DNA of 64,000 bases from Peristeroidobacter agariperforans (GTDB lineage Bacteria > Pseudomonadota > Gammaproteobacteria > Steroidobacterales > Steroidobacteraceae), in NCBI RefSeq assembly GCF_004138335.1, contig NZ_RYFW01000002.1, positions 1,159,501 to 1,223,500 on the forward strand. The letters are read 5' to 3'. The notes beneath the pieces were generated by a model that saw nothing but the letters and a program-made list of their open reading frames with translations, searched no databases and was not told where the DNA came from. Positions 1 to 64,000 of this stretch are shown one piece after another. The position numbers and the translations under genes are program-made. Positions within the stretch are counted from its first letter, which is position 1. Every line of letters begins with the position of its first letter.

Positions 1-1
1 A

Positions 2-505
2 ACAACATCGAATGATCCGCCGGCTGCAGTCGACATCGTTCAATCCGCTGCTGAAGCCTCCGGGCTGCAGGGCCTGTTGGAGATTCCGTCACTGGGCCTG
101 CGCACGCCGCTTTATTCCGATACCAGTGAGTTCAATCTCAATCGGGGCGCCGGACTGATTGCCGGCATGTCGGTGCCGGGCCACGGCGGCAACCTCGGCG
201 TGGCGGCGCATCGCGACGGCATCTTTCGAGCGCTGGAGAACATCCGGGTCGGCGCTGCCATCGAGGTGCGGACCGCGAGTTTTCACTACGTCTATCACGT
301 CACGTCGATCGCCATCGTCGATCGCACCGATGCCGCGCTCCTGCGGCATACCGACGAGCCCGCCATCACGTTGGTGACCTGCTATCCCTTCCGCTTCGTA
401 GGACCCGCGCCACGGCGGTTCGTGGTGCGTGGCCAGCTCGATTCCGCTCGCGAGGCCACCGCGTCAGTGACGCCACCGCTTCGGGAGAAAACCGCCGCCA
501 TCTAA
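2..505 (+). CDS. Sortase (class D-like), 5' end outside window
   Basis: This is the C-terminal 167 codons of a sortase; the frame is open from base 2, so the start lies upstream of the window. Visible sortase hallmarks are the catalytic His in AAHRD (His codon 209-211), the nucleophile Cys in LVTCYPF (Cys codon 380-382) and the following conserved Arg in RRFVVRG. Sortases are membrane-anchored transpeptidases that cut a sorting motif and link the protein to an amine; in Gram-negatives they usually serve one dedicated substrate encoded nearby. The next gene, 27 bases downstream, has a matching C-terminal sorting-like tail, which supports a sortase-substrate pair. Family assignment is firm; the class is inferred from the compact C-terminus. 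Confidence 0.85.
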   Translation, partial: TTSNDPPAAVDIVQSAAEASGLQGLLEIPSLGLRTPLYSDTSEFNLNRGAGLIAGMSVPGHGGNLGVAAHRDGIFRALENIRVGAAIEVRTASFHYVYHVTSIAIVDRTDAALLRHTDEPAITLVTCYPFRFVGPAPRRFVVRGQLDSAREATASVTPPLREKTAAI

Positions 506-532
506 AGCCTCTCGAACCTGCAGGAGACAATC

Positions 533-1147
533 ATGGGTATCCGTTCTCGCGTGACCTTCGGCGCGCTTCTCGCACTCATCGCTACCGCGACCCTGGCACA
601 GAACCCGAAGGATTGCGCCGCCGTGAAGTTCAGTGACGACGTCCTGGAACGCTTCCCGCGGGCGCAGGAGGCTTGCCAGGATGTGATATCCCGCGGCGGG
701 CAGGACTATGCGGTGATCAACGCTCGTCTGGTCGACGTGCGAGGAAACACGATGCGGGTGCGTTTCAGGCACGCCGACGGCTCCATGGGACCGACGCAGT
801 CCGTCACACCGCCACGCGATTTTCGCGTGCTCATCAACGGCACACCCACGCGCGTTGCCGATCTGGCGCCGAACCAGGATCTGAAAGCTTACGTGCAGGT
901 CAGCCGCCCGGTGATGGCGCTGGAGCCGGCCGATAGCACGCAGGAGCTGGTGATCGTGCCCTTGGTGGCCGCAGCGGCGGCCGCCGAAGAGGCCGAGCCC
1001 ACGCGCCTGGCCGAAGCCGATCCCGAAATGCCGCGCACCGCCGGGCCTGCGCCCCTGTTTGCAGCCTTCGGTCTGTTGTTCGCCTGCGCTGCCCTGGGCC
1101 TGCGCGCGCTGCGTGGCGTGCGCATCACGCATTCGAAGCAGCTCTAA
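533..1147 (+). CDS. Exported protein with sortase sorting-like C-terminus
   Basis: The 204-residue product has a Sec signal peptide (residues 1-22, ending ATLA) and a middle region of no family I recognise with two Cys (28, 48). Its tail has the tripartite layout of a cell-wall sorting signal: M166-P-R-T-A-G171, a hydrophobic stretch at about 173-190, then a basic end (RALRGVR). MPRTA is close to the LPXTA/LAXTG motifs of class D/E sortases. An Ala/Glu-rich linker (146-160) precedes the motif. A good ribosome site (aggaga) stands before ATG 533. Its position directly after the sortase suggests that it is the dedicated substrate. Recognition by the neighbour is inference. Confidence 0.7.
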   Translation: MGIRSRVTFGALLALIATATLAQNPKDCAAVKFSDDVLERFPRAQEACQDVISRGGQDYAVINARLVDVRGNTMRVRFRHADGSMGPTQSVTPPRDFRVLINGTPTRVADLAPNQDLKAYVQVSRPVMALEPADSTQELVIVPLVAAAAAAEEAEPTRLAEADPEMPRTAGPAPLFAAFGLLFACAALGLRALRGVRITHSKQL

Positions 1148-1164
1148 CCTCGAGGAGTGAAATC

Positions 1165-1725
1165 ATGATCCGGAATATTGTGGTTGTTTCCCTGGCCTGT
1201 CTGCCGCTGGTGGGTCTGGCAGGGGATCCGAAAAAGGTCTCGTCGGAGAATGTCACCAAAGCGACGGCGACGGTGAAGTCAGTCGATCACGACAGCCGCT
1301 CGCTGGTGCTTCGCACTGCCGATGGCGTCGATACGCTGGTGGTCGCGGGACCCGAGGTCCGCAACTTCGAGCAGATAGAAGCGGGCGACACCGTGTCGGC
1401 CACCTATCGTGAGGCGCTGCTGGCGCAAGTCGTGCCGAAAGGCTCGGCAGTCGGCGAACCGCGCACCACCGTCTCCAAGACCCGAGCCAAAGAGGGTGAA
1501 TTGCCCGCCGCGTCCGTCAGTGCTTCTGTGTCGACCGATGTGGTCATTCAATCGGTGGACCAGTCGTTCGACACCGTGACGTTCAAACGTTCCGACGGCG
1601 TGGTGCGCACCGTCGCGGTCGAAGATCCGGAAGCCACCAAGTTCGTGCACAACCTGAAACCTGGCGACGAGGTGCGCATCACGTACACCGAAGCGACCGC
1701 CATCGCTCTGAGCAAAGCGGAGTGA
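1165..1725 (+). CDS. Periplasmic protein with two copies of a ~60-residue beta domain
   Basis: The 186-residue protein begins with a signal peptide (residues 1-19, ending VGLA) and is otherwise two similar units, about residues 33-88 and 124-180. Both have the pattern A/V-T-V-x-S-V-D followed by L/F-R-x-x-D-G-V and end with a G-D-x-V/R-x-x-T-Y segment (ATYREA, ITYTEA). This looks like an internal duplication of a small OB-like beta domain. I recognise no enzyme motif. It follows the sortase substrate by 17 bases with its own ribosome site (gaggag), so the three genes probably form one operon; its role there is unknown. Confidence 0.65.
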   Translation: MIRNIVVVSLACLPLVGLAGDPKKVSSENVTKATATVKSVDHDSRSLVLRTADGVDTLVVAGPEVRNFEQIEAGDTVSATYREALLAQVVPKGSAVGEPRTTVSKTRAKEGELPAASVSASVSTDVVIQSVDQSFDTVTFKRSDGVVRTVAVEDPEATKFVHNLKPGDEVRITYTEATAIALSKAE

Positions 1726-1739
1726 TGCTGCACAGTGGA

Positions 1740-1818
1740 TACGCGAGCAGACGACCTTTTGCCGATATATCCAGATAAAAATGACTTTCGATTCGGCAAA
1801 TCCCGATCTACTCGCGTA
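1740..1818. repeat. Nested inverted repeat (possible hairpin element)
   Basis: Outer arms TACGCGAG (1740-1747) and CTCGCGTA (1811-1818) are perfect complements, extended inward by AGA/TCT after one mismatch. Inside them TTTGCCGA (1758-1765) pairs with TCGGCAAA (1793-1800). The interior is AT-rich compared with its surroundings. It sits just after the operon ending at 1725 and could be a terminator-like structure, a small RNA or a palindromic element; no T-run follows it. The rest of 1726-1985 shows no gene. Confidence 0.45.
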
Positions 1819-1985
1819 AGCCGCTGCCGCATGATCTGCGCGGAAGTCCTTGACTGCACTGATTCACCGCGAGATGAAGGTGACAAGCAGGTTACAAGGG
1901 CCGCGCTTCCTCCAAATGTGGCCACGTCGTGGAGCGCGCGAAATACATCGAAATATGTATCGTCGGGTGCATAGCGGGAGTTTTC

Positions 1986-2705
1986 GTGAGCAGGACACCA
2001 CCTACCGTGTTCATCGTCGATGACGATGCCGATGTGCGACGAGCGCTAGCTCGTCTGTTGTGCGCGGCTCGATATGTCACGCGCTCCTTTGGATCCGCAG
2101 CGGAATTTCTCGCGCACCACGATCCAACTGTGCCCGGCTGTCTGCTGCTGGATCTGGCCATGCCCGATCAAAGCGGCCTCGATGTGCAGTCAACGCTGGT
2201 CGAGGCAGACTGTCATCGTCCAATCGTTTTCTTGAGCGGTCATGGCAGCATCGCCGAGAGTGTGATTGCGATGCGCGCCGGCGCGGTGAACTTTCTCACC
2301 AAGCCGGTGGAGAACGAAGAACTGCTCGGCGCCGTCGAAGAAGCCTTGCGCATGGATGAAGAACAGCGTCGCGCCACCGGCCTGCGTCAGATCGTTCAAG
2401 AGCGGATCGCGACACTCACGCCACGCGAACGTGAAGTGCTCGCGCATGTCGTCGAAGGTCGAATGAACAAACAAATCGCCGGCGACCTTGGCACCGTGCT
2501 CAAGACCATCAAAGTTCATCGCGCGCGAGTGATGCACAAGATGCGCGTGCGCTCGCTGGCTCAGCTGGTGAAGCTCATCGCGGCGTCGGGCGTGGTGCTC
2601 GACCGTCCGGCTCGCAGCAGCGAGTTGCCGTCGGACGTGAAATACAGCGCACCGATCAGCTCCGGCGGCAGCAGCCACTCGATCGGCGGTGTAGCGCACT
2701 GGTGA
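1986..2705 (+). CDS. FixJ/NarL-family response regulator
   Basis: The 239-residue protein has an N-terminal receiver (residues 7-120) with the acidic pocket VDDDAD, phospho-acceptor Asp56 in LLLDLAMP and the conserved Lys in LTKPVE. It ends with a LuxR-type helix-turn-helix (about 140-205; LTPREREVL, KTIKVHRARVMHKM). GTG 1986 is chosen because cgggag precedes it and the residues after it run straight into the receiver; an upstream ATG at 1929 would add an untypical extension. No kinase is adjacent, so it is an orphan. NarL/FixJ regulators bind 7-2-7 dyads, which is the geometry of the TTGGNCC-WW-GGNCYAA sites found downstream; that link is speculation. Confidence 0.9.
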   Translation: MSRTPPTVFIVDDDADVRRALARLLCAARYVTRSFGSAAEFLAHHDPTVPGCLLLDLAMPDQSGLDVQSTLVEADCHRPIVFLSGHGSIAESVIAMRAGAVNFLTKPVENEELLGAVEEALRMDEEQRRATGLRQIVQERIATLTPREREVLAHVVEGRMNKQIAGDLGTVLKTIKVHRARVMHKMRVRSLAQLVKLIAASGVVLDRPARSSELPSDVKYSAPISSGGSSHSIGGVAHW

Positions 2706-2792
2706 GCTCATTGAGCCATCGTGAGATGGGCGGTATTCGCGCCCCTCGTCACGCTTCTCACCGCCGCGGCTTCGTGCGTACTGTGCAGCAAT

Positions 2793-4262
2793 ATGCACAA
2801 GACACCGAAGACGATCTATCTGCTCTTGCTCGTGCTGATCTGCGGCGCAAGCCAGGTGTCCGCCCAGCAAACAGGGTCAGCTCAGGAAGAAGCGATACGT
2901 AAGCTCAACGCCAGGATGGACGAGCTGAAGGCGCAGATAGCGGAAATTCAGGCTGAACTGGATGCGATCCACCCAGAGAAGCTGGCGCAGCCCGGCTCCA
3001 TCGTCAGCACGCAGCCACCGTCACCGGAAAAGCTGACTCCGCAGCAACAGGAAGAGTCGATAGGTGAGGCTACTCAACATCGCGAGACTTTTGCGCATGA
3101 TGAGGAGGACGCGCCGCGCCTGTACAACGCGCCAATGGATGCCACGTATCCTGGATTCTTCCTTCTGCCAGGCACTCACACGCTGCTGCGTCTGGACGGA
3201 TCGGCCCGAGCCGATCTGATCTACGATCCAAGAACACCCACGATGGGCGACGGATTCGTGCCCTCGTCGATACCGATCCCCACGGTCGCCGATTTCTCGA
3301 ACTTCAATGGCAGCATTCGCGGCAGCCGCTTCATGGCGGACTTTCGTATCCCGGCAGGCGAGAGCGGGTCCGCGCGCACGTTCATTCAATACGATTTCTT
3401 CGGGCCGAACGGGACGACCGCACCACGCCTGCGTCATTTCTACGCGCAGTTGAACAACATCCTGGTCGGCCAGACATTCACCAACTTCATGGATCCCGAT
3501 GCGTTCGGGGACGAGCTGGACAATCAGGGAGTCAATGGGGCAGTCAGCGTGCGTCTGCCGCAGGTCAGATACAGCTTTGGACTGGGCGGCGGCGCGAGCG
3601 CTTCTATTGCGCTCGAGGATCCGGACTCGTCGATCGACTTCGCAATTGCAGGCGCGTCTGTCACGCCGACCACTTCTGCTCCGGATCTCACGCTTCACTG
3701 GCGAAACGAATGGGACCTCGGACACCTACAACTGGCGAGCGTCTTTCGAGACCTGGGCGTGCAGTTGCCGAACGGAGCACGCCGGTCGACCTTTGGATGG
3801 GGCGTGAATGCGACGGGAGGGATCGAGGTATTCGGCCGCGATTCCATTGTCCTGGGGCTTGCTTACGGCGAAGGAATTGCGCGCTATGTGGGCGACACCG
3901 CGGGCTTGGCACTGGATGCGGCGCCCGAATCGCAGACAGATTTTTCTCTGCGAGCTCTGCCGCTCACGGCGGCGTATGGCAGTTATCAGCACTACTGGAA
4001 CTCGGGGATGCGTTCGAGCCTGACGCTCGGCCATGTGAGCGTCGACAACACCGATTTCCAATCGCCCGATACCTATCGCAAGAGCACTTATTCGGGCATC
4101 AACCTGATCTGGAATCCGATCGGCAGCCTGGATGTCGGTGCTGAGTTCGTTTACGGCTGGGTGGAGAACAAGAGTGGCGCAAACGCCGACGCACCTCGTT
4201 TCCGAATCACTGCAAGGTACAACTTCGTGAAGCACCGTCCGGCCGAAGAGAAGGCGCCGTAG
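2793..4262 (+). CDS. DcaP-like trimeric outer-membrane porin
   Basis: From ATG 2793 the product (489 residues) starts with a clear signal peptide cut after SQVSA. A short coiled-coil follows (LNARMDELKAQIAEIQAEL), then a long beta-rich body with FNGSIRGSR, the plug-like TFTNFMDP segment and a C-terminus ending ARYNFVKHRP, as in DcaP porins. DcaP proteins are trimeric outer-membrane channels whose N-terminal helix forms a periplasmic coiled-coil and which take up small anionic or aromatic compounds. An in-frame ATG at 2721 would put a second hydrophobic stretch ahead of the signal peptide and is less likely. The body ends normally and the gene looks intact. The substrate is unknown. Confidence 0.8.
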   Translation: MHKTPKTIYLLLLVLICGASQVSAQQTGSAQEEAIRKLNARMDELKAQIAEIQAELDAIHPEKLAQPGSIVSTQPPSPEKLTPQQQEESIGEATQHRETFAHDEEDAPRLYNAPMDATYPGFFLLPGTHTLLRLDGSARADLIYDPRTPTMGDGFVPSSIPIPTVADFSNFNGSIRGSRFMADFRIPAGESGSARTFIQYDFFGPNGTTAPRLRHFYAQLNNILVGQTFTNFMDPDAFGDELDNQGVNGAVSVRLPQVRYSFGLGGGASASIALEDPDSSIDFAIAGASVTPTTSAPDLTLHWRNEWDLGHLQLASVFRDLGVQLPNGARRSTFGWGVNATGGIEVFGRDSIVLGLAYGEGIARYVGDTAGLALDAAPESQTDFSLRALPLTAAYGSYQHYWNSGMRSSLTLGHVSVDNTDFQSPDTYRKSTYSGINLIWNPIGSLDVGAEFVYGWVENKSGANADAPRFRITARYNFVKHRPAEEKAP

Positions 4263-4283
4263 CGCAGCCGCATTCGCAACTGA

Positions 4284-4299
4284 TTGGACCAGAGGCTAA
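4284..4299. promoter_or_regulatory. 16-bp dyad site a (TTGGNCCWWGGNCYAA family)
   Basis: TTGGACCAGAGGCTAA, 58 nt before the asparaginase ATG. One of six related dyads in the window with 7-2-7 geometry; this copy departs from the consensus only in the centre. Confidence 0.5.
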
Positions 4300-4357
4300 T
4301 TGCGAGCCGCCGACTGCGGTGCGAACGTGCTCCGTCAATTCACTATCGTGAAACAGC

Positions 4358-5344
4358 ATGGCGAGAGTGCACATTCTTGCGACCGGCGGGACGATTGCGG
4401 GTCGAGGCTCGAGCGACACCTCCTCCAGCTATCGTCCCGGCTCGGTCATGATCGAACAATTGATCGACAGCGTGCCGGGGCTCGCAGCGCTCGCCGAAGT
4501 CACGGGCGAGCAGTTTGCACAGATGAGCAGCCAGGACATGGACGAGGTCATCTGGCAGGGCCTGGCGAGTCGTATCAATAAACTGTTCGATGCCGATGCG
4601 GCGGACGGCGTCGTGGTCACGCACGGCACCGATACCGCCGAAGAAACGGGCTACTTTTTGCACCTGACCGTGACATCGGACCGCCCGGTCGTGCTCACCG
4701 GTTCGATGCGGCCCGCGACGTCCTTGAGCGCCGACGGGCCGCTGAATTTATATAACGCGGTCTCGGTCGCTGCCGATCGCGATGCGCGCAATCGCGGAGT
4801 GATGCTGGCAATCAACGATGATCTGCACAGCGCGCGCGATGTGACGAAGTCGAGCACGACGGATGTGCAGACTTTCATTTCGCCTGGGCCGGGGTTGCTC
4901 GGCACGGCGCGGCTGGGGCGCATTCGCTATTTCCGTCAGCCGAAGCGTTTGCACACGAGCCGGTCGAGCTTTTCTGCCTTCGCTCAGCGACGTTTGCCGC
5001 GCGTGGATATTTTGTACTCGCACGCGGGCATGCAGCCCGACCTGGTGCTCTCCAGCGTATCGCTCGGTGTGCGCGGCATCGTGGTCGCGGGTGTGGGCAA
5101 TGGCAATGCGCCCGGTCCGGTGGTCAGCGCGTTGGCGGATGCAGCGAAGGCGGGCGTCATCGTGGTTCGCGCCACGCGGGTCGGCAGTGGCGACGTCGAA
5201 CGGGGCGTGGAGCTCGACGACGATGCCTTGGGTTTCGTCGTGGCCGATCAGCTCAATCCCCAGAAGAGCCGGATATTGTTGCAACTGTGCCTGGCGCACG
5301 AACTGGATCGCAACGCTGTGCAGGAGGCGTTCTTTCAGTACTAG
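4358..5344 (+). CDS. ansB: L-asparaginase, cytoplasmic form
   Basis: The 328-residue enzyme hydrolyses L-asparagine to aspartate and ammonia. Both asparaginase threonine motifs are present: TGGTIAG near the N-terminus (nucleophile Thr12) and VVTHGTDTAEET around residue 85. The catalytic Lys region appears as DVTKSSTTDV and the C-terminal part is complete. The length is usual for the family. No signal peptide is seen, so unlike classical periplasmic type II enzymes it should be cytoplasmic, although the motifs look type II; the symbol is therefore approximate. A dyad site stands 58 nt upstream. Together with aspartase at 6320 it would convert Asn through Asp to fumarate. Confidence 0.9.
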   Translation: MARVHILATGGTIAGRGSSDTSSSYRPGSVMIEQLIDSVPGLAALAEVTGEQFAQMSSQDMDEVIWQGLASRINKLFDADAADGVVVTHGTDTAEETGYFLHLTVTSDRPVVLTGSMRPATSLSADGPLNLYNAVSVAADRDARNRGVMLAINDDLHSARDVTKSSTTDVQTFISPGPGLLGTARLGRIRYFRQPKRLHTSRSSFSAFAQRRLPRVDILYSHAGMQPDLVLSSVSLGVRGIVVAGVGNGNAPGPVVSALADAAKAGVIVVRATRVGSGDVERGVELDDDALGFVVADQLNPQKSRILLQLCLAHELDRNAVQEAFFQY

Positions 5345-6206
5345 TTCTCGCGCGATACGTCACCTTGCTCAGCTCCGCACCGAAGAACAGCATCTTGCTC
5401 ATGGCGTGCATCCATAGCATCACCATCAGAAGGCCGCCGATCGCACCGTAAGCGCTCCATTTCGCCGCTGCACGGGCGGCGTACACCGATAAGACTTCGG
5501 CGCCCAAGATCCACGTCAGACCCAACAGGACTGCGGCAACTCGCACGTCACTCCAGCGCACCTGCGCCGGCGGCAATGCCCGCAACAACAACGCAAATAT
5601 CAGCGGCGCAATGACCAGCGAGGCGAGCAGGGGCAGCAGCCAACCCAGCGTATCGCCGAGCAGCGACAGCTCACCTGGCAACGCTGCAAGCCACTGCAAC
5701 GCGCCGATGACTGCGAGCAGCGCGAGCAACAATGCGCCGCCGCCAAACATGATGCCGAAGGCGATAGCCCGCTCGGTGAGTTTCATCCGCAAGGCGTTCA
5801 GTATCGAGCCGGACGCGAGCGGTGGCGCTTGCTTCCAGAGCGCCCGAAACGTCAAGCGCAGGTGCGCGAACAGCTTCGAGGACGTCATCAACAAGCCGAC
5901 GATGCCGATCATCGTCGCCACGATCGAGCCACGCTGCAGATACAGAGACACCTGCTCGACCGCGCTGCTCAAGTCCGAGCCGAACGTTGCTTCGACCGTG
6001 CGCAATAGTTGTTGCTCGAGATCGACAGCCAGCGGCGACAGGCGCAGCAGCCAACCCATCGCCGCCATGAACAGGACCAGCAAGGGCACCAGCGAGAGCA
6101 GCGCGTAGTAAACCATCGCGCCTGCAAAGTAGTGCGCGTAGTCGCGTACGTACTCGCCTGCAGCTGCGCGCAGCAGGCTGGAGTGTGCTGATATCCAGGG
6201 ATTCAC
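5253..6206 (-). CDS. YihY/BrkB-family inner-membrane protein
   Basis: The 317-residue protein has about six transmembrane helices and the YihY start-of-domain pattern (YAHYFAGAMVYYALLSLVPLLV). Members were once mis-assigned as RNase BN; the true function is unknown, with transport or envelope roles proposed. GTG 6206 is the likely start. The last 30 residues (after LSKVTYRARTS) are hydrophilic and run antisense into the asparaginase gene, giving a 92-bp convergent overlap; this tail is probably not functional. The start lies 37 nt from dyad site b, which is shared with the divergent aspartase gene. Confidence 0.85.
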   Translation of the reverse strand: MNPWISAHSSLLRAAAGEYVRDYAHYFAGAMVYYALLSLVPLLVLFMAAMGWLLRLSPLAVDLEQQLLRTVEATFGSDLSSAVEQVSLYLQRGSIVATMIGIVGLLMTSSKLFAHLRLTFRALWKQAPPLASGSILNALRMKLTERAIAFGIMFGGGALLLALLAVIGALQWLAALPGELSLLGDTLGWLLPLLASLVIAPLIFALLLRALPPAQVRWSDVRVAAVLLGLTWILGAEVLSVYAARAAAKWSAYGAIGGLLMVMLWMHAMSKMLFFGAELSKVTYRARTSTERTPPAQRCDPVRAPGTVATISGSSGD

Positions 6207-6243
6207 CGTCGTCGACTCTCGGCGCGATGCACATGGCTAACTG

Positions 6244-6259
6244 TTGGACCTTGGTCCTA
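6244..6259. promoter_or_regulatory. 16-bp dyad site b
   Basis: TTGGACCTTGGTCCTA, a near-perfect palindrome 60 nt before the aspartase ATG and 37 nt from the divergent YihY start. It is a member of the six-site family. Confidence 0.55.
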
Positions 6260-6319
6260 CGCGTGGTCATTGCAGACTGGGATAGGTTCCTCGCGACAGG
6301 CAACCACCGAGGGCGAACC

Positions 6320-7837
6320 ATGAGCGATCCTCAAGCGGACGAGGCATTTCGCAAGAGCATCTGTACGCGGCCGCCGGGACGCGGCCGCGTACGCTCGGAA
6401 ACGGATAGCCTCGGCGAGCGCGAGGTGCCAGTGGATGCCTATTGGGGTGTCAACGTCTCGCGCGCGCTCGAAAATTTCGCAATCAGCGGTCGTCCGATCT
6501 CGGTGTATTCCGACTTCATCTACGGCTATGCCTGCGTCAAGCAGGCGGCCGCGCTGGCCAACGCCGACCTGGGCGTGATGGAGCGCTGGAAGGCCGAGCT
6601 CATCGAACGCGCCTGCGTCGAAATTCGCGACGGGTTGCTGCACGATCAGTTCGTCGTCGACATCATGCAGGGCGGCGCTGGCACGTCGACCAACATGAAC
6701 TTCAACGAAGTCATAGCGAACCGCGCGCTCGAGTTGGCGGGCCACGCGAAGGGCGACTATGCGCGCATCGATCCCAACGACGACGTGAATCGGTCCCAGA
6801 GCACCAACGACACTTATCCCACCGCTTTGAAGATCGGCTTGCGCCTGGCGCTGGAGCGTCTGCAAGTCGAGCTGGTGTCGCTGGCAACGGCGTTCCACTC
6901 CAAGGGCGGCGAGTTCTCGGGCATCGTGAAGGTCGGACGCACGCAGTTGCAGGATGCAGCGCCCATGACTCTCGGCCAGGAATTCCAGGCGTTTGCGATT
7001 ACGCTGGCCGAAGAGTGCCTCGACTTCGAACACGTGACGAACAAGCTGTGCGAGATCAGCCTGGGCGCGACTGCGATCGGCACCGGCATCGCGTCCCACG
7101 CGGAGTACGCCGAGGCGGCGCGTCAGCACCTGGCCGACATCACCGGCTATGCGCTGCGCACTTCACCGGACCTGGTCGAAGCCACGACCGATGTCGGTTG
7201 CTTCCTGGAGCTCTCGGGTGCGTTGAAGAAATGCGCCATGAAGCTGTCGAAGATCTGCAATGACCTGCGGCTGCTCAGCTCCGGCCCGCAGGCGGGATTC
7301 GGCGAGATCACTCTGCCGCCGCGCCAGGCCGGTTCGAGCATCATGCCGGGCAAGGTGAATCCGGTGATCCCCGAAGCGGTCAATCAGGTTGCGTTCGCGA
7401 TTGCCGGCGGCGATATGACGCTGACCATGGCAGCCGAGGCCGGACAGTTGCAGCTCAATGCGTTCGTGCCGGTCATGGCGCACGTGCTGTTCGAGAACCT
7501 CAAGTATCTGACGGCGGCGGTGACGACGTTGCGTGAGCACTGCGTCATCGGCGTGAAAGCGAACACGGGTCGGCTCGAACAACACTCACGCTCGTTCGTC
7601 GGCGTGATCACGGCGCTCATTCCTTATATCGGCTATGAACCGGCGGCGCGGCTCGCGAAGCAGGCGCTGGCGGATGGTGGCGACATCGTCGACGTGGTGG
7701 CTGCGTCCGGATTGTTGTCGCGCGAAGAGCTTGCATCGCTGCTCACCGCCGAGCGCCTTACCGGGAGTCCGCGCGAGTCGAGCAGCGCGGACGCGGGTAT
7801 CCCTCGGGACACCGGTAGAGAGCAGATCAGACATTAG
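6320..7837 (+). CDS. aspA: Aspartate ammonia-lyase (aspartase)
   Basis: The 505-residue enzyme deaminates L-aspartate to fumarate and ammonia. The fumarase/aspartase signature GSSIMPGKVNPV is at about residues 337-348 and carries the catalytic Ser loop. Other superfamily segments are present: RSQSTNDTYPTA, VGRTQLQDAAPMTLGQEF and TDVGCFLELSGALKKCAMKL. VIPEAVNQVAF after the signature is more typical of aspartase than of FumC. The N-terminus is about 25 residues longer than usual (basic, RPPGRGRVR), and the C-terminus also has a Ser-rich tail. ATG 6320 is preferred over an in-frame start at 6185 because the added residues are unlike the family. The baeRF3 gene follows 25 bases on. Confidence 0.92.
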   Translation: MSDPQADEAFRKSICTRPPGRGRVRSETDSLGEREVPVDAYWGVNVSRALENFAISGRPISVYSDFIYGYACVKQAAALANADLGVMERWKAELIERACVEIRDGLLHDQFVVDIMQGGAGTSTNMNFNEVIANRALELAGHAKGDYARIDPNDDVNRSQSTNDTYPTALKIGLRLALERLQVELVSLATAFHSKGGEFSGIVKVGRTQLQDAAPMTLGQEFQAFAITLAEECLDFEHVTNKLCEISLGATAIGTGIASHAEYAEAARQHLADITGYALRTSPDLVEATTDVGCFLELSGALKKCAMKLSKICNDLRLLSSGPQAGFGEITLPPRQAGSSIMPGKVNPVIPEAVNQVAFAIAGGDMTLTMAAEAGQLQLNAFVPVMAHVLFENLKYLTAAVTTLREHCVIGVKANTGRLEQHSRSFVGVITALIPYIGYEPAARLAKQALADGGDIVDVVAASGLLSREELASLLTAERLTGSPRESSSADAGIPRDTGREQIRH

Positions 7838-7862
7838 TTGCGCATTCTGTAGAGGGGGCGTC

Positions 7863-8999
7863 ATGCGTCAGTTCTCCACTCATCAGCTGTTGTCGTTGTT
7901 GGACAAACATGGCCCGCCCTGCATCTCGCTCTATCAGTACACCCACCGGCATCACCCGGACAGCCTGCAGGACCCGATTCGCTTCCGCAATCTGCTGCGC
8001 GAGATGGAAAGCTCGCTGCTGCAGAAGTACGACAAGAAGGAAGTGCGGCCGTTGCTGGAAAAATTCCAGCCGCTGAGCCACGACGGCGAATTCTGGAATC
8101 ACCGCACCGACGGCCTGGCCATGCTGGCGGCGCCCGACATGTTCGAGGTGTTCGAGCTGCAACGACCGGTGCAGGAGAACCTGATCGTCGCCGATACCTT
8201 CTATCTCAAGCCGTTGCTGCGCATCTCGCAGTCGGCCGATCGTTTTCAGATCCTGTGCCTGACGCGCGACCGGGCGCAACTGTATGAAGGTAATCGCGAC
8301 GCGGTCGATCCGGTAGAGCTCATCGACACGCCCGGCACCATCACCGAAGCGCTCGGCGCCGACCTGACTCCGCAACATCAGTCGGTGCGCAGTGCGGCCG
8401 GGCAGACGCCGATTTATCACGGCGTCGGGCAGAAGAAGGAAGAAGTGGATCGCGACCGGGACCGCTTCTTCCGCGCCGTCGATCGGGGCGTCATGGAGAA
8501 TCACTCCAAGCCGACCGGGTTGCCGTTGATGCTGGTGGCTTTGAAGGAATATCACACGCCGTTTCGCAACCTGAGCCGCAATCCGCATCTGCTGAGCATG
8601 GGTGTCGATGTGGATCCCGGTGCGATCGGCCTCGATGAATTGCGTGCATTGACGTGGGAGCAGATGGAGCCTTTGTATCTCGAGCGGCTGGCGTTGCTGG
8701 TGCGCGAGTTTGAAATTGCGCGGACGCGTCAGCTCGGCTTCGACGATCTATCCGAGGTGGCGGCGGCGACTGCGGCGGGACGAGTGGCGAACCTGCTGGT
8801 CGAAGCCGACCGGCAGATTCCCGGCCGCGTCGATCCGCAGTCCGGGAAAATCGAGCAGGGCGCGTTGTCCGATCCGGAGGTCGGCGACGTGCTGAGCGAC
8901 CTGGCGGGCATGGTGTTGCGAATGAAGGGGCAGGTGGTCATCGTGCCCAAGGAGCGCATGCCCACCGACACCGGCGTCGCCGCGACCTGTCGTTTCTAA
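7863..8999 (+). CDS. baeRF3-domain protein (archaeo-eukaryotic release-factor fold)
   Basis: The 378-residue protein matches the bacterial archaeo-eukaryotic release factor family 3, recognised by its start (GPPCISLYQYTHRH, QDPIRFRNLLREME) and the C-terminal segment ATAAGRVANLLVEADRQ. Members resemble eRF1 and are predicted to act at stalled or hibernating ribosomes, but the biochemistry is unproved. ATG 7863 has the ribosome site tagaggggg just upstream; an earlier open frame from 7635 is antisense-free shadow inside aspA. It is probably co-transcribed with aspA (25-base gap), so it would share dyad site b. Confidence 0.8.
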   Translation: MRQFSTHQLLSLLDKHGPPCISLYQYTHRHHPDSLQDPIRFRNLLREMESSLLQKYDKKEVRPLLEKFQPLSHDGEFWNHRTDGLAMLAAPDMFEVFELQRPVQENLIVADTFYLKPLLRISQSADRFQILCLTRDRAQLYEGNRDAVDPVELIDTPGTITEALGADLTPQHQSVRSAAGQTPIYHGVGQKKEEVDRDRDRFFRAVDRGVMENHSKPTGLPLMLVALKEYHTPFRNLSRNPHLLSMGVDVDPGAIGLDELRALTWEQMEPLYLERLALLVREFEIARTRQLGFDDLSEVAAATAAGRVANLLVEADRQIPGRVDPQSGKIEQGALSDPEVGDVLSDLAGMVLRMKGQVVIVPKERMPTDTGVAATCRF

Positions 9000-9000
9000 T

Positions 9001-10569
9001 CTATCGCGACCGGGCCACGGGCAGGAAGCCGACGAACGTGAGCCCGGCGAGCGCGAAGAACGAGAGCTTCAGCGCGAACAGCCGCGCATCCGTGTTGATC
9101 TGCACCGCATTCGCGATGTGCTCGGGTGTGAGCAGGGACTGTTCCAACACCTGCTGCAATCGATCGTTGCTGATGAAGGCGACGCGATTCAGATCGAGAT
9201 GGGCGCGCAGCTCGGTGCCGATAGCAGGATCGCGCGCCAGGTGTTGATTCACATTGAGGCTGAGCACGCCAATGACCAGCGCGCCTGCGATTGCAGCTCC
9301 GACTGCCGCGGCTAAATGACTGGTTGCCGAGCAGAGCGGCTCGACATCCTCTGAAATTTCCGTCGGCGCGACCGACGCCAGATTCTTGAATAGCAGCGTC
9401 GCAAGCGTGCCTTCGCCCAGACCGATCGCCGCCAGGCTGAGCACGACCGACGCGTCGCTCCAGTCGTTTCGAACGATAGCTCCCAGCAGCAGCAGCCCCG
9501 TTCCCACCGCGAGAAACGCATGGCGAGTAATGTTGCGCACCGACTGTGGGCTACCGAAACGGCTGACGGACAGCGCGCCGATGAAGCTGGCCACCGTGAA
9601 GGGCACAAGCGCGTACGCGGTCACTAGGCTGCTGCGTCCTTGCACGATCTCTATGTACAAAGGAATGAGGAAGGTGACGCCGGAGCTGACCGCGGCGATG
9701 GTGAATATGGACCACAGCATGGAGCGCTGTCCCGGGGTGTTCAGCAGTTGCATCACGCCCAGGCAGCCGCCGATGTGGCGCTTGGCCATCCACACCAGCA
9801 CCAGCTTGATGAGCACCACGCCGAATAGCATGCCCAGCAGCGCGGGCGACAAGTTGAGCGGGCTGAAAGGCGCGCCGGCCGTGGCTCGCACGACGCCCCA
9901 ATTGATCAAGTTGTCGCTGCCCAGGCCGATGAGCAGCATGGCCAGCGCGACCGCGCCAAGCCCGACAATTTCCTTGCTGGTGATGGTCGTGTTGGGCAGC
10001 AGGCCAGGACGTTGACGCAGATACAAGCTCCCGAAATAGACCCCGCCCGCCAGCAGCAACAGCAATATGAAGGTGATTCGCCAGTCATGCCACGTCGCGA
10101 TCGCACCAGCGATCAGAAAAGCCGGCGCGAGGCTGAGGCTGCGGGTCGCGCTCAACCGGCCGAGCGCCAGGGCTCGCTGCTCGCCCGCGTAGTGAGTTGC
10201 GATCAATTGCACCGATGCGGGCGTCAGCACTGCAGCTGCGGCGCCGGCGATCATCTGGGCCAGCAGCACCATCGTGGCGTTGGGGCTCCAGGCCATGGTC
10301 GCCATGGCTACGCCGAACAAAGCGATCGATGCGCGAAACATGCGACGGGCGCCGATGATGATGGCCAGGCGCGTGCTGCCCAGTATGCTGGCCGCGACCA
10401 TCAGCGAGTACATGATGATGGCGGTTTTCACCATGCTCGAGCCGGCGTCGAAAGCCGTGACGATGCCTTCGATGGAAATCTTCAAGGTCGCGATGTTGAA
10501 GACCAGCAACACCTGGGCGCTGGCGACGATGATCAATGGCAGCCAGTTGAAGCGGTCTTTGCTGATCAC
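9001..10569 (-). CDS. MFS transporter, 14-TM DHA2-like (second of tandem pair)
   Basis: The 522-residue membrane protein has about 14 hydrophobic segments and the major-facilitator loop region IIGARRMFRAS after TM2. This layout is typical of EmrB/QacA-type drug:proton antiporters. Its last 90 residues contain a soluble loop (DLNRVAFISNDRLQQVL, TPEHIANAVQINTDARLFA) before the final helix, and the same loop is found in the upstream paralogue. The start overlaps the stop of the upstream gene by 4 bp, so they are translationally coupled. No adaptor (EmrA) or regulator gene is adjacent, and the substrate is unknown. Confidence 0.85.
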   Translation of the reverse strand: MISKDRFNWLPLIIVASAQVLLVFNIATLKISIEGIVTAFDAGSSMVKTAIIMYSLMVAASILGSTRLAIIIGARRMFRASIALFGVAMATMAWSPNATMVLLAQMIAGAAAAVLTPASVQLIATHYAGEQRALALGRLSATRSLSLAPAFLIAGAIATWHDWRITFILLLLLAGGVYFGSLYLRQRPGLLPNTTITSKEIVGLGAVALAMLLIGLGSDNLINWGVVRATAGAPFSPLNLSPALLGMLFGVVLIKLVLVWMAKRHIGGCLGVMQLLNTPGQRSMLWSIFTIAAVSSGVTFLIPLYIEIVQGRSSLVTAYALVPFTVASFIGALSVSRFGSPQSVRNITRHAFLAVGTGLLLLGAIVRNDWSDASVVLSLAAIGLGEGTLATLLFKNLASVAPTEISEDVEPLCSATSHLAAAVGAAIAGALVIGVLSLNVNQHLARDPAIGTELRAHLDLNRVAFISNDRLQQVLEQSLLTPEHIANAVQINTDARLFALKLSFFALAGLTFVGFLPVARSR

Positions 10570-12245
10570 GCGGGCGAGGATGCGGTGGAGTGGGGCTCGT
10601 CCTTGAGATTGGCGGCGCCGTGTCTGGCGGGATCGCGAACGTAGCCCGGCAGCGCGCCGGCGGGGAAGAACGCCAGCAGTGCGCAGCCGGCCAGTGCGAA
10701 GAAGGTGGCCTTCAACGCCAGCAAGCGTGCGTCGGTATTGATCCGCACGGCCTCGGCGATTTGTTCGGGTGTCGCACTCGTATCCGCGAGCGCTCGCTCC
10801 AGACGGCTGTTGCTGACGAACCGGATACTGTCCAGATCGACCTGTGCTGTGACTTCATCGGGCAGACTCGAGTTGTGCACCAGTTCGAAATGCACGCTGC
10901 GATCCAGGAGGCCGATGAGCAGCGCGGTCGCGAGCGCTGTGCCGACAGCAGTAGCGAGGTTATTGGTGATGCCGCGCACCGAACCCACGTCGGCCGCCAG
11001 CTCTCGCGGCGACGACGTCACCAGGACATTGAACAGGAGCGTCACCAGAGCGCCTTCGCCGAAGCCTGCCACGGCCATGCCGAAGACCACCATGGAGTGG
11101 CTCCAGTCGTTGCGAATGGTGGCGCCGAGCAGCGCCAGCCCGAGGGTGACCAATAGAAACGAATAGCGGCCGATGTGCGCGGGACTGAGATAGCTCTTCA
11201 AACGAATCACCGTGATCGCCGCGATGAAACTTGCCAACGAGAATGGAATCACGCTCAGCGCGGTCTCGAAGCTGCCGCGGCCTTGCACGACCTGAATGTA
11301 GAGCGGGATCAAAAAAGTAATCGCCGAGGCCAGCGCACTGACGATGAAGATCGACAGCAGCGCGGCGCGCTCGGACGTGCCTGCAACGACTTCGAGCGCA
11401 ACCAGCGAGTCCGCCCCCTGGCTGCGACGCCGTCGTGACCAGGAAATGAATGCCTGCAGGAAGAAGACGCCGATCAGCACCATCAGCGGCGCGGGCGATA
11501 TATCCAACACTGCGAACGGTGCATCAGGCCGCGCGAGCAACGTGCCCCACGCGGCGAGATTGCTGGTGCCCAGGCTGATGAGCACGACGCCCACGCCCGC
11601 CAATCCCGCGCCGACCCAATCGATATCGACGTGCGACGGTCTGCGGGCCGCACTCAGTTTGTCGCTGAACTTCAGCAATGCGAGCGCCAGCACCGCGAGC
11701 AATCCGAACATGGCGCGCCAGCCGACCCAGTTGGTCAATGTGCCGGCGAGCAGAAACGCGAGCACGATGCCCATCGCCGGCGCGCCGCCGAGCCAACCGA
11801 GCGCCTTGGCTTGCTGATGACCTTGATAGTTATCGGCGACCAGCACGACCAGGGTGGGCACGAGCATCGCCGCGGCCATGCCGGCGATGACTTGCGCGAC
11901 GATCATCATCGTTACGTCGAGGCTCGCGGCCATGACGATCATGGCGATGCCGAACAGCCCGACCGATGCACGAAACACGCGGCGCGATCCGATCAACTGT
12001 GCGATCCGCGCGCCCGGCAATATCAGAGCGGCAACCACCAGTGCATAGGTGACGATCGCCGTGCCGAGCGTCGTTGCCGCCGTGCCCAGACTGCTGGCGA
12101 TCGCGTCCATCGACACCTGCAGTGTCGAGATGTTGAAGATCATCATGATCTGCGCGAGCACGATCACGATCATCGGCGTCCACGAGGCGGGGCGCGTCCC
12201 CTCGGCGATGGAGTCGATATCGTCGGTGCTGGATGACGCGTGCAT
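10566..12245 (-). CDS. MFS transporter, 14-TM DHA2-like (first of tandem pair)
   Basis: The 559-residue protein is a paralogue of the downstream gene. Both share the opening pattern IMMIFNISTLQVSMDAI / NIATLKISIEGI, the loop LIGSRRVFRASVGLFG, and a C-terminal soluble loop followed by INTDARLLALKATFFALAG. It is expected to be a proton-coupled exporter of the DHA2 class. ATG 12245 is chosen; an in-frame GTG at 12266 would add seven residues. Dyad site c lies 37 nt upstream of this ATG and also faces the divergent DUF1269 gene. The tandem arrangement suggests duplication, possibly forming a heteromeric pair, but nothing in the sequence shows that directly. Confidence 0.85.
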   Translation of the reverse strand: MHASSSTDDIDSIAEGTRPASWTPMIVIVLAQIMMIFNISTLQVSMDAIASSLGTAATTLGTAIVTYALVVAALILPGARIAQLIGSRRVFRASVGLFGIAMIVMAASLDVTMMIVAQVIAGMAAAMLVPTLVVLVADNYQGHQQAKALGWLGGAPAMGIVLAFLLAGTLTNWVGWRAMFGLLAVLALALLKFSDKLSAARRPSHVDIDWVGAGLAGVGVVLISLGTSNLAAWGTLLARPDAPFAVLDISPAPLMVLIGVFFLQAFISWSRRRRSQGADSLVALEVVAGTSERAALLSIFIVSALASAITFLIPLYIQVVQGRGSFETALSVIPFSLASFIAAITVIRLKSYLSPAHIGRYSFLLVTLGLALLGATIRNDWSHSMVVFGMAVAGFGEGALVTLLFNVLVTSSPRELAADVGSVRGITNNLATAVGTALATALLIGLLDRSVHFELVHNSSLPDEVTAQVDLDSIRFVSNSRLERALADTSATPEQIAEAVRINTDARLLALKATFFALAGCALLAFFPAGALPGYVRDPARHGAANLKDEPHSTASSPA

Positions 12246-12282
12246 GCCATGGCTTGATACTGCCACTGCCGGCTGCGCTGCG

Positions 12283-12298
12283 TTGGGCCTTGGCCCAA
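12283..12298. promoter_or_regulatory. 16-bp dyad site c
   Basis: TTGGGCCTTGGCCCAA is the perfect palindromic member of the family. It is 57 nt before the DUF1269 ATG and between divergent MFS and DUF1269 operons. Confidence 0.6.
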
Positions 12299-12355
12299 TA
12301 GACGGTAAGGGCTTGCGCTTCGATCCTCGTCAGCTCCTCACGATGGAGATGCACG

Positions 12356-12847
12356 ATGAGCACGCTGGTAGCGATTGTGTTCGACGATCCGACCACGGCG
12401 TTCGAGATGCGCACCTCGCTGCTGAAAATGCAGAAAGAGCATCTGATCGAACTGGAAGACTCGGTGGTGGTGACCAAGACCGAAACGGGCAAGACCAAGC
12501 TCGATCAGGCCACCAATCTGACCGCGGCCGGCGCGATCGGCGGCGGCTTCTGGGGCATGCTCATCGGCATGATCTTTCTGAATCCCTTGCTGGGAGCGGC
12601 GGTCGGTGCGACTGCCGGCGCGGTGTCGGGCAAGTTCACCGACATCGGGCTCAGCAATCAAATGATGAAAGAGATCGCCGCATCCTTCAACCCAGGCTCC
12701 TCGGCGCTGTTCGTGCTCGTGCGTCGCGCGACTGTCGACAAAGTGCTGGAAGGCCTGAAGGAATTTGCCGGCAGAGGTAAGGTGTATCAGACCTCGCTCG
12801 ATAAGGACACCGAGCAGACATTGCGAGAAGCACTCGAAGCTGCTTGA
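12356..12847 (+). CDS. DUF1269 membrane-associated protein
   Basis: The 163-residue protein matches the DUF1269 family, recognised by the start LVAIVFDDPTTAFEM, the segment KTKLDQATNLTAAGAIGGGFWG and a Gly/Ala-rich hydrophobic stretch (about 60-95) resembling glycine-zipper membrane segments. The C-terminal part (ALFVLVRRATVDKVL) is a soluble alpha/beta unit. Function is unknown; family members are often found among stress or low-oxygen genes. It starts a run of close-set genes (AbgT transporter, aminopeptidase, SHOCT protein, DUF4105) ending at 17370. The start is set by an upstream gatggagatgcacg, and dyad site c is 57 nt ahead. Confidence 0.85.
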   Translation: MSTLVAIVFDDPTTAFEMRTSLLKMQKEHLIELEDSVVVTKTETGKTKLDQATNLTAAGAIGGGFWGMLIGMIFLNPLLGAAVGATAGAVSGKFTDIGLSNQMMKEIAASFNPGSSALFVLVRRATVDKVLEGLKEFAGRGKVYQTSLDKDTEQTLREALEAA

Positions 12848-12895
12848 TCAGTTGCGGTCCGGGCACGGCGCGAACCCGGCGCCGCAGAGGTGGCT

Positions 12896-14485
12896 ATGGC
12901 AAAGCGTTCCCACACGTTGAGTCCCCACGATGTGGGAGCCGCGCACGCAGAGGCGGCGCGCGCCGAGCCGCGCAAATCCGGCTTCGAAAGATTCCTGGAC
13001 GTGATCGAGCGGGTCGGCAACAAGGTTCCCCATCCGGTCGTCATCTTCGTGCTGCTGATCGGTGTGGTGATCCTGCTGTCGCACCTGTTCTACCTGCTGG
13101 GCGCCAGCGCCACTTATCAGACCATCGATGCCGACACCGGCGAGATCGAAGAGCTCACGACCAATGCGCAGAGCCTGTTGACCGCGGACGGCTTCCGCTT
13201 CATGTACGAAGGCGTGGTTCAGAACTTCATGAACTTCAACGCCGTCGGCGTGATCATCGTCGCGATGCTCGGCGTCGGTGTGGCGGAAGAGTCTGGCCTG
13301 ATCAAAGCATTGATCCACAAACTGGTGAATGTCGCGCCGCCGGCGGCGATGACATACATCCTGGTCTTCATCGGCATCCTGTCCAGCATCGCGGCCGATG
13401 CCGGATATCTGGTGCTGATCCCTCTGGCGGCGGCGGCGTTCCTCAGTCTCGGCAGGCATCCCCTCGCTGGCCTCGCCGCGTCATTCGCGGGCGTCGCCGC
13501 CGTTTTCACCGCCAACATTCTGATCAAGCCACTGGACGGCATTCTCACCGGCATCACCAACGACGCCATTCATCTGCTCAATCCGTCGCTGTCCATCGAT
13601 CTCACCGCCAATTTCTGGTTCTCGGCTGCCTCGGTGTTGTTGTTGACCGTCGCGGTGGCATTGATCACGGAGAAGATCGTCGAGCCGCGGCTCGGCGCTT
13701 ATAACAGCGGTGAGACGGTCGTCGAACGCAGCAAGATGACACCGGAGGAGTCGCGCGGCCTGCGCTTTTCCGGCTACGCCATTCTGGCGGTGCTCGCGGT
13801 GTTCATGGCGCTGAGTCTGCCCAGCGGCGCGCCGCTGCGGAATCCGGATACGGGCGATCTGATCGGCGATTCGCCGTTCATGAACGGCTTGATCGTGTTC
13901 ATCATGATCCTGTTTCTCGCCGCGGGCTGGGCCTACGGCCGCGGGGCGGGCACGCTGAAGAGCACGGTCGATGTGGTCACTGCGATGGAGAAAGCGATCC
14001 GCAGCCTGGCGAGTCTGCTGTTTCTGCTGTTCGTCATCAGCCAGTTCCTCGCGTTCTTCAACTACAGCAACATGGCGACGCTCGCCGCAGTGAATCTCGG
14101 CGACATGCTCGAGGATGCGGGCCTAGGTCCGCTGACGCTGCTGATCGGCTTCGTGCTGGTGGTCGCAGTGCTCGATCTGATCATGACCGGCGCGATTCCC
14201 AAGTGGGCCATCTTCGCTCCGGTATTCGTGCCGTTGCTGATGCGGCTGAATGTCGATCCGGAAGCCGTGCTCGCGGCTTATCGCGTCGGCGACGCGCCGT
14301 TCAACGCGGTCACGCCCCTCAATGCTTACTTCGCGCTGATCGTGACGTTCGCGCAGAAGTACGATCCGAAAGCCGGCGTCGGCACAGTCATCGCGCTGAT
14401 GCTACCGTACGTGATCATCGTCTTCGTGTTGTGGATCGTATTGCTCGCGGCCTGGCACTTGCTCGGGATTCCGTGGGGCCTGTGA
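12896..14485 (+). CDS. AbgT-family transporter
   Basis: The 529-residue membrane protein has about 12 hydrophobic segments and AbgT-family landmarks: FERFLDVIERVGNKVPHPV at the start, GVGVAEESGLIKAL, and TPLNAYFALIVTFAQKY near the end. AbgT proteins were defined as p-aminobenzoyl-glutamate importers; some members instead export sulfonamides. ATG 12896 follows cgcagagg at good spacing; an in-frame GTG at 12890 is possible. A leucyl aminopeptidase gene begins 16 bases downstream, suggesting that peptide-like or glutamyl compounds are carried and then cleaved. The substrate is inferred. Confidence 0.88.
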   Translation: MAKRSHTLSPHDVGAAHAEAARAEPRKSGFERFLDVIERVGNKVPHPVVIFVLLIGVVILLSHLFYLLGASATYQTIDADTGEIEELTTNAQSLLTADGFRFMYEGVVQNFMNFNAVGVIIVAMLGVGVAEESGLIKALIHKLVNVAPPAAMTYILVFIGILSSIAADAGYLVLIPLAAAAFLSLGRHPLAGLAASFAGVAAVFTANILIKPLDGILTGITNDAIHLLNPSLSIDLTANFWFSAASVLLLTVAVALITEKIVEPRLGAYNSGETVVERSKMTPEESRGLRFSGYAILAVLAVFMALSLPSGAPLRNPDTGDLIGDSPFMNGLIVFIMILFLAAGWAYGRGAGTLKSTVDVVTAMEKAIRSLASLLFLLFVISQFLAFFNYSNMATLAAVNLGDMLEDAGLGPLTLLIGFVLVVAVLDLIMTGAIPKWAIFAPVFVPLLMRLNVDPEAVLAAYRVGDAPFNAVTPLNAYFALIVTFAQKYDPKAGVGTVIALMLPYVIIVFVLWIVLLAAWHLLGIPWGL

Positions 14486-14501
14486 TCGAGAGGTGTTTCC
14501 G

Positions 14502-16073
14502 ATGCCCGCTACTGCAAAGTCCAATGGCCCATCGCATGCCACGCCGGTGGAACTGGTGCGACGTCGCGAGCCGGTGCAGATCGGCCTGCGGCCCGCATCG
14601 CAGCTCGGCAAGTCCGATCTGTTGGTGCTCGGTGTCTATGCGGACGGCTCGCTGCCACGAGCGGCGCAACCTTTCGACGCTGCCTTGGACGGGCGCTTGC
14701 GGGAGCTGGCGAAACAAACTGACTTACCGAAGAAGGTCGGCGAGACGCTGCTGGTGTACTACGCATCCGGAGATACGGCGCGGCGAGTGTTGCTGCTCAG
14801 TCTCGGGCCTCGCGATGAGTTCGACGGCAAGGCCTATCACAAGGCGCTCGCCTCGGCAGCGCAGGCGGTGGCGTCGAGCTCGACTCGCAGCGTCGATATC
14901 CCGTTGCTCGAAGTATCGGACGCGGAACATTCGACGGCGTGGCGCGTGCAGCAGGCAAGTCGTGCGCTTGCGGACGGCTACTACAGATTCGCGGCGCCGC
15001 TGTTCGCAGCTAAGGTATCGCAGGAGAACGCCCCGACACCGCAGATATGTTTGCTCGTCGAAGATCCGATTACTCCCGAGCTCGAGCATGCGGCACGCAG
15101 CGGTCGCGCGATCGCCGAAGGCATGGCGCTCACCAAGGATCTGGGTAACCTGCCGGGCAATGTTTGTAATCCAGGCTACCTGGCGGACGCCGCGCGGGCG
15201 TTGGGTAAGGAATTCGGCTTCCCGGTGGAAGTGCTCGAGCGCGAGGACATGGCCAAGCTGGGCATGGAGTCCGCGCTGTCGGTCGGCAAGGCTTCGGCCG
15301 AGCCGTGCCGCTTTATCGTGATGAAGTACTTCGGCAGCGAAGCCGAAGAGCAGCCCATCGTACTGGTCGGCAAAGGCGTGACCTTCGATACCGGTGGCGT
15401 CTCGCTCAAGCCGGGCGACGATCTGGACATGATGAAGTACGACATGTGCGGGGCGGCCAGCGTCTTCGGTGCGTTGAAGATGGTCGCCCGACTGGCGCTG
15501 CCGATCAACGTCATCGGCATCATCGGCGCGGTCGAGAACATGCCGGGCGGTCGTGCCAGCCGGCCCGGCGACGTCGTCCGATCGATGTCGGGCCAGACTA
15601 TCGAGATTCTCAACACGGACGCGGAGGGCCGGCTGGTTCTTTGCGACGCGCTCACTTACGCCGAACGTTTCCAGCCTGCCTATGTCATCGACATCGCGAC
15701 GCTCACCGGCGCGTGCGTGATCGCGCTCGGAGCGCAGACCAGCGGCCTGTTTGCCAATGACGATGTGCTCGCGGATGAGCTGCTCCAGTGTGGCGCCGAT
15801 ACTGGCGATCGCGCCTGGCGCATGCCCCTGTGGGATGAATATCAGGAGCAGTTGAAGAGCAACTTTGCGGACATGAGCAATCTGGGCGGACGCCCGGCGG
15901 GTGCGGTGACCGCCGCATGTTTCCTGTCCCGATTCACCAAGGGTTATCGCTGGGCGCACCTCGACATCGCAGGCACCGCTTCCGTCAACGGAGAGCGTAA
16001 AGGTGCGACCGGCCGGCCGGTGCCGCTGATCTCCGAATTTCTGTTGAAGCGTGCAGAGCGCCCGCGCGCATGA
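14502..16073 (+). CDS. pepA: Leucyl aminopeptidase (M17)
   Basis: The 523-residue cytoplasmic enzyme removes N-terminal residues from peptides using two metal ions. The M17 signature NTDAEGRLVL is intact. The metal/active-site Lys segment GKGVTFDTGGVSLKPG and the following DMMKYDMCGAA are also present. The N-terminal macro-like domain is normal in size. ATG 14502 is chosen because gagagg stands 8 nt upstream; the frame is also open to 14493. It lies between the AbgT transporter and a SHOCT protein in a close-set operon. PepA proteins of some bacteria also bind DNA, but nothing here tells whether this one does. Confidence 0.93.
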   Translation: MPATAKSNGPSHATPVELVRRREPVQIGLRPASQLGKSDLLVLGVYADGSLPRAAQPFDAALDGRLRELAKQTDLPKKVGETLLVYYASGDTARRVLLLSLGPRDEFDGKAYHKALASAAQAVASSSTRSVDIPLLEVSDAEHSTAWRVQQASRALADGYYRFAAPLFAAKVSQENAPTPQICLLVEDPITPELEHAARSGRAIAEGMALTKDLGNLPGNVCNPGYLADAARALGKEFGFPVEVLEREDMAKLGMESALSVGKASAEPCRFIVMKYFGSEAEEQPIVLVGKGVTFDTGGVSLKPGDDLDMMKYDMCGAASVFGALKMVARLALPINVIGIIGAVENMPGGRASRPGDVVRSMSGQTIEILNTDAEGRLVLCDALTYAERFQPAYVIDIATLTGACVIALGAQTSGLFANDDVLADELLQCGADTGDRAWRMPLWDEYQEQLKSNFADMSNLGGRPAGAVTAACFLSRFTKGYRWAHLDIAGTASVNGERKGATGRPVPLISEFLLKRAERPRA

Positions 16074-16089
16074 ACTGAGGAGCAAAGCA

Positions 16090-16362
16090 ATGCGTAGGCG
16101 AGGGTTGGTTCGGAGTGCAACGCGTGCGGCCGTCATCGGGGGAGCCGCGACCGCTGCTTCAGGTCGCGTGGCTCGCCGTCAGCAACAAAAATTTGCACGG
16201 CAAGATGAGATGCGCGCGCCGCCTCCGGCGGCGTCTTCCTCTAATCATCAGGGCAGCGACCTTGTTGCCAGTCTTCGTGAGCTGGCGGAGATGAAAGCAT
16301 CCGGTGCGCTCACCGAAAAGGAATACACCGCGGCCAAGGCAAGGGTCCTGGACGGCGGGTAG
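16090..16362 (+). CDS. Small SHOCT-domain protein
   Basis: The 90-residue protein has a basic N-terminus, a short Ala/Gly hydrophobic stretch (AAVIGGAATAASG) and a C-terminal SHOCT motif (LRELAEMKASGALTEKEYTAAKARVL). SHOCT is a short helical oligomerisation unit found at the ends of many membrane or envelope proteins; alone it gives no enzymatic function. ATG 16090 follows gagga at good spacing. The gene lies 16 bases after pepA and 3 bases before the DUF4105 gene. Confidence 0.75.
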   Translation: MRRRGLVRSATRAAVIGGAATAASGRVARRQQQKFARQDEMRAPPPAASSSNHQGSDLVASLRELAEMKASGALTEKEYTAAKARVLDGG

Positions 16363-16365
16363 CCG

Positions 16366-17370
16366 GTGCTGCCCCGGACGCGATTGGCTCTGCGGTGGCT
16401 CGCCCACGCGACCGGTCACCTGATCCAGGCACTCTTGGTGATATGGGGAGCGCTTGCGATCTGGTTCTCGCCGGTGCCCTCGGCAGGAGTGCGCCTGGCG
16501 ATGGCGATCGTGTTCGCGGCGCTGGGAATCTGGGCGTTCTGGCTCACTCGCTCGCGGCGCGTCTGGCTGGCTTTTGCTGCGCTGTATCTGGTGCTCTTGA
16601 CCGGCTGGAGTGCAATCAGGCCGCAGATGGATCGTGACTGGCGGGCCGAAGTGGCGGTCTTGCCACGAGCCTATGTTGTCGGAGATCGGGTGCGTCTGGT
16701 CGGCGTGCGCGACTTCGTCTACCGCTCGGTGGATGATTTCACACCCCGTTACCGCGAGCGTGAGGTGCAGCTGTCCCACCTGGTCGGCGTGGACTTCTAC
16801 ATCTCCTATTGGATGCCCGGTCCGATCGGCCACACCTTCCTGAGCTTCACTTTCGAGGACGCCGAGCCGATCAGCATTTCGATCGAGGCGCGCCCCGAGG
16901 CGCACGAGGGGTTTGCGCCGGTGGGCTCGTTGTTCAAGCAGTTCGAGCTGATCTATGTGGTGGGCGAGGAGCGGGACGTTGTCGGCGTGCGCACCAACTA
17001 TCGGGACGAGGATGTATTCCTGTATCGAATCGACACCACACCGGAGAATGCACGACAGCTGTTTCTCATCTACCTGGAGCGCATCAACGAATTGGCGGAG
17101 AGAGCCGAGTTCTATCACTTGCTGAGCAACAACTGCACTTTGAATATCGTGCGCTACGCCAATACCGTGCGTCCGGGTTCCCGCTTCGACATCCGTCACT
17201 ATCTCAACGGCCTGTTCGACAGCTATCTCTATCAGCGCCAGCTGCTCGACGCCTCGATGCCCTTCGAAGACCTGCGCCGCCAGGCCCGGATCAATCAAGC
17301 CGCGCGGGCGGCCGGCGCAGCCGAGGACTTTTCAGAACGCATCCGCGCACAGTTCGGCAAGCGAACGTGA
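16366..17370 (+). CDS. DUF4105 (Lnb N-terminal-like) membrane protein
   Basis: The 334-residue protein starts with three hydrophobic segments (about residues 10-75) and continues with a periplasmic domain matching DUF4105, also called the Lnb N-terminal periplasmic domain. Typical pieces are GHTFLSFTFED, SIEARPE, ELIYVVGEERDVVGVR and the Cys-containing FYHLLSNNCTLNIVRYAN. The SNNCT motif has the look of a papain/NlpC-like Cys nucleophile and matches the Cys-dependent fold of Lnb, which has lipoprotein lyso-form N-acyltransferase activity in some Gram-positives. Here the activity is unknown. GTG 16366 is the start, just after the SHOCT gene. Confidence 0.8.
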   Translation: MLPRTRLALRWLAHATGHLIQALLVIWGALAIWFSPVPSAGVRLAMAIVFAALGIWAFWLTRSRRVWLAFAALYLVLLTGWSAIRPQMDRDWRAEVAVLPRAYVVGDRVRLVGVRDFVYRSVDDFTPRYREREVQLSHLVGVDFYISYWMPGPIGHTFLSFTFEDAEPISISIEARPEAHEGFAPVGSLFKQFELIYVVGEERDVVGVRTNYRDEDVFLYRIDTTPENARQLFLIYLERINELAERAEFYHLLSNNCTLNIVRYANTVRPGSRFDIRHYLNGLFDSYLYQRQLLDASMPFEDLRRQARINQAARAAGAAEDFSERIRAQFGKRT

Positions 17371-17384
17371 GTCTGTTGAGTTTG

Positions 17385-17400
17385 TTGGACCAAGGGTAAA
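17385..17400. promoter_or_regulatory. 16-bp dyad site d
   Basis: TTGGACCAAGGGTAAA, 66 nt before the ATG at 17467. Its left half is perfect and its right half is weaker. Confidence 0.5.
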
Positions 17401-17466
17401 TTGCCGACGCGCGCGCGTCGCGGCCACAGTCGCTGCCAAATCTGCAAACCCACGGGGAGAGCACCT

Positions 17467-19611
17467 ATGACTGCTGAGCATGGCCGGCTGCGTGAGGCTA
17501 ACGAACGTGGCGTGCCATGGCGCAAGTGGGGGCCCTATATGCGTGACAGCGCCCGGCCCGGGGCGCGCGCGCGCTCCGAAAACGACGCGCCGGCGACCGC
17601 CTCGGGCCAGCAGCGATCGTGGGCGTACGAGTGCTGTGACGACGGTCCGGTGGGAATCTGCGATGAGCAGATGCGGTTGTGTTTTGGGGTGGCGATCCGC
17701 CGCGGCGGCGACGTCACATTGCAGGAACGTTTGGTTCCGATGCCGGTGCTGTCCAGGCGCAGCTCCCAGGCCGACAACTTGCCGACGCATTCCTATCTGC
17801 GCGCCCACTATAGATATCGCGAAAGGGAGCGGCCGGCGGCCCATCGCGAGACGGCGTGCTTCGATGTCCTGGTCGAGTACGCCAAAACGGGTCCCGAAGA
17901 AATCCTGATCCAGATCGAGGTCAAGAACACCAGCTGCGAAACCGCGACCCTACAGGTGCTGCCGCAGTTGTGGTTCCGGCAGGATGTGGACGCTCTGGCG
18001 GATCCGCGCGTCATCATAGAACGGGCGGCGAGCCGTGCCGATGTGCCATGCCTGATCGCGCGCCATCCGGAGCTGGGGGCCTACTACCTGCACTGTGAGC
18101 TGGCGGGTGCGTTCTTGTTCGCCGGGTGTGGTCCCCCGACCGAGCTCAGTCGCGGCGGCACGCGGGCGGCGGCTCACTATCTGCTGATCCTCGCACCGCG
18201 CGCCGTACAACGCGTTCGCATGCTGCTCACTTCCACGCTACCCGCTGTCGGCAAGCCGTCGTTGGAAAAGCTCTTCGCCAGCCTGAAGCAGCACCGGCAC
18301 GATGCGAACGAGTTCTTCTCTGTGATCACCTATGCCTGTGACAGCACGGCCGGCGCGTTCGACGTGCGGCGGGCGTTCTGCAACATGCTTTGGAACAAAG
18401 CGGTGTGGGTGTCGGCCGTCACCGGCTGGCTGTACGACCGGCGCGCAAACTCGGCTACTCCGGGCGAGACGCACGAGCCGGCCACGTTTCGCTTGAAGGT
18501 CGCTCGACTGGTGGCGCCGCCTCACAAGAAAGAGTGCCCGCACCTGGAGTCGCCTGCCTGGCTGTTGCACACCCTGGCGCTGGCTTGCGTCGATGCGGAT
18601 TTCGCCGCCCACCAGATGCGGCTGCTGCTGAAGGGCGAGTTGAAGAACCGCACCGGCAAGATCAGTCCCATTCATCATGAGTGGCAGGCGCTCAAGCCGT
18701 GGGCCGCGCTATTGATGTACCGGTTGCAGCGGCCGCGTCGCCCGAAGGATGCCCGCAGCGACCTGGTTGAAAACTTCGAAGCATTGTCCTCGCAGACCGC
18801 AGGCGGCGGATGGGCTGCGATACGCGCGCAAAGCATGCTCGAGATGGCTTTGGAGCTGGCGATACACGATGCTCGATACGAGCAGCGCGCGATGGAATGT
18901 TACGTGTCGTTCGTCGCCGCGATAGCGGCGCTGGATTGTGAAGCGACGCTGCTGGATGCGCGCAGCGAGGAAACGGACGATGAACCGGGCTTCCGGCTGA
19001 TCATCAGCGACCGCATGCAATTCCAGGTGCTGTCCTCGTTCGGCCTGGTGGCGTTGTACGGCGCGGTGGCGTTCCGATCAGGCGCGCTCGCCAGATTGCC
19101 GCGGTTCTGCGAACAGATGCGCTCCATTCATCGAGAGCACGCGGAGCGCATCTGCATGCCCGATCATTTGCGTAGCGTGCTGGCTCGGATGTTCGGCGCG
19201 TCGGTCAACGCAGCGTGGGCGACGCTGCCCGCGGGCATGCTGCTGATACGGGCGCTTGCGCAGATCGAGGCCTTGTATGGATCGTCGCTGCGAGTTCGCT
19301 GTGCGGCCGCCGGTGGCGCGATGATGAGTCCTGCCGAGTTGAGTCAATGGATCGTTCATCAGCACGTGGCGGCGCGCGTTGCGGCGACCAGCCGCTCGAA
19401 GCTGCTCGAGTTCTGTGAGTACGTGTACATGCAAGGCGCTGCGAGCGCCGGGCAGCACACCGGCTGGGCCGGGCGAGTTGCGGCGATGATATGTGCGTCG
19501 TGGGCCTACTCACCGTTCGAAGACGGAATCGAGTCGCCTGCACCCGTCGCGCTCGCGCGTACCCGGGATGCCAAGGCGGAAGTCGTCAGTCTGAGGACGA
19601 CGCGACGTTAG
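17467..19611 (+). CDS. Diverged MGH1-like glycoside hydrolase homologue
   Basis: The 714-residue protein opens with the landmarks of the large MGH1-like glucosidase family (LREANERGVPWRKWGPY, GPVGICDEQMRLCFGVAI, LPTHSYLRAHYRY, FDVLVEYAKTGPEEILI). From residue ~280 the (alpha/alpha)6-barrel part is only weakly kept: NMLWNKAVWVSAVTGWLYDR, WLLHTLALACVDADFAAHQM and the helix GKISPIHHEWQ. In family members I remember, the corresponding places read like EYPWYAAWDLAFH and PAYEW, so acidic residues expected in the active site are absent or moved, and the protein is shorter than the usual 850-900 residues. It may be a non-catalytic relative. Dyad site d precedes it. Confidence 0.65.
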   Translation: MTAEHGRLREANERGVPWRKWGPYMRDSARPGARARSENDAPATASGQQRSWAYECCDDGPVGICDEQMRLCFGVAIRRGGDVTLQERLVPMPVLSRRSSQADNLPTHSYLRAHYRYRERERPAAHRETACFDVLVEYAKTGPEEILIQIEVKNTSCETATLQVLPQLWFRQDVDALADPRVIIERAASRADVPCLIARHPELGAYYLHCELAGAFLFAGCGPPTELSRGGTRAAAHYLLILAPRAVQRVRMLLTSTLPAVGKPSLEKLFASLKQHRHDANEFFSVITYACDSTAGAFDVRRAFCNMLWNKAVWVSAVTGWLYDRRANSATPGETHEPATFRLKVARLVAPPHKKECPHLESPAWLLHTLALACVDADFAAHQMRLLLKGELKNRTGKISPIHHEWQALKPWAALLMYRLQRPRRPKDARSDLVENFEALSSQTAGGGWAAIRAQSMLEMALELAIHDARYEQRAMECYVSFVAAIAALDCEATLLDARSEETDDEPGFRLIISDRMQFQVLSSFGLVALYGAVAFRSGALARLPRFCEQMRSIHREHAERICMPDHLRSVLARMFGASVNAAWATLPAGMLLIRALAQIEALYGSSLRVRCAAAGGAMMSPAELSQWIVHQHVAARVAATSRSKLLEFCEYVYMQGAASAGQHTGWAGRVAAMICASWAYSPFEDGIESPAPVALARTRDAKAEVVSLRTTRR

Positions 19612-19617
19612 CTCTTG

Positions 19618-19633
19618 GTAGCCCTTGGTCCAT
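19618..19633. promoter_or_regulatory. 16-bp dyad site e
   Basis: GTAGCCCTTGGTCCAT (reverse complement ATGGACCAAGGGCTAC), 87 nt before the ATG at 19721, just past the stop of the previous gene. It shares the half-site order of site f. Confidence 0.5.
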
Positions 19634-19720
19634 CTTTCGTCGGCGTGTGCGCCGCGTAGCATCGAACGGGCTCTGGCGTCCGACGGCGCCGTCCTACCAA
19701 AAAAGCTCAAGGAGATTTGC

Positions 19721-20527
19721 ATGAACTCTCTGGCACGATCGATCGTCGGCGTGGCGCTCACCGCCGCGGCCGTGTATTTCCTGGATCCGGTGAGCGGGCG
19801 CGAGCGACGGGTGCTGCTGCAAGACAAGTGCAGGCGCGCGGCGCGTAGCATCGATCGGCAGACGCGAGACATACGGCGCGACGCGTCGGACCGTTACTTT
19901 GCTTCGCGAGGCAAAGCACAGGCGCCGATTCGTCAGAAGTCGGACCGAGCAGTCAGCAAGACCGTCTGCGGCGCTATCCGGCAGTCGGTGGCGCATCCGG
20001 AATCCATCGACGTAGCCGTGGATCACGGACATGTCTTTCTGCGTGGCCGCTTGATGCCTCATGAGCATCAACGGTTGCTAGATGAAGTGCGGCGTCAACC
20101 CGGTGTGTTCGTCATCACCGACCACCTAAGCGACCATCTCGGCAATGGTGAGTCCTCGATCGAGAATGGTCACAGATTCCGCTCGGCCGCGGGACGCAGC
20201 GCTTGGGGCACGACCGGTCGGGTACTGGGCGCCTGTGCCGGCGGCGCGCTGTTGATCTGGGGCATCCGCGAGCGCAAGGCGTTAGGCGAGTTTGGCGTCG
20301 CGGTCGCCGAAGAGTTCCAGCGCGCCATGGACCACGACGGGCGCGGAGGATTGCGTGCAGCGAAGGACACTGCCCAGGCGGCGGGCGAAGAGTTGTCGGA
20401 CGCGGCTCGCAGGGCCGGCAACAAAGTGGAAGAGGGCGTGGAGTGGGCCGAGTCCGCCAGTGCGGATGTCATCGAGGAGTATGCGCAAAAACGTCGTCGA
20501 TCGAACGCGGCAGACGCGACTCACTAG
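19721..20527 (+). CDS. BON-domain protein with membrane segment
   Basis: The 268-residue protein has an N-terminal hydrophobic segment (SIVGVALTAAAVYFLDP), a basic linker, a BON domain (about residues 85-140: AIRQSVAHPESIDVAVDHG, VFLRGRLMPHEHQRLLDEV) and a second short hydrophobic stretch (GACAGGALLIWGI) followed by a helical acidic tail. BON domains bind phospholipids, often in envelope or osmotic stress proteins. The start is fixed by aaggag before ATG 19721. The 3' end overlaps the convergent MscS gene by 59 bp. Its promoter region carries dyad site e. Confidence 0.75.
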   Translation: MNSLARSIVGVALTAAAVYFLDPVSGRERRVLLQDKCRRAARSIDRQTRDIRRDASDRYFASRGKAQAPIRQKSDRAVSKTVCGAIRQSVAHPESIDVAVDHGHVFLRGRLMPHEHQRLLDEVRRQPGVFVITDHLSDHLGNGESSIENGHRFRSAAGRSAWGTTGRVLGACAGGALLIWGIRERKALGEFGVAVAEEFQRAMDHDGRGGLRAAKDTAQAAGEELSDAARRAGNKVEEGVEWAESASADVIEEYAQKRRRSNAADATH

Positions 20528-21722
20528 CTGCCTTCGAGACGCCGCTCGGTTGTTGAAACACGCGCAGGCCGAATTCGGGAAGAATAGAGAGCAAGTGCTC
20601 GAAGATTTCGGCCTGCACGCTTTCGTAGCGTTGCCAGTCGGTCGCGGTGTAACAGTAGATCTCCAGCGGCAAGCCCGTCGGCGTGGGCTGCAGCTGGCGC
20701 ACCTGGATGTCCATGTCGTGCCGGACGTGCGGATGCGCGCCTAGATACGCTCGCACGTACGCCCGAAATATTCCTGCGTTGGTGGAACGGCGCACGTTCA
20801 CGGGATCCAGATCGGCGGCCATGACGAACTCCGCGCGCTTGTTCGCGAGGTGGTCGTCGATGAGTGCGAAGCGCTGCAATCCCTCCCATTCCGCGGCGCC
20901 GAGAAAATGAATCGATGTCTGATCGAGCAGGAGCGCGCGCTGGATGAGTCGCGAGCCGGAATCGAACATGCCGCGCCAGTTGCGAAAGCTTTCGCTGAAC
21001 AGGCGCCAGGTGGGAATGGAGGTGATGGAGTTGTCCATGTTCTGCACCTTCACCGTGTGCAACGACAGGTCGATGGCGTGACCGTCGGCCTTGACCTGCG
21101 GCATCTCGATCCAGTCGCCGACCCGCAGCATGTCGTTTGCGGAGATTTGCAAGCCGGCGACGAACGATTGAATGGTGTCCTTGAAAATGAGCATCAGCAC
21201 CGCGGTCATCGCGCCCAGGCCCGAGAGGATCAGCAAGGGATCGCGATCGAACAGCGCGGCGGCGATGAAGATGGCCGCCACCATGCCCACGAGAATCTTG
21301 CCGAGCTGCAGATAACTCTTGATCGGATGCATGCGGGCGCGCTCCGGATCGTATTGCTCGTAGGCCGCGCCGATGGCGGTGAGCAGACTCATGATCGCGG
21401 TCATGATCGCGACGACGAGATAGACACTCACGAAACGGCGCAGGGCGGGCAGGGCGGCGTCAGGAATCGCCGGCAGTAGCGTGGAGCCATAATAAACAAC
21501 CAGCGCAGGGACGACCTGAGCGAGCCTCGGGATCACGCCCGGGCCGAGGATGGCATCGTCGAAGCGCGGACCGGTCCTGCGCGCGGCTCGGCCCAAGATC
21601 CGAACCAGTAGCGCGCGTGTGATTGCGTAGGAGACCAGGACGGCGAGAATCAGCAGCAGGAGCTGCAGCGCCAGCCACGCCATCGGATGCTCCCGCACGC
21701 TGGCTAACGCGTCTTCGAACAT
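20469..21722 (-). CDS. Mechanosensitive channel, MscS family (YbdG-like)
   Basis: The 417-residue protein has about five N-terminal transmembrane segments and the MscS core: pore-lining helix region (GLGAMTAVLMLIFKDTIQSF), beta domain (NDMLRVGDWIEMPQVKADG) and C-terminal domain. The match to VKVQNMDNSITSIPTWRL and FRNWRGM is typical of the YbdG/MscM branch, which opens on hypo-osmotic stress with small conductance. ATG 21722 is chosen; the frame is open further upstream but there it is a shadow of the kinase gene. It follows the kinase by 8 bases and is surely co-transcribed with it. The 3' end overlaps the convergent BON gene. Confidence 0.88.
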   Translation of the reverse strand: MFEDALASVREHPMAWLALQLLLLILAVLVSYAITRALLVRILGRAARRTGPRFDDAILGPGVIPRLAQVVPALVVYYGSTLLPAIPDAALPALRRFVSVYLVVAIMTAIMSLLTAIGAAYEQYDPERARMHPIKSYLQLGKILVGMVAAIFIAAALFDRDPLLILSGLGAMTAVLMLIFKDTIQSFVAGLQISANDMLRVGDWIEMPQVKADGHAIDLSLHTVKVQNMDNSITSIPTWRLFSESFRNWRGMFDSGSRLIQRALLLDQTSIHFLGAAEWEGLQRFALIDDHLANKRAEFVMAADLDPVNVRRSTNAGIFRAYVRAYLGAHPHVRHDMDIQVRQLQPTPTGLPLEIYCYTATDWQRYESVQAEIFEHLLSILPEFGLRVFQQPSGVSKAASESRLPRSIDDVFAHTPR

Positions 21723-21730
21723 TGACGAGC

Positions 21731-22600
21731 TCAGTTCGTGACCGCGCGCGTCCGATCGGGCGCAGGCTCGTTCTTTTGCGACAACGGCACAGTGAACATG
21801 AAGGCGGCGCCGCCTGACGGCCGGCGTTCGGCCCAGATTTCTCCCCCGTGCATGTGCACGATGGCGCGGGCCATCGACAGGCCCAGGCCCAGGCGATCGC
21901 TCTTGGTCGTGAAGAACGAGTCGAACAGCCGCGGCGCCTGCGTGGGATCGATGCCGGCGCCGCTGTCGAGCACCACGACCTTCACATTCTCGTCGTCGTG
22001 CAATTCGGTGCACACCAGCAGTCGGCGTTGTCGGGCCGGCGTGTGTTCCATCGCCTCGAGCGCATTGTCGACCAGATTCAACAGCACTTGCTGCAACTGT
22101 AAACGGTCTGCGGGGATGCGCGGCAGCCCCGGCTCGAGCGTGCTCTGGATCGCGACTTTGCGACGCAGGGCATCGGGCAGCACCATCGACAGAACTTCCG
22201 CGATCAGCTCGTTCACATCGACACGCTCGAACTGCAGCTCGTGCTTGCGCATCGGCAGCCGCATGCTGTCGACGAAACGATTGGCGCGCAGATCTTCCTT
22301 GCGCACATCGGCCAGCAGATCGCGCACAGCGGCGAGGTCCGGCTCCTTGCGATTCAGGAGCAACTGCGCGGTTTCTACATCGGCCAGGATCGAACTCAGC
22401 GGCTGAGTGACTTTGTGCGCAACCGACGCGGTGATTTCAGAAGCCAGGGCGAGCCGGGCCACGTGCGTCATGTCGGTATAGTTCTGTCGCGCTCTGGAGC
22501 GTGCCCGATGACGCATGAAGCTCTGCACGCCGAGCACGGCGAGGATGGCGATCTGCACGGCCAGCAGGATCGCGAAATAGGTGTCCGCATCGGAGAACAT
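21731..22600 (-). CDS. Orphan histidine kinase with His-Lys phospho-acceptor site
   Basis: The 289-residue kinase has one N-terminal transmembrane helix (about residues 8-28), no sensor domain, a HisKA-type dimerisation helix (49-115) and a complete HATPase (about 150-275; NLVDNALEAM, VLDSGAGID, DRLGLGLSMARAI). The usual H-E-x-x-Q-P-L core here reads AHKVTQPLSS, so His62 is followed by Lys63 instead of the acidic residue that normally supports phosphotransfer. ATG 22600 follows ggag. It is followed after 8 bases by an MscS channel, an unusual partner for a kinase. No response regulator is in the operon. Confidence 0.85.
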   Translation of the reverse strand: MFSDADTYFAILLAVQIAILAVLGVQSFMRHRARSRARQNYTDMTHVARLALASEITASVAHKVTQPLSSILADVETAQLLLNRKEPDLAAVRDLLADVRKEDLRANRFVDSMRLPMRKHELQFERVDVNELIAEVLSMVLPDALRRKVAIQSTLEPGLPRIPADRLQLQQVLLNLVDNALEAMEHTPARQRRLLVCTELHDDENVKVVVLDSGAGIDPTQAPRLFDSFFTTKSDRLGLGLSMARAIVHMHGGEIWAERRPSGGAAFMFTVPLSQKNEPAPDRTRAVTN

Positions 22601-22722
22601 CTGCAAGCAGCTCCATGGACGCCGACAGTCTACGTAACAGGGAATCCAAGCCGTCCGCATTGGCCCTTGTGCTCATAGCGGCGTTTGCGTGTCGCGCTTA
22701 CATTCGGCTCGCGGCTCGCGCA

Positions 22723-23502
22723 ATGACGGAACGTGCAGTGAATGAGGACACGCCAACGCTCGAAGACGTGCGCGCTGCCATGGATCGGGGTGAGCTGTTC
22801 GTCGAGTATCAACCCATCGTTTCTCTCGTGACGCAGCGCTGCGTCGGCGCCGAAGCGCTGGTGCGCTGGCTGCGCGCGGGCACGGTGTGGCATGCGAGCC
22901 GCTTCGTCGACCTGATCGAGAACACGCCGCTGTCGGGGCGGCTCACTTACTGGGTGATCGACACCATCGCCCAGGAGCTCGACCACTGGCTGACCGAGCA
23001 CTCCGACATCTACATCAGCATCAATGTGCCGCCGGAAATTCTCGGACGCGGTGGTCTGGAGTATGCCGCCGTGCGTTCCGGCCTACGTGCCCACGTCAGT
23101 CAAATCCTGCTGGAGATCACCGAGCGCGGCGTGCCGGACCAGCTCGGCTTGAACGCACTCAACCAGATGGCCGAGCACGGCGTGCGGCTGGCGCTCGATG
23201 ATGTGTTTCTTTCGGGCGCCAATCTTGCCGTGCTGTCGCGCGGCCGCTTCGAGGTGATCAAGATCGATCGCAAGCTGATTGCGCAGCTGGCAGCGCACGC
23301 GCCGGACCCGGCGTGGCTGCCTGGTTTGCGCTCGCTGTTGACTCATTCCGAGTTGCAGGTGATCGCCGAAGGAGTGGAGTCGCACTATCAAGCCGACGCG
23401 CTCGCGCGAGCGGGTGTGCAGATGGCGCAAGGCTTTTTGTTCTCTTCGTCGCTGACCGCGCGCGGGCTGATGCGATTTCTAGAACGGACCAATGCGCGCT
23501 AG
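22723..23502 (+). CDS. EAL-domain protein (c-di-GMP phosphodiesterase-like)
   Basis: The product (259 residues from ATG 22723) is a stand-alone EAL domain. Catalytic-type residues are recognisable: EALVRW, N in SINVPPE, EITERG, the DD pair in ALDDV, KIDRK, AEGVES and QGFLF. The flexible loop that normally reads DDFGTGYSSL is altered to DDVFLSGANL, so activity may be reduced or regulated. An in-frame start at 22615 would add a hydrophobic N-terminal stretch (ALALVLIAAFACRAYI); neither start has a good ribosome site. It is divergent to the His-Lys kinase and 3' to 3' with the lone receiver at 23510. Confidence 0.8.
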   Translation: MTERAVNEDTPTLEDVRAAMDRGELFVEYQPIVSLVTQRCVGAEALVRWLRAGTVWHASRFVDLIENTPLSGRLTYWVIDTIAQELDHWLTEHSDIYISINVPPEILGRGGLEYAAVRSGLRAHVSQILLEITERGVPDQLGLNALNQMAEHGVRLALDDVFLSGANLAVLSRGRFEVIKIDRKLIAQLAAHAPDPAWLPGLRSLLTHSELQVIAEGVESHYQADALARAGVQMAQGFLFSSSLTARGLMRFLERTNAR

Positions 23503-23509
23503 TGCGGTG

Positions 23510-23878
23510 TCAGTGCTTGTGAGTTTGCAATGCTTCGGTCAAGGCACGCTGGAGATCTTCCGCCGCGCAAGGTTTCTCCAAAACGCTGTGGAACAGCGAA
23601 ATGGTTTCGTCGTCGCGAGGCGGAGTGGCGGTCAGAGCAATGATGGGTGTGTTGCCGAACTCGGGATGACTGCGCAGCAGTCGCGCGATATCGACGCCGC
23701 TGTGCTCCGGCATGTGCAGATCGGTAACCACCACGTCGGGGCGATGCTCGGCCGCAAGCTCGAGGGCTGCATCCCAATCGGCGGCTTCGACGACGTCGTA
23801 CGACATCACGCGCAGCAGCCGTCCGAGGCTATTGCGAATCCGTCGATCGTCATCGATCAGCAGGACGACTGCGTTCAT
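23510..23878 (-). CDS. Single-domain response regulator
   Basis: The 122-residue protein is a receiver only: acidic pocket LLIDDD, phospho-acceptor Asp in VVVTDLHMPE, the Thr switch (IIALTAT) and the Lys in LEKPCA. It has no output domain and therefore probably acts by protein contact or as a relay. ATG 23878 is chosen; the open frame to 23917 gives an untypical basic extension. It lies downstream of the 812-residue kinase on the same strand but 241 bases away. Confidence 0.85.
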   Translation of the reverse strand: MNAVVLLIDDDRRIRNSLGRLLRVMSYDVVEAADWDAALELAAEHRPDVVVTDLHMPEHSGVDIARLLRSHPEFGNTPIIALTATPPRDDETISLFHSVLEKPCAAEDLQRALTEALQTHKH

Positions 23879-24044
23879 CGGCAGTTCCGTGACCCTTCGC
23901 TGTCGCGCTCGGACCAACTCATCTCAGGTACACCTTAAGGGGCTGTAGTTCTGATTCATTGAGCCAAACATGCCGCTGCCAGACCCGGTACACGGCCGCG
24001 GGACAACGCCTGTCGTGCGGCAGTGTTCCAAAGCTGGTGTACGC

Positions 24045-24068
24045 GTTATCGCGAATTGCCGCAATAAC
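24045..24068. terminator. Inverted repeat downstream of the large MASE1 kinase
   Basis: GTTATCGCG and CGCAATAAC form a 9-bp stem with one wobble and a 6-nt loop. It lies 52 nt past the stop of the minus-strand kinase gene; no T-run follows, so a terminator role is only possible. The remaining bases of 23879-24119 hold no convincing gene. Confidence 0.35.
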
Positions 24069-24119
24069 CAGCGTTCCAGGGACTACAAAAAATCGGAAAT
24101 GCAGCCTGATTATGTGAGA

Positions 24120-26558
24120 TCAGTTCAGCCGCGCGCCGTATCTGTCGCTACTTCCAGACGATGACAGCATCACATTGGCTCCGAGGCTGTCCATTTCGAA
24201 TGCCAACGTTGCACCCGTGCCGTCGGCGTTGTTTTTCGCCCAGATCCGCCCGCCGTGCGCCTCGACGATGGAGCGGGCGATGGCCAGACCCAGCCCCATC
24301 CCATGGTCTTTGCTGGTGAAAAAAGAATCGAAGATTTTCGGCAGCGTCGCCGGATCGATGCCCGAGCCGCGGTCGATGACTTGAACCTGAATGCGCGTGG
24401 CGCCGATGCGCGCCGTGCGGATTGCGATCCGCCGGCAGGCTTCGGGCTGCGCGGCCATGGCATCCATGCCATTCAGGATCAGGTTCAGCAGCACCTGTTG
24501 CAGGCGCCCGTAGTCGCCGAGCACGGTGGGCAGTTCGTTGCACTCGGTTTCTATGTGCACGTGACGCTGTCTGATCTCGATCCGCAGCAGCTTGATCACA
24601 TCGTTGATGACCTCGTTCATGTCCACCGAATCGAGCCGCAACTCGTGATCGTGGAGCAACTCGCGCAGGCGGCCGATGAGATCGGTGGCGCGGCGGTTGT
24701 CCCGGCAGATGTCGTCGAAGATTGCCTGGAACTCGTGCTTGTCGTAACGCCCGCGATTCAGAAACAGCAGGCCGGCTTCGGCGTTGTAACGGATTGCGCC
24801 GAGCGGCTGATTCATTTCGTGGGCAATCGAGGCGGTGATCTGGCCCAGCATCGCGAGCCGGGCGAAGCGCTGCAGGGTTCGATTGGCTTCTTCGAGATTC
24901 TTGTGATCGCTGCGATCGGTGATCGCGCCAATCATGCGCACGGCGACACCGCTCTCATCGCGAATGATATAGGCACGGTGACGCACCCAGCGTGGCGGAT
25001 CGCCACCACGCCCGATGTAAAGATATTCCGACTCCCACGTGCCCGCCGTGCCTCGCAACGCCTGGCGGCAGTCGCGCGCGACTCGATCGCGATCGTTCGG
25101 ATGGATGCAGCAACCCCACGCGTCCATGCTCAGGTGCCGCACGCTCGGCGTGCCTTCGCTGCGCTCGTCGCCGGAGCTGGACCACAGTTCGCCGCGCACG
25201 ATGTCCCATTCGTAGATCAAGTCGCCCGCGGCTTGTGCGATGAGCGAGAGCTGCTCGTCTTTTTTTCGTAGAGCCTGTTCCGCCTGCGCCAGCGCAGTGA
25301 TGTCGCGACCGGTGCCCTGAAACTCGACCAGGCGTTGCTCGGCATCGAAGATGGCGGTGTTGGTCCACTCCTGCCAGCCGGTGCGTCCATCGGGAAGTTG
25401 CACCGGATGTTTCAACATGAAGGTCGGATTCTCCGGCGTGGCGCGGCTCAGCAACTGCCGCAACTCGGCGCGAGTCTCCTCCGGGACAAATTCCAGCCAC
25501 TGGGTCCCGAGCACTTGCTCGCGCGGCATGCCGAAGTAACGACAGATCGCGGCGTTCGCAAAGGTGAGCGTCGTGTCGGGCAGGCTGCGGCAGACGAAGT
25601 CGGTCTGACTGTCGACGATGGCTCGATAGCGTGCATCGCTTTCGGAGATGGCTTGCGCTACCCGGCGGCGCTCCTCGACGACGATCGCGATCACCACGGC
25701 GGTCAGCGCCAACACCCCCAGGAATATTTGCAGATCCATGGCAGCGGCCTGCGGGGCGTCCTGGAGGCGGACACTGTGAGGGATGCGATCCGCCGCGGAG
25801 GCCAGAGTTGCGATGAGCGTGACGGCGGCGGCCGCCGCATGGACGCCAAAGCGCACCGACTGCCAGAGCAACGGAATGAAAAACAAATACAGCGCTGCGT
25901 GATTCTCGGCGTTACTGACGAACGCCAGGTGGAAACAAGCGTACAGCGCAATGGCGATCGCGCCGGCCTCGGCATACTGCGGGGCAGTGCGCCTTTGCAG
26001 CCAACCGGGTTGGGGGAGCAGGGCCAGATACGTCCATGAGCCCCAGGTCAGCATTGCCAGCGAGCTGGCAATGGCTTCGGCCTGCCAATTCTCGACTGCC
26101 AGAGGCAGCGCGCCGCTCAGCAGCTGCGGAGCGACGGTCGGCGAGAAAATCGTCAACAGCACCGGCCCGGCGATCACGGCGGCGACGATATAGACCGAGA
26201 ACTGCCGCAAGCTGTCGAAGGGGTTGCGTTGCCCAAGCAATACACGCAGCGTCGCGGCGATACCGGTGGCAATCAGGCAGCTGAAGAGCGCTTGCCAGGC
26301 CAGCTGCCACCACGGCAGGGCGGTGCTCCAATACGCGATCAGGTGAGCGGGCACGACTGCGGCGGCGATCAGCCACCATCGCTCGCGGGGCGTCGTCATG
26401 AACAGCGCAACGAGCACTCCATGTTGTGGGAACAACACCAGGATGCCGTCCGGTTCGCGCAGCATGCGCTCGAGGCTGGCGGCCAGGTAATAAAGCACTC
26501 CACTCAGCGGCGCCAGGAACGCCGCGGAATCGAAGGACGCGCGCCCGGTCAGGCTCAT
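24120..26558 (-). CDS. MASE1-PAS-PAS histidine kinase
   Basis: The 812-residue kinase has an N-terminal MASE1-like membrane sensor with about eight helices (1-300), two PAS domains (about 315-435, SDARYRAIVDSQTDFVCRS; and 440-555, EWDIVRGELWSSSGDE), HisKA with SIAHEMNQPLGAI (His about 578) and a full HATPase (LNLILNGMDAM, IDRGSGID, GMGLGLAIARSI). The HisKA/HATPase are of the FixL/DctB-like type common in proteobacteria. ATG 26558 is used; TTG 26582 is in frame. No partner regulator is adjacent. It lies in a run of four orphan kinases. Confidence 0.9.
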   Translation of the reverse strand: MSLTGRASFDSAAFLAPLSGVLYYLAASLERMLREPDGILVLFPQHGVLVALFMTTPRERWWLIAAAVVPAHLIAYWSTALPWWQLAWQALFSCLIATGIAATLRVLLGQRNPFDSLRQFSVYIVAAVIAGPVLLTIFSPTVAPQLLSGALPLAVENWQAEAIASSLAMLTWGSWTYLALLPQPGWLQRRTAPQYAEAGAIAIALYACFHLAFVSNAENHAALYLFFIPLLWQSVRFGVHAAAAAVTLIATLASAADRIPHSVRLQDAPQAAAMDLQIFLGVLALTAVVIAIVVEERRRVAQAISESDARYRAIVDSQTDFVCRSLPDTTLTFANAAICRYFGMPREQVLGTQWLEFVPEETRAELRQLLSRATPENPTFMLKHPVQLPDGRTGWQEWTNTAIFDAEQRLVEFQGTGRDITALAQAEQALRKKDEQLSLIAQAAGDLIYEWDIVRGELWSSSGDERSEGTPSVRHLSMDAWGCCIHPNDRDRVARDCRQALRGTAGTWESEYLYIGRGGDPPRWVRHRAYIIRDESGVAVRMIGAITDRSDHKNLEEANRTLQRFARLAMLGQITASIAHEMNQPLGAIRYNAEAGLLFLNRGRYDKHEFQAIFDDICRDNRRATDLIGRLRELLHDHELRLDSVDMNEVINDVIKLLRIEIRQRHVHIETECNELPTVLGDYGRLQQVLLNLILNGMDAMAAQPEACRRIAIRTARIGATRIQVQVIDRGSGIDPATLPKIFDSFFTSKDHGMGLGLAIARSIVEAHGGRIWAKNNADGTGATLAFEMDSLGANVMLSSSGSSDRYGARLN

Positions 26559-26619
26559 CGTCCACGTGCCGTTCCTGGTCAACGTTCGTCTCCCCTCGGA
26601 CTGCAGTCGACAAAAACGA

Positions 26620-27789
26620 TCAGATCATTCGCGTCACGTTGCTCGACAGGTTTCTGGGCCGGTCGCGCGAGGCATTCTTTGGCGTATCTGTCGGCAGCCG
26701 CACCCGGAAGTGAGCGCCGAGGGACTGCGCCTCGATTTGCAGCTCGCCGCCCAACTGCGCGACCAGTCCCTGGACTATCCTCATTCCCAGACCGTGGCTC
26801 ACACGAGGATCGAAATCGCCCGGCAGGCCCCGGCCGTCGTCATCGACTTGTAACAGTAAGTGGCGCTGCGCGCCGCTGACACTGATGCGCACCGAACCTT
26901 TATTGCTGTCTGGATACGCATGTTTCAACGAGTTCGTGATCAGCTCGGTCGTCATCAGCAGCAGAGCCACGGCGCGGTCCGTCGCCATGGTGAGCCCCTG
27001 CGGACACGAAATCGTGACAGCAATATGATCTTCTGCGCCCAAAGCCGCAATGGCTTCGCGGGCAATTTCGGCCAGCGCCGGACACAGCTCGAGCCGGTCG
27101 AATGCGCGGCCCTGCTGCAGGCTGCGATGGATGCAAGCCACAGCCTGGATCCTGGATTGCGCTTGTTGCAGCGAGGCGCGAACCGTTTCGTCGCCGCTGT
27201 AACGGGCCTGCAGCGCCAGTGCTCCGGCGATGCCCGCTAAATGATTCTTGACCCGATGGCTGGCCTCGACCAGCAACAATTCCTTGGACGCGAGCTGCTG
27301 CTGCAGCGAGCGCTCGGCCTGCTTGAGCTCGGTCACGTCGCGGCAGACGCAAAACATTTGTGATGGCACGCCGTGCGCGTCGAAAATAGGATTGGCGGCG
27401 ATGTCCCACCACCTCGGCAGCCCGCTGGCGGTAGGCCGGCACGCCATGAAGCGGCACTGGTGCCCGGAGCGAGCCTCGTCGATGCTGTATTCGGCCAGAT
27501 CATGATTGTCCGGCGACCACAGCTCGGACCACGACACGCGCTGCTGCGGCGGGCGGCCCTCGAGGCCCATCAGGTACGAGCCCGGCAGGTTCATGTATAC
27601 GACCATGCCCTGCATATCGACCACTGCGATGCAGTCGTGGCTGTTCTCGAAGGCGTGCTCGATCACGCTCGAGTCCTGGGACAAGGGGATGTCGGCCATG
27701 AGATGACCTGCCTCTTCATCGGCGAGAGAGTCGCGGTGGGATTCGCAGCGAACCAGGGACAAAGGCGTCCGAGCCAGTGGCGATTGCAT
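26620..27789 (-). CDS. PAS-HisKA_2 (HWE-like) histidine kinase
   Basis: The 389-residue soluble kinase has one PAS domain (about 41-160; HAFENSHDCIAVVDMQG) and the HisKA_2 dimerisation domain with VEASHRVKNHLAGI (His178), followed by a HATPase (about 270-370; TELITNSLKHAYP, DDDGRGLPGDF, GLGMRIVQGL). Kinases of this class often control general stress responses or c-di-GMP in alphaproteobacteria; here there is no neighbour to prove the target. ATG 27789 is set by ctggagg at good spacing. Dyad site f is 86 nt upstream, so this kinase may itself belong to the dyad regulon. Confidence 0.9.
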   Translation of the reverse strand: MQSPLARTPLSLVRCESHRDSLADEEAGHLMADIPLSQDSSVIEHAFENSHDCIAVVDMQGMVVYMNLPGSYLMGLEGRPPQQRVSWSELWSPDNHDLAEYSIDEARSGHQCRFMACRPTASGLPRWWDIAANPIFDAHGVPSQMFCVCRDVTELKQAERSLQQQLASKELLLVEASHRVKNHLAGIAGALALQARYSGDETVRASLQQAQSRIQAVACIHRSLQQGRAFDRLELCPALAEIAREAIAALGAEDHIAVTISCPQGLTMATDRAVALLLMTTELITNSLKHAYPDSNKGSVRISVSGAQRHLLLQVDDDGRGLPGDFDPRVSHGLGMRIVQGLVAQLGGELQIEAQSLGAHFRVRLPTDTPKNASRDRPRNLSSNVTRMI

Positions 27790-27875
27790 CTGCACCTCCA
27801 GAGGCAAAGTTGCACGAGCCCGAGGGCTCAGCGAGGGTGGAGGGCGATTAAATCGTTTCCCCCGGAGGCTGCATC

Positions 27876-27891
27876 TTGGCCCAAGGGCTAA
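27876..27891. promoter_or_regulatory. 16-bp dyad site f
   Basis: TTGGCCCAAGGGCTAA (gene-sense TTAGCCCTTGGGCCAA), 86 nt before the HWE-like kinase start. It fits the consensus at every fixed position. The rest of 27790-28041 shows no gene; it is a divergent promoter region. Confidence 0.6.
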
Positions 27892-28041
27892 TTGTGCCGA
27901 GCTTGTGCGCATCAGCCGGCAACGATGTAATCGAGCTTCGGTCAGCCAATCAGATATCTTCATTGCCGATCGGGGCGCGCGATATTTCCACTCGGCAGGG
28001 TTCACCTATTTTGCTGAAATGTCGCAGCGAGGGACGCGACC

Positions 28042-29718
28042 GTGCATGACCGGGCGGATGGGCCTGTTCGACGCTTTGCGTCGATGATCGATCGAGAGAG
28101 CTGGGCCCGACTCGGCGTCGGGCCCGCGGCGACCGCGCTTGCCTATCTGTTCTCTGCCTTCCTGGGCGAGGCGCTGGCGTTTCCGTCGGCGCCGGTTTCG
28201 GCGCTGTGGGCGCCGAACGCCATTTTGTTTGCGGCGCTGCTGCTGGCGCCCGTGAACCGCTGGTGGATCTATCTTGCAGCGATCCTGCCAGGTCACGTGC
28301 TGGCGCAGGTCTCGGACGCGCCGGCCTCGCAGATCGTCATTCAATACATCGTCAACAGCGCCGAGGCCGCGATCAGCGCCGCGGCCCTGTTGCGTTTCGA
28401 ATCGGAGCCGCGGCGTCTCGGCCAGTTGAGCGCCATGACGAACCTGGTGCTGATCGGCGGCATCGCTGCGCCGCTGATCACCAGCGTGGCCATGGCGATG
28501 GCCTTCGTGCCGCTCGGGCTGACCGACGACTTCTGGTTGACCGTGGTCGCCCGCACCAGCACCAACACATTTGCCACTATCACGCTGGTGCCGCTGATCA
28601 TTCATTTCGCCCTGCGCTCGGAGCGGGGCTGGCCCACTCTCGATCGGCGCAGGCTGCTCGAAGCTTGCATCATCGGCGTTTGTCTCGCGGTCGTTTGCGT
28701 GTATGTATTCGTCTGGCCCGGCGTGTATGACGAGCGCGCGCCGGCCTTGTTGTATGCACCGTTGCCGTTGCTCATTTGGGCGACGGTCCGTTACGAGATT
28801 GCGGGCGTGTGCGCTTCGGTGCTGCTGCTCGGGGCGTTCGCGACCTGGGGCGTATTGCACGAGGTGGGGCCGTTCGTCGTGCACTCGCCGGTGCGCAACG
28901 CGCTCACGACCGTGTTGTTTCTAAATGTGATCTGTATTCCGTTGCTGATGCTGGCGGCGGTGCTCCAGGAGCGGAAGGCGACGTTTGCCGAAGCGGCTCG
29001 CAGGGAGCAGCAGCTGGCGCATCTGTCGCGCGTGGCGACGGTGGGCGAGATCTCCGGAGCCGTGGCCCACGAGATCAGGCAGCCGCTGGCGTCGATGCTC
29101 GCCAATGCGGAGGCTGCTTCGGCGCTGCTCGCCAGCGGCGAGATGGACGTGCAGCAGGTCAGGCCGATCCTCGCAGACATCATCGCGGACAATCGCCGGG
29201 CCGCGCAGGTCATCAGGCGCATGCAGTCGATGCTTCGGTACAGCCCGACGGATCGCCGGCCCGAGCCGTTGAACGAGCTGGTGATGGAAACGTTGGCGCT
29301 GTCGCGCGCCGATCTGCACCGGCGGCAGGTCGTCGCCATCCAGAGCCTGGGGAACGAGCTGCCGCGGGTCGCGGCCGATCGAGTACAGATTCAACAGGTG
29401 ATCCTCAACCTGATCGTCAACGCGTGCGACGCCATGGAGAGTGTCGCACCGGGCCAGCGCCGGCTCTGGATCGGCACGTCGATGCACCCCACCCTGGGGG
29501 TCGAGCTCTCGGTGCGCGACTCGGGACCGGGCATCGAGGAGTCGATGCTGGAGCGGGTCTTCGATTCTTTCGTCAGCACCAAACCCTCGGGCCTGGGCCT
29601 GGGCCTGTCGATCTCGCAGAAGATCGTGATTTCCCATGGCGGACGGCTGTGGGCCGAACGCAGTCCTGGCGGGGGCGCTATCTTCCGCCTGACCTTGCCG
29701 GTGGCGACGCGGAGCTAG
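28042..29718 (+). CDS. MASE1 histidine kinase
   Basis: The 558-residue kinase has an N-terminal MASE1 membrane sensor of about eight to ten helices (APVSALWAPNAILFAALLL, NTFATITLVPLIIHF), no PAS domain, a HisKA domain with AVAHEIRQPLASM (His about 342) and HATPase (NLIVNACDAMES, VRDSGPGIEESM, GLGLGLSISQKIV). MASE1 is an integral-membrane sensory domain of unknown ligand. GTG 28042 with gcgaggga upstream is taken as start; ATG 28084 is an alternative. It is divergent to the HWE-like kinase and resembles the 24120 kinase in sensor and catalytic parts, suggesting old duplication. Confidence 0.88.
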   Translation: MHDRADGPVRRFASMIDRESWARLGVGPAATALAYLFSAFLGEALAFPSAPVSALWAPNAILFAALLLAPVNRWWIYLAAILPGHVLAQVSDAPASQIVIQYIVNSAEAAISAAALLRFESEPRRLGQLSAMTNLVLIGGIAAPLITSVAMAMAFVPLGLTDDFWLTVVARTSTNTFATITLVPLIIHFALRSERGWPTLDRRRLLEACIIGVCLAVVCVYVFVWPGVYDERAPALLYAPLPLLIWATVRYEIAGVCASVLLLGAFATWGVLHEVGPFVVHSPVRNALTTVLFLNVICIPLLMLAAVLQERKATFAEAARREQQLAHLSRVATVGEISGAVAHEIRQPLASMLANAEAASALLASGEMDVQQVRPILADIIADNRRAAQVIRRMQSMLRYSPTDRRPEPLNELVMETLALSRADLHRRQVVAIQSLGNELPRVAADRVQIQQVILNLIVNACDAMESVAPGQRRLWIGTSMHPTLGVELSVRDSGPGIEESMLERVFDSFVSTKPSGLGLGLSISQKIVISHGGRLWAERSPGGGAIFRLTLPVATRS

Positions 29719-29812
29719 GGCGGGACCTGAATCGGCTTCTGCTCGCTCAAGTACCTGGCCGTTGTGACGATCGGGTACGGTCGACAGGGATAACCGGGGA
29801 AGTTACGCATGA

Positions 29813-29983
29813 GCTCGGCAGTCAGCGCCGCGCCGGCGCGACGTGCAAGCGACGCCGTCCGGCATTACGCTCAGCGATCGAAACTTCGTGCCCGCACTCG
29901 CCACGCTCGGCGAGCGCATGATTCTGCTGCTCGATATCGACGTCATGCTCGCCGCCGACGAGGGTGTAGCCCTCGCCGCGTGA
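29813..29983 (+). pseudogene. CheW remnant (C-terminal fragment)
   Basis: In this frame 56 codons lie between a TGA at 29810 and the stop at 29981. The end reads FVPALATLGERMILLLDID, followed by VMLAAD, which matches the C-terminal strand pair of CheW (usually ..VGERVLILLDIDKLL). There is no plausible start or ribosome site and the first 100 residues of a CheW are missing, so it is most likely a decayed or rearranged chemotaxis gene. No other chemotaxis coding sequence is intact nearby, although a WspE-like protein occurs at 59961. The remainder of 29719-29992 holds nothing recognisable. Confidence 0.55.
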
Positions 29984-29992
29984 GCTGAAAAA

Positions 29993-30637
29993 CTATTCGG
30001 CGGCGATTTTGCGCAGCGCCTGTTCGAACACGGCAACGGGCTGGCCGCCCTGGATCAGATATTTGTCGTTGACGATGACCGACGGCACGGCCCGAATGCC
30101 GAGCTGACCGAACAACTGCTCGCGCTCGCGCACTTCGGCGGCATATCGGTCCGACGCCAGAATCTCTTTTGCCTGCTCCGCATCCAGACCGGCTCGCGAG
30201 GCGACCTCGATGAGCACCTCGTGATCGCTGGGATTGCGGCCGTCGGTGAAGTACGCCTCGAACAGCCCGCGCTTGAGCTCGAGCTGCCGGCCCTCATGCT
30301 CTGCCCAGTGCAGCAGACGATGCGCATCGAACGTGTTGTAGATGCGTGCGCGCTTGTCCATGTTGAATGTGAACCCAAGCTCCGCGCCGCGCGCACGGAT
30401 GCCCTCGCGATTGGCCTGCATCTGTTCCGGCGTCGAGCCGTACTTCTTGCCTATGTGCTCGACGATGTCCTCGCCCTCGGGCGCCATCTGTGGATTCAGC
30501 TCGAACGGCTGGAAATGAATGTCGGCGCTGACCTCGGGGCCAAGCTGTGCGAGCGCCTGCTCGAGCGACTTCAAGCCGATCACGCACCAGGGGCAGGAAA
30601 CATCGGAAACAAAGTCGATTTTGAGGGGAGCGGTCAT
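29993..30637 (-). CDS. DsbA-family oxidoreductase, FrnE-like
   Basis: The 214-residue protein is a thioredoxin-fold DsbA member of the FrnE branch. It carries the redox motif SCPWC near the start (VSDVSCPWCVIG), the helical insertion (NPQMAPEGEDIVEHIGKKYG) and the cis-Pro region GIRAVPSVIVNDKY. No signal peptide is present, so it is probably cytoplasmic, as for FrnE of other bacteria, which is linked to polyketide or oxidative-stress metabolism. ATG 30637 follows gcgaggc; an in-frame GTG/ATG at 30664 is less likely. It stands alone between the CheW remnant and the two-component kinase. Confidence 0.88.
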   Translation of the reverse strand: MTAPLKIDFVSDVSCPWCVIGLKSLEQALAQLGPEVSADIHFQPFELNPQMAPEGEDIVEHIGKKYGSTPEQMQANREGIRARGAELGFTFNMDKRARIYNTFDAHRLLHWAEHEGRQLELKRGLFEAYFTDGRNPSDHEVLIEVASRAGLDAEQAKEILASDRYAAEVREREQLFGQLGIRAVPSVIVNDKYLIQGGQPVAVFEQALRKIAAE

Positions 30638-30704
30638 GAGCAAGCCTCGCCGTGAAACGGCCATCTTACCAAGTGAAGCTCACCATGGGGTCGCAAGCCA
30701 GGAC

Positions 30705-32033
30705 CTACAAGGCCGGCGCTTTCGCGGGCAGAAGTAGCACGGCCTGCAGTCCGCCGCCGTCGCGGTTGCTCAGTTCTAGCGTTGCGCCGATCGCAATCGC
30801 GAGCTGCTGGGCGATGGCGAGGCCGAGACCCGCGCCGCCGGTTTCACGACTACGTGAGCGCTCCAATCGATAGAACGGTTGGAGCGCGGCTTCGAGCTGA
30901 TCGTCCGGAATGCCCGGCCCACGATCCAGCACGCCGATCGCGATGCCACCGTCGGTGCGCTGGATTGCAATTTCGCCCGCGCCGGCATATTTGATGGCGT
31001 TGTCGAGCAGGTTGCCAATCACGCGACGGAGCGCATGCGGGCGCGTGTTGACGGGCTGATCGACCTTGCCAGTCAACGTCACTTGCTTGCCCATGTCCTG
31101 GTAGTCGTACACGAGGCTGTCCAGGAACGCATTCAGATCGACGTTGACTGGAGACTCGGTCGCACCATGCGAGCTGCGTGCATAAGCGACACCTTCGCGC
31201 ACCAGGTGCTGCATCTCACCTAAATCCTCCAGCAGCTTGGTGCGCTCATTCGAGTCCTGTAACGCTTCGGCCCGAAGTGACATGCGAGTGATCGGCGTCT
31301 GCAGATCGTGGGAAATGGAAGCGAGTATCTGCATGCGTTCACGCAGGTAACTGCCGATTCGGTCCTGCATGGCGTTGAACGCAGCAGCCGCGTGCGCCAC
31401 CTCGGTCGGGCCGCCTTCCTTCAGATATTGGCCGCCGCCGCTTGGGCTGATGGATTCGGCCGCGCGGGCCAGATCGGCGAGCGGACGAGTGACGAGCCGT
31501 ACCGCGATCCACGCGCACGCGAGCAATAGCACGACCTGTGCGCCCAGCACCGTCGGCAACCACTTGGCGATCGGCATCACCGAAGGCGTGACCTCGATGG
31601 TCAGGGGCGAGCCATCGCTGAGCCGAGTGTGCGCCTGAAACCGATATGGATCTTGCGAGGTGCTGTTCGCTGTCACCGGAAACTGGTCGCCCAGCGAGCT
31701 GACGATCATTTGTGTCATCCCGCGGCCGACCTCGTCGAGCGGCTGCTCGTTCACTTCGCCCGGGCCCAGGATGTATCGATACGTGCGTCGTTCCAGGCGG
31801 GGCAGCCAGTCGGCGCGTTGCTGTTCGGGCAGGCGATCGAGCAGCGCGACCGCCGTGCTCACATCGTGCTCCAGGTTACTCCACAGCATGGAGCGGGCGG
31901 ACAGATAGCGCTCGTACAGCATCAAGCTGGCGGACAACGCGTGCGCGACCAGCAGGCCCGTGCACAGGATCAAATACAATCGGGCCGCCATGGTTCGCGG
32001 CACGAGACGTGACATCCACGCGGGCCAGCGCAC
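30705..32033 (-). CDS. Sensor histidine kinase (EnvZ-like, HAMP)
   Basis: The 442-residue kinase has two transmembrane helices (about 18-40 and 155-180) around a periplasmic sensor of some 110 residues, a HAMP linker (TRPLADLARAAESIS), HisKA with ASISHDLQTPITRM and HATPase (IGNLLDNAIKYAG, VLDRGPGIPDD, GAGLGLAIAQQL). The start is GTG 32033 or ATG 32015; the former keeps the gene tightly coupled to the regulator stop at 32036. A 921-codon open frame extending upstream is a shadow of the regulator gene. With the regulator at 32036 it forms a two-component system whose promoter region shares a conserved element with the TlpA-like gene. Confidence 0.88.
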   Translation of the reverse strand: MRWPAWMSRLVPRTMAARLYLILCTGLLVAHALSASLMLYERYLSARSMLWSNLEHDVSTAVALLDRLPEQQRADWLPRLERRTYRYILGPGEVNEQPLDEVGRGMTQMIVSSLGDQFPVTANSTSQDPYRFQAHTRLSDGSPLTIEVTPSVMPIAKWLPTVLGAQVVLLLACAWIAVRLVTRPLADLARAAESISPSGGGQYLKEGGPTEVAHAAAAFNAMQDRIGSYLRERMQILASISHDLQTPITRMSLRAEALQDSNERTKLLEDLGEMQHLVREGVAYARSSHGATESPVNVDLNAFLDSLVYDYQDMGKQVTLTGKVDQPVNTRPHALRRVIGNLLDNAIKYAGAGEIAIQRTDGGIAIGVLDRGPGIPDDQLEAALQPFYRLERSRSRETGGAGLGLAIAQQLAIAIGATLELSNRDGGGLQAVLLLPAKAPAL

Positions 32034-32035
32034 CT

Positions 32036-32776
32036 TCAGGAGTCTCCGCCGATCAGCGTGACGGGCATGCAGAACACATAGCCCTCGCTGCGCACAGTCT
32101 TGATATAACTTTGTTCGCGCGCATGGTCTGCAAGCCGCTGACGCAGACGACTCACCAGCAAGTCGATGGAGCGATCGAAGTGCTCGGCGTCGCGGCCTTG
32201 CGTGAGATTCAGCAGCTGGTCTCGGCTCAGCACGCGCTGGGGATGATCCAGGAATACACGCAGCAATCGAAACTCGGCGCCGCTGAGTGCGACGACTGTG
32301 TCGTTGCGATCGAGCAAGTGGCGGGAAGTCGTGTCGAGACGCCAGTTGCCGAACGCGATCAATCGACTCGCCTCGGTGATCTGCAGGTTCGGCGGCAGCA
32401 TGCGCGTACGACGGAGCACGGCTTTGATCCGGGCCAACAGCTCGCGCGCGGAGAAGGGCTTGGTCACGTAGTCGTCCGCGCCCATTTCGAGGCCGACGAT
32501 CCGATCCGTTTCTTCGTCGCGCGCCGTCAGCATCACGACCGGGATCGAACGGTGCTTGCTCTCGCGCAGTTGCCGGCACAACACCAGGCCGTCGTCGCCC
32601 GGCATCATCACGTCGAGCACGATCAGATCGATGCTGTTGGTCTCCAGCATCGCCTTCATTTCGCGGCCGTTGTTGGCGACCGAAGCGCGCAGACCGTTCT
32701 TGGTCAGGTGCTTCGCCACCATCTCCCGGATCTCGCGGTCGTCGTCGACGACCAGAATATGATCGATAGGGTCCAC
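32036..32776 (-). CDS. OmpR-family response regulator
   Basis: The 246-residue protein has a receiver (residues 5-120: [11 protein letters not shown], phospho-acceptor Asp in [13 protein letters not shown], Lys in VTKPFSA) and a winged-helix DNA-binding domain ([47 protein letters not shown]). GTG 32776 follows gaggacgac at good spacing; the frame continues upstream without motif. The kinase gene follows directly. OmpR regulators bind direct repeats about 10 bp apart, and two TGTATC-type half-sites exactly 10 bp apart occur in its own promoter region and before the TlpA-like gene, so autoregulation and control of that gene are likely. Confidence 0.92.
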
Positions 32777-32846
32777 TCGTCGTCCTCGCGCCAGAGCAAC
32801 TGGCGAGACGGATTTTACGGCAACCGCACGCCGGCGGGCGCGCCGC

Positions 32847-32899
32847 TTTTGTAAGCAAATCCGGGGATTTTTCGCCCGGATACAGTTCGATACACACGG
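32847..32899 (-). promoter_or_regulatory. Conserved element A: TTTTGTAAGC-N22-GATACA-N4-GATACA
   Basis: TTTTGTAAGC at 32847-32856 is followed by GATACA at 32879-32884 and again at 32889-32894 (10-bp period). The gene-sense reading is TGTATC repeats, then GCTTACAAAA, 70 nt before the regulator start. The same three blocks with identical spacing are at 36349-36401. A further GATACA is at 32932. It lies between the divergent regulator and DoxX genes. Confidence 0.6.
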
Positions 32900-32987
32900 C
32901 CCGGCAACCGGCCGGTCGGCGAAACGATCCGGATACATGCGTCGCGTTGAATCGCCGTCCAATGCAGCAGCAGAAGAGGCCGCGACG

Positions 32988-33536
32988 ATGTCTTTGAAGT
33001 GGGCGTCCATCCCGATGGACCGTTTGAACGGGGTGGGAGAGTGGCTCGGTCCCCTGGGCTTGCGCGTGTTGCTGGCGTGGGAGTTCTACGAGTCCGGACT
33101 CGAGAAGCTGCACGGCGAGAACTGGTTCGCCGAGCTGGCCGGTAAGTTTCCGCCGCCGTTCTCGCTGCTGAGCCCGGACGTGAATTGGGCGCTCGCGACG
33201 TGGCTCGAGCTGCTCGGCAGCCTCGCGCTGCTGGTGGGACTCGGCACTCGTTTCTTTGCCGTGGCGCTGTCGGTGCTGACTGTCGTAGCGATCGCAGCTG
33301 TGCACTGGCCGGCGGAATGGTCGACCGTGGCCGAGTTGTGGCAGGGCTACTCGATTACCGATCACGGCTTCGGCAACTACAAGCTGCCGCTCATCTACCT
33401 GGTGATGTTGCTGCCGCTGATTCTGCAGGGCGCCGGCCGCGCGAGCCTGGATCACCTCCTCTGGCGACACCTTCGATCCTCCGCCCCAGGGCGGTCTCTC
33501 AACCCGCGTGGCACGCCACGTCTACTTCCGGAGTAA
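32988..33536 (+). CDS. DoxX-family membrane protein
   Basis: The 182-residue protein has four hydrophobic segments and the DoxX pattern ([41 protein letters not shown]). DoxX members are quinone-related or thiol-redox membrane proteins. In Haemophilus-type hvf loci a DoxX gene accompanies the thio-oxazole RiPP genes, and here the RiPP precursor begins only 4 bases after this stop. ATG 32988 follows agagg. As first gene of the operon it is divergent to the OmpR-family regulator. An electron-transfer or export role in metal handling is plausible but inferred from context. Confidence 0.82.
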
Positions 33537-33540
33537 AGCT

Positions 33541-34020
33541 ATGTCCAAAAATTCATCGTCCAACAAGGCCGGCCTCGGCGCCGTCGGCATCGCGCTCACC
33601 GGCGGCATGCTGCTCGCCAGTTCGGCGTTCGCTGCTCAGCCGATGGCCCACGGCTATCTGTTGACTGCCGCTCCGACCTCCAAGACTGCCGAAGGCAAGT
33701 GCGGTGAAGGCAAGTGTGGCGGGTCCAAGGCTGCCGCCAAGACTGCCGAAGGCAAATGCGGCGAGGGCAAATGTGGCGAAGGCAAGTGCGGCGACGAGTC
33801 GTTCGCCAGGACCGACGCCAACAACGACGGCAAGGTATCGAAGGCCGAATTCCTGGCCGTGGCGCCTGAGCGCGAGGCGGCGTTCGTCAAGATCGACACC
33901 GACAAGAATGGCTTCATCAGCCAGGCCGAAGCTTACAAGTTCCTGCGCTCGGTCTACGAAGCGAACGGCAAGGAGATGCCAGCGGACAAGTTCAGCATTG
34001 CCGCTGTGCTCGGCAAGTAA
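33541..34020 (+). CDS. HvfA-like EGKCG-repeat RiPP precursor fused to two EF-hands
   Basis: The 159-residue protein has a signal peptide (1-32, ending SSAFAA) and five EGKCG units (residues 51-55, 56-60, 70-74, 75-79, 80-84). These are the known substrate of MNIO/HvfC enzymes, which turn the Cys into copper-binding thio-oxazole (or oxazolone-thioamide) groups. The repeats come as two blocks sharing KTAEGKCGEGKCG, so they were duplicated. Unusually the C-terminal half holds two canonical EF-hand loops: Asp92-to-Glu103 and Asp119-to-Glu130, with calcium ligands at all consensus positions. The start has ggag upstream. MNIO and HvfC genes follow. The EF-hand fusion suggests calcium or another cation adds to copper binding. 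Confidence 0.85.
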   Translation: MSKNSSSNKAGLGAVGIALTGGMLLASSAFAAQPMAHGYLLTAAPTSKTAEGKCGEGKCGGSKAAAKTAEGKCGEGKCGEGKCGDESFARTDANNDGKVSKAEFLAVAPEREAAFVKIDTDKNGFISQAEAYKFLRSVYEANGKEMPADKFSIAAVLGK

Positions 34021-34032
34021 CAGCTGATTGAC

Positions 34033-34060
34033 GGCGCGTCCCGCGATGGCGGGGCGCGCC
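34033..34060 (+). promoter_or_regulatory. Strong hairpin between precursor and MNIO genes
   Basis: GGCGCGTCCCGC (34033-34044) pairs with GCGGGGCGCGCC (34049-34060) over 12 positions with one G-U wobble and a 4-nt loop. It starts 13 nt after the precursor stop and ends 18 nt before the MNIO GTG. No T-run follows. It is a likely RNA stabiliser or partial attenuator giving more precursor than enzyme mRNA. Confidence 0.6.
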
Positions 34061-34078
34061 CGTCGCGGAGTAGCGTTT

Positions 34079-34912
34079 GTGACCAAGGACATCACCCCGA
34101 CCTCGGCCGGACTCGGGCTGCGTCGGAGTCTGCTGCCTGAGCTGCAACAGATGCCGGACGACGCCGTGGATTTTCTGGAGTGCGCGCCGGACAACTGGAT
34201 CGGTGTCGGCGGCCATTTCGGTGCGCGTCTCGATGAACTGTCGAGCCGGTTTCCTTTGAGCTGTCATGGATTGTCGTTGTCGCTCGCAGGGCCCGAGCCG
34301 CTCGACATGCAGCTGCTGGCGCGCACCCGTGAATTTCTCGACCGGCACAAGGTGACACTCTATAGCGAGCACCTGAGTTACTGCTCCGATGACGGACATC
34401 TGTATGACTTGATGCCAGTGCCGTTTACGGAGGAGGCGATCAAGCACGTCGCCGGTCGCATTCGTCAGGCGCAGGACGTACTAGGCCGGCGGATCGCGGT
34501 GGAAAACATTTCCTATTACGCCGCGCCGTATCGGGCGTTGAGCGAGGTCGAGTTCGTCACGGCCGTGCTCGAAGAGGCGGATTGCGATCTGCTGCTCGAC
34601 GTGAACAACTTGTTCGTCAATGCCTGCAATCACGCTTACAGCGCGCGTGACTTTCTCGGCCAGTTGCCCCGCGAGCGCGTTGTCTCGTTCCACGTCGCTG
34701 GTCACCACGACGAGGCGCCCGATCTCAAGGTCGATACGCATGGTGCGACCGTGAAAGAAGGGGTGTGGTCGCTGCTGGCGGTGGCGTACAAACGCTTCGG
34801 CGTGCGCCCGACGCTGCTCGAGCGCGATTTCAACTTTCCGCCGCTCCCTGAGTTGTTGAGGGAAGTAGCGCGGATCAAGACTCTGCAGCGGGCGCTGACG
34901 CACGATGGCTAA
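34079..34912 (+). CDS. hvfB: MNIO (DUF692) RiPP-modifying enzyme, HvfB-like
   Basis: The 277-residue protein is a multinuclear non-heme iron oxidase (DUF692, TIM-barrel). Metal-ligand segments of the family are visible in order: [18 protein letters not shown] (His), [15 protein letters not shown] (Glu), [16 protein letters not shown] (Asp, Asn), SFHVAGHH (two His) and DTHG. With an HvfC partner such enzymes oxidise Cys of EGKCG repeats. GTG 34079 has ggag 8 nt ahead, and residues after it ([12 protein letters not shown]) begin the family as usual; an upstream frame to 34028 passes through the hairpin. The 3' end overlaps the HvfC gene by 8 bp. Confidence 0.92.
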
Positions 34913-35690
34913 TACGCTTCGAGAGCAGCAGTTTGCTTTCGCGCGTCACCTGCGCGATCCCGATCATCATCCCAAGCCGGCGGGGATCGAGGACCGTCGG
35001 ATGAAGGTGTATCGCGACCTGTTCTTCAACTCCCTGCAGTCGCAGCTGGCGAACGGATTTCCAGTCATTAGTCAGACGCTGGAGCGCGAGGTCTGGCTGA
35101 AACTCGTCCGTGACTTCTATGCGGACTATCGTTCGCAGACGCCGCTGTTCACGCAGATCGCTGGCGAGTTCGTCAGCTACCTGCAGACGCGTGGTGACGA
35201 TCCGGAGTGGCTGGCGGAGCTGGCGCATTACGAATGGATGGAAACCAAGCTGCATCTTTCCGATGCGTGTGCGCCGGACCATGATCCCGACGGCGATCTC
35301 ATCGAAGAGGTCCCCGTGCTATCTCCGCTCGCCATGCCGCTGGCCTACCGCTGGGCAGTCGCTCACATCGGCCCTGAGTCGGTGCCGACGACGGTTCCGG
35401 AACAGCCTACCTTGTTGCTGTTGCATCGGAGCGCAGATCATCGCGTTCGGTTTCTGCAGCTCTCCGTGGTGACTTATCGATTGCTGGTGTCGCTGTCATC
35501 GAACCCGTGGACCGGCAGGAAACATCTGGCTGTGCTTGCTGCTGAGGCTGGCCTTCCCACGGACGCACTGCTGGAGCAGGGGTGGGACATGCTCGAGCAG
35601 CTGCGCCGCGATGGCATCGTGCTAGGCGTTCAACCGGCGTCGAGCCCTTGTCCGTCGAGGGGACACGTCCGTGTGCGCCACCCGCTGTAG
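34905..35690 (+). CDS. hvfC: HvfC-like (DUF2063) partner protein
   Basis: The 261-residue protein matches the DUF2063 family (N-terminal domain about 5-100: [57 protein letters not shown]) with a C-terminal helical part. Families named putative DNA-binding are now known as recognition partners of MNIO enzymes: they hold the precursor peptide. It overlaps the hvfB 3' end by 8 bp, the usual coupling of these genes. In the cluster it would deliver the EGKCG-EF-hand precursor to HvfB. The gene is full-length; no further gene follows in the operon. Confidence 0.88.
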
Positions 35691-35735
35691 AGTCACGTCT
35701 GCCGGGCGTCTTGACCTTGCACGACCTGCGGCCAG

Positions 35736-36275
35736 TCAGCGATTGGCTAGTAGTTGCTGAATCCGAGCTTCCGTTTCGGCGTAGCTGCCCTCGCCGTAGT
35801 GGCGGTACACGATGCGGCCTTCAGCATCGATCAGGTACAGCGCCGGCCAGAAGCGGTTGCCGTAGGCATCCCAGGTCCTGTAATCGTTGTCGAGCGCGAT
35901 CGGGTACTCGAGGCCGAAGCGCTTGACGGTCTGCTGCACATTCGCGGGGACTTTCTCGTGCTCGTACTCGGGTGTGTGCACGCCGACGACCGTCAGGCCT
36001 CGATCCCGATAACGCGCGTGCCACTCCTTGATGTGCGGCATGACGTGGATGCAGTTGATGCAGTCTCGCGTCCAGAACTCGACGAGCACCACCGAGCCGC
36101 GTAGCTCTGACAACGTCAGCGGCTCACTGTTGATCCATTGCTTGATGCCTTTGAACTCCGGAGCCAACGGCGCCGCTGCGTGGTTCGTCGGCGGAATGGG
36201 TTCGGCAGACGTGTCACCGGCAGTGCACGCGGCCGAGAGCAGGCACATGGACAAGGCCACAACTTGTTTCAACAT
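35736..36275 (-). CDS. TlpA-like thioredoxin lipoprotein
   Basis: The 179-residue protein has a lipoprotein signal peptide (lipobox LSAAC at about residue 17) and a thioredoxin-fold domain with redox motif CINC in FWTRDCINCIHVMP. The end region WPALYLIDAEGRIVYRH has the cis-Pro. It resembles DipZ/TlpA periplasmic reductases. ATG 36275 follows gaggtcgatc. It is convergent to the hvf operon (46-base gap) and its promoter region contains conserved element B, which matches the element before the two-component operon. This suggests a co-regulated role in keeping the EGKCG Cys or copper sites reduced. Confidence 0.85.
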   Translation of the reverse strand: MLKQVVALSMCLLSAACTAGDTSAEPIPPTNHAAAPLAPEFKGIKQWINSEPLTLSELRGSVVLVEFWTRDCINCIHVMPHIKEWHARYRDRGLTVVGVHTPEYEHEKVPANVQQTVKRFGLEYPIALDNDYRTWDAYGNRFWPALYLIDAEGRIVYRHYGEGSYAETEARIQQLLANR

Positions 36276-36348
36276 GATCGACCTCACCAGGAAGAACCGC
36301 GACAGTGTTCTCCCAAGCTATGGCCAAAGCATTTCGTGACAAGCGCGG

Positions 36349-36401
36349 TTTTGTAAGCGCAATTGCAGATGCGCGCCGTAGATACATTACGACACAAACT
36401 G
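36349..36401 (-). promoter_or_regulatory. Conserved element B: TTTTGTAAGC-N22-GATACA-N4-GACACA
   Basis: TTTTGTAAGC at 36349-36358, GATACA at 36381-36386 and GACACA at 36391-36396, i.e. identical offsets (0, 32, 42) to element A. It is 73 nt before the TlpA-like start, nearly the 70 nt of element A before the regulator. Confidence 0.6.
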
Positions 36402-36404
36402 CGG

Positions 36405-37403
36405 CTAGCTGCGCCGGGCGCGTTTACGCGGAGCTTTGCGCTTTGCCTTGGCTGGGGCCTTCTTCTTCGCAGGGGCCGAGCGGGCTTCGCGCTGGGCGCG
36501 CCGTTCCGCCAGGTTGATGGGTTCGCTGGCCTCGGCGGTGCGCACGACCGCGCTGTTGGACAGGCTTTTACGCAGCACTTCCATGAGATCGATGACCTTC
36601 GCGCCTTCACCCTCGCTGTCTTCGGCGGCTTCGGCGCCCTTCGGATGAATCACGTCGTCGCGCTCTTTCTGCTTGGACTCCACCAGCGACTGCAGCTTTC
36701 TGGCATCCTGATCCTCGAGCTCTGCGATCTTCAGCGCCTGGTGAGTCAGCGCTTCGATCTCCTTGGCGAATTGCGTCACCTTGGCGGCGCTTGCTTTGGA
36801 GCGTTTCGGCAGGCCGATCGTTTCTGGCGTGCGGATCTCGTCGGCGTAGCGCAGCGTGTCCAGGCGCAGCACGCCATTGTCCGGAACGATCGCAACCAGA
36901 TACTCATGGCCGCGCATGACGAAGCTGCCGATGGCAACACGACCGGTGCGCTGCATCGTTTCAGCGAGCAGCACGTATGCCTTCGCCGACTTACCGGCGG
37001 GGGCGAGGAAGTAGGGTTTTTGAAAGTACAGCGCAGGGACCTGTTCGAGCGGCACGAAGCTGCGCAGCTCGATGTCGGCGGACATCTCCGGCGCCACCGA
37101 TTCGAACTCTTTGTCCGTGATCACCACCATCTTGCCGTCGTCGGTTTCGTAACCGCGCACCAGATCGTCGTAATCGAGTTTCTTGCCTTCCTTGGAGCAG
37201 TGATATTGGCGGCCCAGCGCGTGTCCGTCGGTATCGACCAGTTTCATCGCCGTCTGGCGCGGCCGCACGGCGGTCAACAGATCCACCGGGATGCTGACGA
37301 GACCGAAAGTGATCGTCCCGGACCACAGCGAGCGCACGCGGGCGCTCGAGCTTTCATCCTCGGGCTGCGGTTCAGGCGCGCGTTTGCGTTTGCGACTAGG
37401 CAA
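36405..37403 (-). CDS. ku: Ku protein (long tail)
   Basis: The 332-residue protein is a bacterial Ku, the DNA-end-binding ring of non-homologous end joining. The core begins at about residue 25 (RSLWSGTITFGLVSIPVDLLTA) and shows YDDLVRGYE, FQKPYFLAPAG and AYVLLAETMQRTGRVAIGSFV. The C-terminus is unusually long, ending in a Lys/Arg-rich stretch (AKKKAPAKAKRKAPRKRARR) of histone-H1-like character, which in other Ku proteins extends DNA contact. It overlaps the second Ku gene by 8 bp, so the two are coupled and may form a heterodimer. No LigD is in the window. Confidence 0.93.
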   Translation of the reverse strand: MPSRKRKRAPEPQPEDESSSARVRSLWSGTITFGLVSIPVDLLTAVRPRQTAMKLVDTDGHALGRQYHCSKEGKKLDYDDLVRGYETDDGKMVVITDKEFESVAPEMSADIELRSFVPLEQVPALYFQKPYFLAPAGKSAKAYVLLAETMQRTGRVAIGSFVMRGHEYLVAIVPDNGVLRLDTLRYADEIRTPETIGLPKRSKASAAKVTQFAKEIEALTHQALKIAELEDQDARKLQSLVESKQKERDDVIHPKGAEAAEDSEGEGAKVIDLMEVLRKSLSNSAVVRTAEASEPINLAERRAQREARSAPAKKKAPAKAKRKAPRKRARRS

Positions 37404-38178
37404 CTTTCTTCTCCTTGGCCGCGGCGAGGCTGGCCTTCAGGCTGTCGGCGAGGCTGCCTTCCGCGCGCTTCTTCTTGACGGGCGCGGGCTTGATTTTCTC
37501 GCCGCGGGCCTTGGCCTCGATGAGCTTGTACAAGCGCTCGCGGTATTCGTTCTGCCATTGCTCCGGATCGAAATCCGCTTCGATGGATTTGACCAGTTGC
37601 TCCGCGAGCTTCAGCTCGTTCGCTTGCGGCGTGGCCGACCTGGCGGGCTCGACGCCCGAGAAACTCAGTACCTGTTCCGCACGCCGCAGCGTGGTCATGA
37701 TCAGATAGCCATCGACGGCGCTGATCGCACCCAGGTAACGTTTCTTGCGCATGACCCAGCGGGCGATGCCGATCACTTCTTTGCGGGCCAGCGCCTCGCC
37801 GAACGCGAAATAATCGTCAGTGTGGCCGTCGGGGCCGAGATAGTAGGGGCGCTCGTACCATTGGTCGCCGACCGCACTGGCCGGCACGAATCGCAGCAGC
37901 TCGATTTCGCGGGACTCCGGCGGCACCAGTTCCTCGAGCTCCTCGGGCTGCAAGATCACGGCAGTATTCGGGCCGACCGCGAAGGCTTTGCGCATCTCTT
38001 CCTTCGGCACATCCTTGCCGGTGTCCTTGCGGACGATGTGCTGCTCGACGGGCGCCTTATCCTTCTCGTGCAGCAGGTGGAAGCGGATGCTGCGGTCTTC
38101 GATGGCGGAGTAGAACTTCACGCCGACGTTGTGCTTGCCGAGCTGCAGCTCGCCTTTCCAGATCGCTCTAGCCGCCAT
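37396..38178 (-). CDS. ku: Ku protein (second paralogue)
   Basis: The 260-residue protein is a second, distinct Ku: ARAIWKGELQLGKHNVGVKFYSA at the start, HEKDKAPVEQ, the segment QWYERPYYLGPDGH and a short basic tail (KIKPAPVKKKRAEG). It lacks the long histone-like extension of its neighbour. ATG 38178 follows ggagg. Tandem, divergent Ku paralogues are known in rhizobia to form heterodimers. The upstream zinc-ribbon gene overlaps its start by 11 bp. Which ligase pairs with these is not visible here. Confidence 0.93.
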   Translation of the reverse strand: MAARAIWKGELQLGKHNVGVKFYSAIEDRSIRFHLLHEKDKAPVEQHIVRKDTGKDVPKEEMRKAFAVGPNTAVILQPEELEELVPPESREIELLRFVPASAVGDQWYERPYYLGPDGHTDDYFAFGEALARKEVIGIARWVMRKKRYLGAISAVDGYLIMTTLRRAEQVLSFSGVEPARSATPQANELKLAEQLVKSIEADFDPEQWQNEYRERLYKLIEAKARGEKIKPAPVKKKRAEGSLADSLKASLAAAKEKKVA

Positions 38179-38395
38179 CGCCCGTTCCTCCAACATCATG
38201 GCAGGAGCCGCACACCAGGCGGCCATCGGAGTGGCGCCGCCGGCAATGGATACATGTCGTCGTGTCACACTCCGGGCACCGAAACTCCAACTCATATATA
38301 TAGAGCTGGCCGCAGCCGGGGCATTCTTCGTCGCCGTCCATCAACCACCAGGGGGCGGCGTCGCTGGCCGGCGCCTTGGCTCGGGCTCTGGGCAT
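38168..38395 (-). CDS. Small zinc-ribbon protein with four CxxC, first gene of Ku operon
   Basis: The 75-residue protein has four CxxC knuckles (CPGC, CPEC, CIHC, CGSC) within about 45 residues, enough for two zinc sites. Otherwise it has a basic N-terminus (MPRARAKAP) and a Gly-rich end. ATG 38395 has agga 7 nt upstream. It overlaps the Ku gene start by 11 bp, so it is translationally coupled with both Ku genes. I know no named function; a DNA-end or RNA-polymerase-linked zinc protein is a guess. Confidence 0.7.
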   Translation of the reverse strand: MPRARAKAPASDAAPWWLMDGDEECPGCGQLYIYELEFRCPECDTTTCIHCRRRHSDGRLVCGSCHDVGGTGDGG

Positions 38396-38605
38396 GAAAT
38401 TCCTCATCCGATCGACAGTGCTGTAAGAAAACGAAGCAGCGCTGCGCCTGTTCCAACGAAGCGCCGGGCGGCGCGGGAATTCGGGCAATTCCTGACATTC
38501 TCGCCGGCGACGGCGGCAATGCTCTTATCGGAACCTGGCGCCCCAGCGGCCGCGCCGGGGCGAAGTTCTATAGATAAAAGCACAATCATATGTGAGAATG
38601 CAGGC

Positions 38606-39664
38606 ATGCTCGGCTTTCCCGCTGTGATCGAGAGTTGCCTGCCGCGACGCGCGGTCGGACGCACGCGGCTGCAAGTGACCGAGCTGGGTTTGGGGGCGGC
38701 GTCCCTGGGCAATCTGTACCGCCCCATGTCCGATGCGGAAGCGCACGAGACATTGGAGGCTGCGTTCAACGAAGGTATCGGGTACGTCGACTGCGCGCCT
38801 TATTACGGGTTTGGCCTGTGCGAGCAGCGGGTCGGCGAGGGCCTGAAGGGGCGCGAGGGCATCGTGGTGTCGACCAAGGTCGGTCGGCTGCTGCAGCCCG
38901 CGCCTGAAGTCATCGATGACTCGGAACGCTTCGGTTTCCGTTCCGCAATGCCGTACACGCCGGTGTTCGATTACTCCTATGACGGTGTGATGAGGTCGTG
39001 GGAGTCGAGCTTGCAACGGCTCGGCGTGGCTCGCATCGACATGCTGTATGTGCACGACATCGGGCGAATGACGCACGGCTATCGCCACCCGGAACGGTTG
39101 CAGGAGCTGATTCACGGCGGCGGGCTGCGTGCGCTCGGCAAACTTCGCGCCGAGGGTCAGCTCGACGCCGTCGGTATCGGTGTCAATGAGGTTCAGGTCT
39201 GTCTGGAGTTGATGGAGGAGACCGACCTCGACGTCATTCTGCTCGCCGGCCGTTACACATTGCTGGAGCAGAAAGCGCTCGATGTGCTGTTTCCCGAATG
39301 CGCGCGTCGAGGAACTTCGGTTGTCATTGGCGGCCCTTACAATTCGGGCATTCTCGCCACGGGAACCCGCAGCGATGTCGCGCCACGTTTCAACTATGAA
39401 GTCGCAGCGACGGACATCGTGTTCCGCGTGCGGCGCCTGGAGCGTGTGTGTCGCGAGTTCAACGTACCGCTGCCCGCCGCCGCCCTGCAATTTCCTCTGG
39501 CGCATCCGCAGGTCGCCTCCGTCATCCCCGGGCTCGGCGGTCCGCAGCAGGTCGAACAGACCATGACGTATTACCGGACCCGTATTCCGGCCGAGTTCTG
39601 GCAGGAGCTGCGCTCGCAAAACCTGATTCATGAGGCCGCGCCGCTGCCGGCCGCGCAAACCTGA
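38606..39664 (+). CDS. Aldo/keto reductase, probable L-fucose dehydrogenase
   Basis: The 352-residue AKR-fold protein has the catalytic tetrad pattern: Asp and Tyr in DCAPYYG, Lys in STKVG and His in YVHD. It belongs to the branch with D-threo-aldose 1-dehydrogenase / L-galactose dehydrogenase / pyridoxal dehydrogenase. Given the neighbours it should oxidise L-fucose (or L-galactose) to the 1,5-lactone using NAD(P). ATG 38606 is preceded by gagaa; the longer open frame upstream overlaps the zinc-ribbon region and is a shadow. The fused lactonase starts 4 bases after its stop. Substrate is inferred from context. Confidence 0.82.
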   Translation: MLGFPAVIESCLPRRAVGRTRLQVTELGLGAASLGNLYRPMSDAEAHETLEAAFNEGIGYVDCAPYYGFGLCEQRVGEGLKGREGIVVSTKVGRLLQPAPEVIDDSERFGFRSAMPYTPVFDYSYDGVMRSWESSLQRLGVARIDMLYVHDIGRMTHGYRHPERLQELIHGGGLRALGKLRAEGQLDAVGIGVNEVQVCLELMEETDLDVILLAGRYTLLEQKALDVLFPECARRGTSVVIGGPYNSGILATGTRSDVAPRFNYEVAATDIVFRVRRLERVCREFNVPLPAAALQFPLAHPQVASVIPGLGGPQQVEQTMTYYRTRIPAEFWQELRSQNLIHEAAPLPAAQT

Positions 39665-39667
39665 AGC

Positions 39668-40807
39668 ATGAGCTCGATCATCGACGCCCACGTCCATTTG
39701 TGGGATCCCGCCAGAGGCGACTACGGTTGGCTCACGCCCGCATTGCCGACGTTGTACCGCCGGATCGACCCGCAGGAACTGCACGAGCAGCTGACTCGGG
39801 CCGGCGTGCATGGCGCGGTGCTCGTCCAGGCCGCGCCGACCGAAGCCGAATCGGATTATTTGTTATCGATCGCTGAGCGAACGCCGTGGGTGCGGGGCGT
39901 GGTCGGTTGGGTCGACTTCGATGCGCCCGACATCGAGCAACGAATTGCGGCACGGGCCCGGCAAGCGAAGTTTGTCGGCGTGCGTCCGATGCTCCAGGAC
40001 ATCGAGGATGTCGACTGGATTCTCCATCCAAGCCGCGGTCGTGCGCTGAGCGCGCTCGCCTCGCACGGCCTGGTGTTCGATGCGCTGATCAAGCCCGTTC
40101 ACATGGCTCGCATAGAGCAGATCGCGCGACGGCATCCGGATCTCTCCATCGTGATCGATCACGCGGCGAAGCCCACTATCGGCAACGAGCTGAGCCCGTC
40201 GTGGCGTGAATCGTTGCGTGCGCTGGCGTCGCACCCAAACGTCGTTTGCAAACTCTCGGGCTTGTTGACGGAGGTGGCGCCAGGTGTCGAGCCGTCGCAA
40301 GTGCTCGACTGTGCCGAAGTCGTCCTGCAACTGTTCGGACCGTCCCGGGTTCTCTGGGGCAGCGACTGGCCGGTGCTCACCTTGGCCTCGAGCTATGACC
40401 AGTGGCACGCGCTGACGCAACGAGCGCTGAGCTCGCTCTCTGTGTCAGATCGGAATGCCGTGACAGGTGGCAATGCCGTTCGTATATACCGTATGAAAAC
40501 ACCTCCAGCCGCGCCCGCCATTCTCTTGCACCCCGATGACAACGTGCTCGTCTGCTGTCGCGCCGTGCGCGCCGGCGAGCGCTTCAACATCAGCGAGAGT
40601 GAAGTAATCCATGTGCTCCAGGACACAGACCTGGGTCACAAGCTGGCTCGGCGCGGTCTGTCGGAGGGCGACAAGGTCATCAAGTACGGTGCGCCGATCG
40701 GCTCGATGAAGGCTGCCGTGCTGGCTGGCGGGTGGATTCATTTGCACAACATGAAGAGCGATTACATCAGCGCGCACACCCGCGCTGCGCGGGTGGATGC
40801 GATATGA
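39668..40807 (+). CDS. Fusion: L-fuconolactonase (amidohydrolase) + UxaA SAF subunit
   Basis: The 379-residue protein is an in-frame fusion. Residues 1-275 are an amidohydrolase-family lactonase (DAHVHLWDP, Lys/His region LIKPVHMARI, VIDHAAKP, WGSDWPVL). Residues 276-379 are the SAF domain that is usually a separate small subunit of altronate-type dehydratases (LLHPDDNVLVCCRAVRAGE, SEGDKVIKYGAPIG, AGGWIHLHNMKS). Normal lactonases end at NAVRIYR, exactly where Met276 (codon 40493) follows, but no stop or ribosome site separates them. The fusion would join lactone opening to L-fuconate dehydration. The stop overlaps the catalytic UxaA gene by 4 bp. Confidence 0.85.
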   Translation: MSSIIDAHVHLWDPARGDYGWLTPALPTLYRRIDPQELHEQLTRAGVHGAVLVQAAPTEAESDYLLSIAERTPWVRGVVGWVDFDAPDIEQRIAARARQAKFVGVRPMLQDIEDVDWILHPSRGRALSALASHGLVFDALIKPVHMARIEQIARRHPDLSIVIDHAAKPTIGNELSPSWRESLRALASHPNVVCKLSGLLTEVAPGVEPSQVLDCAEVVLQLFGPSRVLWGSDWPVLTLASSYDQWHALTQRALSSLSVSDRNAVTGGNAVRIYRMKTPPAAPAILLHPDDNVLVCCRAVRAGERFNISESEVIHVLQDTDLGHKLARRGLSEGDKVIKYGAPIGSMKAAVLAGGWIHLHNMKSDYISAHTRAARVDAI

Positions 40808-42006
40808 GCTTTCAAGGTTACCTGCGCAAGGACGGCAGAAAGGGCATTCGCAATGTGGTGGCGGTTGCCTATCTGGTCGAGTGTGCGCATCACGTCGCCC
40901 GGCGCATCGTGGATCGCTGCGATGATCCCGATGTGCACCTCATCGGGTTTCCTGGCTGCTATCCCAACGAATACGCGCTGCAGATGATGAAGGCGCTCAC
41001 GACACATCCCAATGTGGGGGGCGTGTTACTGGTGTCGCTGGGGTGTGAGTCGTTCAATCGCGAGGCGCTGGCTGCGTATGTCGCTGCCAGCGATCGTCCG
41101 GTGGAAACGATCGTGATCCAGAAGGCGGGCGGTACGCGCAGCGCCATCGATCGCGGCGTTGCTGCCGTCAAGGCGATGCAGCAGAAGGCAGCGGCGGCGG
41201 CCGTTCGAGTGCCGATGGCGCTGAGCGAGCTCGTCGTCGGCACGATCTGCGGCGGCTCGGATGGAACCAGCGGCATCACTGCAAATCCCGCAGTGGGGCG
41301 TGCCTTCGATCGCTTGGTGGCCGCCGGTGCGACCTGCATCTTCGAGGAAACCGGCGAGATGATCGGTTGCGAAGCGCCAATGGCGGTTCGCGCCACCACG
41401 CCTGAAGTCGGCGAAGCCATCGTAGCCTCGATCGCCAAGGCCGAAACGTATTATCGAGCCATGGGCTTCGGCAGCTTCGCACCGGGCAATGCCGAGGGCG
41501 GGCTGAGTTCGCAGGAAGAGAAATCGGCCGGTGCGTATGTGAAGTCCGGCTCCGCGCCCATCGTCGGTGTGATCAAACCGGCCGAGGTGCCCGAAGCGCC
41601 AGGATTGTATCTGCTCGACGTGGTGCCCGATGGGCCGCCGAAGTTCGGCTTCCCGAACATCTCCGACAACGCGGAAATCGTCGAGCTGATGGCGTGCGGT
41701 GCGCATCTCACACTGTTCACGACCGGCCGCGGCTCAGTGGTTGGTTCGGCGATCGCGCCCGTCATCAAGGTCACCGGCAACCCCGAAACATACCGTCGCA
41801 TGACCGAAGACATGGATGTGAATGCGGGTCGCATTCTGGAAGGCGAGGGCGATCTGGACGAAGTCGCCGATGAGATCGTCGCACTCGTGAAGGCCGTCGC
41901 CGGCGGGCAGTTCACCAAGTCCGAGGACATGGGGCATCGCGAGTTCATTCTCACGTATAAGTCCTTCGAGCCGAGCGGGCCGGGCTGCTTCCCACGCAGC
42001 GCCTGA
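40804..42006 (+). CDS. UxaA-family dehydratase large subunit (probable L-fuconate dehydratase)
   Basis: The 400-residue protein matches the catalytic domain of altronate/galactarate dehydratases: GYLRKDGRKGIRNVVAVAYLVEC, GCYPNEYALQMMKALTTHPNVGG, GLGCES-like segment SLGCESFNREAL, GTICGGSDGTSGITANPAVG and the end LTLFTTGRGSVVGSAIAPVIKVTGNP. UxaA enzymes need Fe/Mn and a separate SAF subunit, which here is the fused tail of the upstream gene (ATGA overlap). In the cluster it would turn L-fuconate into 2-keto-3-deoxy-L-fuconate, replacing the enolase-type L-fuconate dehydratase absent from the window. Confidence 0.85.
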   Translation: MSFQGYLRKDGRKGIRNVVAVAYLVECAHHVARRIVDRCDDPDVHLIGFPGCYPNEYALQMMKALTTHPNVGGVLLVSLGCESFNREALAAYVAASDRPVETIVIQKAGGTRSAIDRGVAAVKAMQQKAAAAAVRVPMALSELVVGTICGGSDGTSGITANPAVGRAFDRLVAAGATCIFEETGEMIGCEAPMAVRATTPEVGEAIVASIAKAETYYRAMGFGSFAPGNAEGGLSSQEEKSAGAYVKSGSAPIVGVIKPAEVPEAPGLYLLDVVPDGPPKFGFPNISDNAEIVELMACGAHLTLFTTGRGSVVGSAIAPVIKVTGNPETYRRMTEDMDVNAGRILEGEGDLDEVADEIVALVKAVAGGQFTKSEDMGHREFILTYKSFEPSGPGCFPRSA

Positions 42007-42020
42007 TCGCGGAGGGATCG

Positions 42021-42755
42021 ATGTCAGGGCAGCGACTGACCGGAAAGACCGCTCTCATCACTGCCGCCGGCCAGGGCATCGGGCGCGCGATTGCGGAGAT
42101 GTTTGCGCAGCAGGGCGCGTCGGTCATCGCCACCGACATCAACGAAACTGCTTTGGCGCAGCTGAGCGGGTGCCGGACGCGGCTCCTCGATGTGCGCAGT
42201 CCCATCGACATTGCGGCCGTCAGCAAAGAGGTCGGCGCCGTGGATGTGCTGGTCAACTGTGCGGGCATCGTCACGAACGGCAGCATCCTCGAGAGCACCG
42301 AGGACGAGTGGGCGGCAGCGTTCGATATCAACGTGACATCGATGTACCGGATGATTCGCGCCACCCTGCCGGGCATGATCGAGCGCGGTGGCGGCAGCAT
42401 CGTCAACATCTCGTCGGTGGCCAGCTCCATCAAGGGCGTGCCGAACCGCTGCATCTACGGCACGACCAAGGCGGCGATTATCGGATTGACCAAATCGGTC
42501 GCGGCTGATTTCATCGCGCGGGGGATTCGCTGTAACGCCATCTGTCCGGGCACCGTCGCGACTCCATCGCTGGAAGCGCGGTTGCGAGCGACGGGCGATT
42601 ACGAGGCTGCCAGGGCGGCGTTCATTCAGCGGCAACCGATGGGCAGATTGGGTGAGGCCAGCGAGGTTGCGGCGCTGGCCCTGTACCTGGCGTCGGATGA
42701 GGCTGCATTTACGACCGGTCAATGTCACATCATCGACGGCGGCTGGACCAACTGA
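42021..42755 (+). CDS. SDR, probable 2-keto-3-deoxy-L-fuconate dehydrogenase
   Basis: The 244-residue short-chain dehydrogenase has the NAD motif TAAGQGIGRAIA with acidic cofactor residue after IATDIN (NAD preference), NCAGIV, Ser in NISSVASS and the catalytic YGTTKAA. It looks like the BDH2/DHRS6-type branch that includes 2-keto-3-deoxy-L-fuconate dehydrogenase of Xanthomonas. It would oxidise the dehydratase product to 2,4-diketo-3-deoxy-L-fuconate. It is 14 bases after the dehydratase gene with gagg upstream. Confidence 0.85.
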   Translation: MSGQRLTGKTALITAAGQGIGRAIAEMFAQQGASVIATDINETALAQLSGCRTRLLDVRSPIDIAAVSKEVGAVDVLVNCAGIVTNGSILESTEDEWAAAFDINVTSMYRMIRATLPGMIERGGGSIVNISSVASSIKGVPNRCIYGTTKAAIIGLTKSVAADFIARGIRCNAICPGTVATPSLEARLRATGDYEAARAAFIQRQPMGRLGEASEVAALALYLASDEAAFTTGQCHIIDGGWTN

Positions 42756-42764
42756 GCACAAGCT

Positions 42765-43610
42765 ATGAAACTAGTTCGATATGGTGAGGCGGGGGCCGAG
42801 CGTCCGGGCATTCTGGATCGCGATGGCGGGATCCGCGATCTCAGCGGAGTGATTCGTGACATCGACGGCTCGGTGCTGACGCCGCAGCGGCTGCGCGAGT
42901 TGCAAGGGCTGAAGGTCGAGACGCTGCCGCTAGTGCAAGGTACGCCTCGATTCGGGGCGTGCGTCGCGCGGCCCGGCAAGTTCCTTTGCATCGGGCTCAA
43001 CTATGCCGATCACGCGGCAGAGACCGGCGCTGCGATTCCGAGCGAGCCGATCATCTTCATGAAGGCGACGAGCGCGCTGTCGGGGCCGAACGACGCGGTG
43101 ATCCAGCCGCGCGGCTCCACCAAGCTGGATTGGGAAGTCGAGCTGGCGTTCGTGATCGGGACCGAGTGTCGCTATGTCGATGAAGCAGCCGGTGCGGCGG
43201 CGATCGCGGGCTACTTCGTCTGCAACGACGTGTCCGAGCGCGCGTTTCAGCTGGAGCGCGGCGGGCAATGGGACAAAGGCAAGGGCTGCGACAGCTTTGG
43301 CCCGATCGGTCCCTGGCTGGTCACCGCGGATGAAGTGGGCGATGTGAGCAACCTGGCGATGTGGCTGGAGGTCAACGGCCGCCGCTATCAGGACGGCTCG
43401 ACCCGCACCATGATTTTCAAGCCAGCGTTCCTGGTGAGCTATCTGAGTCAGTTCATGAGCCTGCAGCCCGGCGACATCGTCACGACCGGCACGCCGCCGG
43501 GCGTGGGTCTGGGACAGAAGCCGCCGGTGTATCTGAACGTCGGCGATGAGATGCGCCTGGGCATCCAGGGGCTGGGCGAACAGCGCCAGAGGGTGATCGC
43601 TTACGGCTGA
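42765..43610 (+). CDS. FAH-family hydrolase, probable 2,4-diketo-3-deoxy-L-fuconate hydrolase
   Basis: The 281-residue protein is a fumarylacetoacetase-fold enzyme (GLNYADHAAETGAAIP, EPIIFMKATSALSGPND, the metal site in LDWEVELAFVIG and the end GDIVTTGTPPGVGLGQ). The same layout is found in LRA6-type hydrolases that cleave 2,4-diketo-3-deoxy sugar acids to pyruvate and L-lactate. It is 9 bases from the SDR stop. It ends the fucose oxidation chain; a separate aldolase is not needed. Confidence 0.88.
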   Translation: MKLVRYGEAGAERPGILDRDGGIRDLSGVIRDIDGSVLTPQRLRELQGLKVETLPLVQGTPRFGACVARPGKFLCIGLNYADHAAETGAAIPSEPIIFMKATSALSGPNDAVIQPRGSTKLDWEVELAFVIGTECRYVDEAAGAAAIAGYFVCNDVSERAFQLERGGQWDKGKGCDSFGPIGPWLVTADEVGDVSNLAMWLEVNGRRYQDGSTRTMIFKPAFLVSYLSQFMSLQPGDIVTTGTPPGVGLGQKPPVYLNVGDEMRLGIQGLGEQRQRVIAYG

Positions 43611-43670
43611 GGTTAGCGCCGCGCAAGGGCCTGTTCACAGGCCACATGCAGCATCGATTCGGGGGAGTTG

Positions 43671-44966
43671 ATGAATCACAAGTCCGGGACCGCGCTGGCG
43701 CCGCTGGTGCTGATCGTGACGCTGTTCTTTCTGTGGGGCGTGGCGAACAATTTGAACGATGTGCTGATGCCCCATCTGCGCAAGGCGTTCTTCCTGAGCG
43801 ACTTCCAGTCGAGCCTGGTGCAGTCGGCGTTTTATCTGGGCTATTTCTTTCTGGCACTGCCGGCGGGCTGGGTCATCCAGCGGTACGGCTACAAGGTCAC
43901 GGTGCTGATCGGGTTGATGACCTTCGGTATCGGCGCGCTGATGTTTTATCCGGCCGCCGAGCTGCTGCAGTATGGCTGGTTTCTGACCGCGCTGTTCGTG
44001 ATCGCGGCCGGGCTGGCCTTTCTGGAAACATCGGCGAATCCGCTCATCACCGTGCTGGGCGATCCGGCGCGCGCCGAGCAGCGATTGAATCTGGCGCAGG
44101 CATTCAATCCGCTCGGTGCGATCACCGGCGTTCTGGTCGGTCGCGAGTTCATTCTGTCCGGTGTGGAGCCGACGCAAGCGGAGCTCGCCGCGATGAGCCA
44201 GGCGCAGTTGACGGCATTCCAGACCGCCGAGGCGCAATCGGTGCAGACCCCTTATCTGATCGTCGCTGCCGTCGTGCTGTCGTGGGCGGCGCTGGTTGCG
44301 ATCACGAAGTTTCCTTCACAGGCACAGGCGCCCGCGCCGGGAGATCTCAATCAGCTGTCGATGCGCCACTCCATCGCCGCGCTGGCAAGTCGCGGGCATT
44401 TCATATTCGGTGTCGTTGCGCAGTTCTTCTATGTGGGCGCGCAGGTCGGCGTGTGGAGTTTCATGATTCGCTATGCCCAGGCCGAGGTGCCGGGTATGGG
44501 CGAGAAGACCGCGGCGAGTTATCTGACCGCGTCGTTGGTGTGCTTCATGATCGGACGCTTCGTCGGCACGGCGCTGATGAGCCGTTTCAGTCCGACGCGG
44601 CTGATGGCGAGCTTCGCCGCCATCAACATTTGTCTGACATTGATCGCCGCGTTCGTCGGCGGACCGTCGGGGCTGTATGCGCTGGTGGCCACCAGCCTGT
44701 TCATGTCGATCATGTTTCCAACCATTTTTGCGAACTCGTTGCGTGAGCTCGGGCCGCTCACCAAGACGGCCTCGTCGTTCCTGGTGATGGCCATCATCGG
44801 TGGGGCCGTGCTCACCGCCGTCATGGGCGTGGTGTCCGACGTGAGCGCCATCAACTACGCGATCCTGGTGCCGACGCTGTGCTTCGTGGTCATCGGGTGG
44901 TTCGCCTGGTCGGCCGGGCGGCTGCCTGCACCCGCGTTACAACCGATGCCGGCAACGGCCCACTGA
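43671..44966 (+). CDS. fucP: FucP-like sugar:H+ symporter
   Basis: The 431-residue MFS permease shows the FucP/FHS family start (LVLIVTLFFLWGVANNLNDVLM, FFLSDFQSSLVQSAFYLGYF, ALPAGWVIQRYGYKVTV) and ETSANPLITVLG in the middle. About twelve helices are visible. FucP imports L-fucose (also L-galactose, D-arabinose) with protons. The start is ATG 43671, after gggggag. With the upstream oxidation genes and downstream GH95 fucosidase it supports L-fucose as substrate. Confidence 0.88.
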   Translation: MNHKSGTALAPLVLIVTLFFLWGVANNLNDVLMPHLRKAFFLSDFQSSLVQSAFYLGYFFLALPAGWVIQRYGYKVTVLIGLMTFGIGALMFYPAAELLQYGWFLTALFVIAAGLAFLETSANPLITVLGDPARAEQRLNLAQAFNPLGAITGVLVGREFILSGVEPTQAELAAMSQAQLTAFQTAEAQSVQTPYLIVAAVVLSWAALVAITKFPSQAQAPAPGDLNQLSMRHSIAALASRGHFIFGVVAQFFYVGAQVGVWSFMIRYAQAEVPGMGEKTAASYLTASLVCFMIGRFVGTALMSRFSPTRLMASFAAINICLTLIAAFVGGPSGLYALVATSLFMSIMFPTIFANSLRELGPLTKTASSFLVMAIIGGAVLTAVMGVVSDVSAINYAILVPTLCFVVIGWFAWSAGRLPAPALQPMPATAH

Positions 44967-45000
44967 CGGATTCGCGGTCGGCTGTTTATAATCTCCAGTC

Positions 45001-45768
45001 ATGGCTGCCCGCGAAGACGAAGAACGCAAGTACAGCGCGCCCGCTCTGGAAAAGGGCCTGGACGTGCTGGAGCTGTTGGCTGCCCGCGGTACGCCGCTCA
45101 CCATGTCACAAATCGCTACCGAGCTTGGCCGCTCGGTGAGCGAGCTGTTCCGGATGGTGGATGCCCTGGTTCATCGCGGCTACGTCGCTCAGGCCGAGTC
45201 CGGCGAGGGATTCGAGCTGACCAACAAGCTGTTTGCGCTCGGCGTGGCTCGTGCGCCGACCAAGAGTCTGCTCGAAGATGCGCTGCCCGAGATGAGAAAG
45301 CTCAGCCGCGTGATCGGGCAGGCCTGTCATCTGGCGGTAGTGAGCGAGGAGCAGATGGTCGTGGTGGCTCGCATCGAGGCGCCAGGCAATCAGGGCTTTT
45401 CGGTGCGGGTGGGCTATCGCAGGCCGCTGGTCGATTCCACTTCCGGCCTGGTGCTGTATGCGTTCCAGCCGGAAGAGGTCAGGGCGGAGTGGCGCACGCG
45501 GCTCGCGGCCTCGGTGTCACAAAAGGCTTGGAAGAGCTTCGAAGAGCGGGCCGCGCTCGCTCGTACTCAGAAGTATGTAAAGGCCGATAGCGACGTGACT
45601 CGTCACATCGTCGATCTGTCGGCGCCGGTGATGGCAGCCGATGGCAGCGCCACCGCCGCGCTGACCTGCCCATACATCGAAACGCCGATGGCGATTTCGG
45701 TCAAAGACACGATCGCGGCGATTCGTCACGCGGCCGGCGAGATCTCCAGGAAGATCAGCGCCAACTAG
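45001..45768 (+). CDS. IclR-family regulator
   Basis: The 255-residue protein has the N-terminal winged helix-turn-helix (about 15-75: LEKGLDVLELLAARGTPLTMSQIATELGRSVSELFRMV) and the effector domain (90-250: LSRVIGQACHLAV, RPLVDSTSGLVLYAF, VSAPVMAADGSATAALT-like segment). IclR regulators commonly control sugar-acid pathways. TATAAT stands at 44987-44992, before ATG 45001. Its 3' end overlaps the convergent GH95 gene by 4 bp. It is the likely regulator of the fucose cluster; its site may be the ATTTGT dyad before GH95. Confidence 0.88.
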   Translation: MAAREDEERKYSAPALEKGLDVLELLAARGTPLTMSQIATELGRSVSELFRMVDALVHRGYVAQAESGEGFELTNKLFALGVARAPTKSLLEDALPEMRKLSRVIGQACHLAVVSEEQMVVVARIEAPGNQGFSVRVGYRRPLVDSTSGLVLYAFQPEEVRAEWRTRLAASVSQKAWKSFEERAALARTQKYVKADSDVTRHIVDLSAPVMAADGSATAALTCPYIETPMAISVKDTIAAIRHAAGEISRKISAN

Positions 45769-48233
45769 GTTGCGCTGAGCGTCCCTTCGCTCAGTCTCAG
45801 GGTTTGACTGCGGCCGGCTTTCATCGCGACCGGCAGCGACGAGTTGCCGCTCCGAAGTATCCAGCGGCCGTCTCGAATCGCGGTCAAGCGGCATTCCTGC
45901 AACGATCCGGCGCGCCAGTTCAAATCAACTCGCAGTCCGCCGCGTGCTCGCAGACCGGTGACGGAACCTTGGGACCACGCTTTAGGTAGCGCTGGCAACA
46001 GCCAGATTTCATCTTCGCCCTGCGGTGACTTGAGGCTCTGTAACAACATCTCGGTCATGCCGCTGGTGCCGCCGAAGTTGCCGTCGATCTGGAACGGCGG
46101 GTGCGCGTCGAACAGATTGGGATAAGTGCGCTCCGGTCCAAGTAACAACTTGAGCACGCCGTGCGCGTGTTCGCCGTCGCGCAGGCGCGCCCAGAGATTC
46201 AATCGCCAGCCGATGCCCCAGCCCGTAGCGTTGTCGCCGCGAATCTCCAACGTCTTGCGCGCAGCTCGCGCCAGCTTCGGTGTGTAGTCGACGCTGATCT
46301 GACCCGACGGGTGCAGTCCGTACAGATGCGACACGTGGCGGTGATGAATGTCCGGCACGTTCGCATCCCAGTCTTCCAGCCATTCCTGCAGCTGACCTTG
46401 CGAGCCGATCTGATCGGGCGGCAGGCGCTTGCGAGTTGCTTCCAGGGCCGCGACGAAATCTTTGTCGCGGTTGAGGATGCCCGCGGCCTGGGCGGTGTTT
46501 GCAAACAGATCGCGAAGGATCTGGTTGTCCATCGCGGGGCCGGCGGCGATCGAAACCTCGGGCCGGTGATTGTTCTCGGGCGACATGGATGGATTGGTCA
46601 CCAGCCATTTGCCGTTGGGGTGCTCGACCAGCGTGTCCAGGAAGAATTCGCTGGCGCCTTTCAGGATCGGGTACACCGATTCGAGATAGCGAACATCGCG
46701 GCTGTAATCGTAGCGGTCCCACAGGTGCAGACACAGCCAGGCCCCGCCCATGGGCCACATGCCCCACTGGGCCCCGTCGATGGGGCCGGTGGCACGCCAC
46801 AGGTCGGTGTTGTGATGAGTTACCCAGCCGCGGGCGCCATACATCGTCTTCGCCATCTTCGCGCCGGTAACCGACAGGTCTTTGAGCATTGCGACCAAAG
46901 GCTCGACACATTCGCCCAGATCGGTGGGCTCGGCGGGCCAGTAGTTCATCTCGGTGTTGATATTGATGGTGTACTTGCTGCCCCAGGGCGGGTTCGACAT
47001 GTCATTCCAGATGCCCTGCAGGTTCGCAGGCTGCGAGCCCGGCCGGGAGCTGGCGATCAACAAGTAACGACCGTATTGATAGTAGAGCGCGGCCAGCGCC
47101 GGATCGTCGCTGGTCATCGACGTGCGCACTCGCTCGTCGGTGGGGCGATCGGCGGCGGGCGTTCGACCCAGATCGATCTGGACGCGACGGAACAGACGGC
47201 GGTGGTCGGTTTGATGCCGGCCGAGCAGTTCGTCGAAGGATCGGCCTGCTGCGCGATCCAGCGCCGCCTTGTTGAGTGCCGCCGGATCGCCGTCGACATG
47301 CTGATAGTCGCGATAGCTGGTGGCCATCGCGATCAGTACGATCACACTGTCCGCGCCGCGAACGCTGAGGCTCGATTCATTCGATTGTTTCTTGCCGCCG
47401 GCCACAATCAGCCGCGCACGCGCTTCATACGTCAACGCGCCTGCGACGCCCAGCTGTGCTGAGTTGCGACCTTGCATGATCAGGTCGCCATCGGGCAGTG
47501 CGCGCAACACCAGATTGGCAGGGGCGGGCACGCTGTCGTCGAACTCGACCGGGCCTGCGGTCTGTGAGCTGCCTTGTTTCAGCTCGTCGCCGGGCGGATC
47601 AGCAGGACGCGACGGTCGCGGCCAACGAAAAGTCACATCCATGTCGATGCTGCTTGGTTTGCTCGCGCTCAGCCGAAACACCAGCACGTTATCCGGTGCG
47701 CTCGCGAACAGCTCTCGCGTGTGCGTGACGCCATGGCTCGTGAATCGAGTCGTCGAGATCGCGCCATCGAGATCCAGCTCGCGGCGATAGTCGGTTGCGG
47801 CTTCGATGCCTGGGAAAACCAGCCGCAGATCGCCGATGCTCTGATAGGACATCTGACGCAATGGCTTCGCCATGACTTTGGCGTCCACCAGCTCGGTCGC
47901 CTTCTCGTACTCGCCGGCGAAGATCAGCTTGCGCACTTCGGGCAATGCCGCGCGCGCCTCGGGGTTCGCTGGATCGTAAGGGCCGCCGCCCCACAGCGTG
48001 TCTTCGTTCAGTTGCAGGCGTTCCTGGCTGGTGCCGCCGAAGACCATCGCCCCAAGGCGTCCATTGCCCACGGGCAATGCTTCGACCCACTCCTTCGCGG
48101 TCCCGGTGTACCAGAGCCGGTGATCGATCTTGGACGGCGGCGTGGGGCCGCTGGCGGAGCGAGCGAGACCCGAGGTCAAGAACGTGGTCGCGGCTGCGGC
48201 TTGCAGCACCGTGCGTCGGCTAAGTTTCGTCAT
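45765..48233 (-). CDS. GH95 alpha-L-fucosidase, Tat-exported
   Basis: The 822-residue enzyme has a twin-arginine signal (KLSRRTVLQAAAATTFL) and the GH95 fold: N-terminal beta-sandwich (WYTGTAKEWVEALPVGNGRLGAMVFGG style start, ERLQLNEDTLWGGG), (alpha/alpha)6 barrel with NINTEMNYWPAEPTDLGEC, NPSMSPEN and HRHVSHLYGLHPSGQ, and a C-terminal beta domain. GH95 enzymes cut alpha-1,2-linked L-fucose (some L-galactose) by inversion. ATG 48233 is preferred to 48287 because the Tat motif then starts the protein. Products would be imported by FucP and oxidised by the cluster. Confidence 0.93.
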   Translation of the reverse strand: MTKLSRRTVLQAAAATTFLTSGLARSASGPTPPSKIDHRLWYTGTAKEWVEALPVGNGRLGAMVFGGTSQERLQLNEDTLWGGGPYDPANPEARAALPEVRKLIFAGEYEKATELVDAKVMAKPLRQMSYQSIGDLRLVFPGIEAATDYRRELDLDGAISTTRFTSHGVTHTRELFASAPDNVLVFRLSASKPSSIDMDVTFRWPRPSRPADPPGDELKQGSSQTAGPVEFDDSVPAPANLVLRALPDGDLIMQGRNSAQLGVAGALTYEARARLIVAGGKKQSNESSLSVRGADSVIVLIAMATSYRDYQHVDGDPAALNKAALDRAAGRSFDELLGRHQTDHRRLFRRVQIDLGRTPAADRPTDERVRTSMTSDDPALAALYYQYGRYLLIASSRPGSQPANLQGIWNDMSNPPWGSKYTININTEMNYWPAEPTDLGECVEPLVAMLKDLSVTGAKMAKTMYGARGWVTHHNTDLWRATGPIDGAQWGMWPMGGAWLCLHLWDRYDYSRDVRYLESVYPILKGASEFFLDTLVEHPNGKWLVTNPSMSPENNHRPEVSIAAGPAMDNQILRDLFANTAQAAGILNRDKDFVAALEATRKRLPPDQIGSQGQLQEWLEDWDANVPDIHHRHVSHLYGLHPSGQISVDYTPKLARAARKTLEIRGDNATGWGIGWRLNLWARLRDGEHAHGVLKLLLGPERTYPNLFDAHPPFQIDGNFGGTSGMTEMLLQSLKSPQGEDEIWLLPALPKAWSQGSVTGLRARGGLRVDLNWRAGSLQECRLTAIRDGRWILRSGNSSLPVAMKAGRSQTLRLSEGTLSAT

Positions 48234-48305
48234 CGGTCGGTCGCGGTCTTTGACATGCACTGACGCCCCCACTCGAAAGCAGACCACACCGGATCAATAT
48301 ATGCA

Positions 48306-48320
48306 ATTTGTTTTACAAAT
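48306..48320. promoter_or_regulatory. Dyad ATTTGT-TTT-ACAAAT upstream of GH95
   Basis: A perfect 6-bp inverted repeat with a 3-nt centre, 72 nt before the GH95 start and in an AT-rich stretch otherwise rare in this window. It is a candidate IclR operator or promoter element. Confidence 0.4.
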
Positions 48321-48335
48321 GAAAAATGACCGATT

Positions 48336-49733
48336 TCAGCCGATCGCTCGGCGCAGGACGCCGTAGACCTTGTCGACCTCCATCTGCGCGACGTTGAATC
48401 TCATAAAACCGGTGGCTGCGCCGCTGACACTGAAAGCATTACCGGGTGCGAGCACGACATTCTCGGCAAGCGCGCGGCGGGCGACTTCCGCTGCGTCACA
48501 GCCCTCGGGCAGCCGGCACCAAAGAAACATTCCGCCGGCGGGCTCGATGAGCGGGGCGATGCCAAGCTTGGCGAGCTTCGTCTTCACGCTCTGGCGCTGC
48601 TGCGCGAGTCGCACGCGAATGCGCTCCACGTGGCGTCGATAGGAGCCGTCCATCAGCATCGACGTCACGAGCTCTGCGTTGAGCGGGCTCGACGCCATCC
48701 CCGTCGCCATGCGCAGATCGGCGAGGCCGCGTATCCAATCGGAGCGGCACGCGATGTAGCCGCAGCGCATGGACGCGGACAGAGTCTTCGAGAAACTGCT
48801 GACGCGCACGACTCGATCCAAGCCATCGAACGCGGCGAGCCGCGGCGAGGGTTGTTCCTCGAAATCGCTGTAGATGTCGTCTTCGACGATGACGAGTCCG
48901 TACGGCTCGGAGAGTTTCAGCAAGCGATGCGCGACCGGAGCCGTCAAGCTCGCGCCAGTCGGGTTCTGCAGCCCCGAGTTGGTGAGATAAATGCGCGGTC
49001 GGTGGGCTTCCAGCAGCGATGCGAACACCGATAGATCAGGTCCGTTGTCCGTGAAGGGCACGCCAACGATCTGTGCCCGGTGCGCGCGGAGCAATGCTTT
49101 GAAATTGAAATAACAAGGGTCATCGACCAGCACCGTATCGCCAGGCTCCAGCAGGAACCGGCACAGCAGATCGATGGCTTGACTGCACGAGTCGGTGATC
49201 ATGACCTGATCGGGCATGGCTTCGACGCCCTGTTCCAGGAGCCGCCGCGCGATGAGCCCTCGCAGAGTATCGGCGCCTTGCGCCGGGCCGTACTCGAAGA
49301 GCGTCGGGCCCGAGCCGTCGCGGGCAGCGGAACGCAATGCCTTGCGCATCATCTCGTGCGGCATCCAGCTATCCGGCAACCAGCCGCAGCCGGGGCGCAG
49401 ACTTTCTTCGCCGGAACGCAGCGACTGGCGCATCATCCACAGCGGATCGACGGTCGGGTCGGTGTCCGGGCTCAGCTCGGCCAGATTCAGCGGCGCGAGC
49501 GGGGCCGCGACATAGAAGCCAGAGCCGAGGCGCGGCTGCACGATGCCTTCGGCCGCCAGCCGGCCATAAGCCTCGACCACCGTGGACTTCGAAACTCCCA
49601 TGGATTCGGCCATGGCGCGCACCGAAGGGATGCGGGCGCCGGGCGTGTATTGGCGGCGATCGATGCGCGTCTGGATCAGGCGCATGACCTGGCCGACCAG
49701 GGTGGGCTCCAAGTGTTCGGCTGATTCGACCAT
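48336..49733 (-). CDS. MocR/PdxR-type GntR regulator with aminotransferase domain
   Basis: The 465-residue protein joins a GntR winged helix (about 1-75: QVMRLIQTRIDRRQYTPGARIPSVRAMAE, GVSKSTVVEAYGRLAAEG) to a fold-type I aminotransferase domain (95-460) with the PLP-Lys segment VSSFSKTLSASMRCGYI and LTNSGLQNPTGA. Such regulators use PLP or an amino acid as effector. ATG 49733 follows aagaga. It is divergent from an EamA permease with a dyad-rich 60-bp gap, so that permease is its probable target. Confidence 0.9.
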   Translation of the reverse strand: MVESAEHLEPTLVGQVMRLIQTRIDRRQYTPGARIPSVRAMAESMGVSKSTVVEAYGRLAAEGIVQPRLGSGFYVAAPLAPLNLAELSPDTDPTVDPLWMMRQSLRSGEESLRPGCGWLPDSWMPHEMMRKALRSAARDGSGPTLFEYGPAQGADTLRGLIARRLLEQGVEAMPDQVMITDSCSQAIDLLCRFLLEPGDTVLVDDPCYFNFKALLRAHRAQIVGVPFTDNGPDLSVFASLLEAHRPRIYLTNSGLQNPTGASLTAPVAHRLLKLSEPYGLVIVEDDIYSDFEEQPSPRLAAFDGLDRVVRVSSFSKTLSASMRCGYIACRSDWIRGLADLRMATGMASSPLNAELVTSMLMDGSYRRHVERIRVRLAQQRQSVKTKLAKLGIAPLIEPAGGMFLWCRLPEGCDAAEVARRALAENVVLAPGNAFSVSGAATGFMRFNVAQMEVDKVYGVLRRAIG

Positions 49734-49755
49734 GACAGTTCTCTTATATCGTACT

Positions 49756-49792
49756 GGACTGTCCTTGGCCATCGTCCGGCGAGTTGGCCAAG
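49756..49792. promoter_or_regulatory. Divergent operator region between MocR regulator and EamA gene
   Basis: GGAC-T-GTCC at 49756-49764 and a longer inverted repeat CTTGGCCA (49764-49771) / TGGCCAAG (49785-49792). TATAAG reads toward the regulator at about 49743-49748. A MocR operator is likely. Confidence 0.4.
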
Positions 49793-50665
49793 ATGCCGCG
49801 CATGAAGAATCGCGACCATGGATTGATGTTGGGACTGATCGGAGTGGTGATTTTCAGCGGCTCGCTGCCAGCGACGCGCGCGGCGGTCACGGGATTCGAG
49901 CCGGTGTTTCTGACCGCCGCGCGAGCTTTGCTTGCGACGGTTGGCGCAGTCATCGCGCTTGCACTGTTCTCTAGCGAGCGGCCGCTGCGCTCCGAGTTGG
50001 CTTCGTTATTCGTGGTCGCGGCGGCGGTCGTCGTTGGATACCCGCTGCTGAGCGGTATCGCGATGACCGAGATCACATCCGCGCGAGGCTTGTTGTTTAC
50101 CGGGCTGCTGCCGCTGTCCACGGCGAGTTGGGCGATGGTGCGAGGAGGAGAGCGTCCGCATCCTGCATTCTGGTTGTTTGCTATTGCGGGCTCCGGCCTG
50201 CTCGCGGCTTACGCCTTGTTGAATGGCGGCGCCGAGGGTGTGCTCACTGCGGATAGTTTGATGTTGGTCGCGATCGTTGTGTGCGGACTCGGTTATGCAG
50301 AAGGCGCGGTGCTCTCTCGCCGACTGGGCGGCTGGCAGGTTATCTGTTGGGCGCTCGTCATCGCTGCGCCGATCATGCTCGCGGTCGCTGTCTTTACCTG
50401 GCCCGCCGGCTGGCCCAGCGTCGATTCCAGCGCGTGGCTCGGACTTGCCTACATCGCGCTGTTCTCGATGCTGATCGGCTTCTTTTTCTGGTATCGCGCC
50501 TTGGCGATCGGCGGATCGTCGCGCGTCGGGCAACTTCAGTTGTTACAGCCGCTGATCGGCATGGGACTGTCGGCCGTGCTGTTGCAGGAACGAGTGGCAT
50601 GGCCGTTGGTTGCAACAGCTGTTGGTGTGCTCGGCTGCGTGGCTGGGGCGCGGCGCGCGGCGTGA
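49793..50665 (+). CDS. EamA-family (DMT) transporter
   Basis: The 290-residue membrane protein has ten hydrophobic segments and two EamA repeats (GVVIFSGSLPATRAAVTGFEPV; ending LLQPLIGMGLSAVLLQERV). DMT permeases export amino acids or other metabolites. ATG 49793 or 49802 is the start; TTG 49784 is in frame but lies in the inverted repeat. It is divergent to the MocR regulator, a common pair in which PLP-sensing regulators control amino acid or vitamin export. Confidence 0.85.
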   Translation: MPRMKNRDHGLMLGLIGVVIFSGSLPATRAAVTGFEPVFLTAARALLATVGAVIALALFSSERPLRSELASLFVVAAAVVVGYPLLSGIAMTEITSARGLLFTGLLPLSTASWAMVRGGERPHPAFWLFAIAGSGLLAAYALLNGGAEGVLTADSLMLVAIVVCGLGYAEGAVLSRRLGGWQVICWALVIAAPIMLAVAVFTWPAGWPSVDSSAWLGLAYIALFSMLIGFFFWYRALAIGGSSRVGQLQLLQPLIGMGLSAVLLQERVAWPLVATAVGVLGCVAGARRAA

Positions 50666-50725
50666 GTGATTTGCCCTGGACCATGGTCTCATTGTCCGAA
50701 GTGAGGCAGGCCCCATTCTTTTGAG

Positions 50726-52387
50726 GTGCTCAGACCAACGCTAAGCGGCTCCTCGCTCGCGCTTCTGTTCTGGTTCCAGTCACTCACGCCCACATTGATC
50801 CCGCGATCGTGGCACAAGCAGGTCGTGATCGGCGCGATCTGTCTTGCCATCGGCTACGGCATCGGTGCGCTGGCGGGTCGTTGCGTGCATTGGCTCATCG
50901 AGAGCTCGGCGCGCTCATCCGGCGATGTGATTCGTCGGTACAGCTGGATCATCCTGAGCTCCGCTTGGCTGGTGGGCATCGTCCTCGGCGCGGGGCAGTG
51001 GCTCGGCTGGCAAAACCAGCAACGTCACTTCATGGGAATGCCAACCATCGTCTGGTGGCACGCGTTGCTCATGGGCGCGCTTTCCCCGTTTGCGGGCGTG
51101 CTGTTGGTGCTCGTCGGGCGATCAATTGCCAATGGAGTTGCTGCGGGCGGACGATTCATCCGCCGCCGCGTACCAGTCGTTGTGTCCGTTTCGGCGGCGG
51201 CGCTGCTCATCGTCGCGCTGGGCATCTTGCTGGTTCGCGGAGCGCCGCTTCGCGCACTAGCGACCGCGATTCACTCACCGGTGAACGAGAGAACAACGGA
51301 GGGCATCGAGGCTCCCGAGTCACCTTCGGTGTCTGGCAGCAAGAAATCCTTCGTCGCATGGGACACCCTCGGACGCATGGGCCGCGACTTCGTGGCGACG
51401 GCAACAACTGAGCAGCAGCTTCACCAATTTCACGGTGTCGACGCACAGATCGCCGATCCGGTGAGGGTCTACGTCGGCGTGCGCACGAGGGACTCCGCGG
51501 CTGCCAGGGCAGAGCTGGCGGTCCGCGAGCTCGAGCGCGCGGGCGGCTTCGATCGAAAAGTGCTCGTCGTGTGGGTTCCCACCGGAACGGGATGGATGGT
51601 TCCAAATGCCACGGCCGCACTCGAGTTTCTGCACCGTGGCGATACGGCGATCGTGGCTGTCCAATATTCCTTTCTGCCGAGCCTGTTCGCGGTCTTCGTG
51701 GATGCCGGGTTGGCAAACGAGGCGGGCATCGCGCTGTTCACCGCCGTGCGCGCGCGGTGGTTGGAGCTGCCGCGGAAGCGTCGACCGAAGCTCATCCTGT
51801 TCGGCAAGAGTCTTGGCGCTGCGGGGGTGGAAGCGCCGTTCGTGGGACAGGCTGCAGCGTCGTCGGTGGCCAACATGGTTGCGGGAACCGACGGCGTCCT
51901 CATGGCCGGCGCCCAGCAAAACAACCCCATCCGTTCGCAGCTCGCTCGCGAGCGGGATCCTGGATCACCCCTGTGGCAGCCGGTGTTCGATGGCGGCCGC
52001 TCCGTTCGGTTCTTGAATCGAGATCCGCAGCAACCTGCGGTGGACGCGGAGTGGGCTGCGCCGCGGGTCGTTTACCTCCAGCACACGGCCGATCCCGTTG
52101 TCCTCTGGAGCGTCCACGCGCTGTGGTGGCCGCCGCCCTGGATGGCCGAGCCCCGAGGCTTCGAAGTGCCGGACGCCACTCGTTGGTTCCCGATCGTCTC
52201 TGTGGTGCAGGCCGTCGGCGACATGCTCGATCAACTCGGCCCTCCAGCCGGATTCGGACACGACTACTCGACGGAGTACGTCCGGGGCTGGGCGGCTGTC
52301 GTCCCTCCCGAAGGCTGGACACCCACCGATACCGAACGGTTGGAGAAATTCATCGACGACCTGCTGGGTGAGGAATCAGAGCCGTGA
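50726..52387 (+). CDS. Membrane-anchored alpha/beta-hydrolase family protein
   Basis: The 553-residue protein has four N-terminal membrane helices (about 30-175) and a C-terminal alpha/beta-hydrolase-like domain of the PF10081 type. The nucleophile elbow is GKSLGAAG, the acid is in HTADPVVLW and the His in GFGHDYSTEY. The family consists of bacterial membrane proteins of unknown substrate. It begins with GTG 50726; the preceding ttgag is too close for a good ribosome site, so the exact start is uncertain. It follows the EamA gene by 60 bases. Confidence 0.8.
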   Translation: MLRPTLSGSSLALLFWFQSLTPTLIPRSWHKQVVIGAICLAIGYGIGALAGRCVHWLIESSARSSGDVIRRYSWIILSSAWLVGIVLGAGQWLGWQNQQRHFMGMPTIVWWHALLMGALSPFAGVLLVLVGRSIANGVAAGGRFIRRRVPVVVSVSAAALLIVALGILLVRGAPLRALATAIHSPVNERTTEGIEAPESPSVSGSKKSFVAWDTLGRMGRDFVATATTEQQLHQFHGVDAQIADPVRVYVGVRTRDSAAARAELAVRELERAGGFDRKVLVVWVPTGTGWMVPNATAALEFLHRGDTAIVAVQYSFLPSLFAVFVDAGLANEAGIALFTAVRARWLELPRKRRPKLILFGKSLGAAGVEAPFVGQAAASSVANMVAGTDGVLMAGAQQNNPIRSQLARERDPGSPLWQPVFDGGRSVRFLNRDPQQPAVDAEWAAPRVVYLQHTADPVVLWSVHALWWPPPWMAEPRGFEVPDATRWFPIVSVVQAVGDMLDQLGPPAGFGHDYSTEYVRGWAAVVPPEGWTPTDTERLEKFIDDLLGEESEP

Positions 52388-52403
52388 CCGAGTCAATGGT
52401 CGA

Positions 52404-55400
52404 TCAGCTCGGAAGCCGCGTGACTTCGGCAACTTCTGTTTGCGGCGTCGGAGCCCGCGCCGGAATCCAGCGCACCAAGGCCGCGCGCAACGTCGCGCGA
52501 CTGAATGGTTTGCCGAGATAATCGTCCATGCCCGCGACCAGGCATGCTTCGCGAGCGGCATTGGTGGTATCCGCTGTGAGAGCGATCACCGGCACGCGCG
52601 GACCGTCACCTTCGCGACGGCGTAACTCGGTGGTCGCGGCATAGCCATCCATGACAGGCATGCGGCAATCCATGAGCACAACGTCGTAGTGAGCGCGCGC
52701 CAGCATCTCGAGCGCATGACTGCCATCGTGCGCGGTATCGACTTCCAGTCCGAGCGCTTTGAGCATGCCTTCGGCGACATCTCGATTGAGCGATTGATCT
52801 TCGACCACGAGCACGCGCGCGCCAGCTGCCAGCATCAATCGCGGCGCGGGCGGTGTGATCGTGATCGACGCATCGTGAGCCGTGTCGCCAGTGAGTGTTC
52901 GAAGTAGGTGCGAGAGACGCACGGGCTTCGTGATCTCACCATCGAAGCAGTGTTGGTCCGCGCCTTCGCTCTGAGCAAGATTGACGAAGCTCGCAAGGCG
53001 GATGACGCGCGGACGAACTGAGCGCTCCGCCACCACAGACTGCAGCTCATTCGCGATCGCGCAATCGAGCAGCGAGTGATCGATGATCACAGCGTTGTAA
53101 GCAGTGGCGCGCAGCTCTCGAAGCACTTCCGCCATGCTGCCCACATCCACCGGATGGGCGCCCCATTGATCGAGGGCGTGCGTGATGACACGGCGGACCG
53201 CGGCGTTGTCGTCGGCGACAAGAATGCGCAGGCCGAGCAGGTCGGCAGGCAAGACGCGCGGATGAGCTGTCGGGTCCGCGAGCTGTAATGACAATTTGAC
53301 GCTGAAGGTCGAGCCCACACCCGGCGAGCTCACGAGCGACAGCTGCCCACCCATCAGTTCGACGAGTTGCCGCGCGATGGCGAGACCCAGGCCCGTGCCG
53401 CCGTAACGGCGCGTAGTCGACGCGTCCTCTTGCACGAACTCTTCGAAGATGCGCGATTGATTCACGGGTTCGATGCCGATGCCCGTGTCAGCGACTTCGA
53501 GCCGTACGCGGAGCTGGTCGCCTTCGATCACAGGCGGCGCCACGCGCAATGTCACTTCGCCTTGTTCGGTGAACTTCACGGCGTTGCCGCCGAGATTGAC
53601 AAGCACCTGTCGAAGGCGAACGACGTCCGCGCGAACGCGAGGCACCGGGCGAGCGGGGGAGTCACAGAGCAGCTCGATGTTTTTCCCCGACGCGCGTGCC
53701 GCGAGCATCTCCGCGGTTTGCTCGACCAGTTCGACGAGATCGCATTCCACGGGCGCAAGCTGCAGGCGTCCGGCTTCGAGCTTCGAGAAGTCGAGCACAT
53801 CGTCCACGATCGCGAGCAGCGAGTCGGCGGAGCGGTGAATGCCGTCGGCGAAGCGTCGCTGAACCGCGTCGAGGTGCGTGTCGAGCAGCAGCTCGCTCAT
53901 GCCGAGGACGCCATTCATGGGCGTGCGCAGCTCGTGATTCATGCGCGCGACGAAATCGCTCTTCGCGCGACTCATCTCTTGCAACTGATGATTGCGCTCC
54001 TCGAGCTCGTGCGTGCGGATGCTCACCATCTGTTCCAGCTCGCGGCTGTAGTTGAGCTCGCGCTGGCGCTTCTTCCGATGCTGCCACCAAAAGTAACCAA
54101 AGATCAGAAGAGCGACCGCTACGTAGCTCAGTCGCGCCGCCAGTGTGTTCCAGGGCGCTGCAGCGACGTGAACCGGAATCGTCAGGTCTTCTCTGTTCCA
54201 GATACCGTCTGCGTTGGTCGCACGGACGCGAAACAAGTAGTCGCCCGCATCCAGGTTGGTGTAGGTCGCACGGTGCAAGCGCCCGGCTTCGACCCAATTC
54301 GGATCGAAGCCCTCGAGCCGATACATGTAACGATTGTTCGTGGGGGAAACGAAATCCAAGGCCGCGAACTCGAATGTCACCAGCTTGTCATCGTATTTGA
54401 GCGCGAGCGGGCGGTCTGCCGCGGGCAGCTTTGCAAAAGGGAGATGTTCATTGAGAACTGCGACTGCTGTGAGTGCAAGCCGCGGCGGCGGTGCGGTCGG
54501 TGACGACGCGTCGGGGTGGAAGGCGTTGAAGCCCCCGTTGCCGCCGAAATACAGCGTGCCATCCCGGCCACGATAGTGCGCGTTGAAGTTGAACTCGTCG
54601 GCCTGTAAGCCGTGCGGTTCGCGCAGCAGTCGGCTCGCGCCGGTCCGGGGATCCAGGCGCACGAGGCCATTGTTGGTGCTGAGCCATAAGCCGCCTAGAT
54701 GGTCCGACTCGATGCCGTACACCACCTGGCTCGGCATGTTCGCCAGGCGCGTGTCGCTTTTGAAACGGATGGCGTCTGGTTGCTCGGAACTGCCAATGAC
54801 TTGATCGAGGCCGCCGCCTGCGGTGCCCACCCACACGGCGCCGCTGGGATCCACGTGCAGCGCGTAGATCGTGTCATCGCTCAGACTGCTCGGATCTCGG
54901 TCGTTGCGGCGGAATGTATGGAAGCGGCCGGTACCGCGGTCGAGCAGGTTCAGACCGCCCCCAATCGTGCCGATCCAGAGATTGCCCTGGCGGTCCTCGA
55001 CAATCGCGCTCGCGCGCGGACTGCTGAGCGCGTTGTCGCCGGTGCTGTGCGGATAGCGGGTGAGTTGCCCGGTGGTTCGGTCGACGCGCGCGATACCGCC
55101 GCCGAAGGATCCGATCCAGATAGCGCCATCGCGATCTTCATACAAACACATGACGCCGTCGGCGGGCAGCGTCGTGGGATCGTCGGCGTCGTTGCGATAG
55201 AAACGAAGCGCGCGGCGCTGCGGATCCAAGCGCGCGAGGCCGCCTGTCATCGTGCCGATCCAGAGCGCGCCATCGCGATCGTAGAGCAACGCAGTCACGC
55301 CGTTGTCCGCGAGTCGCAGCGGTCCTTCAGACTCGCGCGTGAAGCGACGTTCGCGCCGCTCCCGCGTGTTGATTTCGACGAGCCCGTCCAATGTTCCGAC

Positions 55401-56540
55401 CCAGACCGTGTCTTCGCCATCGTCAGCGAACGTGACCACGCCGGTGTTGGCGAACAGCGGGCTGCGATAGTGGCCGAGCGCCCAGCTCTGCGGGCTCCAG
55501 TGACTCGCGCCGCCCGCTCGCGTTCCGACCCAAAGCACGCCACTGCGATCTTGGTAGAGCGACATCACGTCGTCATCGCGCAGGCTGTGGAAGTTGTCCG
55601 CGTCGCGGCCGTAACGCACGAAGCTTTCGGTAGTGCGGTTGAACAGGTTCAGGCCGTCGGAGGTCGCAATCCAGAGCCGCCGCGCATCGTCTTCCATGAT
55701 GGCGCGCACTCGATTGTTGCTGAGTGAGCGCGGATTCTTGTCGTCGTTTCGAAACGACTTCACTTGTTTGGTGTGCGGATCGAGGCGATACAAACCGTTA
55801 TCAAGGGTGCCAATCCATAGCGCGCCCGTGTGATCCTCCAGGATTGCGCGCACCTTGACACCATCGAGTGCGCCAGCCTCGGCGATCGCGTTATTGAAGT
55901 CATCGCTGGAGGGCTCGTAACGACTCAGGCCCTTGTCTGTGCCCACCCACAGCCGGCCCGCGCGATCCGTGTAGAGCGCGAACACGGCATCGGCCGAGAG
56001 CGAGCGAGAGTTGCCCTCGATATGGAGATAGTGGCGCACGCGACCGGTTTGCGGATCGAGGACGTCCAGACCGTGACGTTCGGTGCCGGCCCAGACTCGA
56101 CCCTCGGCGTCGATCAGGAGTGTGCGCAGCGCGTCGCTCGCCAGGGAATGAGGATTCTCGGGATCGTGTCGGAATTGCTGGAAGTGATCGTTACGCCGAT
56201 CCCAGCGGGCGAGGCCGCCGCCGACGGTTGCCAGCCACAGATCGCCGCGCGCGTCCTCGGCAACTTTCCAAACGTAATCGCTCGCCAGTCCGTTCTTATT
56301 GCCTCGCTCGCGGCGGTATTCGCGAATCGAGTAGCCGTCATAACGATCCAGACCGCTCTCGGTCGCCAGCCACAGAAATCCTTGCGAGTCTTGCAGGATG
56401 CTCATCACCGTGCTTTGCGACAGGCCGTCGCGCATGGTGAGGTGCTCGAAGTACATGGGGCGCACTTCGGGCACCGGAGTCGTCGCCTGCGCGGTCCACG
56501 CCGCGCAGGCGAGCAGAGCAAGTCCCCATTGGTGACGCAC
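52404..56540 (-). CDS. Propeller-sensor hybrid histidine kinase (HTCS-like)
   Basis: The 1378-residue hybrid kinase has a signal peptide, two seven-bladed reg_prop propellers (about 25-730, repeated LWIGT/VWVGT blades), a Y_Y_Y domain (about 740-805), one membrane helix (about 820-840), HisKA (FVARMNHELRTPMNG, His about 868), HATPase and two receivers (from about 1103 with LVADDNAAVRR, and from about 1237 with VLVVEDQSLNRD and VLMDCRMPVMDG). Such sensors detect periplasmic polysaccharide or other ligands. With no own DNA-binding output it should signal through an Hpt protein, for example that at 59536. It starts with GTG, 25 bases after the S8 peptidase stop. Confidence 0.9.
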   Translation of the reverse strand: MRHQWGLALLACAAWTAQATTPVPEVRPMYFEHLTMRDGLSQSTVMSILQDSQGFLWLATESGLDRYDGYSIREYRRERGNKNGLASDYVWKVAEDARGDLWLATVGGGLARWDRRNDHFQQFRHDPENPHSLASDALRTLLIDAEGRVWAGTERHGLDVLDPQTGRVRHYLHIEGNSRSLSADAVFALYTDRAGRLWVGTDKGLSRYEPSSDDFNNAIAEAGALDGVKVRAILEDHTGALWIGTLDNGLYRLDPHTKQVKSFRNDDKNPRSLSNNRVRAIMEDDARRLWIATSDGLNLFNRTTESFVRYGRDADNFHSLRDDDVMSLYQDRSGVLWVGTRAGGASHWSPQSWALGHYRSPLFANTGVVTFADDGEDTVWVGTLDGLVEINTRERRERRFTRESEGPLRLADNGVTALLYDRDGALWIGTMTGGLARLDPQRRALRFYRNDADDPTTLPADGVMCLYEDRDGAIWIGSFGGGIARVDRTTGQLTRYPHSTGDNALSSPRASAIVEDRQGNLWIGTIGGGLNLLDRGTGRFHTFRRNDRDPSSLSDDTIYALHVDPSGAVWVGTAGGGLDQVIGSSEQPDAIRFKSDTRLANMPSQVVYGIESDHLGGLWLSTNNGLVRLDPRTGASRLLREPHGLQADEFNFNAHYRGRDGTLYFGGNGGFNAFHPDASSPTAPPPRLALTAVAVLNEHLPFAKLPAADRPLALKYDDKLVTFEFAALDFVSPTNNRYMYRLEGFDPNWVEAGRLHRATYTNLDAGDYLFRVRATNADGIWNREDLTIPVHVAAAPWNTLAARLSYVAVALLIFGYFWWQHRKKRQRELNYSRELEQMVSIRTHELEERNHQLQEMSRAKSDFVARMNHELRTPMNGVLGMSELLLDTHLDAVQRRFADGIHRSADSLLAIVDDVLDFSKLEAGRLQLAPVECDLVELVEQTAEMLAARASGKNIELLCDSPARPVPRVRADVVRLRQVLVNLGGNAVKFTEQGEVTLRVAPPVIEGDQLRVRLEVADTGIGIEPVNQSRIFEEFVQEDASTTRRYGGTGLGLAIARQLVELMGGQLSLVSSPGVGSTFSVKLSLQLADPTAHPRVLPADLLGLRILVADDNAAVRRVITHALDQWGAHPVDVGSMAEVLRELRATAYNAVIIDHSLLDCAIANELQSVVAERSVRPRVIRLASFVNLAQSEGADQHCFDGEITKPVRLSHLLRTLTGDTAHDASITITPPAPRLMLAAGARVLVVEDQSLNRDVAEGMLKALGLEVDTAHDGSHALEMLARAHYDVVLMDCRMPVMDGYAATTELRRREGDGPRVPVIALTADTTNAAREACLVAGMDDYLGKPFSRATLRAALVRWIPARAPTPQTEVAEVTRLPS

Positions 56541-56565
56541 GATAAGCTGCTGCGAGTTTTGCCTG

Positions 56566-58425
56566 CTATTCCTGAGGCGCGGGGTCGATGCTGGAGCTGC
56601 TGGACGCGGACGGGCTACCCGAGGTATCGGTGTTGCTCCAGATATAGCCGTTGCTCCACACGTAGCCGTTGCTCCAGGTAAAGCCGTTGCTCCAGATGTA
56701 GCCGCCGCTCCAGGTCACGTCGTCGTGGGTCGGCGGGCTGCCATCCCACAACAGACCATCGAGCGCCGTGGCGAGGCCGACGAGCAGTTGACCGAGCAGC
56801 GGCAGGCTGCCGAGCGGGCTCAACAAGGTCGTCAGCAACCCCACCGGCTCCTCGACTTCCATGATGTAGAAGTTGCCGTCGGCATCCTGGTTGGCGCGTC
56901 CGCCGTAGTGTTGGATGCCGGCGAGATCGGCTGCGACATTCAAACCCTGGTTGGCGCAGTTCGTCTTCGTGCTATAGAGCGCGTCCTGCGCATTCACGAG
57001 GCCCGCGCCTTGCTGGAACACGGAGTAGGCGAGATGTCCGTCGGATCTCACCGCGGGACGCGCGCCATCCATGAGGCGGCACTTCACGGTATTCGGCGAC
57101 ATTGAAGGGTTCCGCTCCAGCATCAGCGCGACTACGCCGCTCGTGACTGCTGCGGCCTGCGACGTTCCCGACATGGTCATGTCCGGGTAACGCGTGTCCA
57201 CCCACTGCGGGAACATCTGCGCGAGTGTGCCGTCGTCGGGTGCATACGCGCGAATGTGACCGCCCATGGCCACGACTTCCGGCTTCACGAAGCCCTCGTA
57301 GGTCGGGCCTGCGGACGAAAACGTCGCGAGCTTGTACTTGGCCGGCTCGTACGGATGATAAGCATCGGTGACGGCGCCAACGGAAATGACATACGGATTG
57401 TTGGCCGGAACGCCGATGGTCATCGGCGCCGGCCCGGCGTTGCCTGCGGCCACGACCACGACGATGCCAGAGCCCCACGCAGCCATCACGGCTTGGTTGA
57501 GCGGATCATCCCAATAGTGAGACTGAACCGGCGCGCTCAACGACAGGTTGAGCACACGGATGCCATACGCGAGCCGGTGGTTCACGGCCCACTGGATGCC
57601 GGAGATGACATCGAAGTAGCGGCCCATGCCGTTGTTGTCGAGGACGCGTACCGACACCAGGTTCACACCTGGCGCGACGCCTTGATATTTGCCTGTCGAG
57701 GCGATGCCGCTGCTGGCGATGATCGATGAGATGTGCGTGCCGTGACCGTTGAGATCGTCGATGTCGCGGCTGTACTTGTCCAGGGACAGCGGCGGATAGG
57801 CGTTCGGATCCTGGCGCGCGAGGAGCACGTCGTACTGCGCGAGCACGCGCGGATTGCGACCGGACGAGGAGACTTGCAGTGGACCTTTCTCTTGCCACAC
57901 GCCCGTGTCGAGCACGGCGACCGTGACACCACGGCCCGTGATGCCGCCCGTGTGCAGCGGGCTCGCCCCGACCTGCGTTGGATAATACGTTTCAGGCAGC
58001 GCTGAAGTGGTGCTGCTCGAGGTGACCGAAGCATCATCGTACACGCGCAAGCCGTCGACAGGTTTGCTCCACAGTGAGGCGAGCTCGCGATCATCCAGCT
58101 CCGCGCCAACTGCGCGAATGATGCCGAGATCGCCCGTAATTACGCCGCCCGCGCGCAGCACTGCGCTTCGCGCGATCTCTGCACTGGACGCCTGCACGAT
58201 GTAACTCTGGCGAACGCCAACAGGAGCTTTCTGTTCCTGAGGTGCGGTCGCGACGCGTACCACGGGAGCCGGTTGTGAGACGGAGGGTGTCTCGGATGTC
58301 CGAGGTGGGGCGGGCGTCGGTGTTGCCGATGTTTCTTCCCGCGGCGCCAATACAAACAAAGTCAGAGCAGCACCGAGCGCGCCGGCTCCCAGCAGCCAGC
58401 GTTTGCGCCGAACGAATTTCCCCAT
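56566..58425 (-). CDS. S8 serine peptidase with WSNG repeats
   Basis: The 619-residue subtilisin-like peptidase has a membrane/signal segment (13-27), an I9-like propeptide region (about 70-135: SYIVQASSAEIARSAV) and the catalytic triad Asp about 172 in VLDTGV, His about 228 in NGHGTHISS and Ser about 421 in SGTSQAAA. Near the C-terminus five six-residue repeats of the form WSNGYx (56629-56724) occur before a Ser-rich end. Similar tails are seen in other environmental gammaproteobacterial S8 enzymes; their role is unknown. It is directly upstream of the hybrid kinase and probably in its operon. Confidence 0.9.
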   Translation of the reverse strand: MGKFVRRKRWLLGAGALGAALTLFVLAPREETSATPTPAPPRTSETPSVSQPAPVVRVATAPQEQKAPVGVRQSYIVQASSAEIARSAVLRAGGVITGDLGIIRAVGAELDDRELASLWSKPVDGLRVYDDASVTSSSTTSALPETYYPTQVGASPLHTGGITGRGVTVAVLDTGVWQEKGPLQVSSSGRNPRVLAQYDVLLARQDPNAYPPLSLDKYSRDIDDLNGHGTHISSIIASSGIASTGKYQGVAPGVNLVSVRVLDNNGMGRYFDVISGIQWAVNHRLAYGIRVLNLSLSAPVQSHYWDDPLNQAVMAAWGSGIVVVVAAGNAGPAPMTIGVPANNPYVISVGAVTDAYHPYEPAKYKLATFSSAGPTYEGFVKPEVVAMGGHIRAYAPDDGTLAQMFPQWVDTRYPDMTMSGTSQAAAVTSGVVALMLERNPSMSPNTVKCRLMDGARPAVRSDGHLAYSVFQQGAGLVNAQDALYSTKTNCANQGLNVAADLAGIQHYGGRANQDADGNFYIMEVEEPVGLLTTLLSPLGSLPLLGQLLVGLATALDGLLWDGSPPTHDDVTWSGGYIWSNGFTWSNGYVWSNGYIWSNTDTSGSPSASSSSSIDPAPQE

Positions 58426-58539
58426 CGCGTCCTCCGTTTCTTCAGTCGGTAGTGAGTTACGCGCCGGTCGTGTTTCTACCGAACGCGATCCACTACAACA
58501 AGCGAGACTTACTACAATCTGCTGTCTACGTCGCAGTCG

Positions 58540-59451
58540 CTAAGTACGCGGGGCAACCGCGGCTGCGAGTTCTTTTGCGACTTGTTCCAAATAATGTTCC
58601 AACGCCGCGCGGCAGTCGGCCGCGAGCACCACGAAGTCACGACGCGCATCCAACGGATCTGGGTTGCGCAGAATGTGTCCAGCCTTGACCAGTTCGCGGA
58701 TGCGGCGCAGTGCAGTGGTCGGCGAGATGTGCGCGACCGAGATGCTCAGCGCCGAGACGGAGATGCGTTGCGCGGTCTTGTCGGCGCGTAGTAGTTCGAG
58801 CAACAGATCCCAGGCGACGTCGTCCAGTTCGCCCATCGGGTTCAATGCGTGGCGCGGTCGGCGCAAGCGATCGAGGCCGAGTGTCGTGAGGTCGCCGCCA
58901 TTGAGCGCGGCCGGCTGCGCTGTGGCTGTTGTCGATTGCGGATGTTTCCAAGCGCCGAGCGCCGCGGCCAGCGCTTCGGCTTGCTGTGCCAGCAGCGCGG
59001 CCTGGTCCGTCAACTGCATCGCAGCACGGCTGCGGTCCACGTGCTCGACGGCGCTGCGGACGGCGTTCAACAGTTCTTGAGGACGAACTGGTTTGACCAG
59101 GAAGTCCACCGCGCCGAGTCGCAGCGCCTGGACCGCGAAATCCACTTCGGGATACGCAGTGAGAAAGATGAAGCGGGGCATCGACGCTGCGCCGGCCAGC
59201 GAGCCCAGACTCTTGAGCAAGCTGATGCCGTCCATGCCCGGCATGTGGATATCGCTGATGGCGACCAGGATGTCCGGCGTCGTGCGCAGGATGGCGAGCG
59301 CTTCCTCGCCGCCGAAAGCCGTGCGGCAGTCGTAGCCCTCGGTCTGCAATACCGAACGGACCCACAGCACCATCGAGGAATCGTTGTCTATGACCAGCAC
59401 ACGGCTCTTGGCCGCATCGTCGTTCGTACCCGTGCCAGACTGCGTTTTCAT
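58540..59451 (-). CDS. Response regulator with MarR-like winged-helix output
   Basis: The 303-residue protein has a receiver (about 18-135: VLVIDNDSSMVLWV, Asp in AISDIHMPGMDG, Lys in LVKPVRP), a helical linker rich in Ala/Gln, and a C-terminal winged-helix domain (about 215-290: WDLLLELLRADKTAQRI, SPTTALRRIRELVKAGHI, DARRDFV). The last part looks like MarR wings, an unusual output for a receiver. ATG 59451 is used. It is divergent to the Hpt protein (84-base gap) and downstream of the hybrid kinase operon, so a phosphorelay kinase-Hpt-this regulator is likely. Confidence 0.85.
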   Translation of the reverse strand: MKTQSGTGTNDDAAKSRVLVIDNDSSMVLWVRSVLQTEGYDCRTAFGGEEALAILRTTPDILVAISDIHMPGMDGISLLKSLGSLAGAASMPRFIFLTAYPEVDFAVQALRLGAVDFLVKPVRPQELLNAVRSAVEHVDRSRAAMQLTDQAALLAQQAEALAAALGAWKHPQSTTATAQPAALNGGDLTTLGLDRLRRPRHALNPMGELDDVAWDLLLELLRADKTAQRISVSALSISVAHISPTTALRRIRELVKAGHILRNPDPLDARRDFVVLAADCRAALEHYLEQVAKELAAAVAPRT

Positions 59452-59471
59452 CCGTGGTCTCGTTACGTGTA

Positions 59472-59490
59472 CGGCCCCACAAGTGGGCCG
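59472..59490. promoter_or_regulatory. Inverted repeat between REC-wHTH and Hpt genes
   Basis: CGGCCCCACAAGTGGGCCG, almost perfect dyad (one extra C in the left arm), 20 nt before the REC-wHTH start and 45 nt before the Hpt start. A candidate operator. Confidence 0.4.
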
Positions 59491-59535
59491 CATGCAATGT
59501 ACCCTATCCTGACCCGCGACTGTCACCACTTACAT

Positions 59536-59928
59536 ATGTCACATTCCGCAGACGTCCCATCCGACAGCGCAGACTCGCCCGCGGTGCTCGATCCATGCAC
59601 GTTTCAAGACCTGCTCGACAGCCTGGTTGCACCCGCCGCCGTCGCTGCGATCTATCGCAAATTCCTCGATAATGCTGCCACTTTCATTCGCGAGCTGCCC
59701 AGCCAGGACAGTGCCGCGCGCGTCGAGACCATGCATACGTTAAAAGGCAGCGCGGCGATGCTGGGGGCCAACCGTGTCTCGGCATTGGCAGCTAAACTCC
59801 AGTCACATTTACATGGTTCCATCGTTCAGGTTGATCAGGCCGCGCGCGAGCTCGAAGCCGAGCTGGCGAAGTTTCGTGTGGCGGCGGAGCAGCGGTTGCT
59901 CGCCGCCGGCGTCACATTCGATCCTTGA
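59536..59928 (+). CDS. Hpt phosphotransfer protein
   Basis: The 130-residue protein is a single Hpt domain with the phospho-acceptor core MHTLKGSAAMLGANRVSAL and a helix-rich remainder (AAKLQSHLHG, ELEAELAKFRVAAEQ). Hpt proteins move phosphate between the receiver of a hybrid kinase and a final regulator. ATG 59536 is in the short gap divergent from the REC-wHTH regulator; an earlier in-frame start at about 59494 is possible. It is the only intact Hpt gene in the window and fits the propeller hybrid kinase. Confidence 0.88.
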   Translation: MSHSADVPSDSADSPAVLDPCTFQDLLDSLVAPAAVAAIYRKFLDNAATFIRELPSQDSAARVETMHTLKGSAAMLGANRVSALAAKLQSHLHGSIVQVDQAARELEAELAKFRVAAEQRLLAAGVTFDP

Positions 59929-59953
59929 GTCTGCGTCAAATTGACGCAGACTC
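59927..59953. repeat. 13-bp perfect inverted repeat after the Hpt gene
   Basis: GAGTCTGCGTCAA, one central A, then the exact complement. It overlaps the Hpt stop and ends 7 nt before the convergent WspE-like gene's stop, so it may be a bidirectional terminator. An 18-bp part recurs at 60793-60810 (17 of 18). Confidence 0.6.
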
Positions 59954-59960
59954 CGACGCG

Positions 59961-60713
59961 TCAAAATTCTGTCGGGCCGATGCGCGTAGCCACGGCTTCC
60001 ACCAGCGTGTCGTGGAAGGTGCCTTTGATGACGTAGTAGGTCGCGCCTGCGTCGAAGCCGCGCCACCGTTGCTGGATATCGTCTTTGTCGCACGCGAGCA
60101 GCACCGGCAGGTTCTTGAAGCGCGGCTCCTTCCTGATTCGACGGGTCAACTGAATGCCATCGAGCAGCGGCATGTCGATGTCGGTGAGCACCAGATCGAT
60201 GTTGCCGCTCAGTACGGCATACCAGGCTTCCAGGCCATCGGCCGCGGTCACCACGTCGTAGCCGCGAAAGCGCAGCAGCTTTCGCTCCAGCTCTCGAATC
60301 TCCATGCAGTCATCCGCTACGAGCACGACCGGCTTGTGCTTGCTGCTGCGGGGGAGCCCGACGGGTTGAAAATCCGGATCTGGCGGGGCGGGCGATTTCA
60401 ACGGCGGTGTCCGCGGCAACTTCGCCATCGAGTCGAGCAGATCGACGGCTTGTAACATCATGCCGATGAGTTGCTGCTGCAACTCGATTTCACCGCGGCG
60501 GACCGCGGCCAGACATTCTTCCATCGAGCGCGCCAACTCGGCACCCGCTTCGAGTCCGACCATGTGCGCGGTCGCCTCGAAGGAGCGCGCGGCGGAGGCG
60601 CAGGCGTTGAGTTGATCGGGAGATAAGGGATCGCGTGCTAGTGCGATCACGCAGTTGGTCAGAAGTTGGACCTGCGTCTGCGCCTGAACACGAAGCAGCT
60701 CGAGCATTACCAT
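59961..60713 (-). CDS. WspE-like protein without kinase core (degenerate Hpt + receiver)
   Basis: The 250-residue protein starts like WspE/CheA Hpt domains (MLELLRVQAQTQVQLL, LNACASAARSFEATAHMVGLEAG, SMEECLAAVRRGEI). Where relatives read AAHSxKGAARxVG the phospho-acceptor His is Arg and the Lys-Gly pair is Glu-Ala, so it cannot accept phosphate. After a Pro-rich linker (105-125) it has a normal receiver (VLVADDCMEIRELERKLL, Asp in VLTDIDMPLLDG, Lys in YVIKGTFHD) resembling the C-terminal receiver of WspE. The catalytic ATPase, dimerisation and CheW-like regions are missing. It looks like a CheA/WspE gene with an internal deletion that is still open. Confidence 0.75.
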   Translation of the reverse strand: MVMLELLRVQAQTQVQLLTNCVIALARDPLSPDQLNACASAARSFEATAHMVGLEAGAELARSMEECLAAVRRGEIELQQQLIGMMLQAVDLLDSMAKLPRTPPLKSPAPPDPDFQPVGLPRSSKHKPVVLVADDCMEIRELERKLLRFRGYDVVTAADGLEAWYAVLSGNIDLVLTDIDMPLLDGIQLTRRIRKEPRFKNLPVLLACDKDDIQQRWRGFDAGATYYVIKGTFHDTLVEAVATRIGPTEF

Positions 60714-60792
60714 GGCTGTGTTTCTTCTTCCGCAGTTTGATCCGGCGGGTTGCGCTGGATTCTGCGTGAGCCATGGCGAGCGACGGCGCTCT

Positions 60793-60810
60793 GTCTGCGT
60801 CAGATTGACG
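60793..60810. repeat. Partial copy of the 59927 palindrome
   Basis: GTCTGCGTCAGATTGACG matches 59929-59946 at 17 of 18 bases. It lies 79 nt before the WspE-like start, so the gene is bracketed by two copies. Confidence 0.5.
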
Positions 60811-60854
60811 ACGATACTCGCTGCGTGACGCGCGCAGCGAGCTGGAACTTTACA

Positions 60855-61499
60855 TCACGCGGCGTCTCGCTTCGGGCGACGCACGGCTCTCACTTTGCCG
60901 GTGCGTCCGCCGCCGCAGAAGAATCCATCCACGCCATCCGACTCGAGCCCCGACACGCCGGCGCCGGGCGGCATCTCCACGCTTTCCAGAACCTGGCCAG
61001 TGTGCGGATCGAGATGTCGCAATTCGCTCTCGTCGTTCTCCCAGGTGGCGTGCCACAGCTCGCCTTCGACCCAGGTGACCCCGGTGACGAAACGATTCGA
61101 CTCGATGGTGCGCAGGACGGCGCCGTTGTCGGGATCGATCTGATAGATCTTGCGCGCCTGGTAGTGGCCGACCCACAACGTGCCTTCGGCCCAGGCCAGC
61201 CCCGAATCGCCGCCATTGCCGGGGGCAGGGATGGTGGCGAGCACTCGGCCGGTCTTTGGATCGATTTTCTGAATACGATTCTCGGCGATCTGGAACAGGT
61301 GCTTGCCGTCGAACGCCGTGCCGGCATGCGCGGCCACTTCGAGCGAGCGCACGGTCTTGCCGCTCGCTGGATCGAGTGCGTTCAACTTGTCGCCGGAGGC
61401 GAACCAGACCTGCTGGCCGTCATAGGTGACGCCGTGCACGCCCTCGACACCCGGGAACGGGCCGTATTCACGAACGATGTTGGCTTTGGTGCGTTTCAT
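60855..61499 (-). CDS. Beta-propeller protein, glutaminyl cyclotransferase/Vgb-like
   Basis: The 214-residue protein has repeated propeller-blade motifs (WFASGDKLNALDPASGKTV, RIQKIDPKTGRVLATI, LWVGHYQARKIYQIDPDNG, LRHLDPHTGQVLE) and no signal peptide. It resembles SMP-30/Vgb or glutamine cyclotransferase-like single-domain propellers; catalytic residues cannot be identified with confidence. The end is Gly-rich then basic (GGGRTGKVRAVRRPKR). It lies 9 bases after the TPR-wHTH gene in the same direction, so that protein may regulate it. Confidence 0.6.
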   Translation of the reverse strand: MKRTKANIVREYGPFPGVEGVHGVTYDGQQVWFASGDKLNALDPASGKTVRSLEVAAHAGTAFDGKHLFQIAENRIQKIDPKTGRVLATIPAPGNGGDSGLAWAEGTLWVGHYQARKIYQIDPDNGAVLRTIESNRFVTGVTWVEGELWHATWENDESELRHLDPHTGQVLESVEMPPGAGVSGLESDGVDGFFCGGGRTGKVRAVRRPKRDAA

Positions 61500-61508
61500 G
61501 GGGCCATC

Positions 61509-62729
61509 CTAGTCGCTCGGCAGCGGAGCAGGGAGTAACAAGGTCGTCGCGAATCCCGGCACGGGCGGCGTCATCCAGCGACGGGCGCGGCCGCGACCGA
61601 ACGACTGCACTTTGCCGGTCTCGGCCAGCGAGTCGAGCGCGCGTTGCACGGTGCGTTGACTGGCGCCGAGGCCCAGAGCCAGCGCCGAGCTGGACCACGA
61701 TTCCCCATCGGACAGTAACGCGAGCACCGACGCATATTCTTCTTCGACGGGACGCGCCAGCACGACGACCTCGCGCGCGCTACGTGCCGCCAATGAAAAT
61801 CCACGTTCCGTCGCGCTCACATTCGCAAACGTTCGTAGCTTCGAACGCAGTCGGCCCATCTCGACACGCAACCTGGCACGATGCGACTCATCGGCGAGCT
61901 TTGCTCGGAACGCTCGAGTGATGAGCGTGCCTCGCGCAACATCTTCCGGCCAGGCCTCGGCCAATGCGCGAGCCAGCGTGAAAAGCACCGGACGTGTCGC
62001 GAGTGAAACCGACGAGCGTCCGTTACGAATGACGTGACGGCACGCGTCGACCACCAGCGCTTTGGAGGCGAGCACGGCTTCGACTTCGTCGAGCGCGAGC
62101 GGGCGTTCTTCGCCGCGAGCGATCAAGCGAGCCGCGGGCGAATTCAATACGTGTGACGCGTTCTCGACCTCGGCGCTCAGTGCCGGAATCCTCGCTTCGC
62201 GAGCGGCGCGTCTAGCACGAGTGAGGGCGGCGCGAGCCGTCTTGGAATCAACGCGTCTCATCGCGATGCCTGCAACGATCAATTCATGAGCGGCTCTCAG
62301 CGCCGTCGGCATGGAGGCGAAGTCGAGTTCGGCCAGCAGTTGTTCGGCCGCATCGACGCGCCCGATCAACAGCAGACGGCGGATTTCGAGATATCGAGCC
62401 AGTGCGGCGTTGGTCGTGTCGCCGTGGGTTTCGAGCGTCACGCGTGCTGTATCGAGTGCCTTTTGTGGCCAGTGCAGGTCGCGCGAGGCCAGTGCAATTT
62501 CGGCTTCGGCGACGACGCACCGGGCCCGGGCCATCGTTTCTTTCGGACCGAACGCACGCGCGGCGCTTCGAACGAGCGCTTTCGCTCTGACGAAATCGCC
62601 CAGCTGCGCCATGGCGATGCCTCGTAGCGCCAGGGCAGGCGCGTCGTCGCGTAGGGCAACGCGCTTCAGCGCGCCGAGTGGATCGCCCGCCGATAGCGCC
62701 CGCGCGGCGGCGGTGATCATTGAATCCAT
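61509..62729 (-). CDS. TPR-like / winged-helix transcriptional regulator
   Basis: The 406-residue protein has an N-terminal helical repeat region of about 250 residues (TPR-like: AAARALSAGDPLGALKRV, AKALVRSAARAFG, RAAHELIVAGIAMRR), a middle helical part, and a C-terminal winged helix (about 345-395: WSSSALALGLGASQRTVQRALDSLAETGKV, FGRGRARRW). It looks like a helical-sensor regulator of unknown ligand. The propeller gene follows 9 bases after. ATG 62729 has no strong ribosome site; Met4 is an alternative. Confidence 0.65.
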   Translation of the reverse strand: MDSMITAAARALSAGDPLGALKRVALRDDAPALALRGIAMAQLGDFVRAKALVRSAARAFGPKETMARARCVVAEAEIALASRDLHWPQKALDTARVTLETHGDTTNAALARYLEIRRLLLIGRVDAAEQLLAELDFASMPTALRAAHELIVAGIAMRRVDSKTARAALTRARRAAREARIPALSAEVENASHVLNSPAARLIARGEERPLALDEVEAVLASKALVVDACRHVIRNGRSSVSLATRPVLFTLARALAEAWPEDVARGTLITRAFRAKLADESHRARLRVEMGRLRSKLRTFANVSATERGFSLAARSAREVVVLARPVEEEYASVLALLSDGESWSSSALALGLGASQRTVQRALDSLAETGKVQSFGRGRARRWMTPPVPGFATTLLLPAPLPSD

Positions 62730-62817
62730 CTGAATCCCGTCAAACTTGTAACTCCCACGGCGGCCTTGGGGTGCTTACGCTGCCTGGCAGTAAAGCATAC
62801 CAACGGAGCGCGGACCC

Positions 62818-63600
62818 ATGACGCGAGACCTGACTGCCGAGTCGGCCTTTTATGCTGTTTCGGCGCTGCTGTTCGCAACCAGTGTGACGGTGACCGTCGT
62901 CTGGTGCGCGTCGATGTCGGCGATGGGCGGAATGCCCATGCCCGGCGGCTGGACCATGTCCATGGCCTGGATGCGAATGCCGGGACAGAGCTGGATCGGC
63001 GCCACTGCGAGCTTCGCCGGCATGTGGATGGTGATGATGGTTGCGATGATGCTGCCATCGTTGGTCCCCATGCTGAGTCGCTACCGACGCGCTGTAGGTG
63101 AGGCCGGCGAGGCGCGCTTGGGGCGACTGACGATGCTGGTCGGCGCCGGTTATTTCTTTGTATGGACGCTGCTCGGACTGATGGCTTTTCCTGTCGGCAT
63201 GATGCTGGCCAGCCTCGAGATGCAAGCGCCGACGATCGCCCGCGCCGTGCCCGTCGCAACAGGTGCGATCGTCCTGCTGGCGGGCGCGCTTCAGTTCACG
63301 ACCTGGAAGGCCCATCATCTTGCGTGCTGTCGTCACTCACTGGCTTGCGCTGGTTGCTTGCGAGCGGATGCCGCGACGGCCTGGCGGCATGGCCTTCGAT
63401 TGGGCATTCACTGCGCGCACTGCTGTGCAGGTCTGACCTTGATCCTGCTGGTCGTGGGGGTGATGGACCTGCGAGCGATGGCGGCTGTGGCGGCGGCCAT
63501 CTCCCTGGAGCGGCTTGCGCCTGCCGGGCAGCGGATCGCTCGGGGTATCGGCATTCTGTTGATCGGGCTCGGGTCCTGGATGACGCTTGCGGCCCTGTAG
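62818..63600 (+). CDS. DUF2182 metal-binding-like membrane protein
   Basis: The 260-residue membrane protein matches DUF2182: about six helices, a Met-rich first loop (SAMGGMPMPGGWTMSMAWMRMPG), the helix MWMVMMVAMMLPSLVPML, and a His/Cys-rich loop (HHLACCRHSLACAGC, GIHCAHCCAGL). The Met and Cys/His clusters suggest binding of copper or another soft metal. No partner gene (DUF1326 is common beside it elsewhere) is seen. It is divergent from the TPR regulator. Confidence 0.85.
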   Translation: MTRDLTAESAFYAVSALLFATSVTVTVVWCASMSAMGGMPMPGGWTMSMAWMRMPGQSWIGATASFAGMWMVMMVAMMLPSLVPMLSRYRRAVGEAGEARLGRLTMLVGAGYFFVWTLLGLMAFPVGMMLASLEMQAPTIARAVPVATGAIVLLAGALQFTTWKAHHLACCRHSLACAGCLRADAATAWRHGLRLGIHCAHCCAGLTLILLVVGVMDLRAMAAVAAAISLERLAPAGQRIARGIGILLIGLGSWMTLAAL

Positions 63601-63683
63601 CTTTTTTCGGGTCGAGCGTTCGTTGCGTGTCGGTTTTGGGGGTGCTGGTTCGTCTTTGAGCTACCTTGGAAGGAGAGGCGCCC

Positions 63684-64000
63684 ATGAAGTTGTACGAGTT
63701 CGCACCCACCCGTTCGATTCGAGCCCGCTGGGCCTTGCAGGAGCTGGACCTGCCGTTCGACGCCGTCGAAATCAAACTGCTCGAAGGCGCGGGCCAGACG
63801 CCGGAATATCTGGCGCTCAATCCCACCGGCAAAGTGCCCACGCTGGTCGACGGCGATTTCGTGGTGACCGAGTCGGTGGCCATCGTGGTCTACCTGGCCG
63901 AGAAATATCCGCAGAAGGGCTTGCTGCCAACTGATCTCAAGCAGCGCGCGCAGCTCAATCGTTGGATGCTGTTCATCGTCACCGAACTAGAGCAGCCGTT
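63684..64000 (+). CDS. Glutathione S-transferase, 3' end outside window
   Basis: Only the first 105 codons are inside the window. They form a thioredoxin-like GST N-terminal domain: FAPTRSIRARWALQEL at the start, NPTGKVPTLVDGDFVVTES (with the cis-Pro and the Ser-containing glutathione-binding TES motif), then the start of the helical domain (LNRWMLFIVTELEQP). ATG 63684 has aaggagagg upstream. It is probably monocistronic; class and substrate cannot be told. Confidence 0.9.
   Translation, partial: MKLYEFAPTRSIRARWALQELDLPFDAVEIKLLEGAGQTPEYLALNPTGKVPTLVDGDFVVTESVAIVVYLAEKYPQKGLLPTDLKQRAQLNRWMLFIVTELEQP

Follow-up and report, generated by a model that had tools for sequence, protein, structure and literature searches.

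An EfhP-type operon in Peristeroidobacter agariperforans that joins EGKCG repeats to an EF-hand pair beside a BfmRS-like two-component system

Described EGKCG precursors and the BfmR regulon

EfhP (PA4107), a Ca2+ sensor of Pseudomonas aeruginosa, has been known since 2014 as a protein with two EF-hands whose gene is predicted to lie in an operon with DUF692 and DUF2063 genes (PMC4053335). It binds Ca2+ with a Kd of 13.7 uM (PMC9132961), and the four EGKCG repeats that it also carries were noted in 2024, when Fe sensing was proposed for them (PMC11559002). Work on peptide maturation has established that HvfABC and FonABC make 5-thiooxazoles on EGKCG repeats and that Cu is bound by an EGKCG product (PMC13097082). 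Leprevost et al. 2025 (PMC12452194) describe a class termed Buf_EGKC|EF-hand_5, give WP_187711723.1 as an example and, citing EfhP, suggest a role for the class in copper and Ca2+ homeostasis.

The regulation of efhP is also described. In the P. aeruginosa gene neighbourhood, bfmR and bfmS come first, and after them a ferric-reductase-like gene, a DoxX gene and PA4105-PA4107 (PMC4918941); BfmR binds the promoters of bfmR, PA4103 and PA4107 (PMC4148453), and efhP is described as the gene most activated by BfmR, for which a 14-bp motif, TACAA-N3-GATACA, was published (PMC8025907). EfhP, the best-studied member of the class, has so far been treated as a calcium protein and figures in the RiPP literature only as a likely chimaera; a literature search of titles and abstract openings returned no report on its modified state. 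If EfhP-type proteins are viewed as substrates of an MNIO and as controlled by a BfmR-like regulator, the role of EfhP becomes testable by mass spectrometry.

The operon and its precursor

The stretch of DNA analysed here (the window) comprises 64,000 nucleotides of the soil bacterium Peristeroidobacter agariperforans (GCF_004138335.1, contig NZ_RYFW01000002.1, positions 1,159,501 to 1,223,500), whose genome of 7.65 Mb holds one EGKCG locus and two MNIO genes. The features of the locus are collected in Table 1. A first-pass annotation of the same DNA had described a precursor in which two canonical EF-hand loops come after five EGKCG repeats, with a DoxX gene 4 bases ahead of it and HvfB-like and HvfC-like genes behind it, and had called the biosynthetic set complete. 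The parts, their order, their coordinates and the residue numbers are exact by open reading frame and pattern, the last base of hvfX is 33536 and the precursor starts with the ATG at 33541, and the NCBIfam matches for HvfX, HvfB and HvfC exceed their cut-offs, such that the set HvfX-A-B-C is indeed complete. The start of hvfX is uncertain, with ATG candidates at 32937, 32988 and 33015, and the first 8 bases of hvfC lie within hvfB. Solved-structure relatives are 3bww for HvfB (E 1e-73) and 3dee for HvfC. A Cys-rich KC-repeat precursor, an MNIO and a DUF2063 partner thus stand together, which is how a captophorin / MNIO-PME1 gene cluster is defined in PMC13097082.

Table 1 Features of the locus, in coordinates of the window
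Feature	Coordinates	Strand	Remarks
EnvZ/CpxA-like sensor histidine kinase	30705..32015	-	BfmS-like by synteny
OmpR/PhoB-family response regulator	32036..32776	-	Response_reg and Trans_reg_C; GTG start inferred
Candidate BfmR box TACAGTTCGATACA	32881..32894	+	One mismatch to TACAA-N3-GATACA (PMC8025907)
hvfX, HvfX/DoxX-family membrane protein	32988..33536	+	PF07681 77.8 bits; NF050144 146.2, cut-off 80
EfhP/HvfA-type precursor	33541..34020	+	159 aa; repeats and EF-hand pair, profile matches
hvfB, HvfB-family MNIO maturase	34079..34912	+	GTG start; PF05114 334.1 bits; NF003818 418, cut-off 360
hvfC, HvfC-family partner (DUF2063 and NGO1945_C)	34905..35690	+	NF050145 284.8 bits, cut-off 142
TlpA/ResA-like thioredoxin-fold protein	35736..36287	-	Convergent with hvfC

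The precursor begins with a hydrophobic stretch ending in AFA that, judged by eye, appears signal-peptide-like. The EGKCG block (residues 51-84) follows, with its five motifs at residues 51-55, 56-60, 70-74, 75-79 and 80-84, and then the EF-hand pair, in which both loop 1 (DANNDGKVSKAE, residues 92-103) and loop 2 (DTDKNGFISQAE, residues 119-130) are canonical by the EF-hand pattern. Profile matches agree with this reading: the repeats match the HvfA-family domain NF050137 at 43.3 bits (cut-off 19.5), and two stretches each match Pfam EF-hand_1 (38.6 bits, cut-off 25.4), EF-hand_5 (35.7, cut-off 25.9) and EF-hand_6 (35.4, cut-off 25). EF-hand_7 (28.5 versus 30), EF-hand_8 (18.7 versus 28) and the narrower HvfA equivalog NF050188 (37.6 versus 95) stay below their cut-offs. 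Both parts of the precursor are under purifying selection, since dN/dS relative to the orthologue of Steroidobacter agaridevorans is 0.097 for the whole precursor and 0.113 for the EF part alone. The fusion is confirmed to be neither chance nor artefact.

The AlphaFold2 model of the precursor is poor as a whole (mean pLDDT 53.3, pTM 0.34); within it, residues 98-141 adopt a helix-loop-strand-helix EF-hand pattern, mostly at a pLDDT of about 70-80, and the repeats fall below 50 and are without secondary structure. Searching solved structures with the precursor returned only eukaryotic-type and other EF-hand proteins (21 sequences, E 2.9e-5 or weaker), and these matches add nothing past the EF-hand fold. 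Two other identities were considered for the EF-hand part. Lanmodulin EF loops carry a proline at position 2. The window loops are without it and the precursor scores 19.5 bits against NF053806 (cut-off 135), so lanmodulin-like lanthanide binding was rejected, as was identity with the XopAW effector (26.7 bits versus a cut-off of 120, in a match confined to the EF-hand part).

Two further observations concern a gene next to this operon and the second MNIO of the genome. Relatives of the TlpA/ResA-like protein lie near an MNIO in 15 of the best 80 of 563 loci (defined below), and whether the gene is part of the precursor system is uncertain. The second MNIO cluster of the genome (L002 1112-2319, contig C9 near 402717) has its MNIO behind an 88-aa BufA2-family precursor (80.9 bits, cut-off 60).

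Related loci, regulator and candidate box

Confirmed relatives of the window MNIO number 563, and the best 80 of these 563 loci were used for a census of precursor types. The EfhP type, in which the repeats precede the EF pair, accounts for 37 loci, and a sandwich order of repeat, EF pair and repeat for 29, a figure that counts L005 as a sandwich, which has one fitting loop only and an EfhP-type setting. A single locus (L050) places the EF pair before one EGKCG motif, 10 precursors are without EF loops, and no precursor was seen in three loci (L020, L048 and L070), of which L048 and L070 have a contig end close upstream. In all, 67 of these 80 loci, whose HvfB proteins are the closest to that of the window among the 563, encode an EF-hand/EGKCG precursor. 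The sandwich order, which was not found in the accessible part of PMC12452194, shows that the arrangement of EF-hands and EGKCG repeats within a precursor is not always the same. Apart from the census, a locus from a distant family of the class (L106) encodes a sandwich precursor in which nine EGKCG-like motifs were counted, and in the tree the adjoining MNIO is placed outside the nearest-relative set. In L054, a single MNIO is preceded by two tandem EF-hand/EGKCG precursor frames (3943 and 4505). In L020 (4098-5001), from Pseudomonas wayambapalatensis, hvfB, hvfC and hvfX are all retained along with the two-component genes and three matches to the box, and an EGKCG precursor frame was not seen in this locus.

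How constant is the EF-hand pair within the EfhP type? Loop 2 fits the EF pattern in all 37 loci and loop 1 in 26, and because loop 1 is off pattern in the other 11, Ca2+ may not be bound by both loops in every locus, as far as the pattern can predict. In an alignment that took in 28 of the 38 EfhP-type sequences (window included), cysteines 54, 59, 78 and 83 are invariant in all 28 rows, and so are the EF ligands D92, D96, S100, E103, D119 and E130.

The distribution of the operon within its own family is patchy. The repeat domain occurs in 9 of 200 family genomes searched (window genome included), two of which belong to the genus of the window, and it has no match in at least 12 other genomes of that genus; no EF loop was found by pattern in the loci from the seven repeat-bearing family genomes of other genera. 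A class-wide draw found the repeat in 98 of 369 genomes, and among the 30 class-wide loci listed, EF loops occur in two, the window and L106. The window MNIO is 92% identical to that of S. agaridevorans, and in a maximum-likelihood tree computed by a quick search from 103 HvfB proteins (SH-aLRT support only) the window groups with the S. agaridevorans locus (L004) and L116 with a support of 100. This group is nested, with a support of 95, in a set of 35 rows from Pseudomonas, Rheinheimera, Lysobacter and Steroidobacter, 32 of which are labelled EfhP type; L116 is itself EfhP type, though labelled 'other' in the tree. EfhP-type rows outside the set come from Stenotrophomonas (four) and Pseudomonas (two). 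Because of this placement and the patchy distribution, horizontal gain of the operon by Steroidobacter is likely.

The precursor operon diverges from the regulator and kinase genes, with 211 bp between the inferred starts. By synteny, the regulator resembles BfmR and the kinase BfmS. Between the window regulator and its counterparts in EfhP-type loci of other genera with the same synteny, identity is 75-83%. By tblastn, such a regulator and such a kinase were each found in 30 of the best 80 of 563 loci. Split by precursor class, and with identity thresholds of 70% for the regulator or 50% for the kinase, the two-component pair marks 27 of 37 EfhP-type loci, one of 29 sandwich loci, the EF-first locus not at all (0/1), none of the 10 EF-less loci and one of the three without a precursor; within the locus DNA, no such system was seen in 10 of the 37 EfhP-type loci.

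Inside the shared divergent promoter lies the candidate BfmR box, found with the motif of PMC8025907 unchanged. Together with the two preceding bases it forms a 10-bp direct repeat, GATACA-N4-GATACA, and it is kept in S. agaridevorans. A third GATACA half-site (32932-32937), likewise conserved there, overlaps the ATG at 32937. Across the 80 loci, which are related and unequal in length such that the matches are not independent events, the motif has 56 matches in 35 loci. Five Markov-1 replicates yielded 5, 1, 1, 2 and 5 matches, and 200 motifs with permuted letters all stayed below 56 (mean 2.7, largest 36). The box is present in 30 of 37 EfhP-type loci (absent from seven), one of 29 sandwich loci (L005), 0/1 EF-first, 2/10 EF-less and 2/3 precursor-less loci. 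The 48 matches in EfhP-type loci fall upstream of hvfX (17), upstream of hvfA (16), just after the kinase gene (11) and elsewhere (four).

Counts on a larger scale show no excess. With up to 2 mismatches the window has 2 matches versus 3.2 expected, and in the 7.65 Mb of the genome the motif is not commoner than its reversed control (24 versus 27 matches). For this reason, the case for the candidate box would have to be made solely from its place and its recurrence across loci; as to place, simple arithmetic at the genome's own rate gives about 0.0007 expected matches in the 211-bp promoter. The shorter published motif GATACAnnGC is absent from the promoter, its sole match in the window being at 16579. 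Exact matches to the BfmR box occur elsewhere in the genome at C13 231133-231146 and C14 303774-303787. Since the box recurs in several genera, the link of this envelope regulator to a copper/calcium peptide appears to be old and selected. The box was not found in the accessible part of PMC12452194, and this signature common to EfhP-type loci of several genera, like the sandwich order, seems worth following as an extension of what is described.

Proposed mechanism, alternatives and comparison with known systems

We consider it probable that the locus belongs to the MNIO/HvfABC (captophorin, EGKCG) systems as an operon of the EfhP type, in which BfmR-like induction, thiooxazole formation on the repeats, Sec export and binding of Cu(I) and Ca2+ follow one another. 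The rationale for the EfhP-type assignment is that matches to HvfX, HvfB, HvfC, the repeat domain and EF-hands exceed their cut-offs and that the same architecture occurs in 37 of the 80 loci. As the sequence and the work in P. aeruginosa would predict, an active BfmRS-like system would place its regulator on the box at 32881-32894 and switch on hvfX-hvfA-hvfB-hvfC. By analogy with HvfABC and FonABC, HvfB with HvfC would then act in the cytoplasm and turn the cysteine of each of the five EGKCG motifs into a 5-thiooxazole, after which the precursor would be exported through Sec. Once it is periplasmic, its repeats would bind Cu(I) and buffer copper and its EF-hand pair, as in EfhP, would bind Ca2+; HvfX may serve as a membrane helper.

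An alternative hypothesis is that sensing Ca2+ in the periplasm is the main function of the protein, that its cysteine repeats are a secondary element for redox or iron sensing, and that copper buffering is not its job. EfhP does bind Ca2+ and has Ca2+-dependent phenotypes (PMC4053335, PMC9132961), Fe sensing and not copper was proposed for its repeats (PMC11559002), and a promoter response to Ca2+ and Fe is published. However, the repeats and hvfB/hvfC are kept together with EF-hands in 67 of the 80 loci, and EGKCG repeats without EF-hands stand beside the same enzymes in 10 of the 80. The repeat and not the EF pair is thus the constant part, and we regard the sensor explanation as unlikely, with a modest share of the probability. 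The departure of loop 1 from the EF pattern in 11 of the 37 EfhP-type loci could instead mean that the EF-hands no longer bind metal and that their fold only caps the repeat block or serves as its handle. Against this, loop 2 fits in all 37, the ligand columns are invariant in all 28 aligned rows, the window protein has two canonical loops and EfhP itself binds Ca2+ (PMC9132961), which makes loss of metal binding highly improbable. The first-pass annotation took the fusion for a two-metal RiPP of a kind not yet described, unless such fusions were already common and described among HvfA precursors; the class is described in PMC12452194, and EfhP (PA4107) represents it. Our literature search found no report for this organism, and the claim of an undescribed kind nevertheless has next to no probability.

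We also put forward a more speculative proposal, which goes beyond the EfhP-type operon set out above and which we think rather improbable. The Kd of 13.7 uM reported for EfhP falls between bacterial cytosolic and periplasmic Ca2+ levels, which suggests that the EF pair might be a Ca2+ folding switch for RiPP export. The pair would have been joined to EGKCG repeats in more than one way, in the EfhP type and in the sandwich. It would be unfolded at cytosolic Ca2+, so that HvfB/HvfC and Sec would have access to the precursor, and would fold in the Ca2+-rich periplasm, where the protein would be held and copper binding by the thiooxazole block set. A BfmR-like envelope-stress regulon would have taken in the EfhP type before, or in the course of, its spread among Pseudomonas, Rheinheimera, Lysobacter, Stenotrophomonas and Steroidobacter. 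If this were true, the published Ca2+ and Fe phenotypes of EfhP would partly be those of a modified copper peptide.

Among known systems, the operon shares EGKCG repeats and HvfB- and HvfC-family enzymes with the captophorins of PMC13097082, namely HvfA/oxazolin, fontiphorin and gonophorin. It differs from them in its EF-hands, a term with 0 occurrences in the accessible part of that paper, and in that the window precursor lies under the HvfA equivalog cut-off. EfhP/PA4107 is closer, having EGKCG repeats and two EF-hands, DUF692 and DUF2063 genes, and a DoxX gene and BfmRS nearby; however, EfhP of P. aeruginosa has four repeats (PMC11559002) where the window precursor has five, and in P. aeruginosa DoxX and the ferric-reductase-like protein are encoded in an operon of their own, whereas the DoxX gene of the window lies 4 bases upstream of the precursor. 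The closest likeness is to the Buf_EGKC|EF-hand_5 class of PMC12452194, which has a short EGKCG domain followed by two EF-hands, accompanied by MNIO, DUF2063 and DoxX genes. The window has the same EGKCG repeats ahead of two EF-hands, with MNIO and DUF2063 genes adjoining, and shows no difference of kind from the class as described in the accessible text. The fusion is a known kind, and the window protein is a further member of it.
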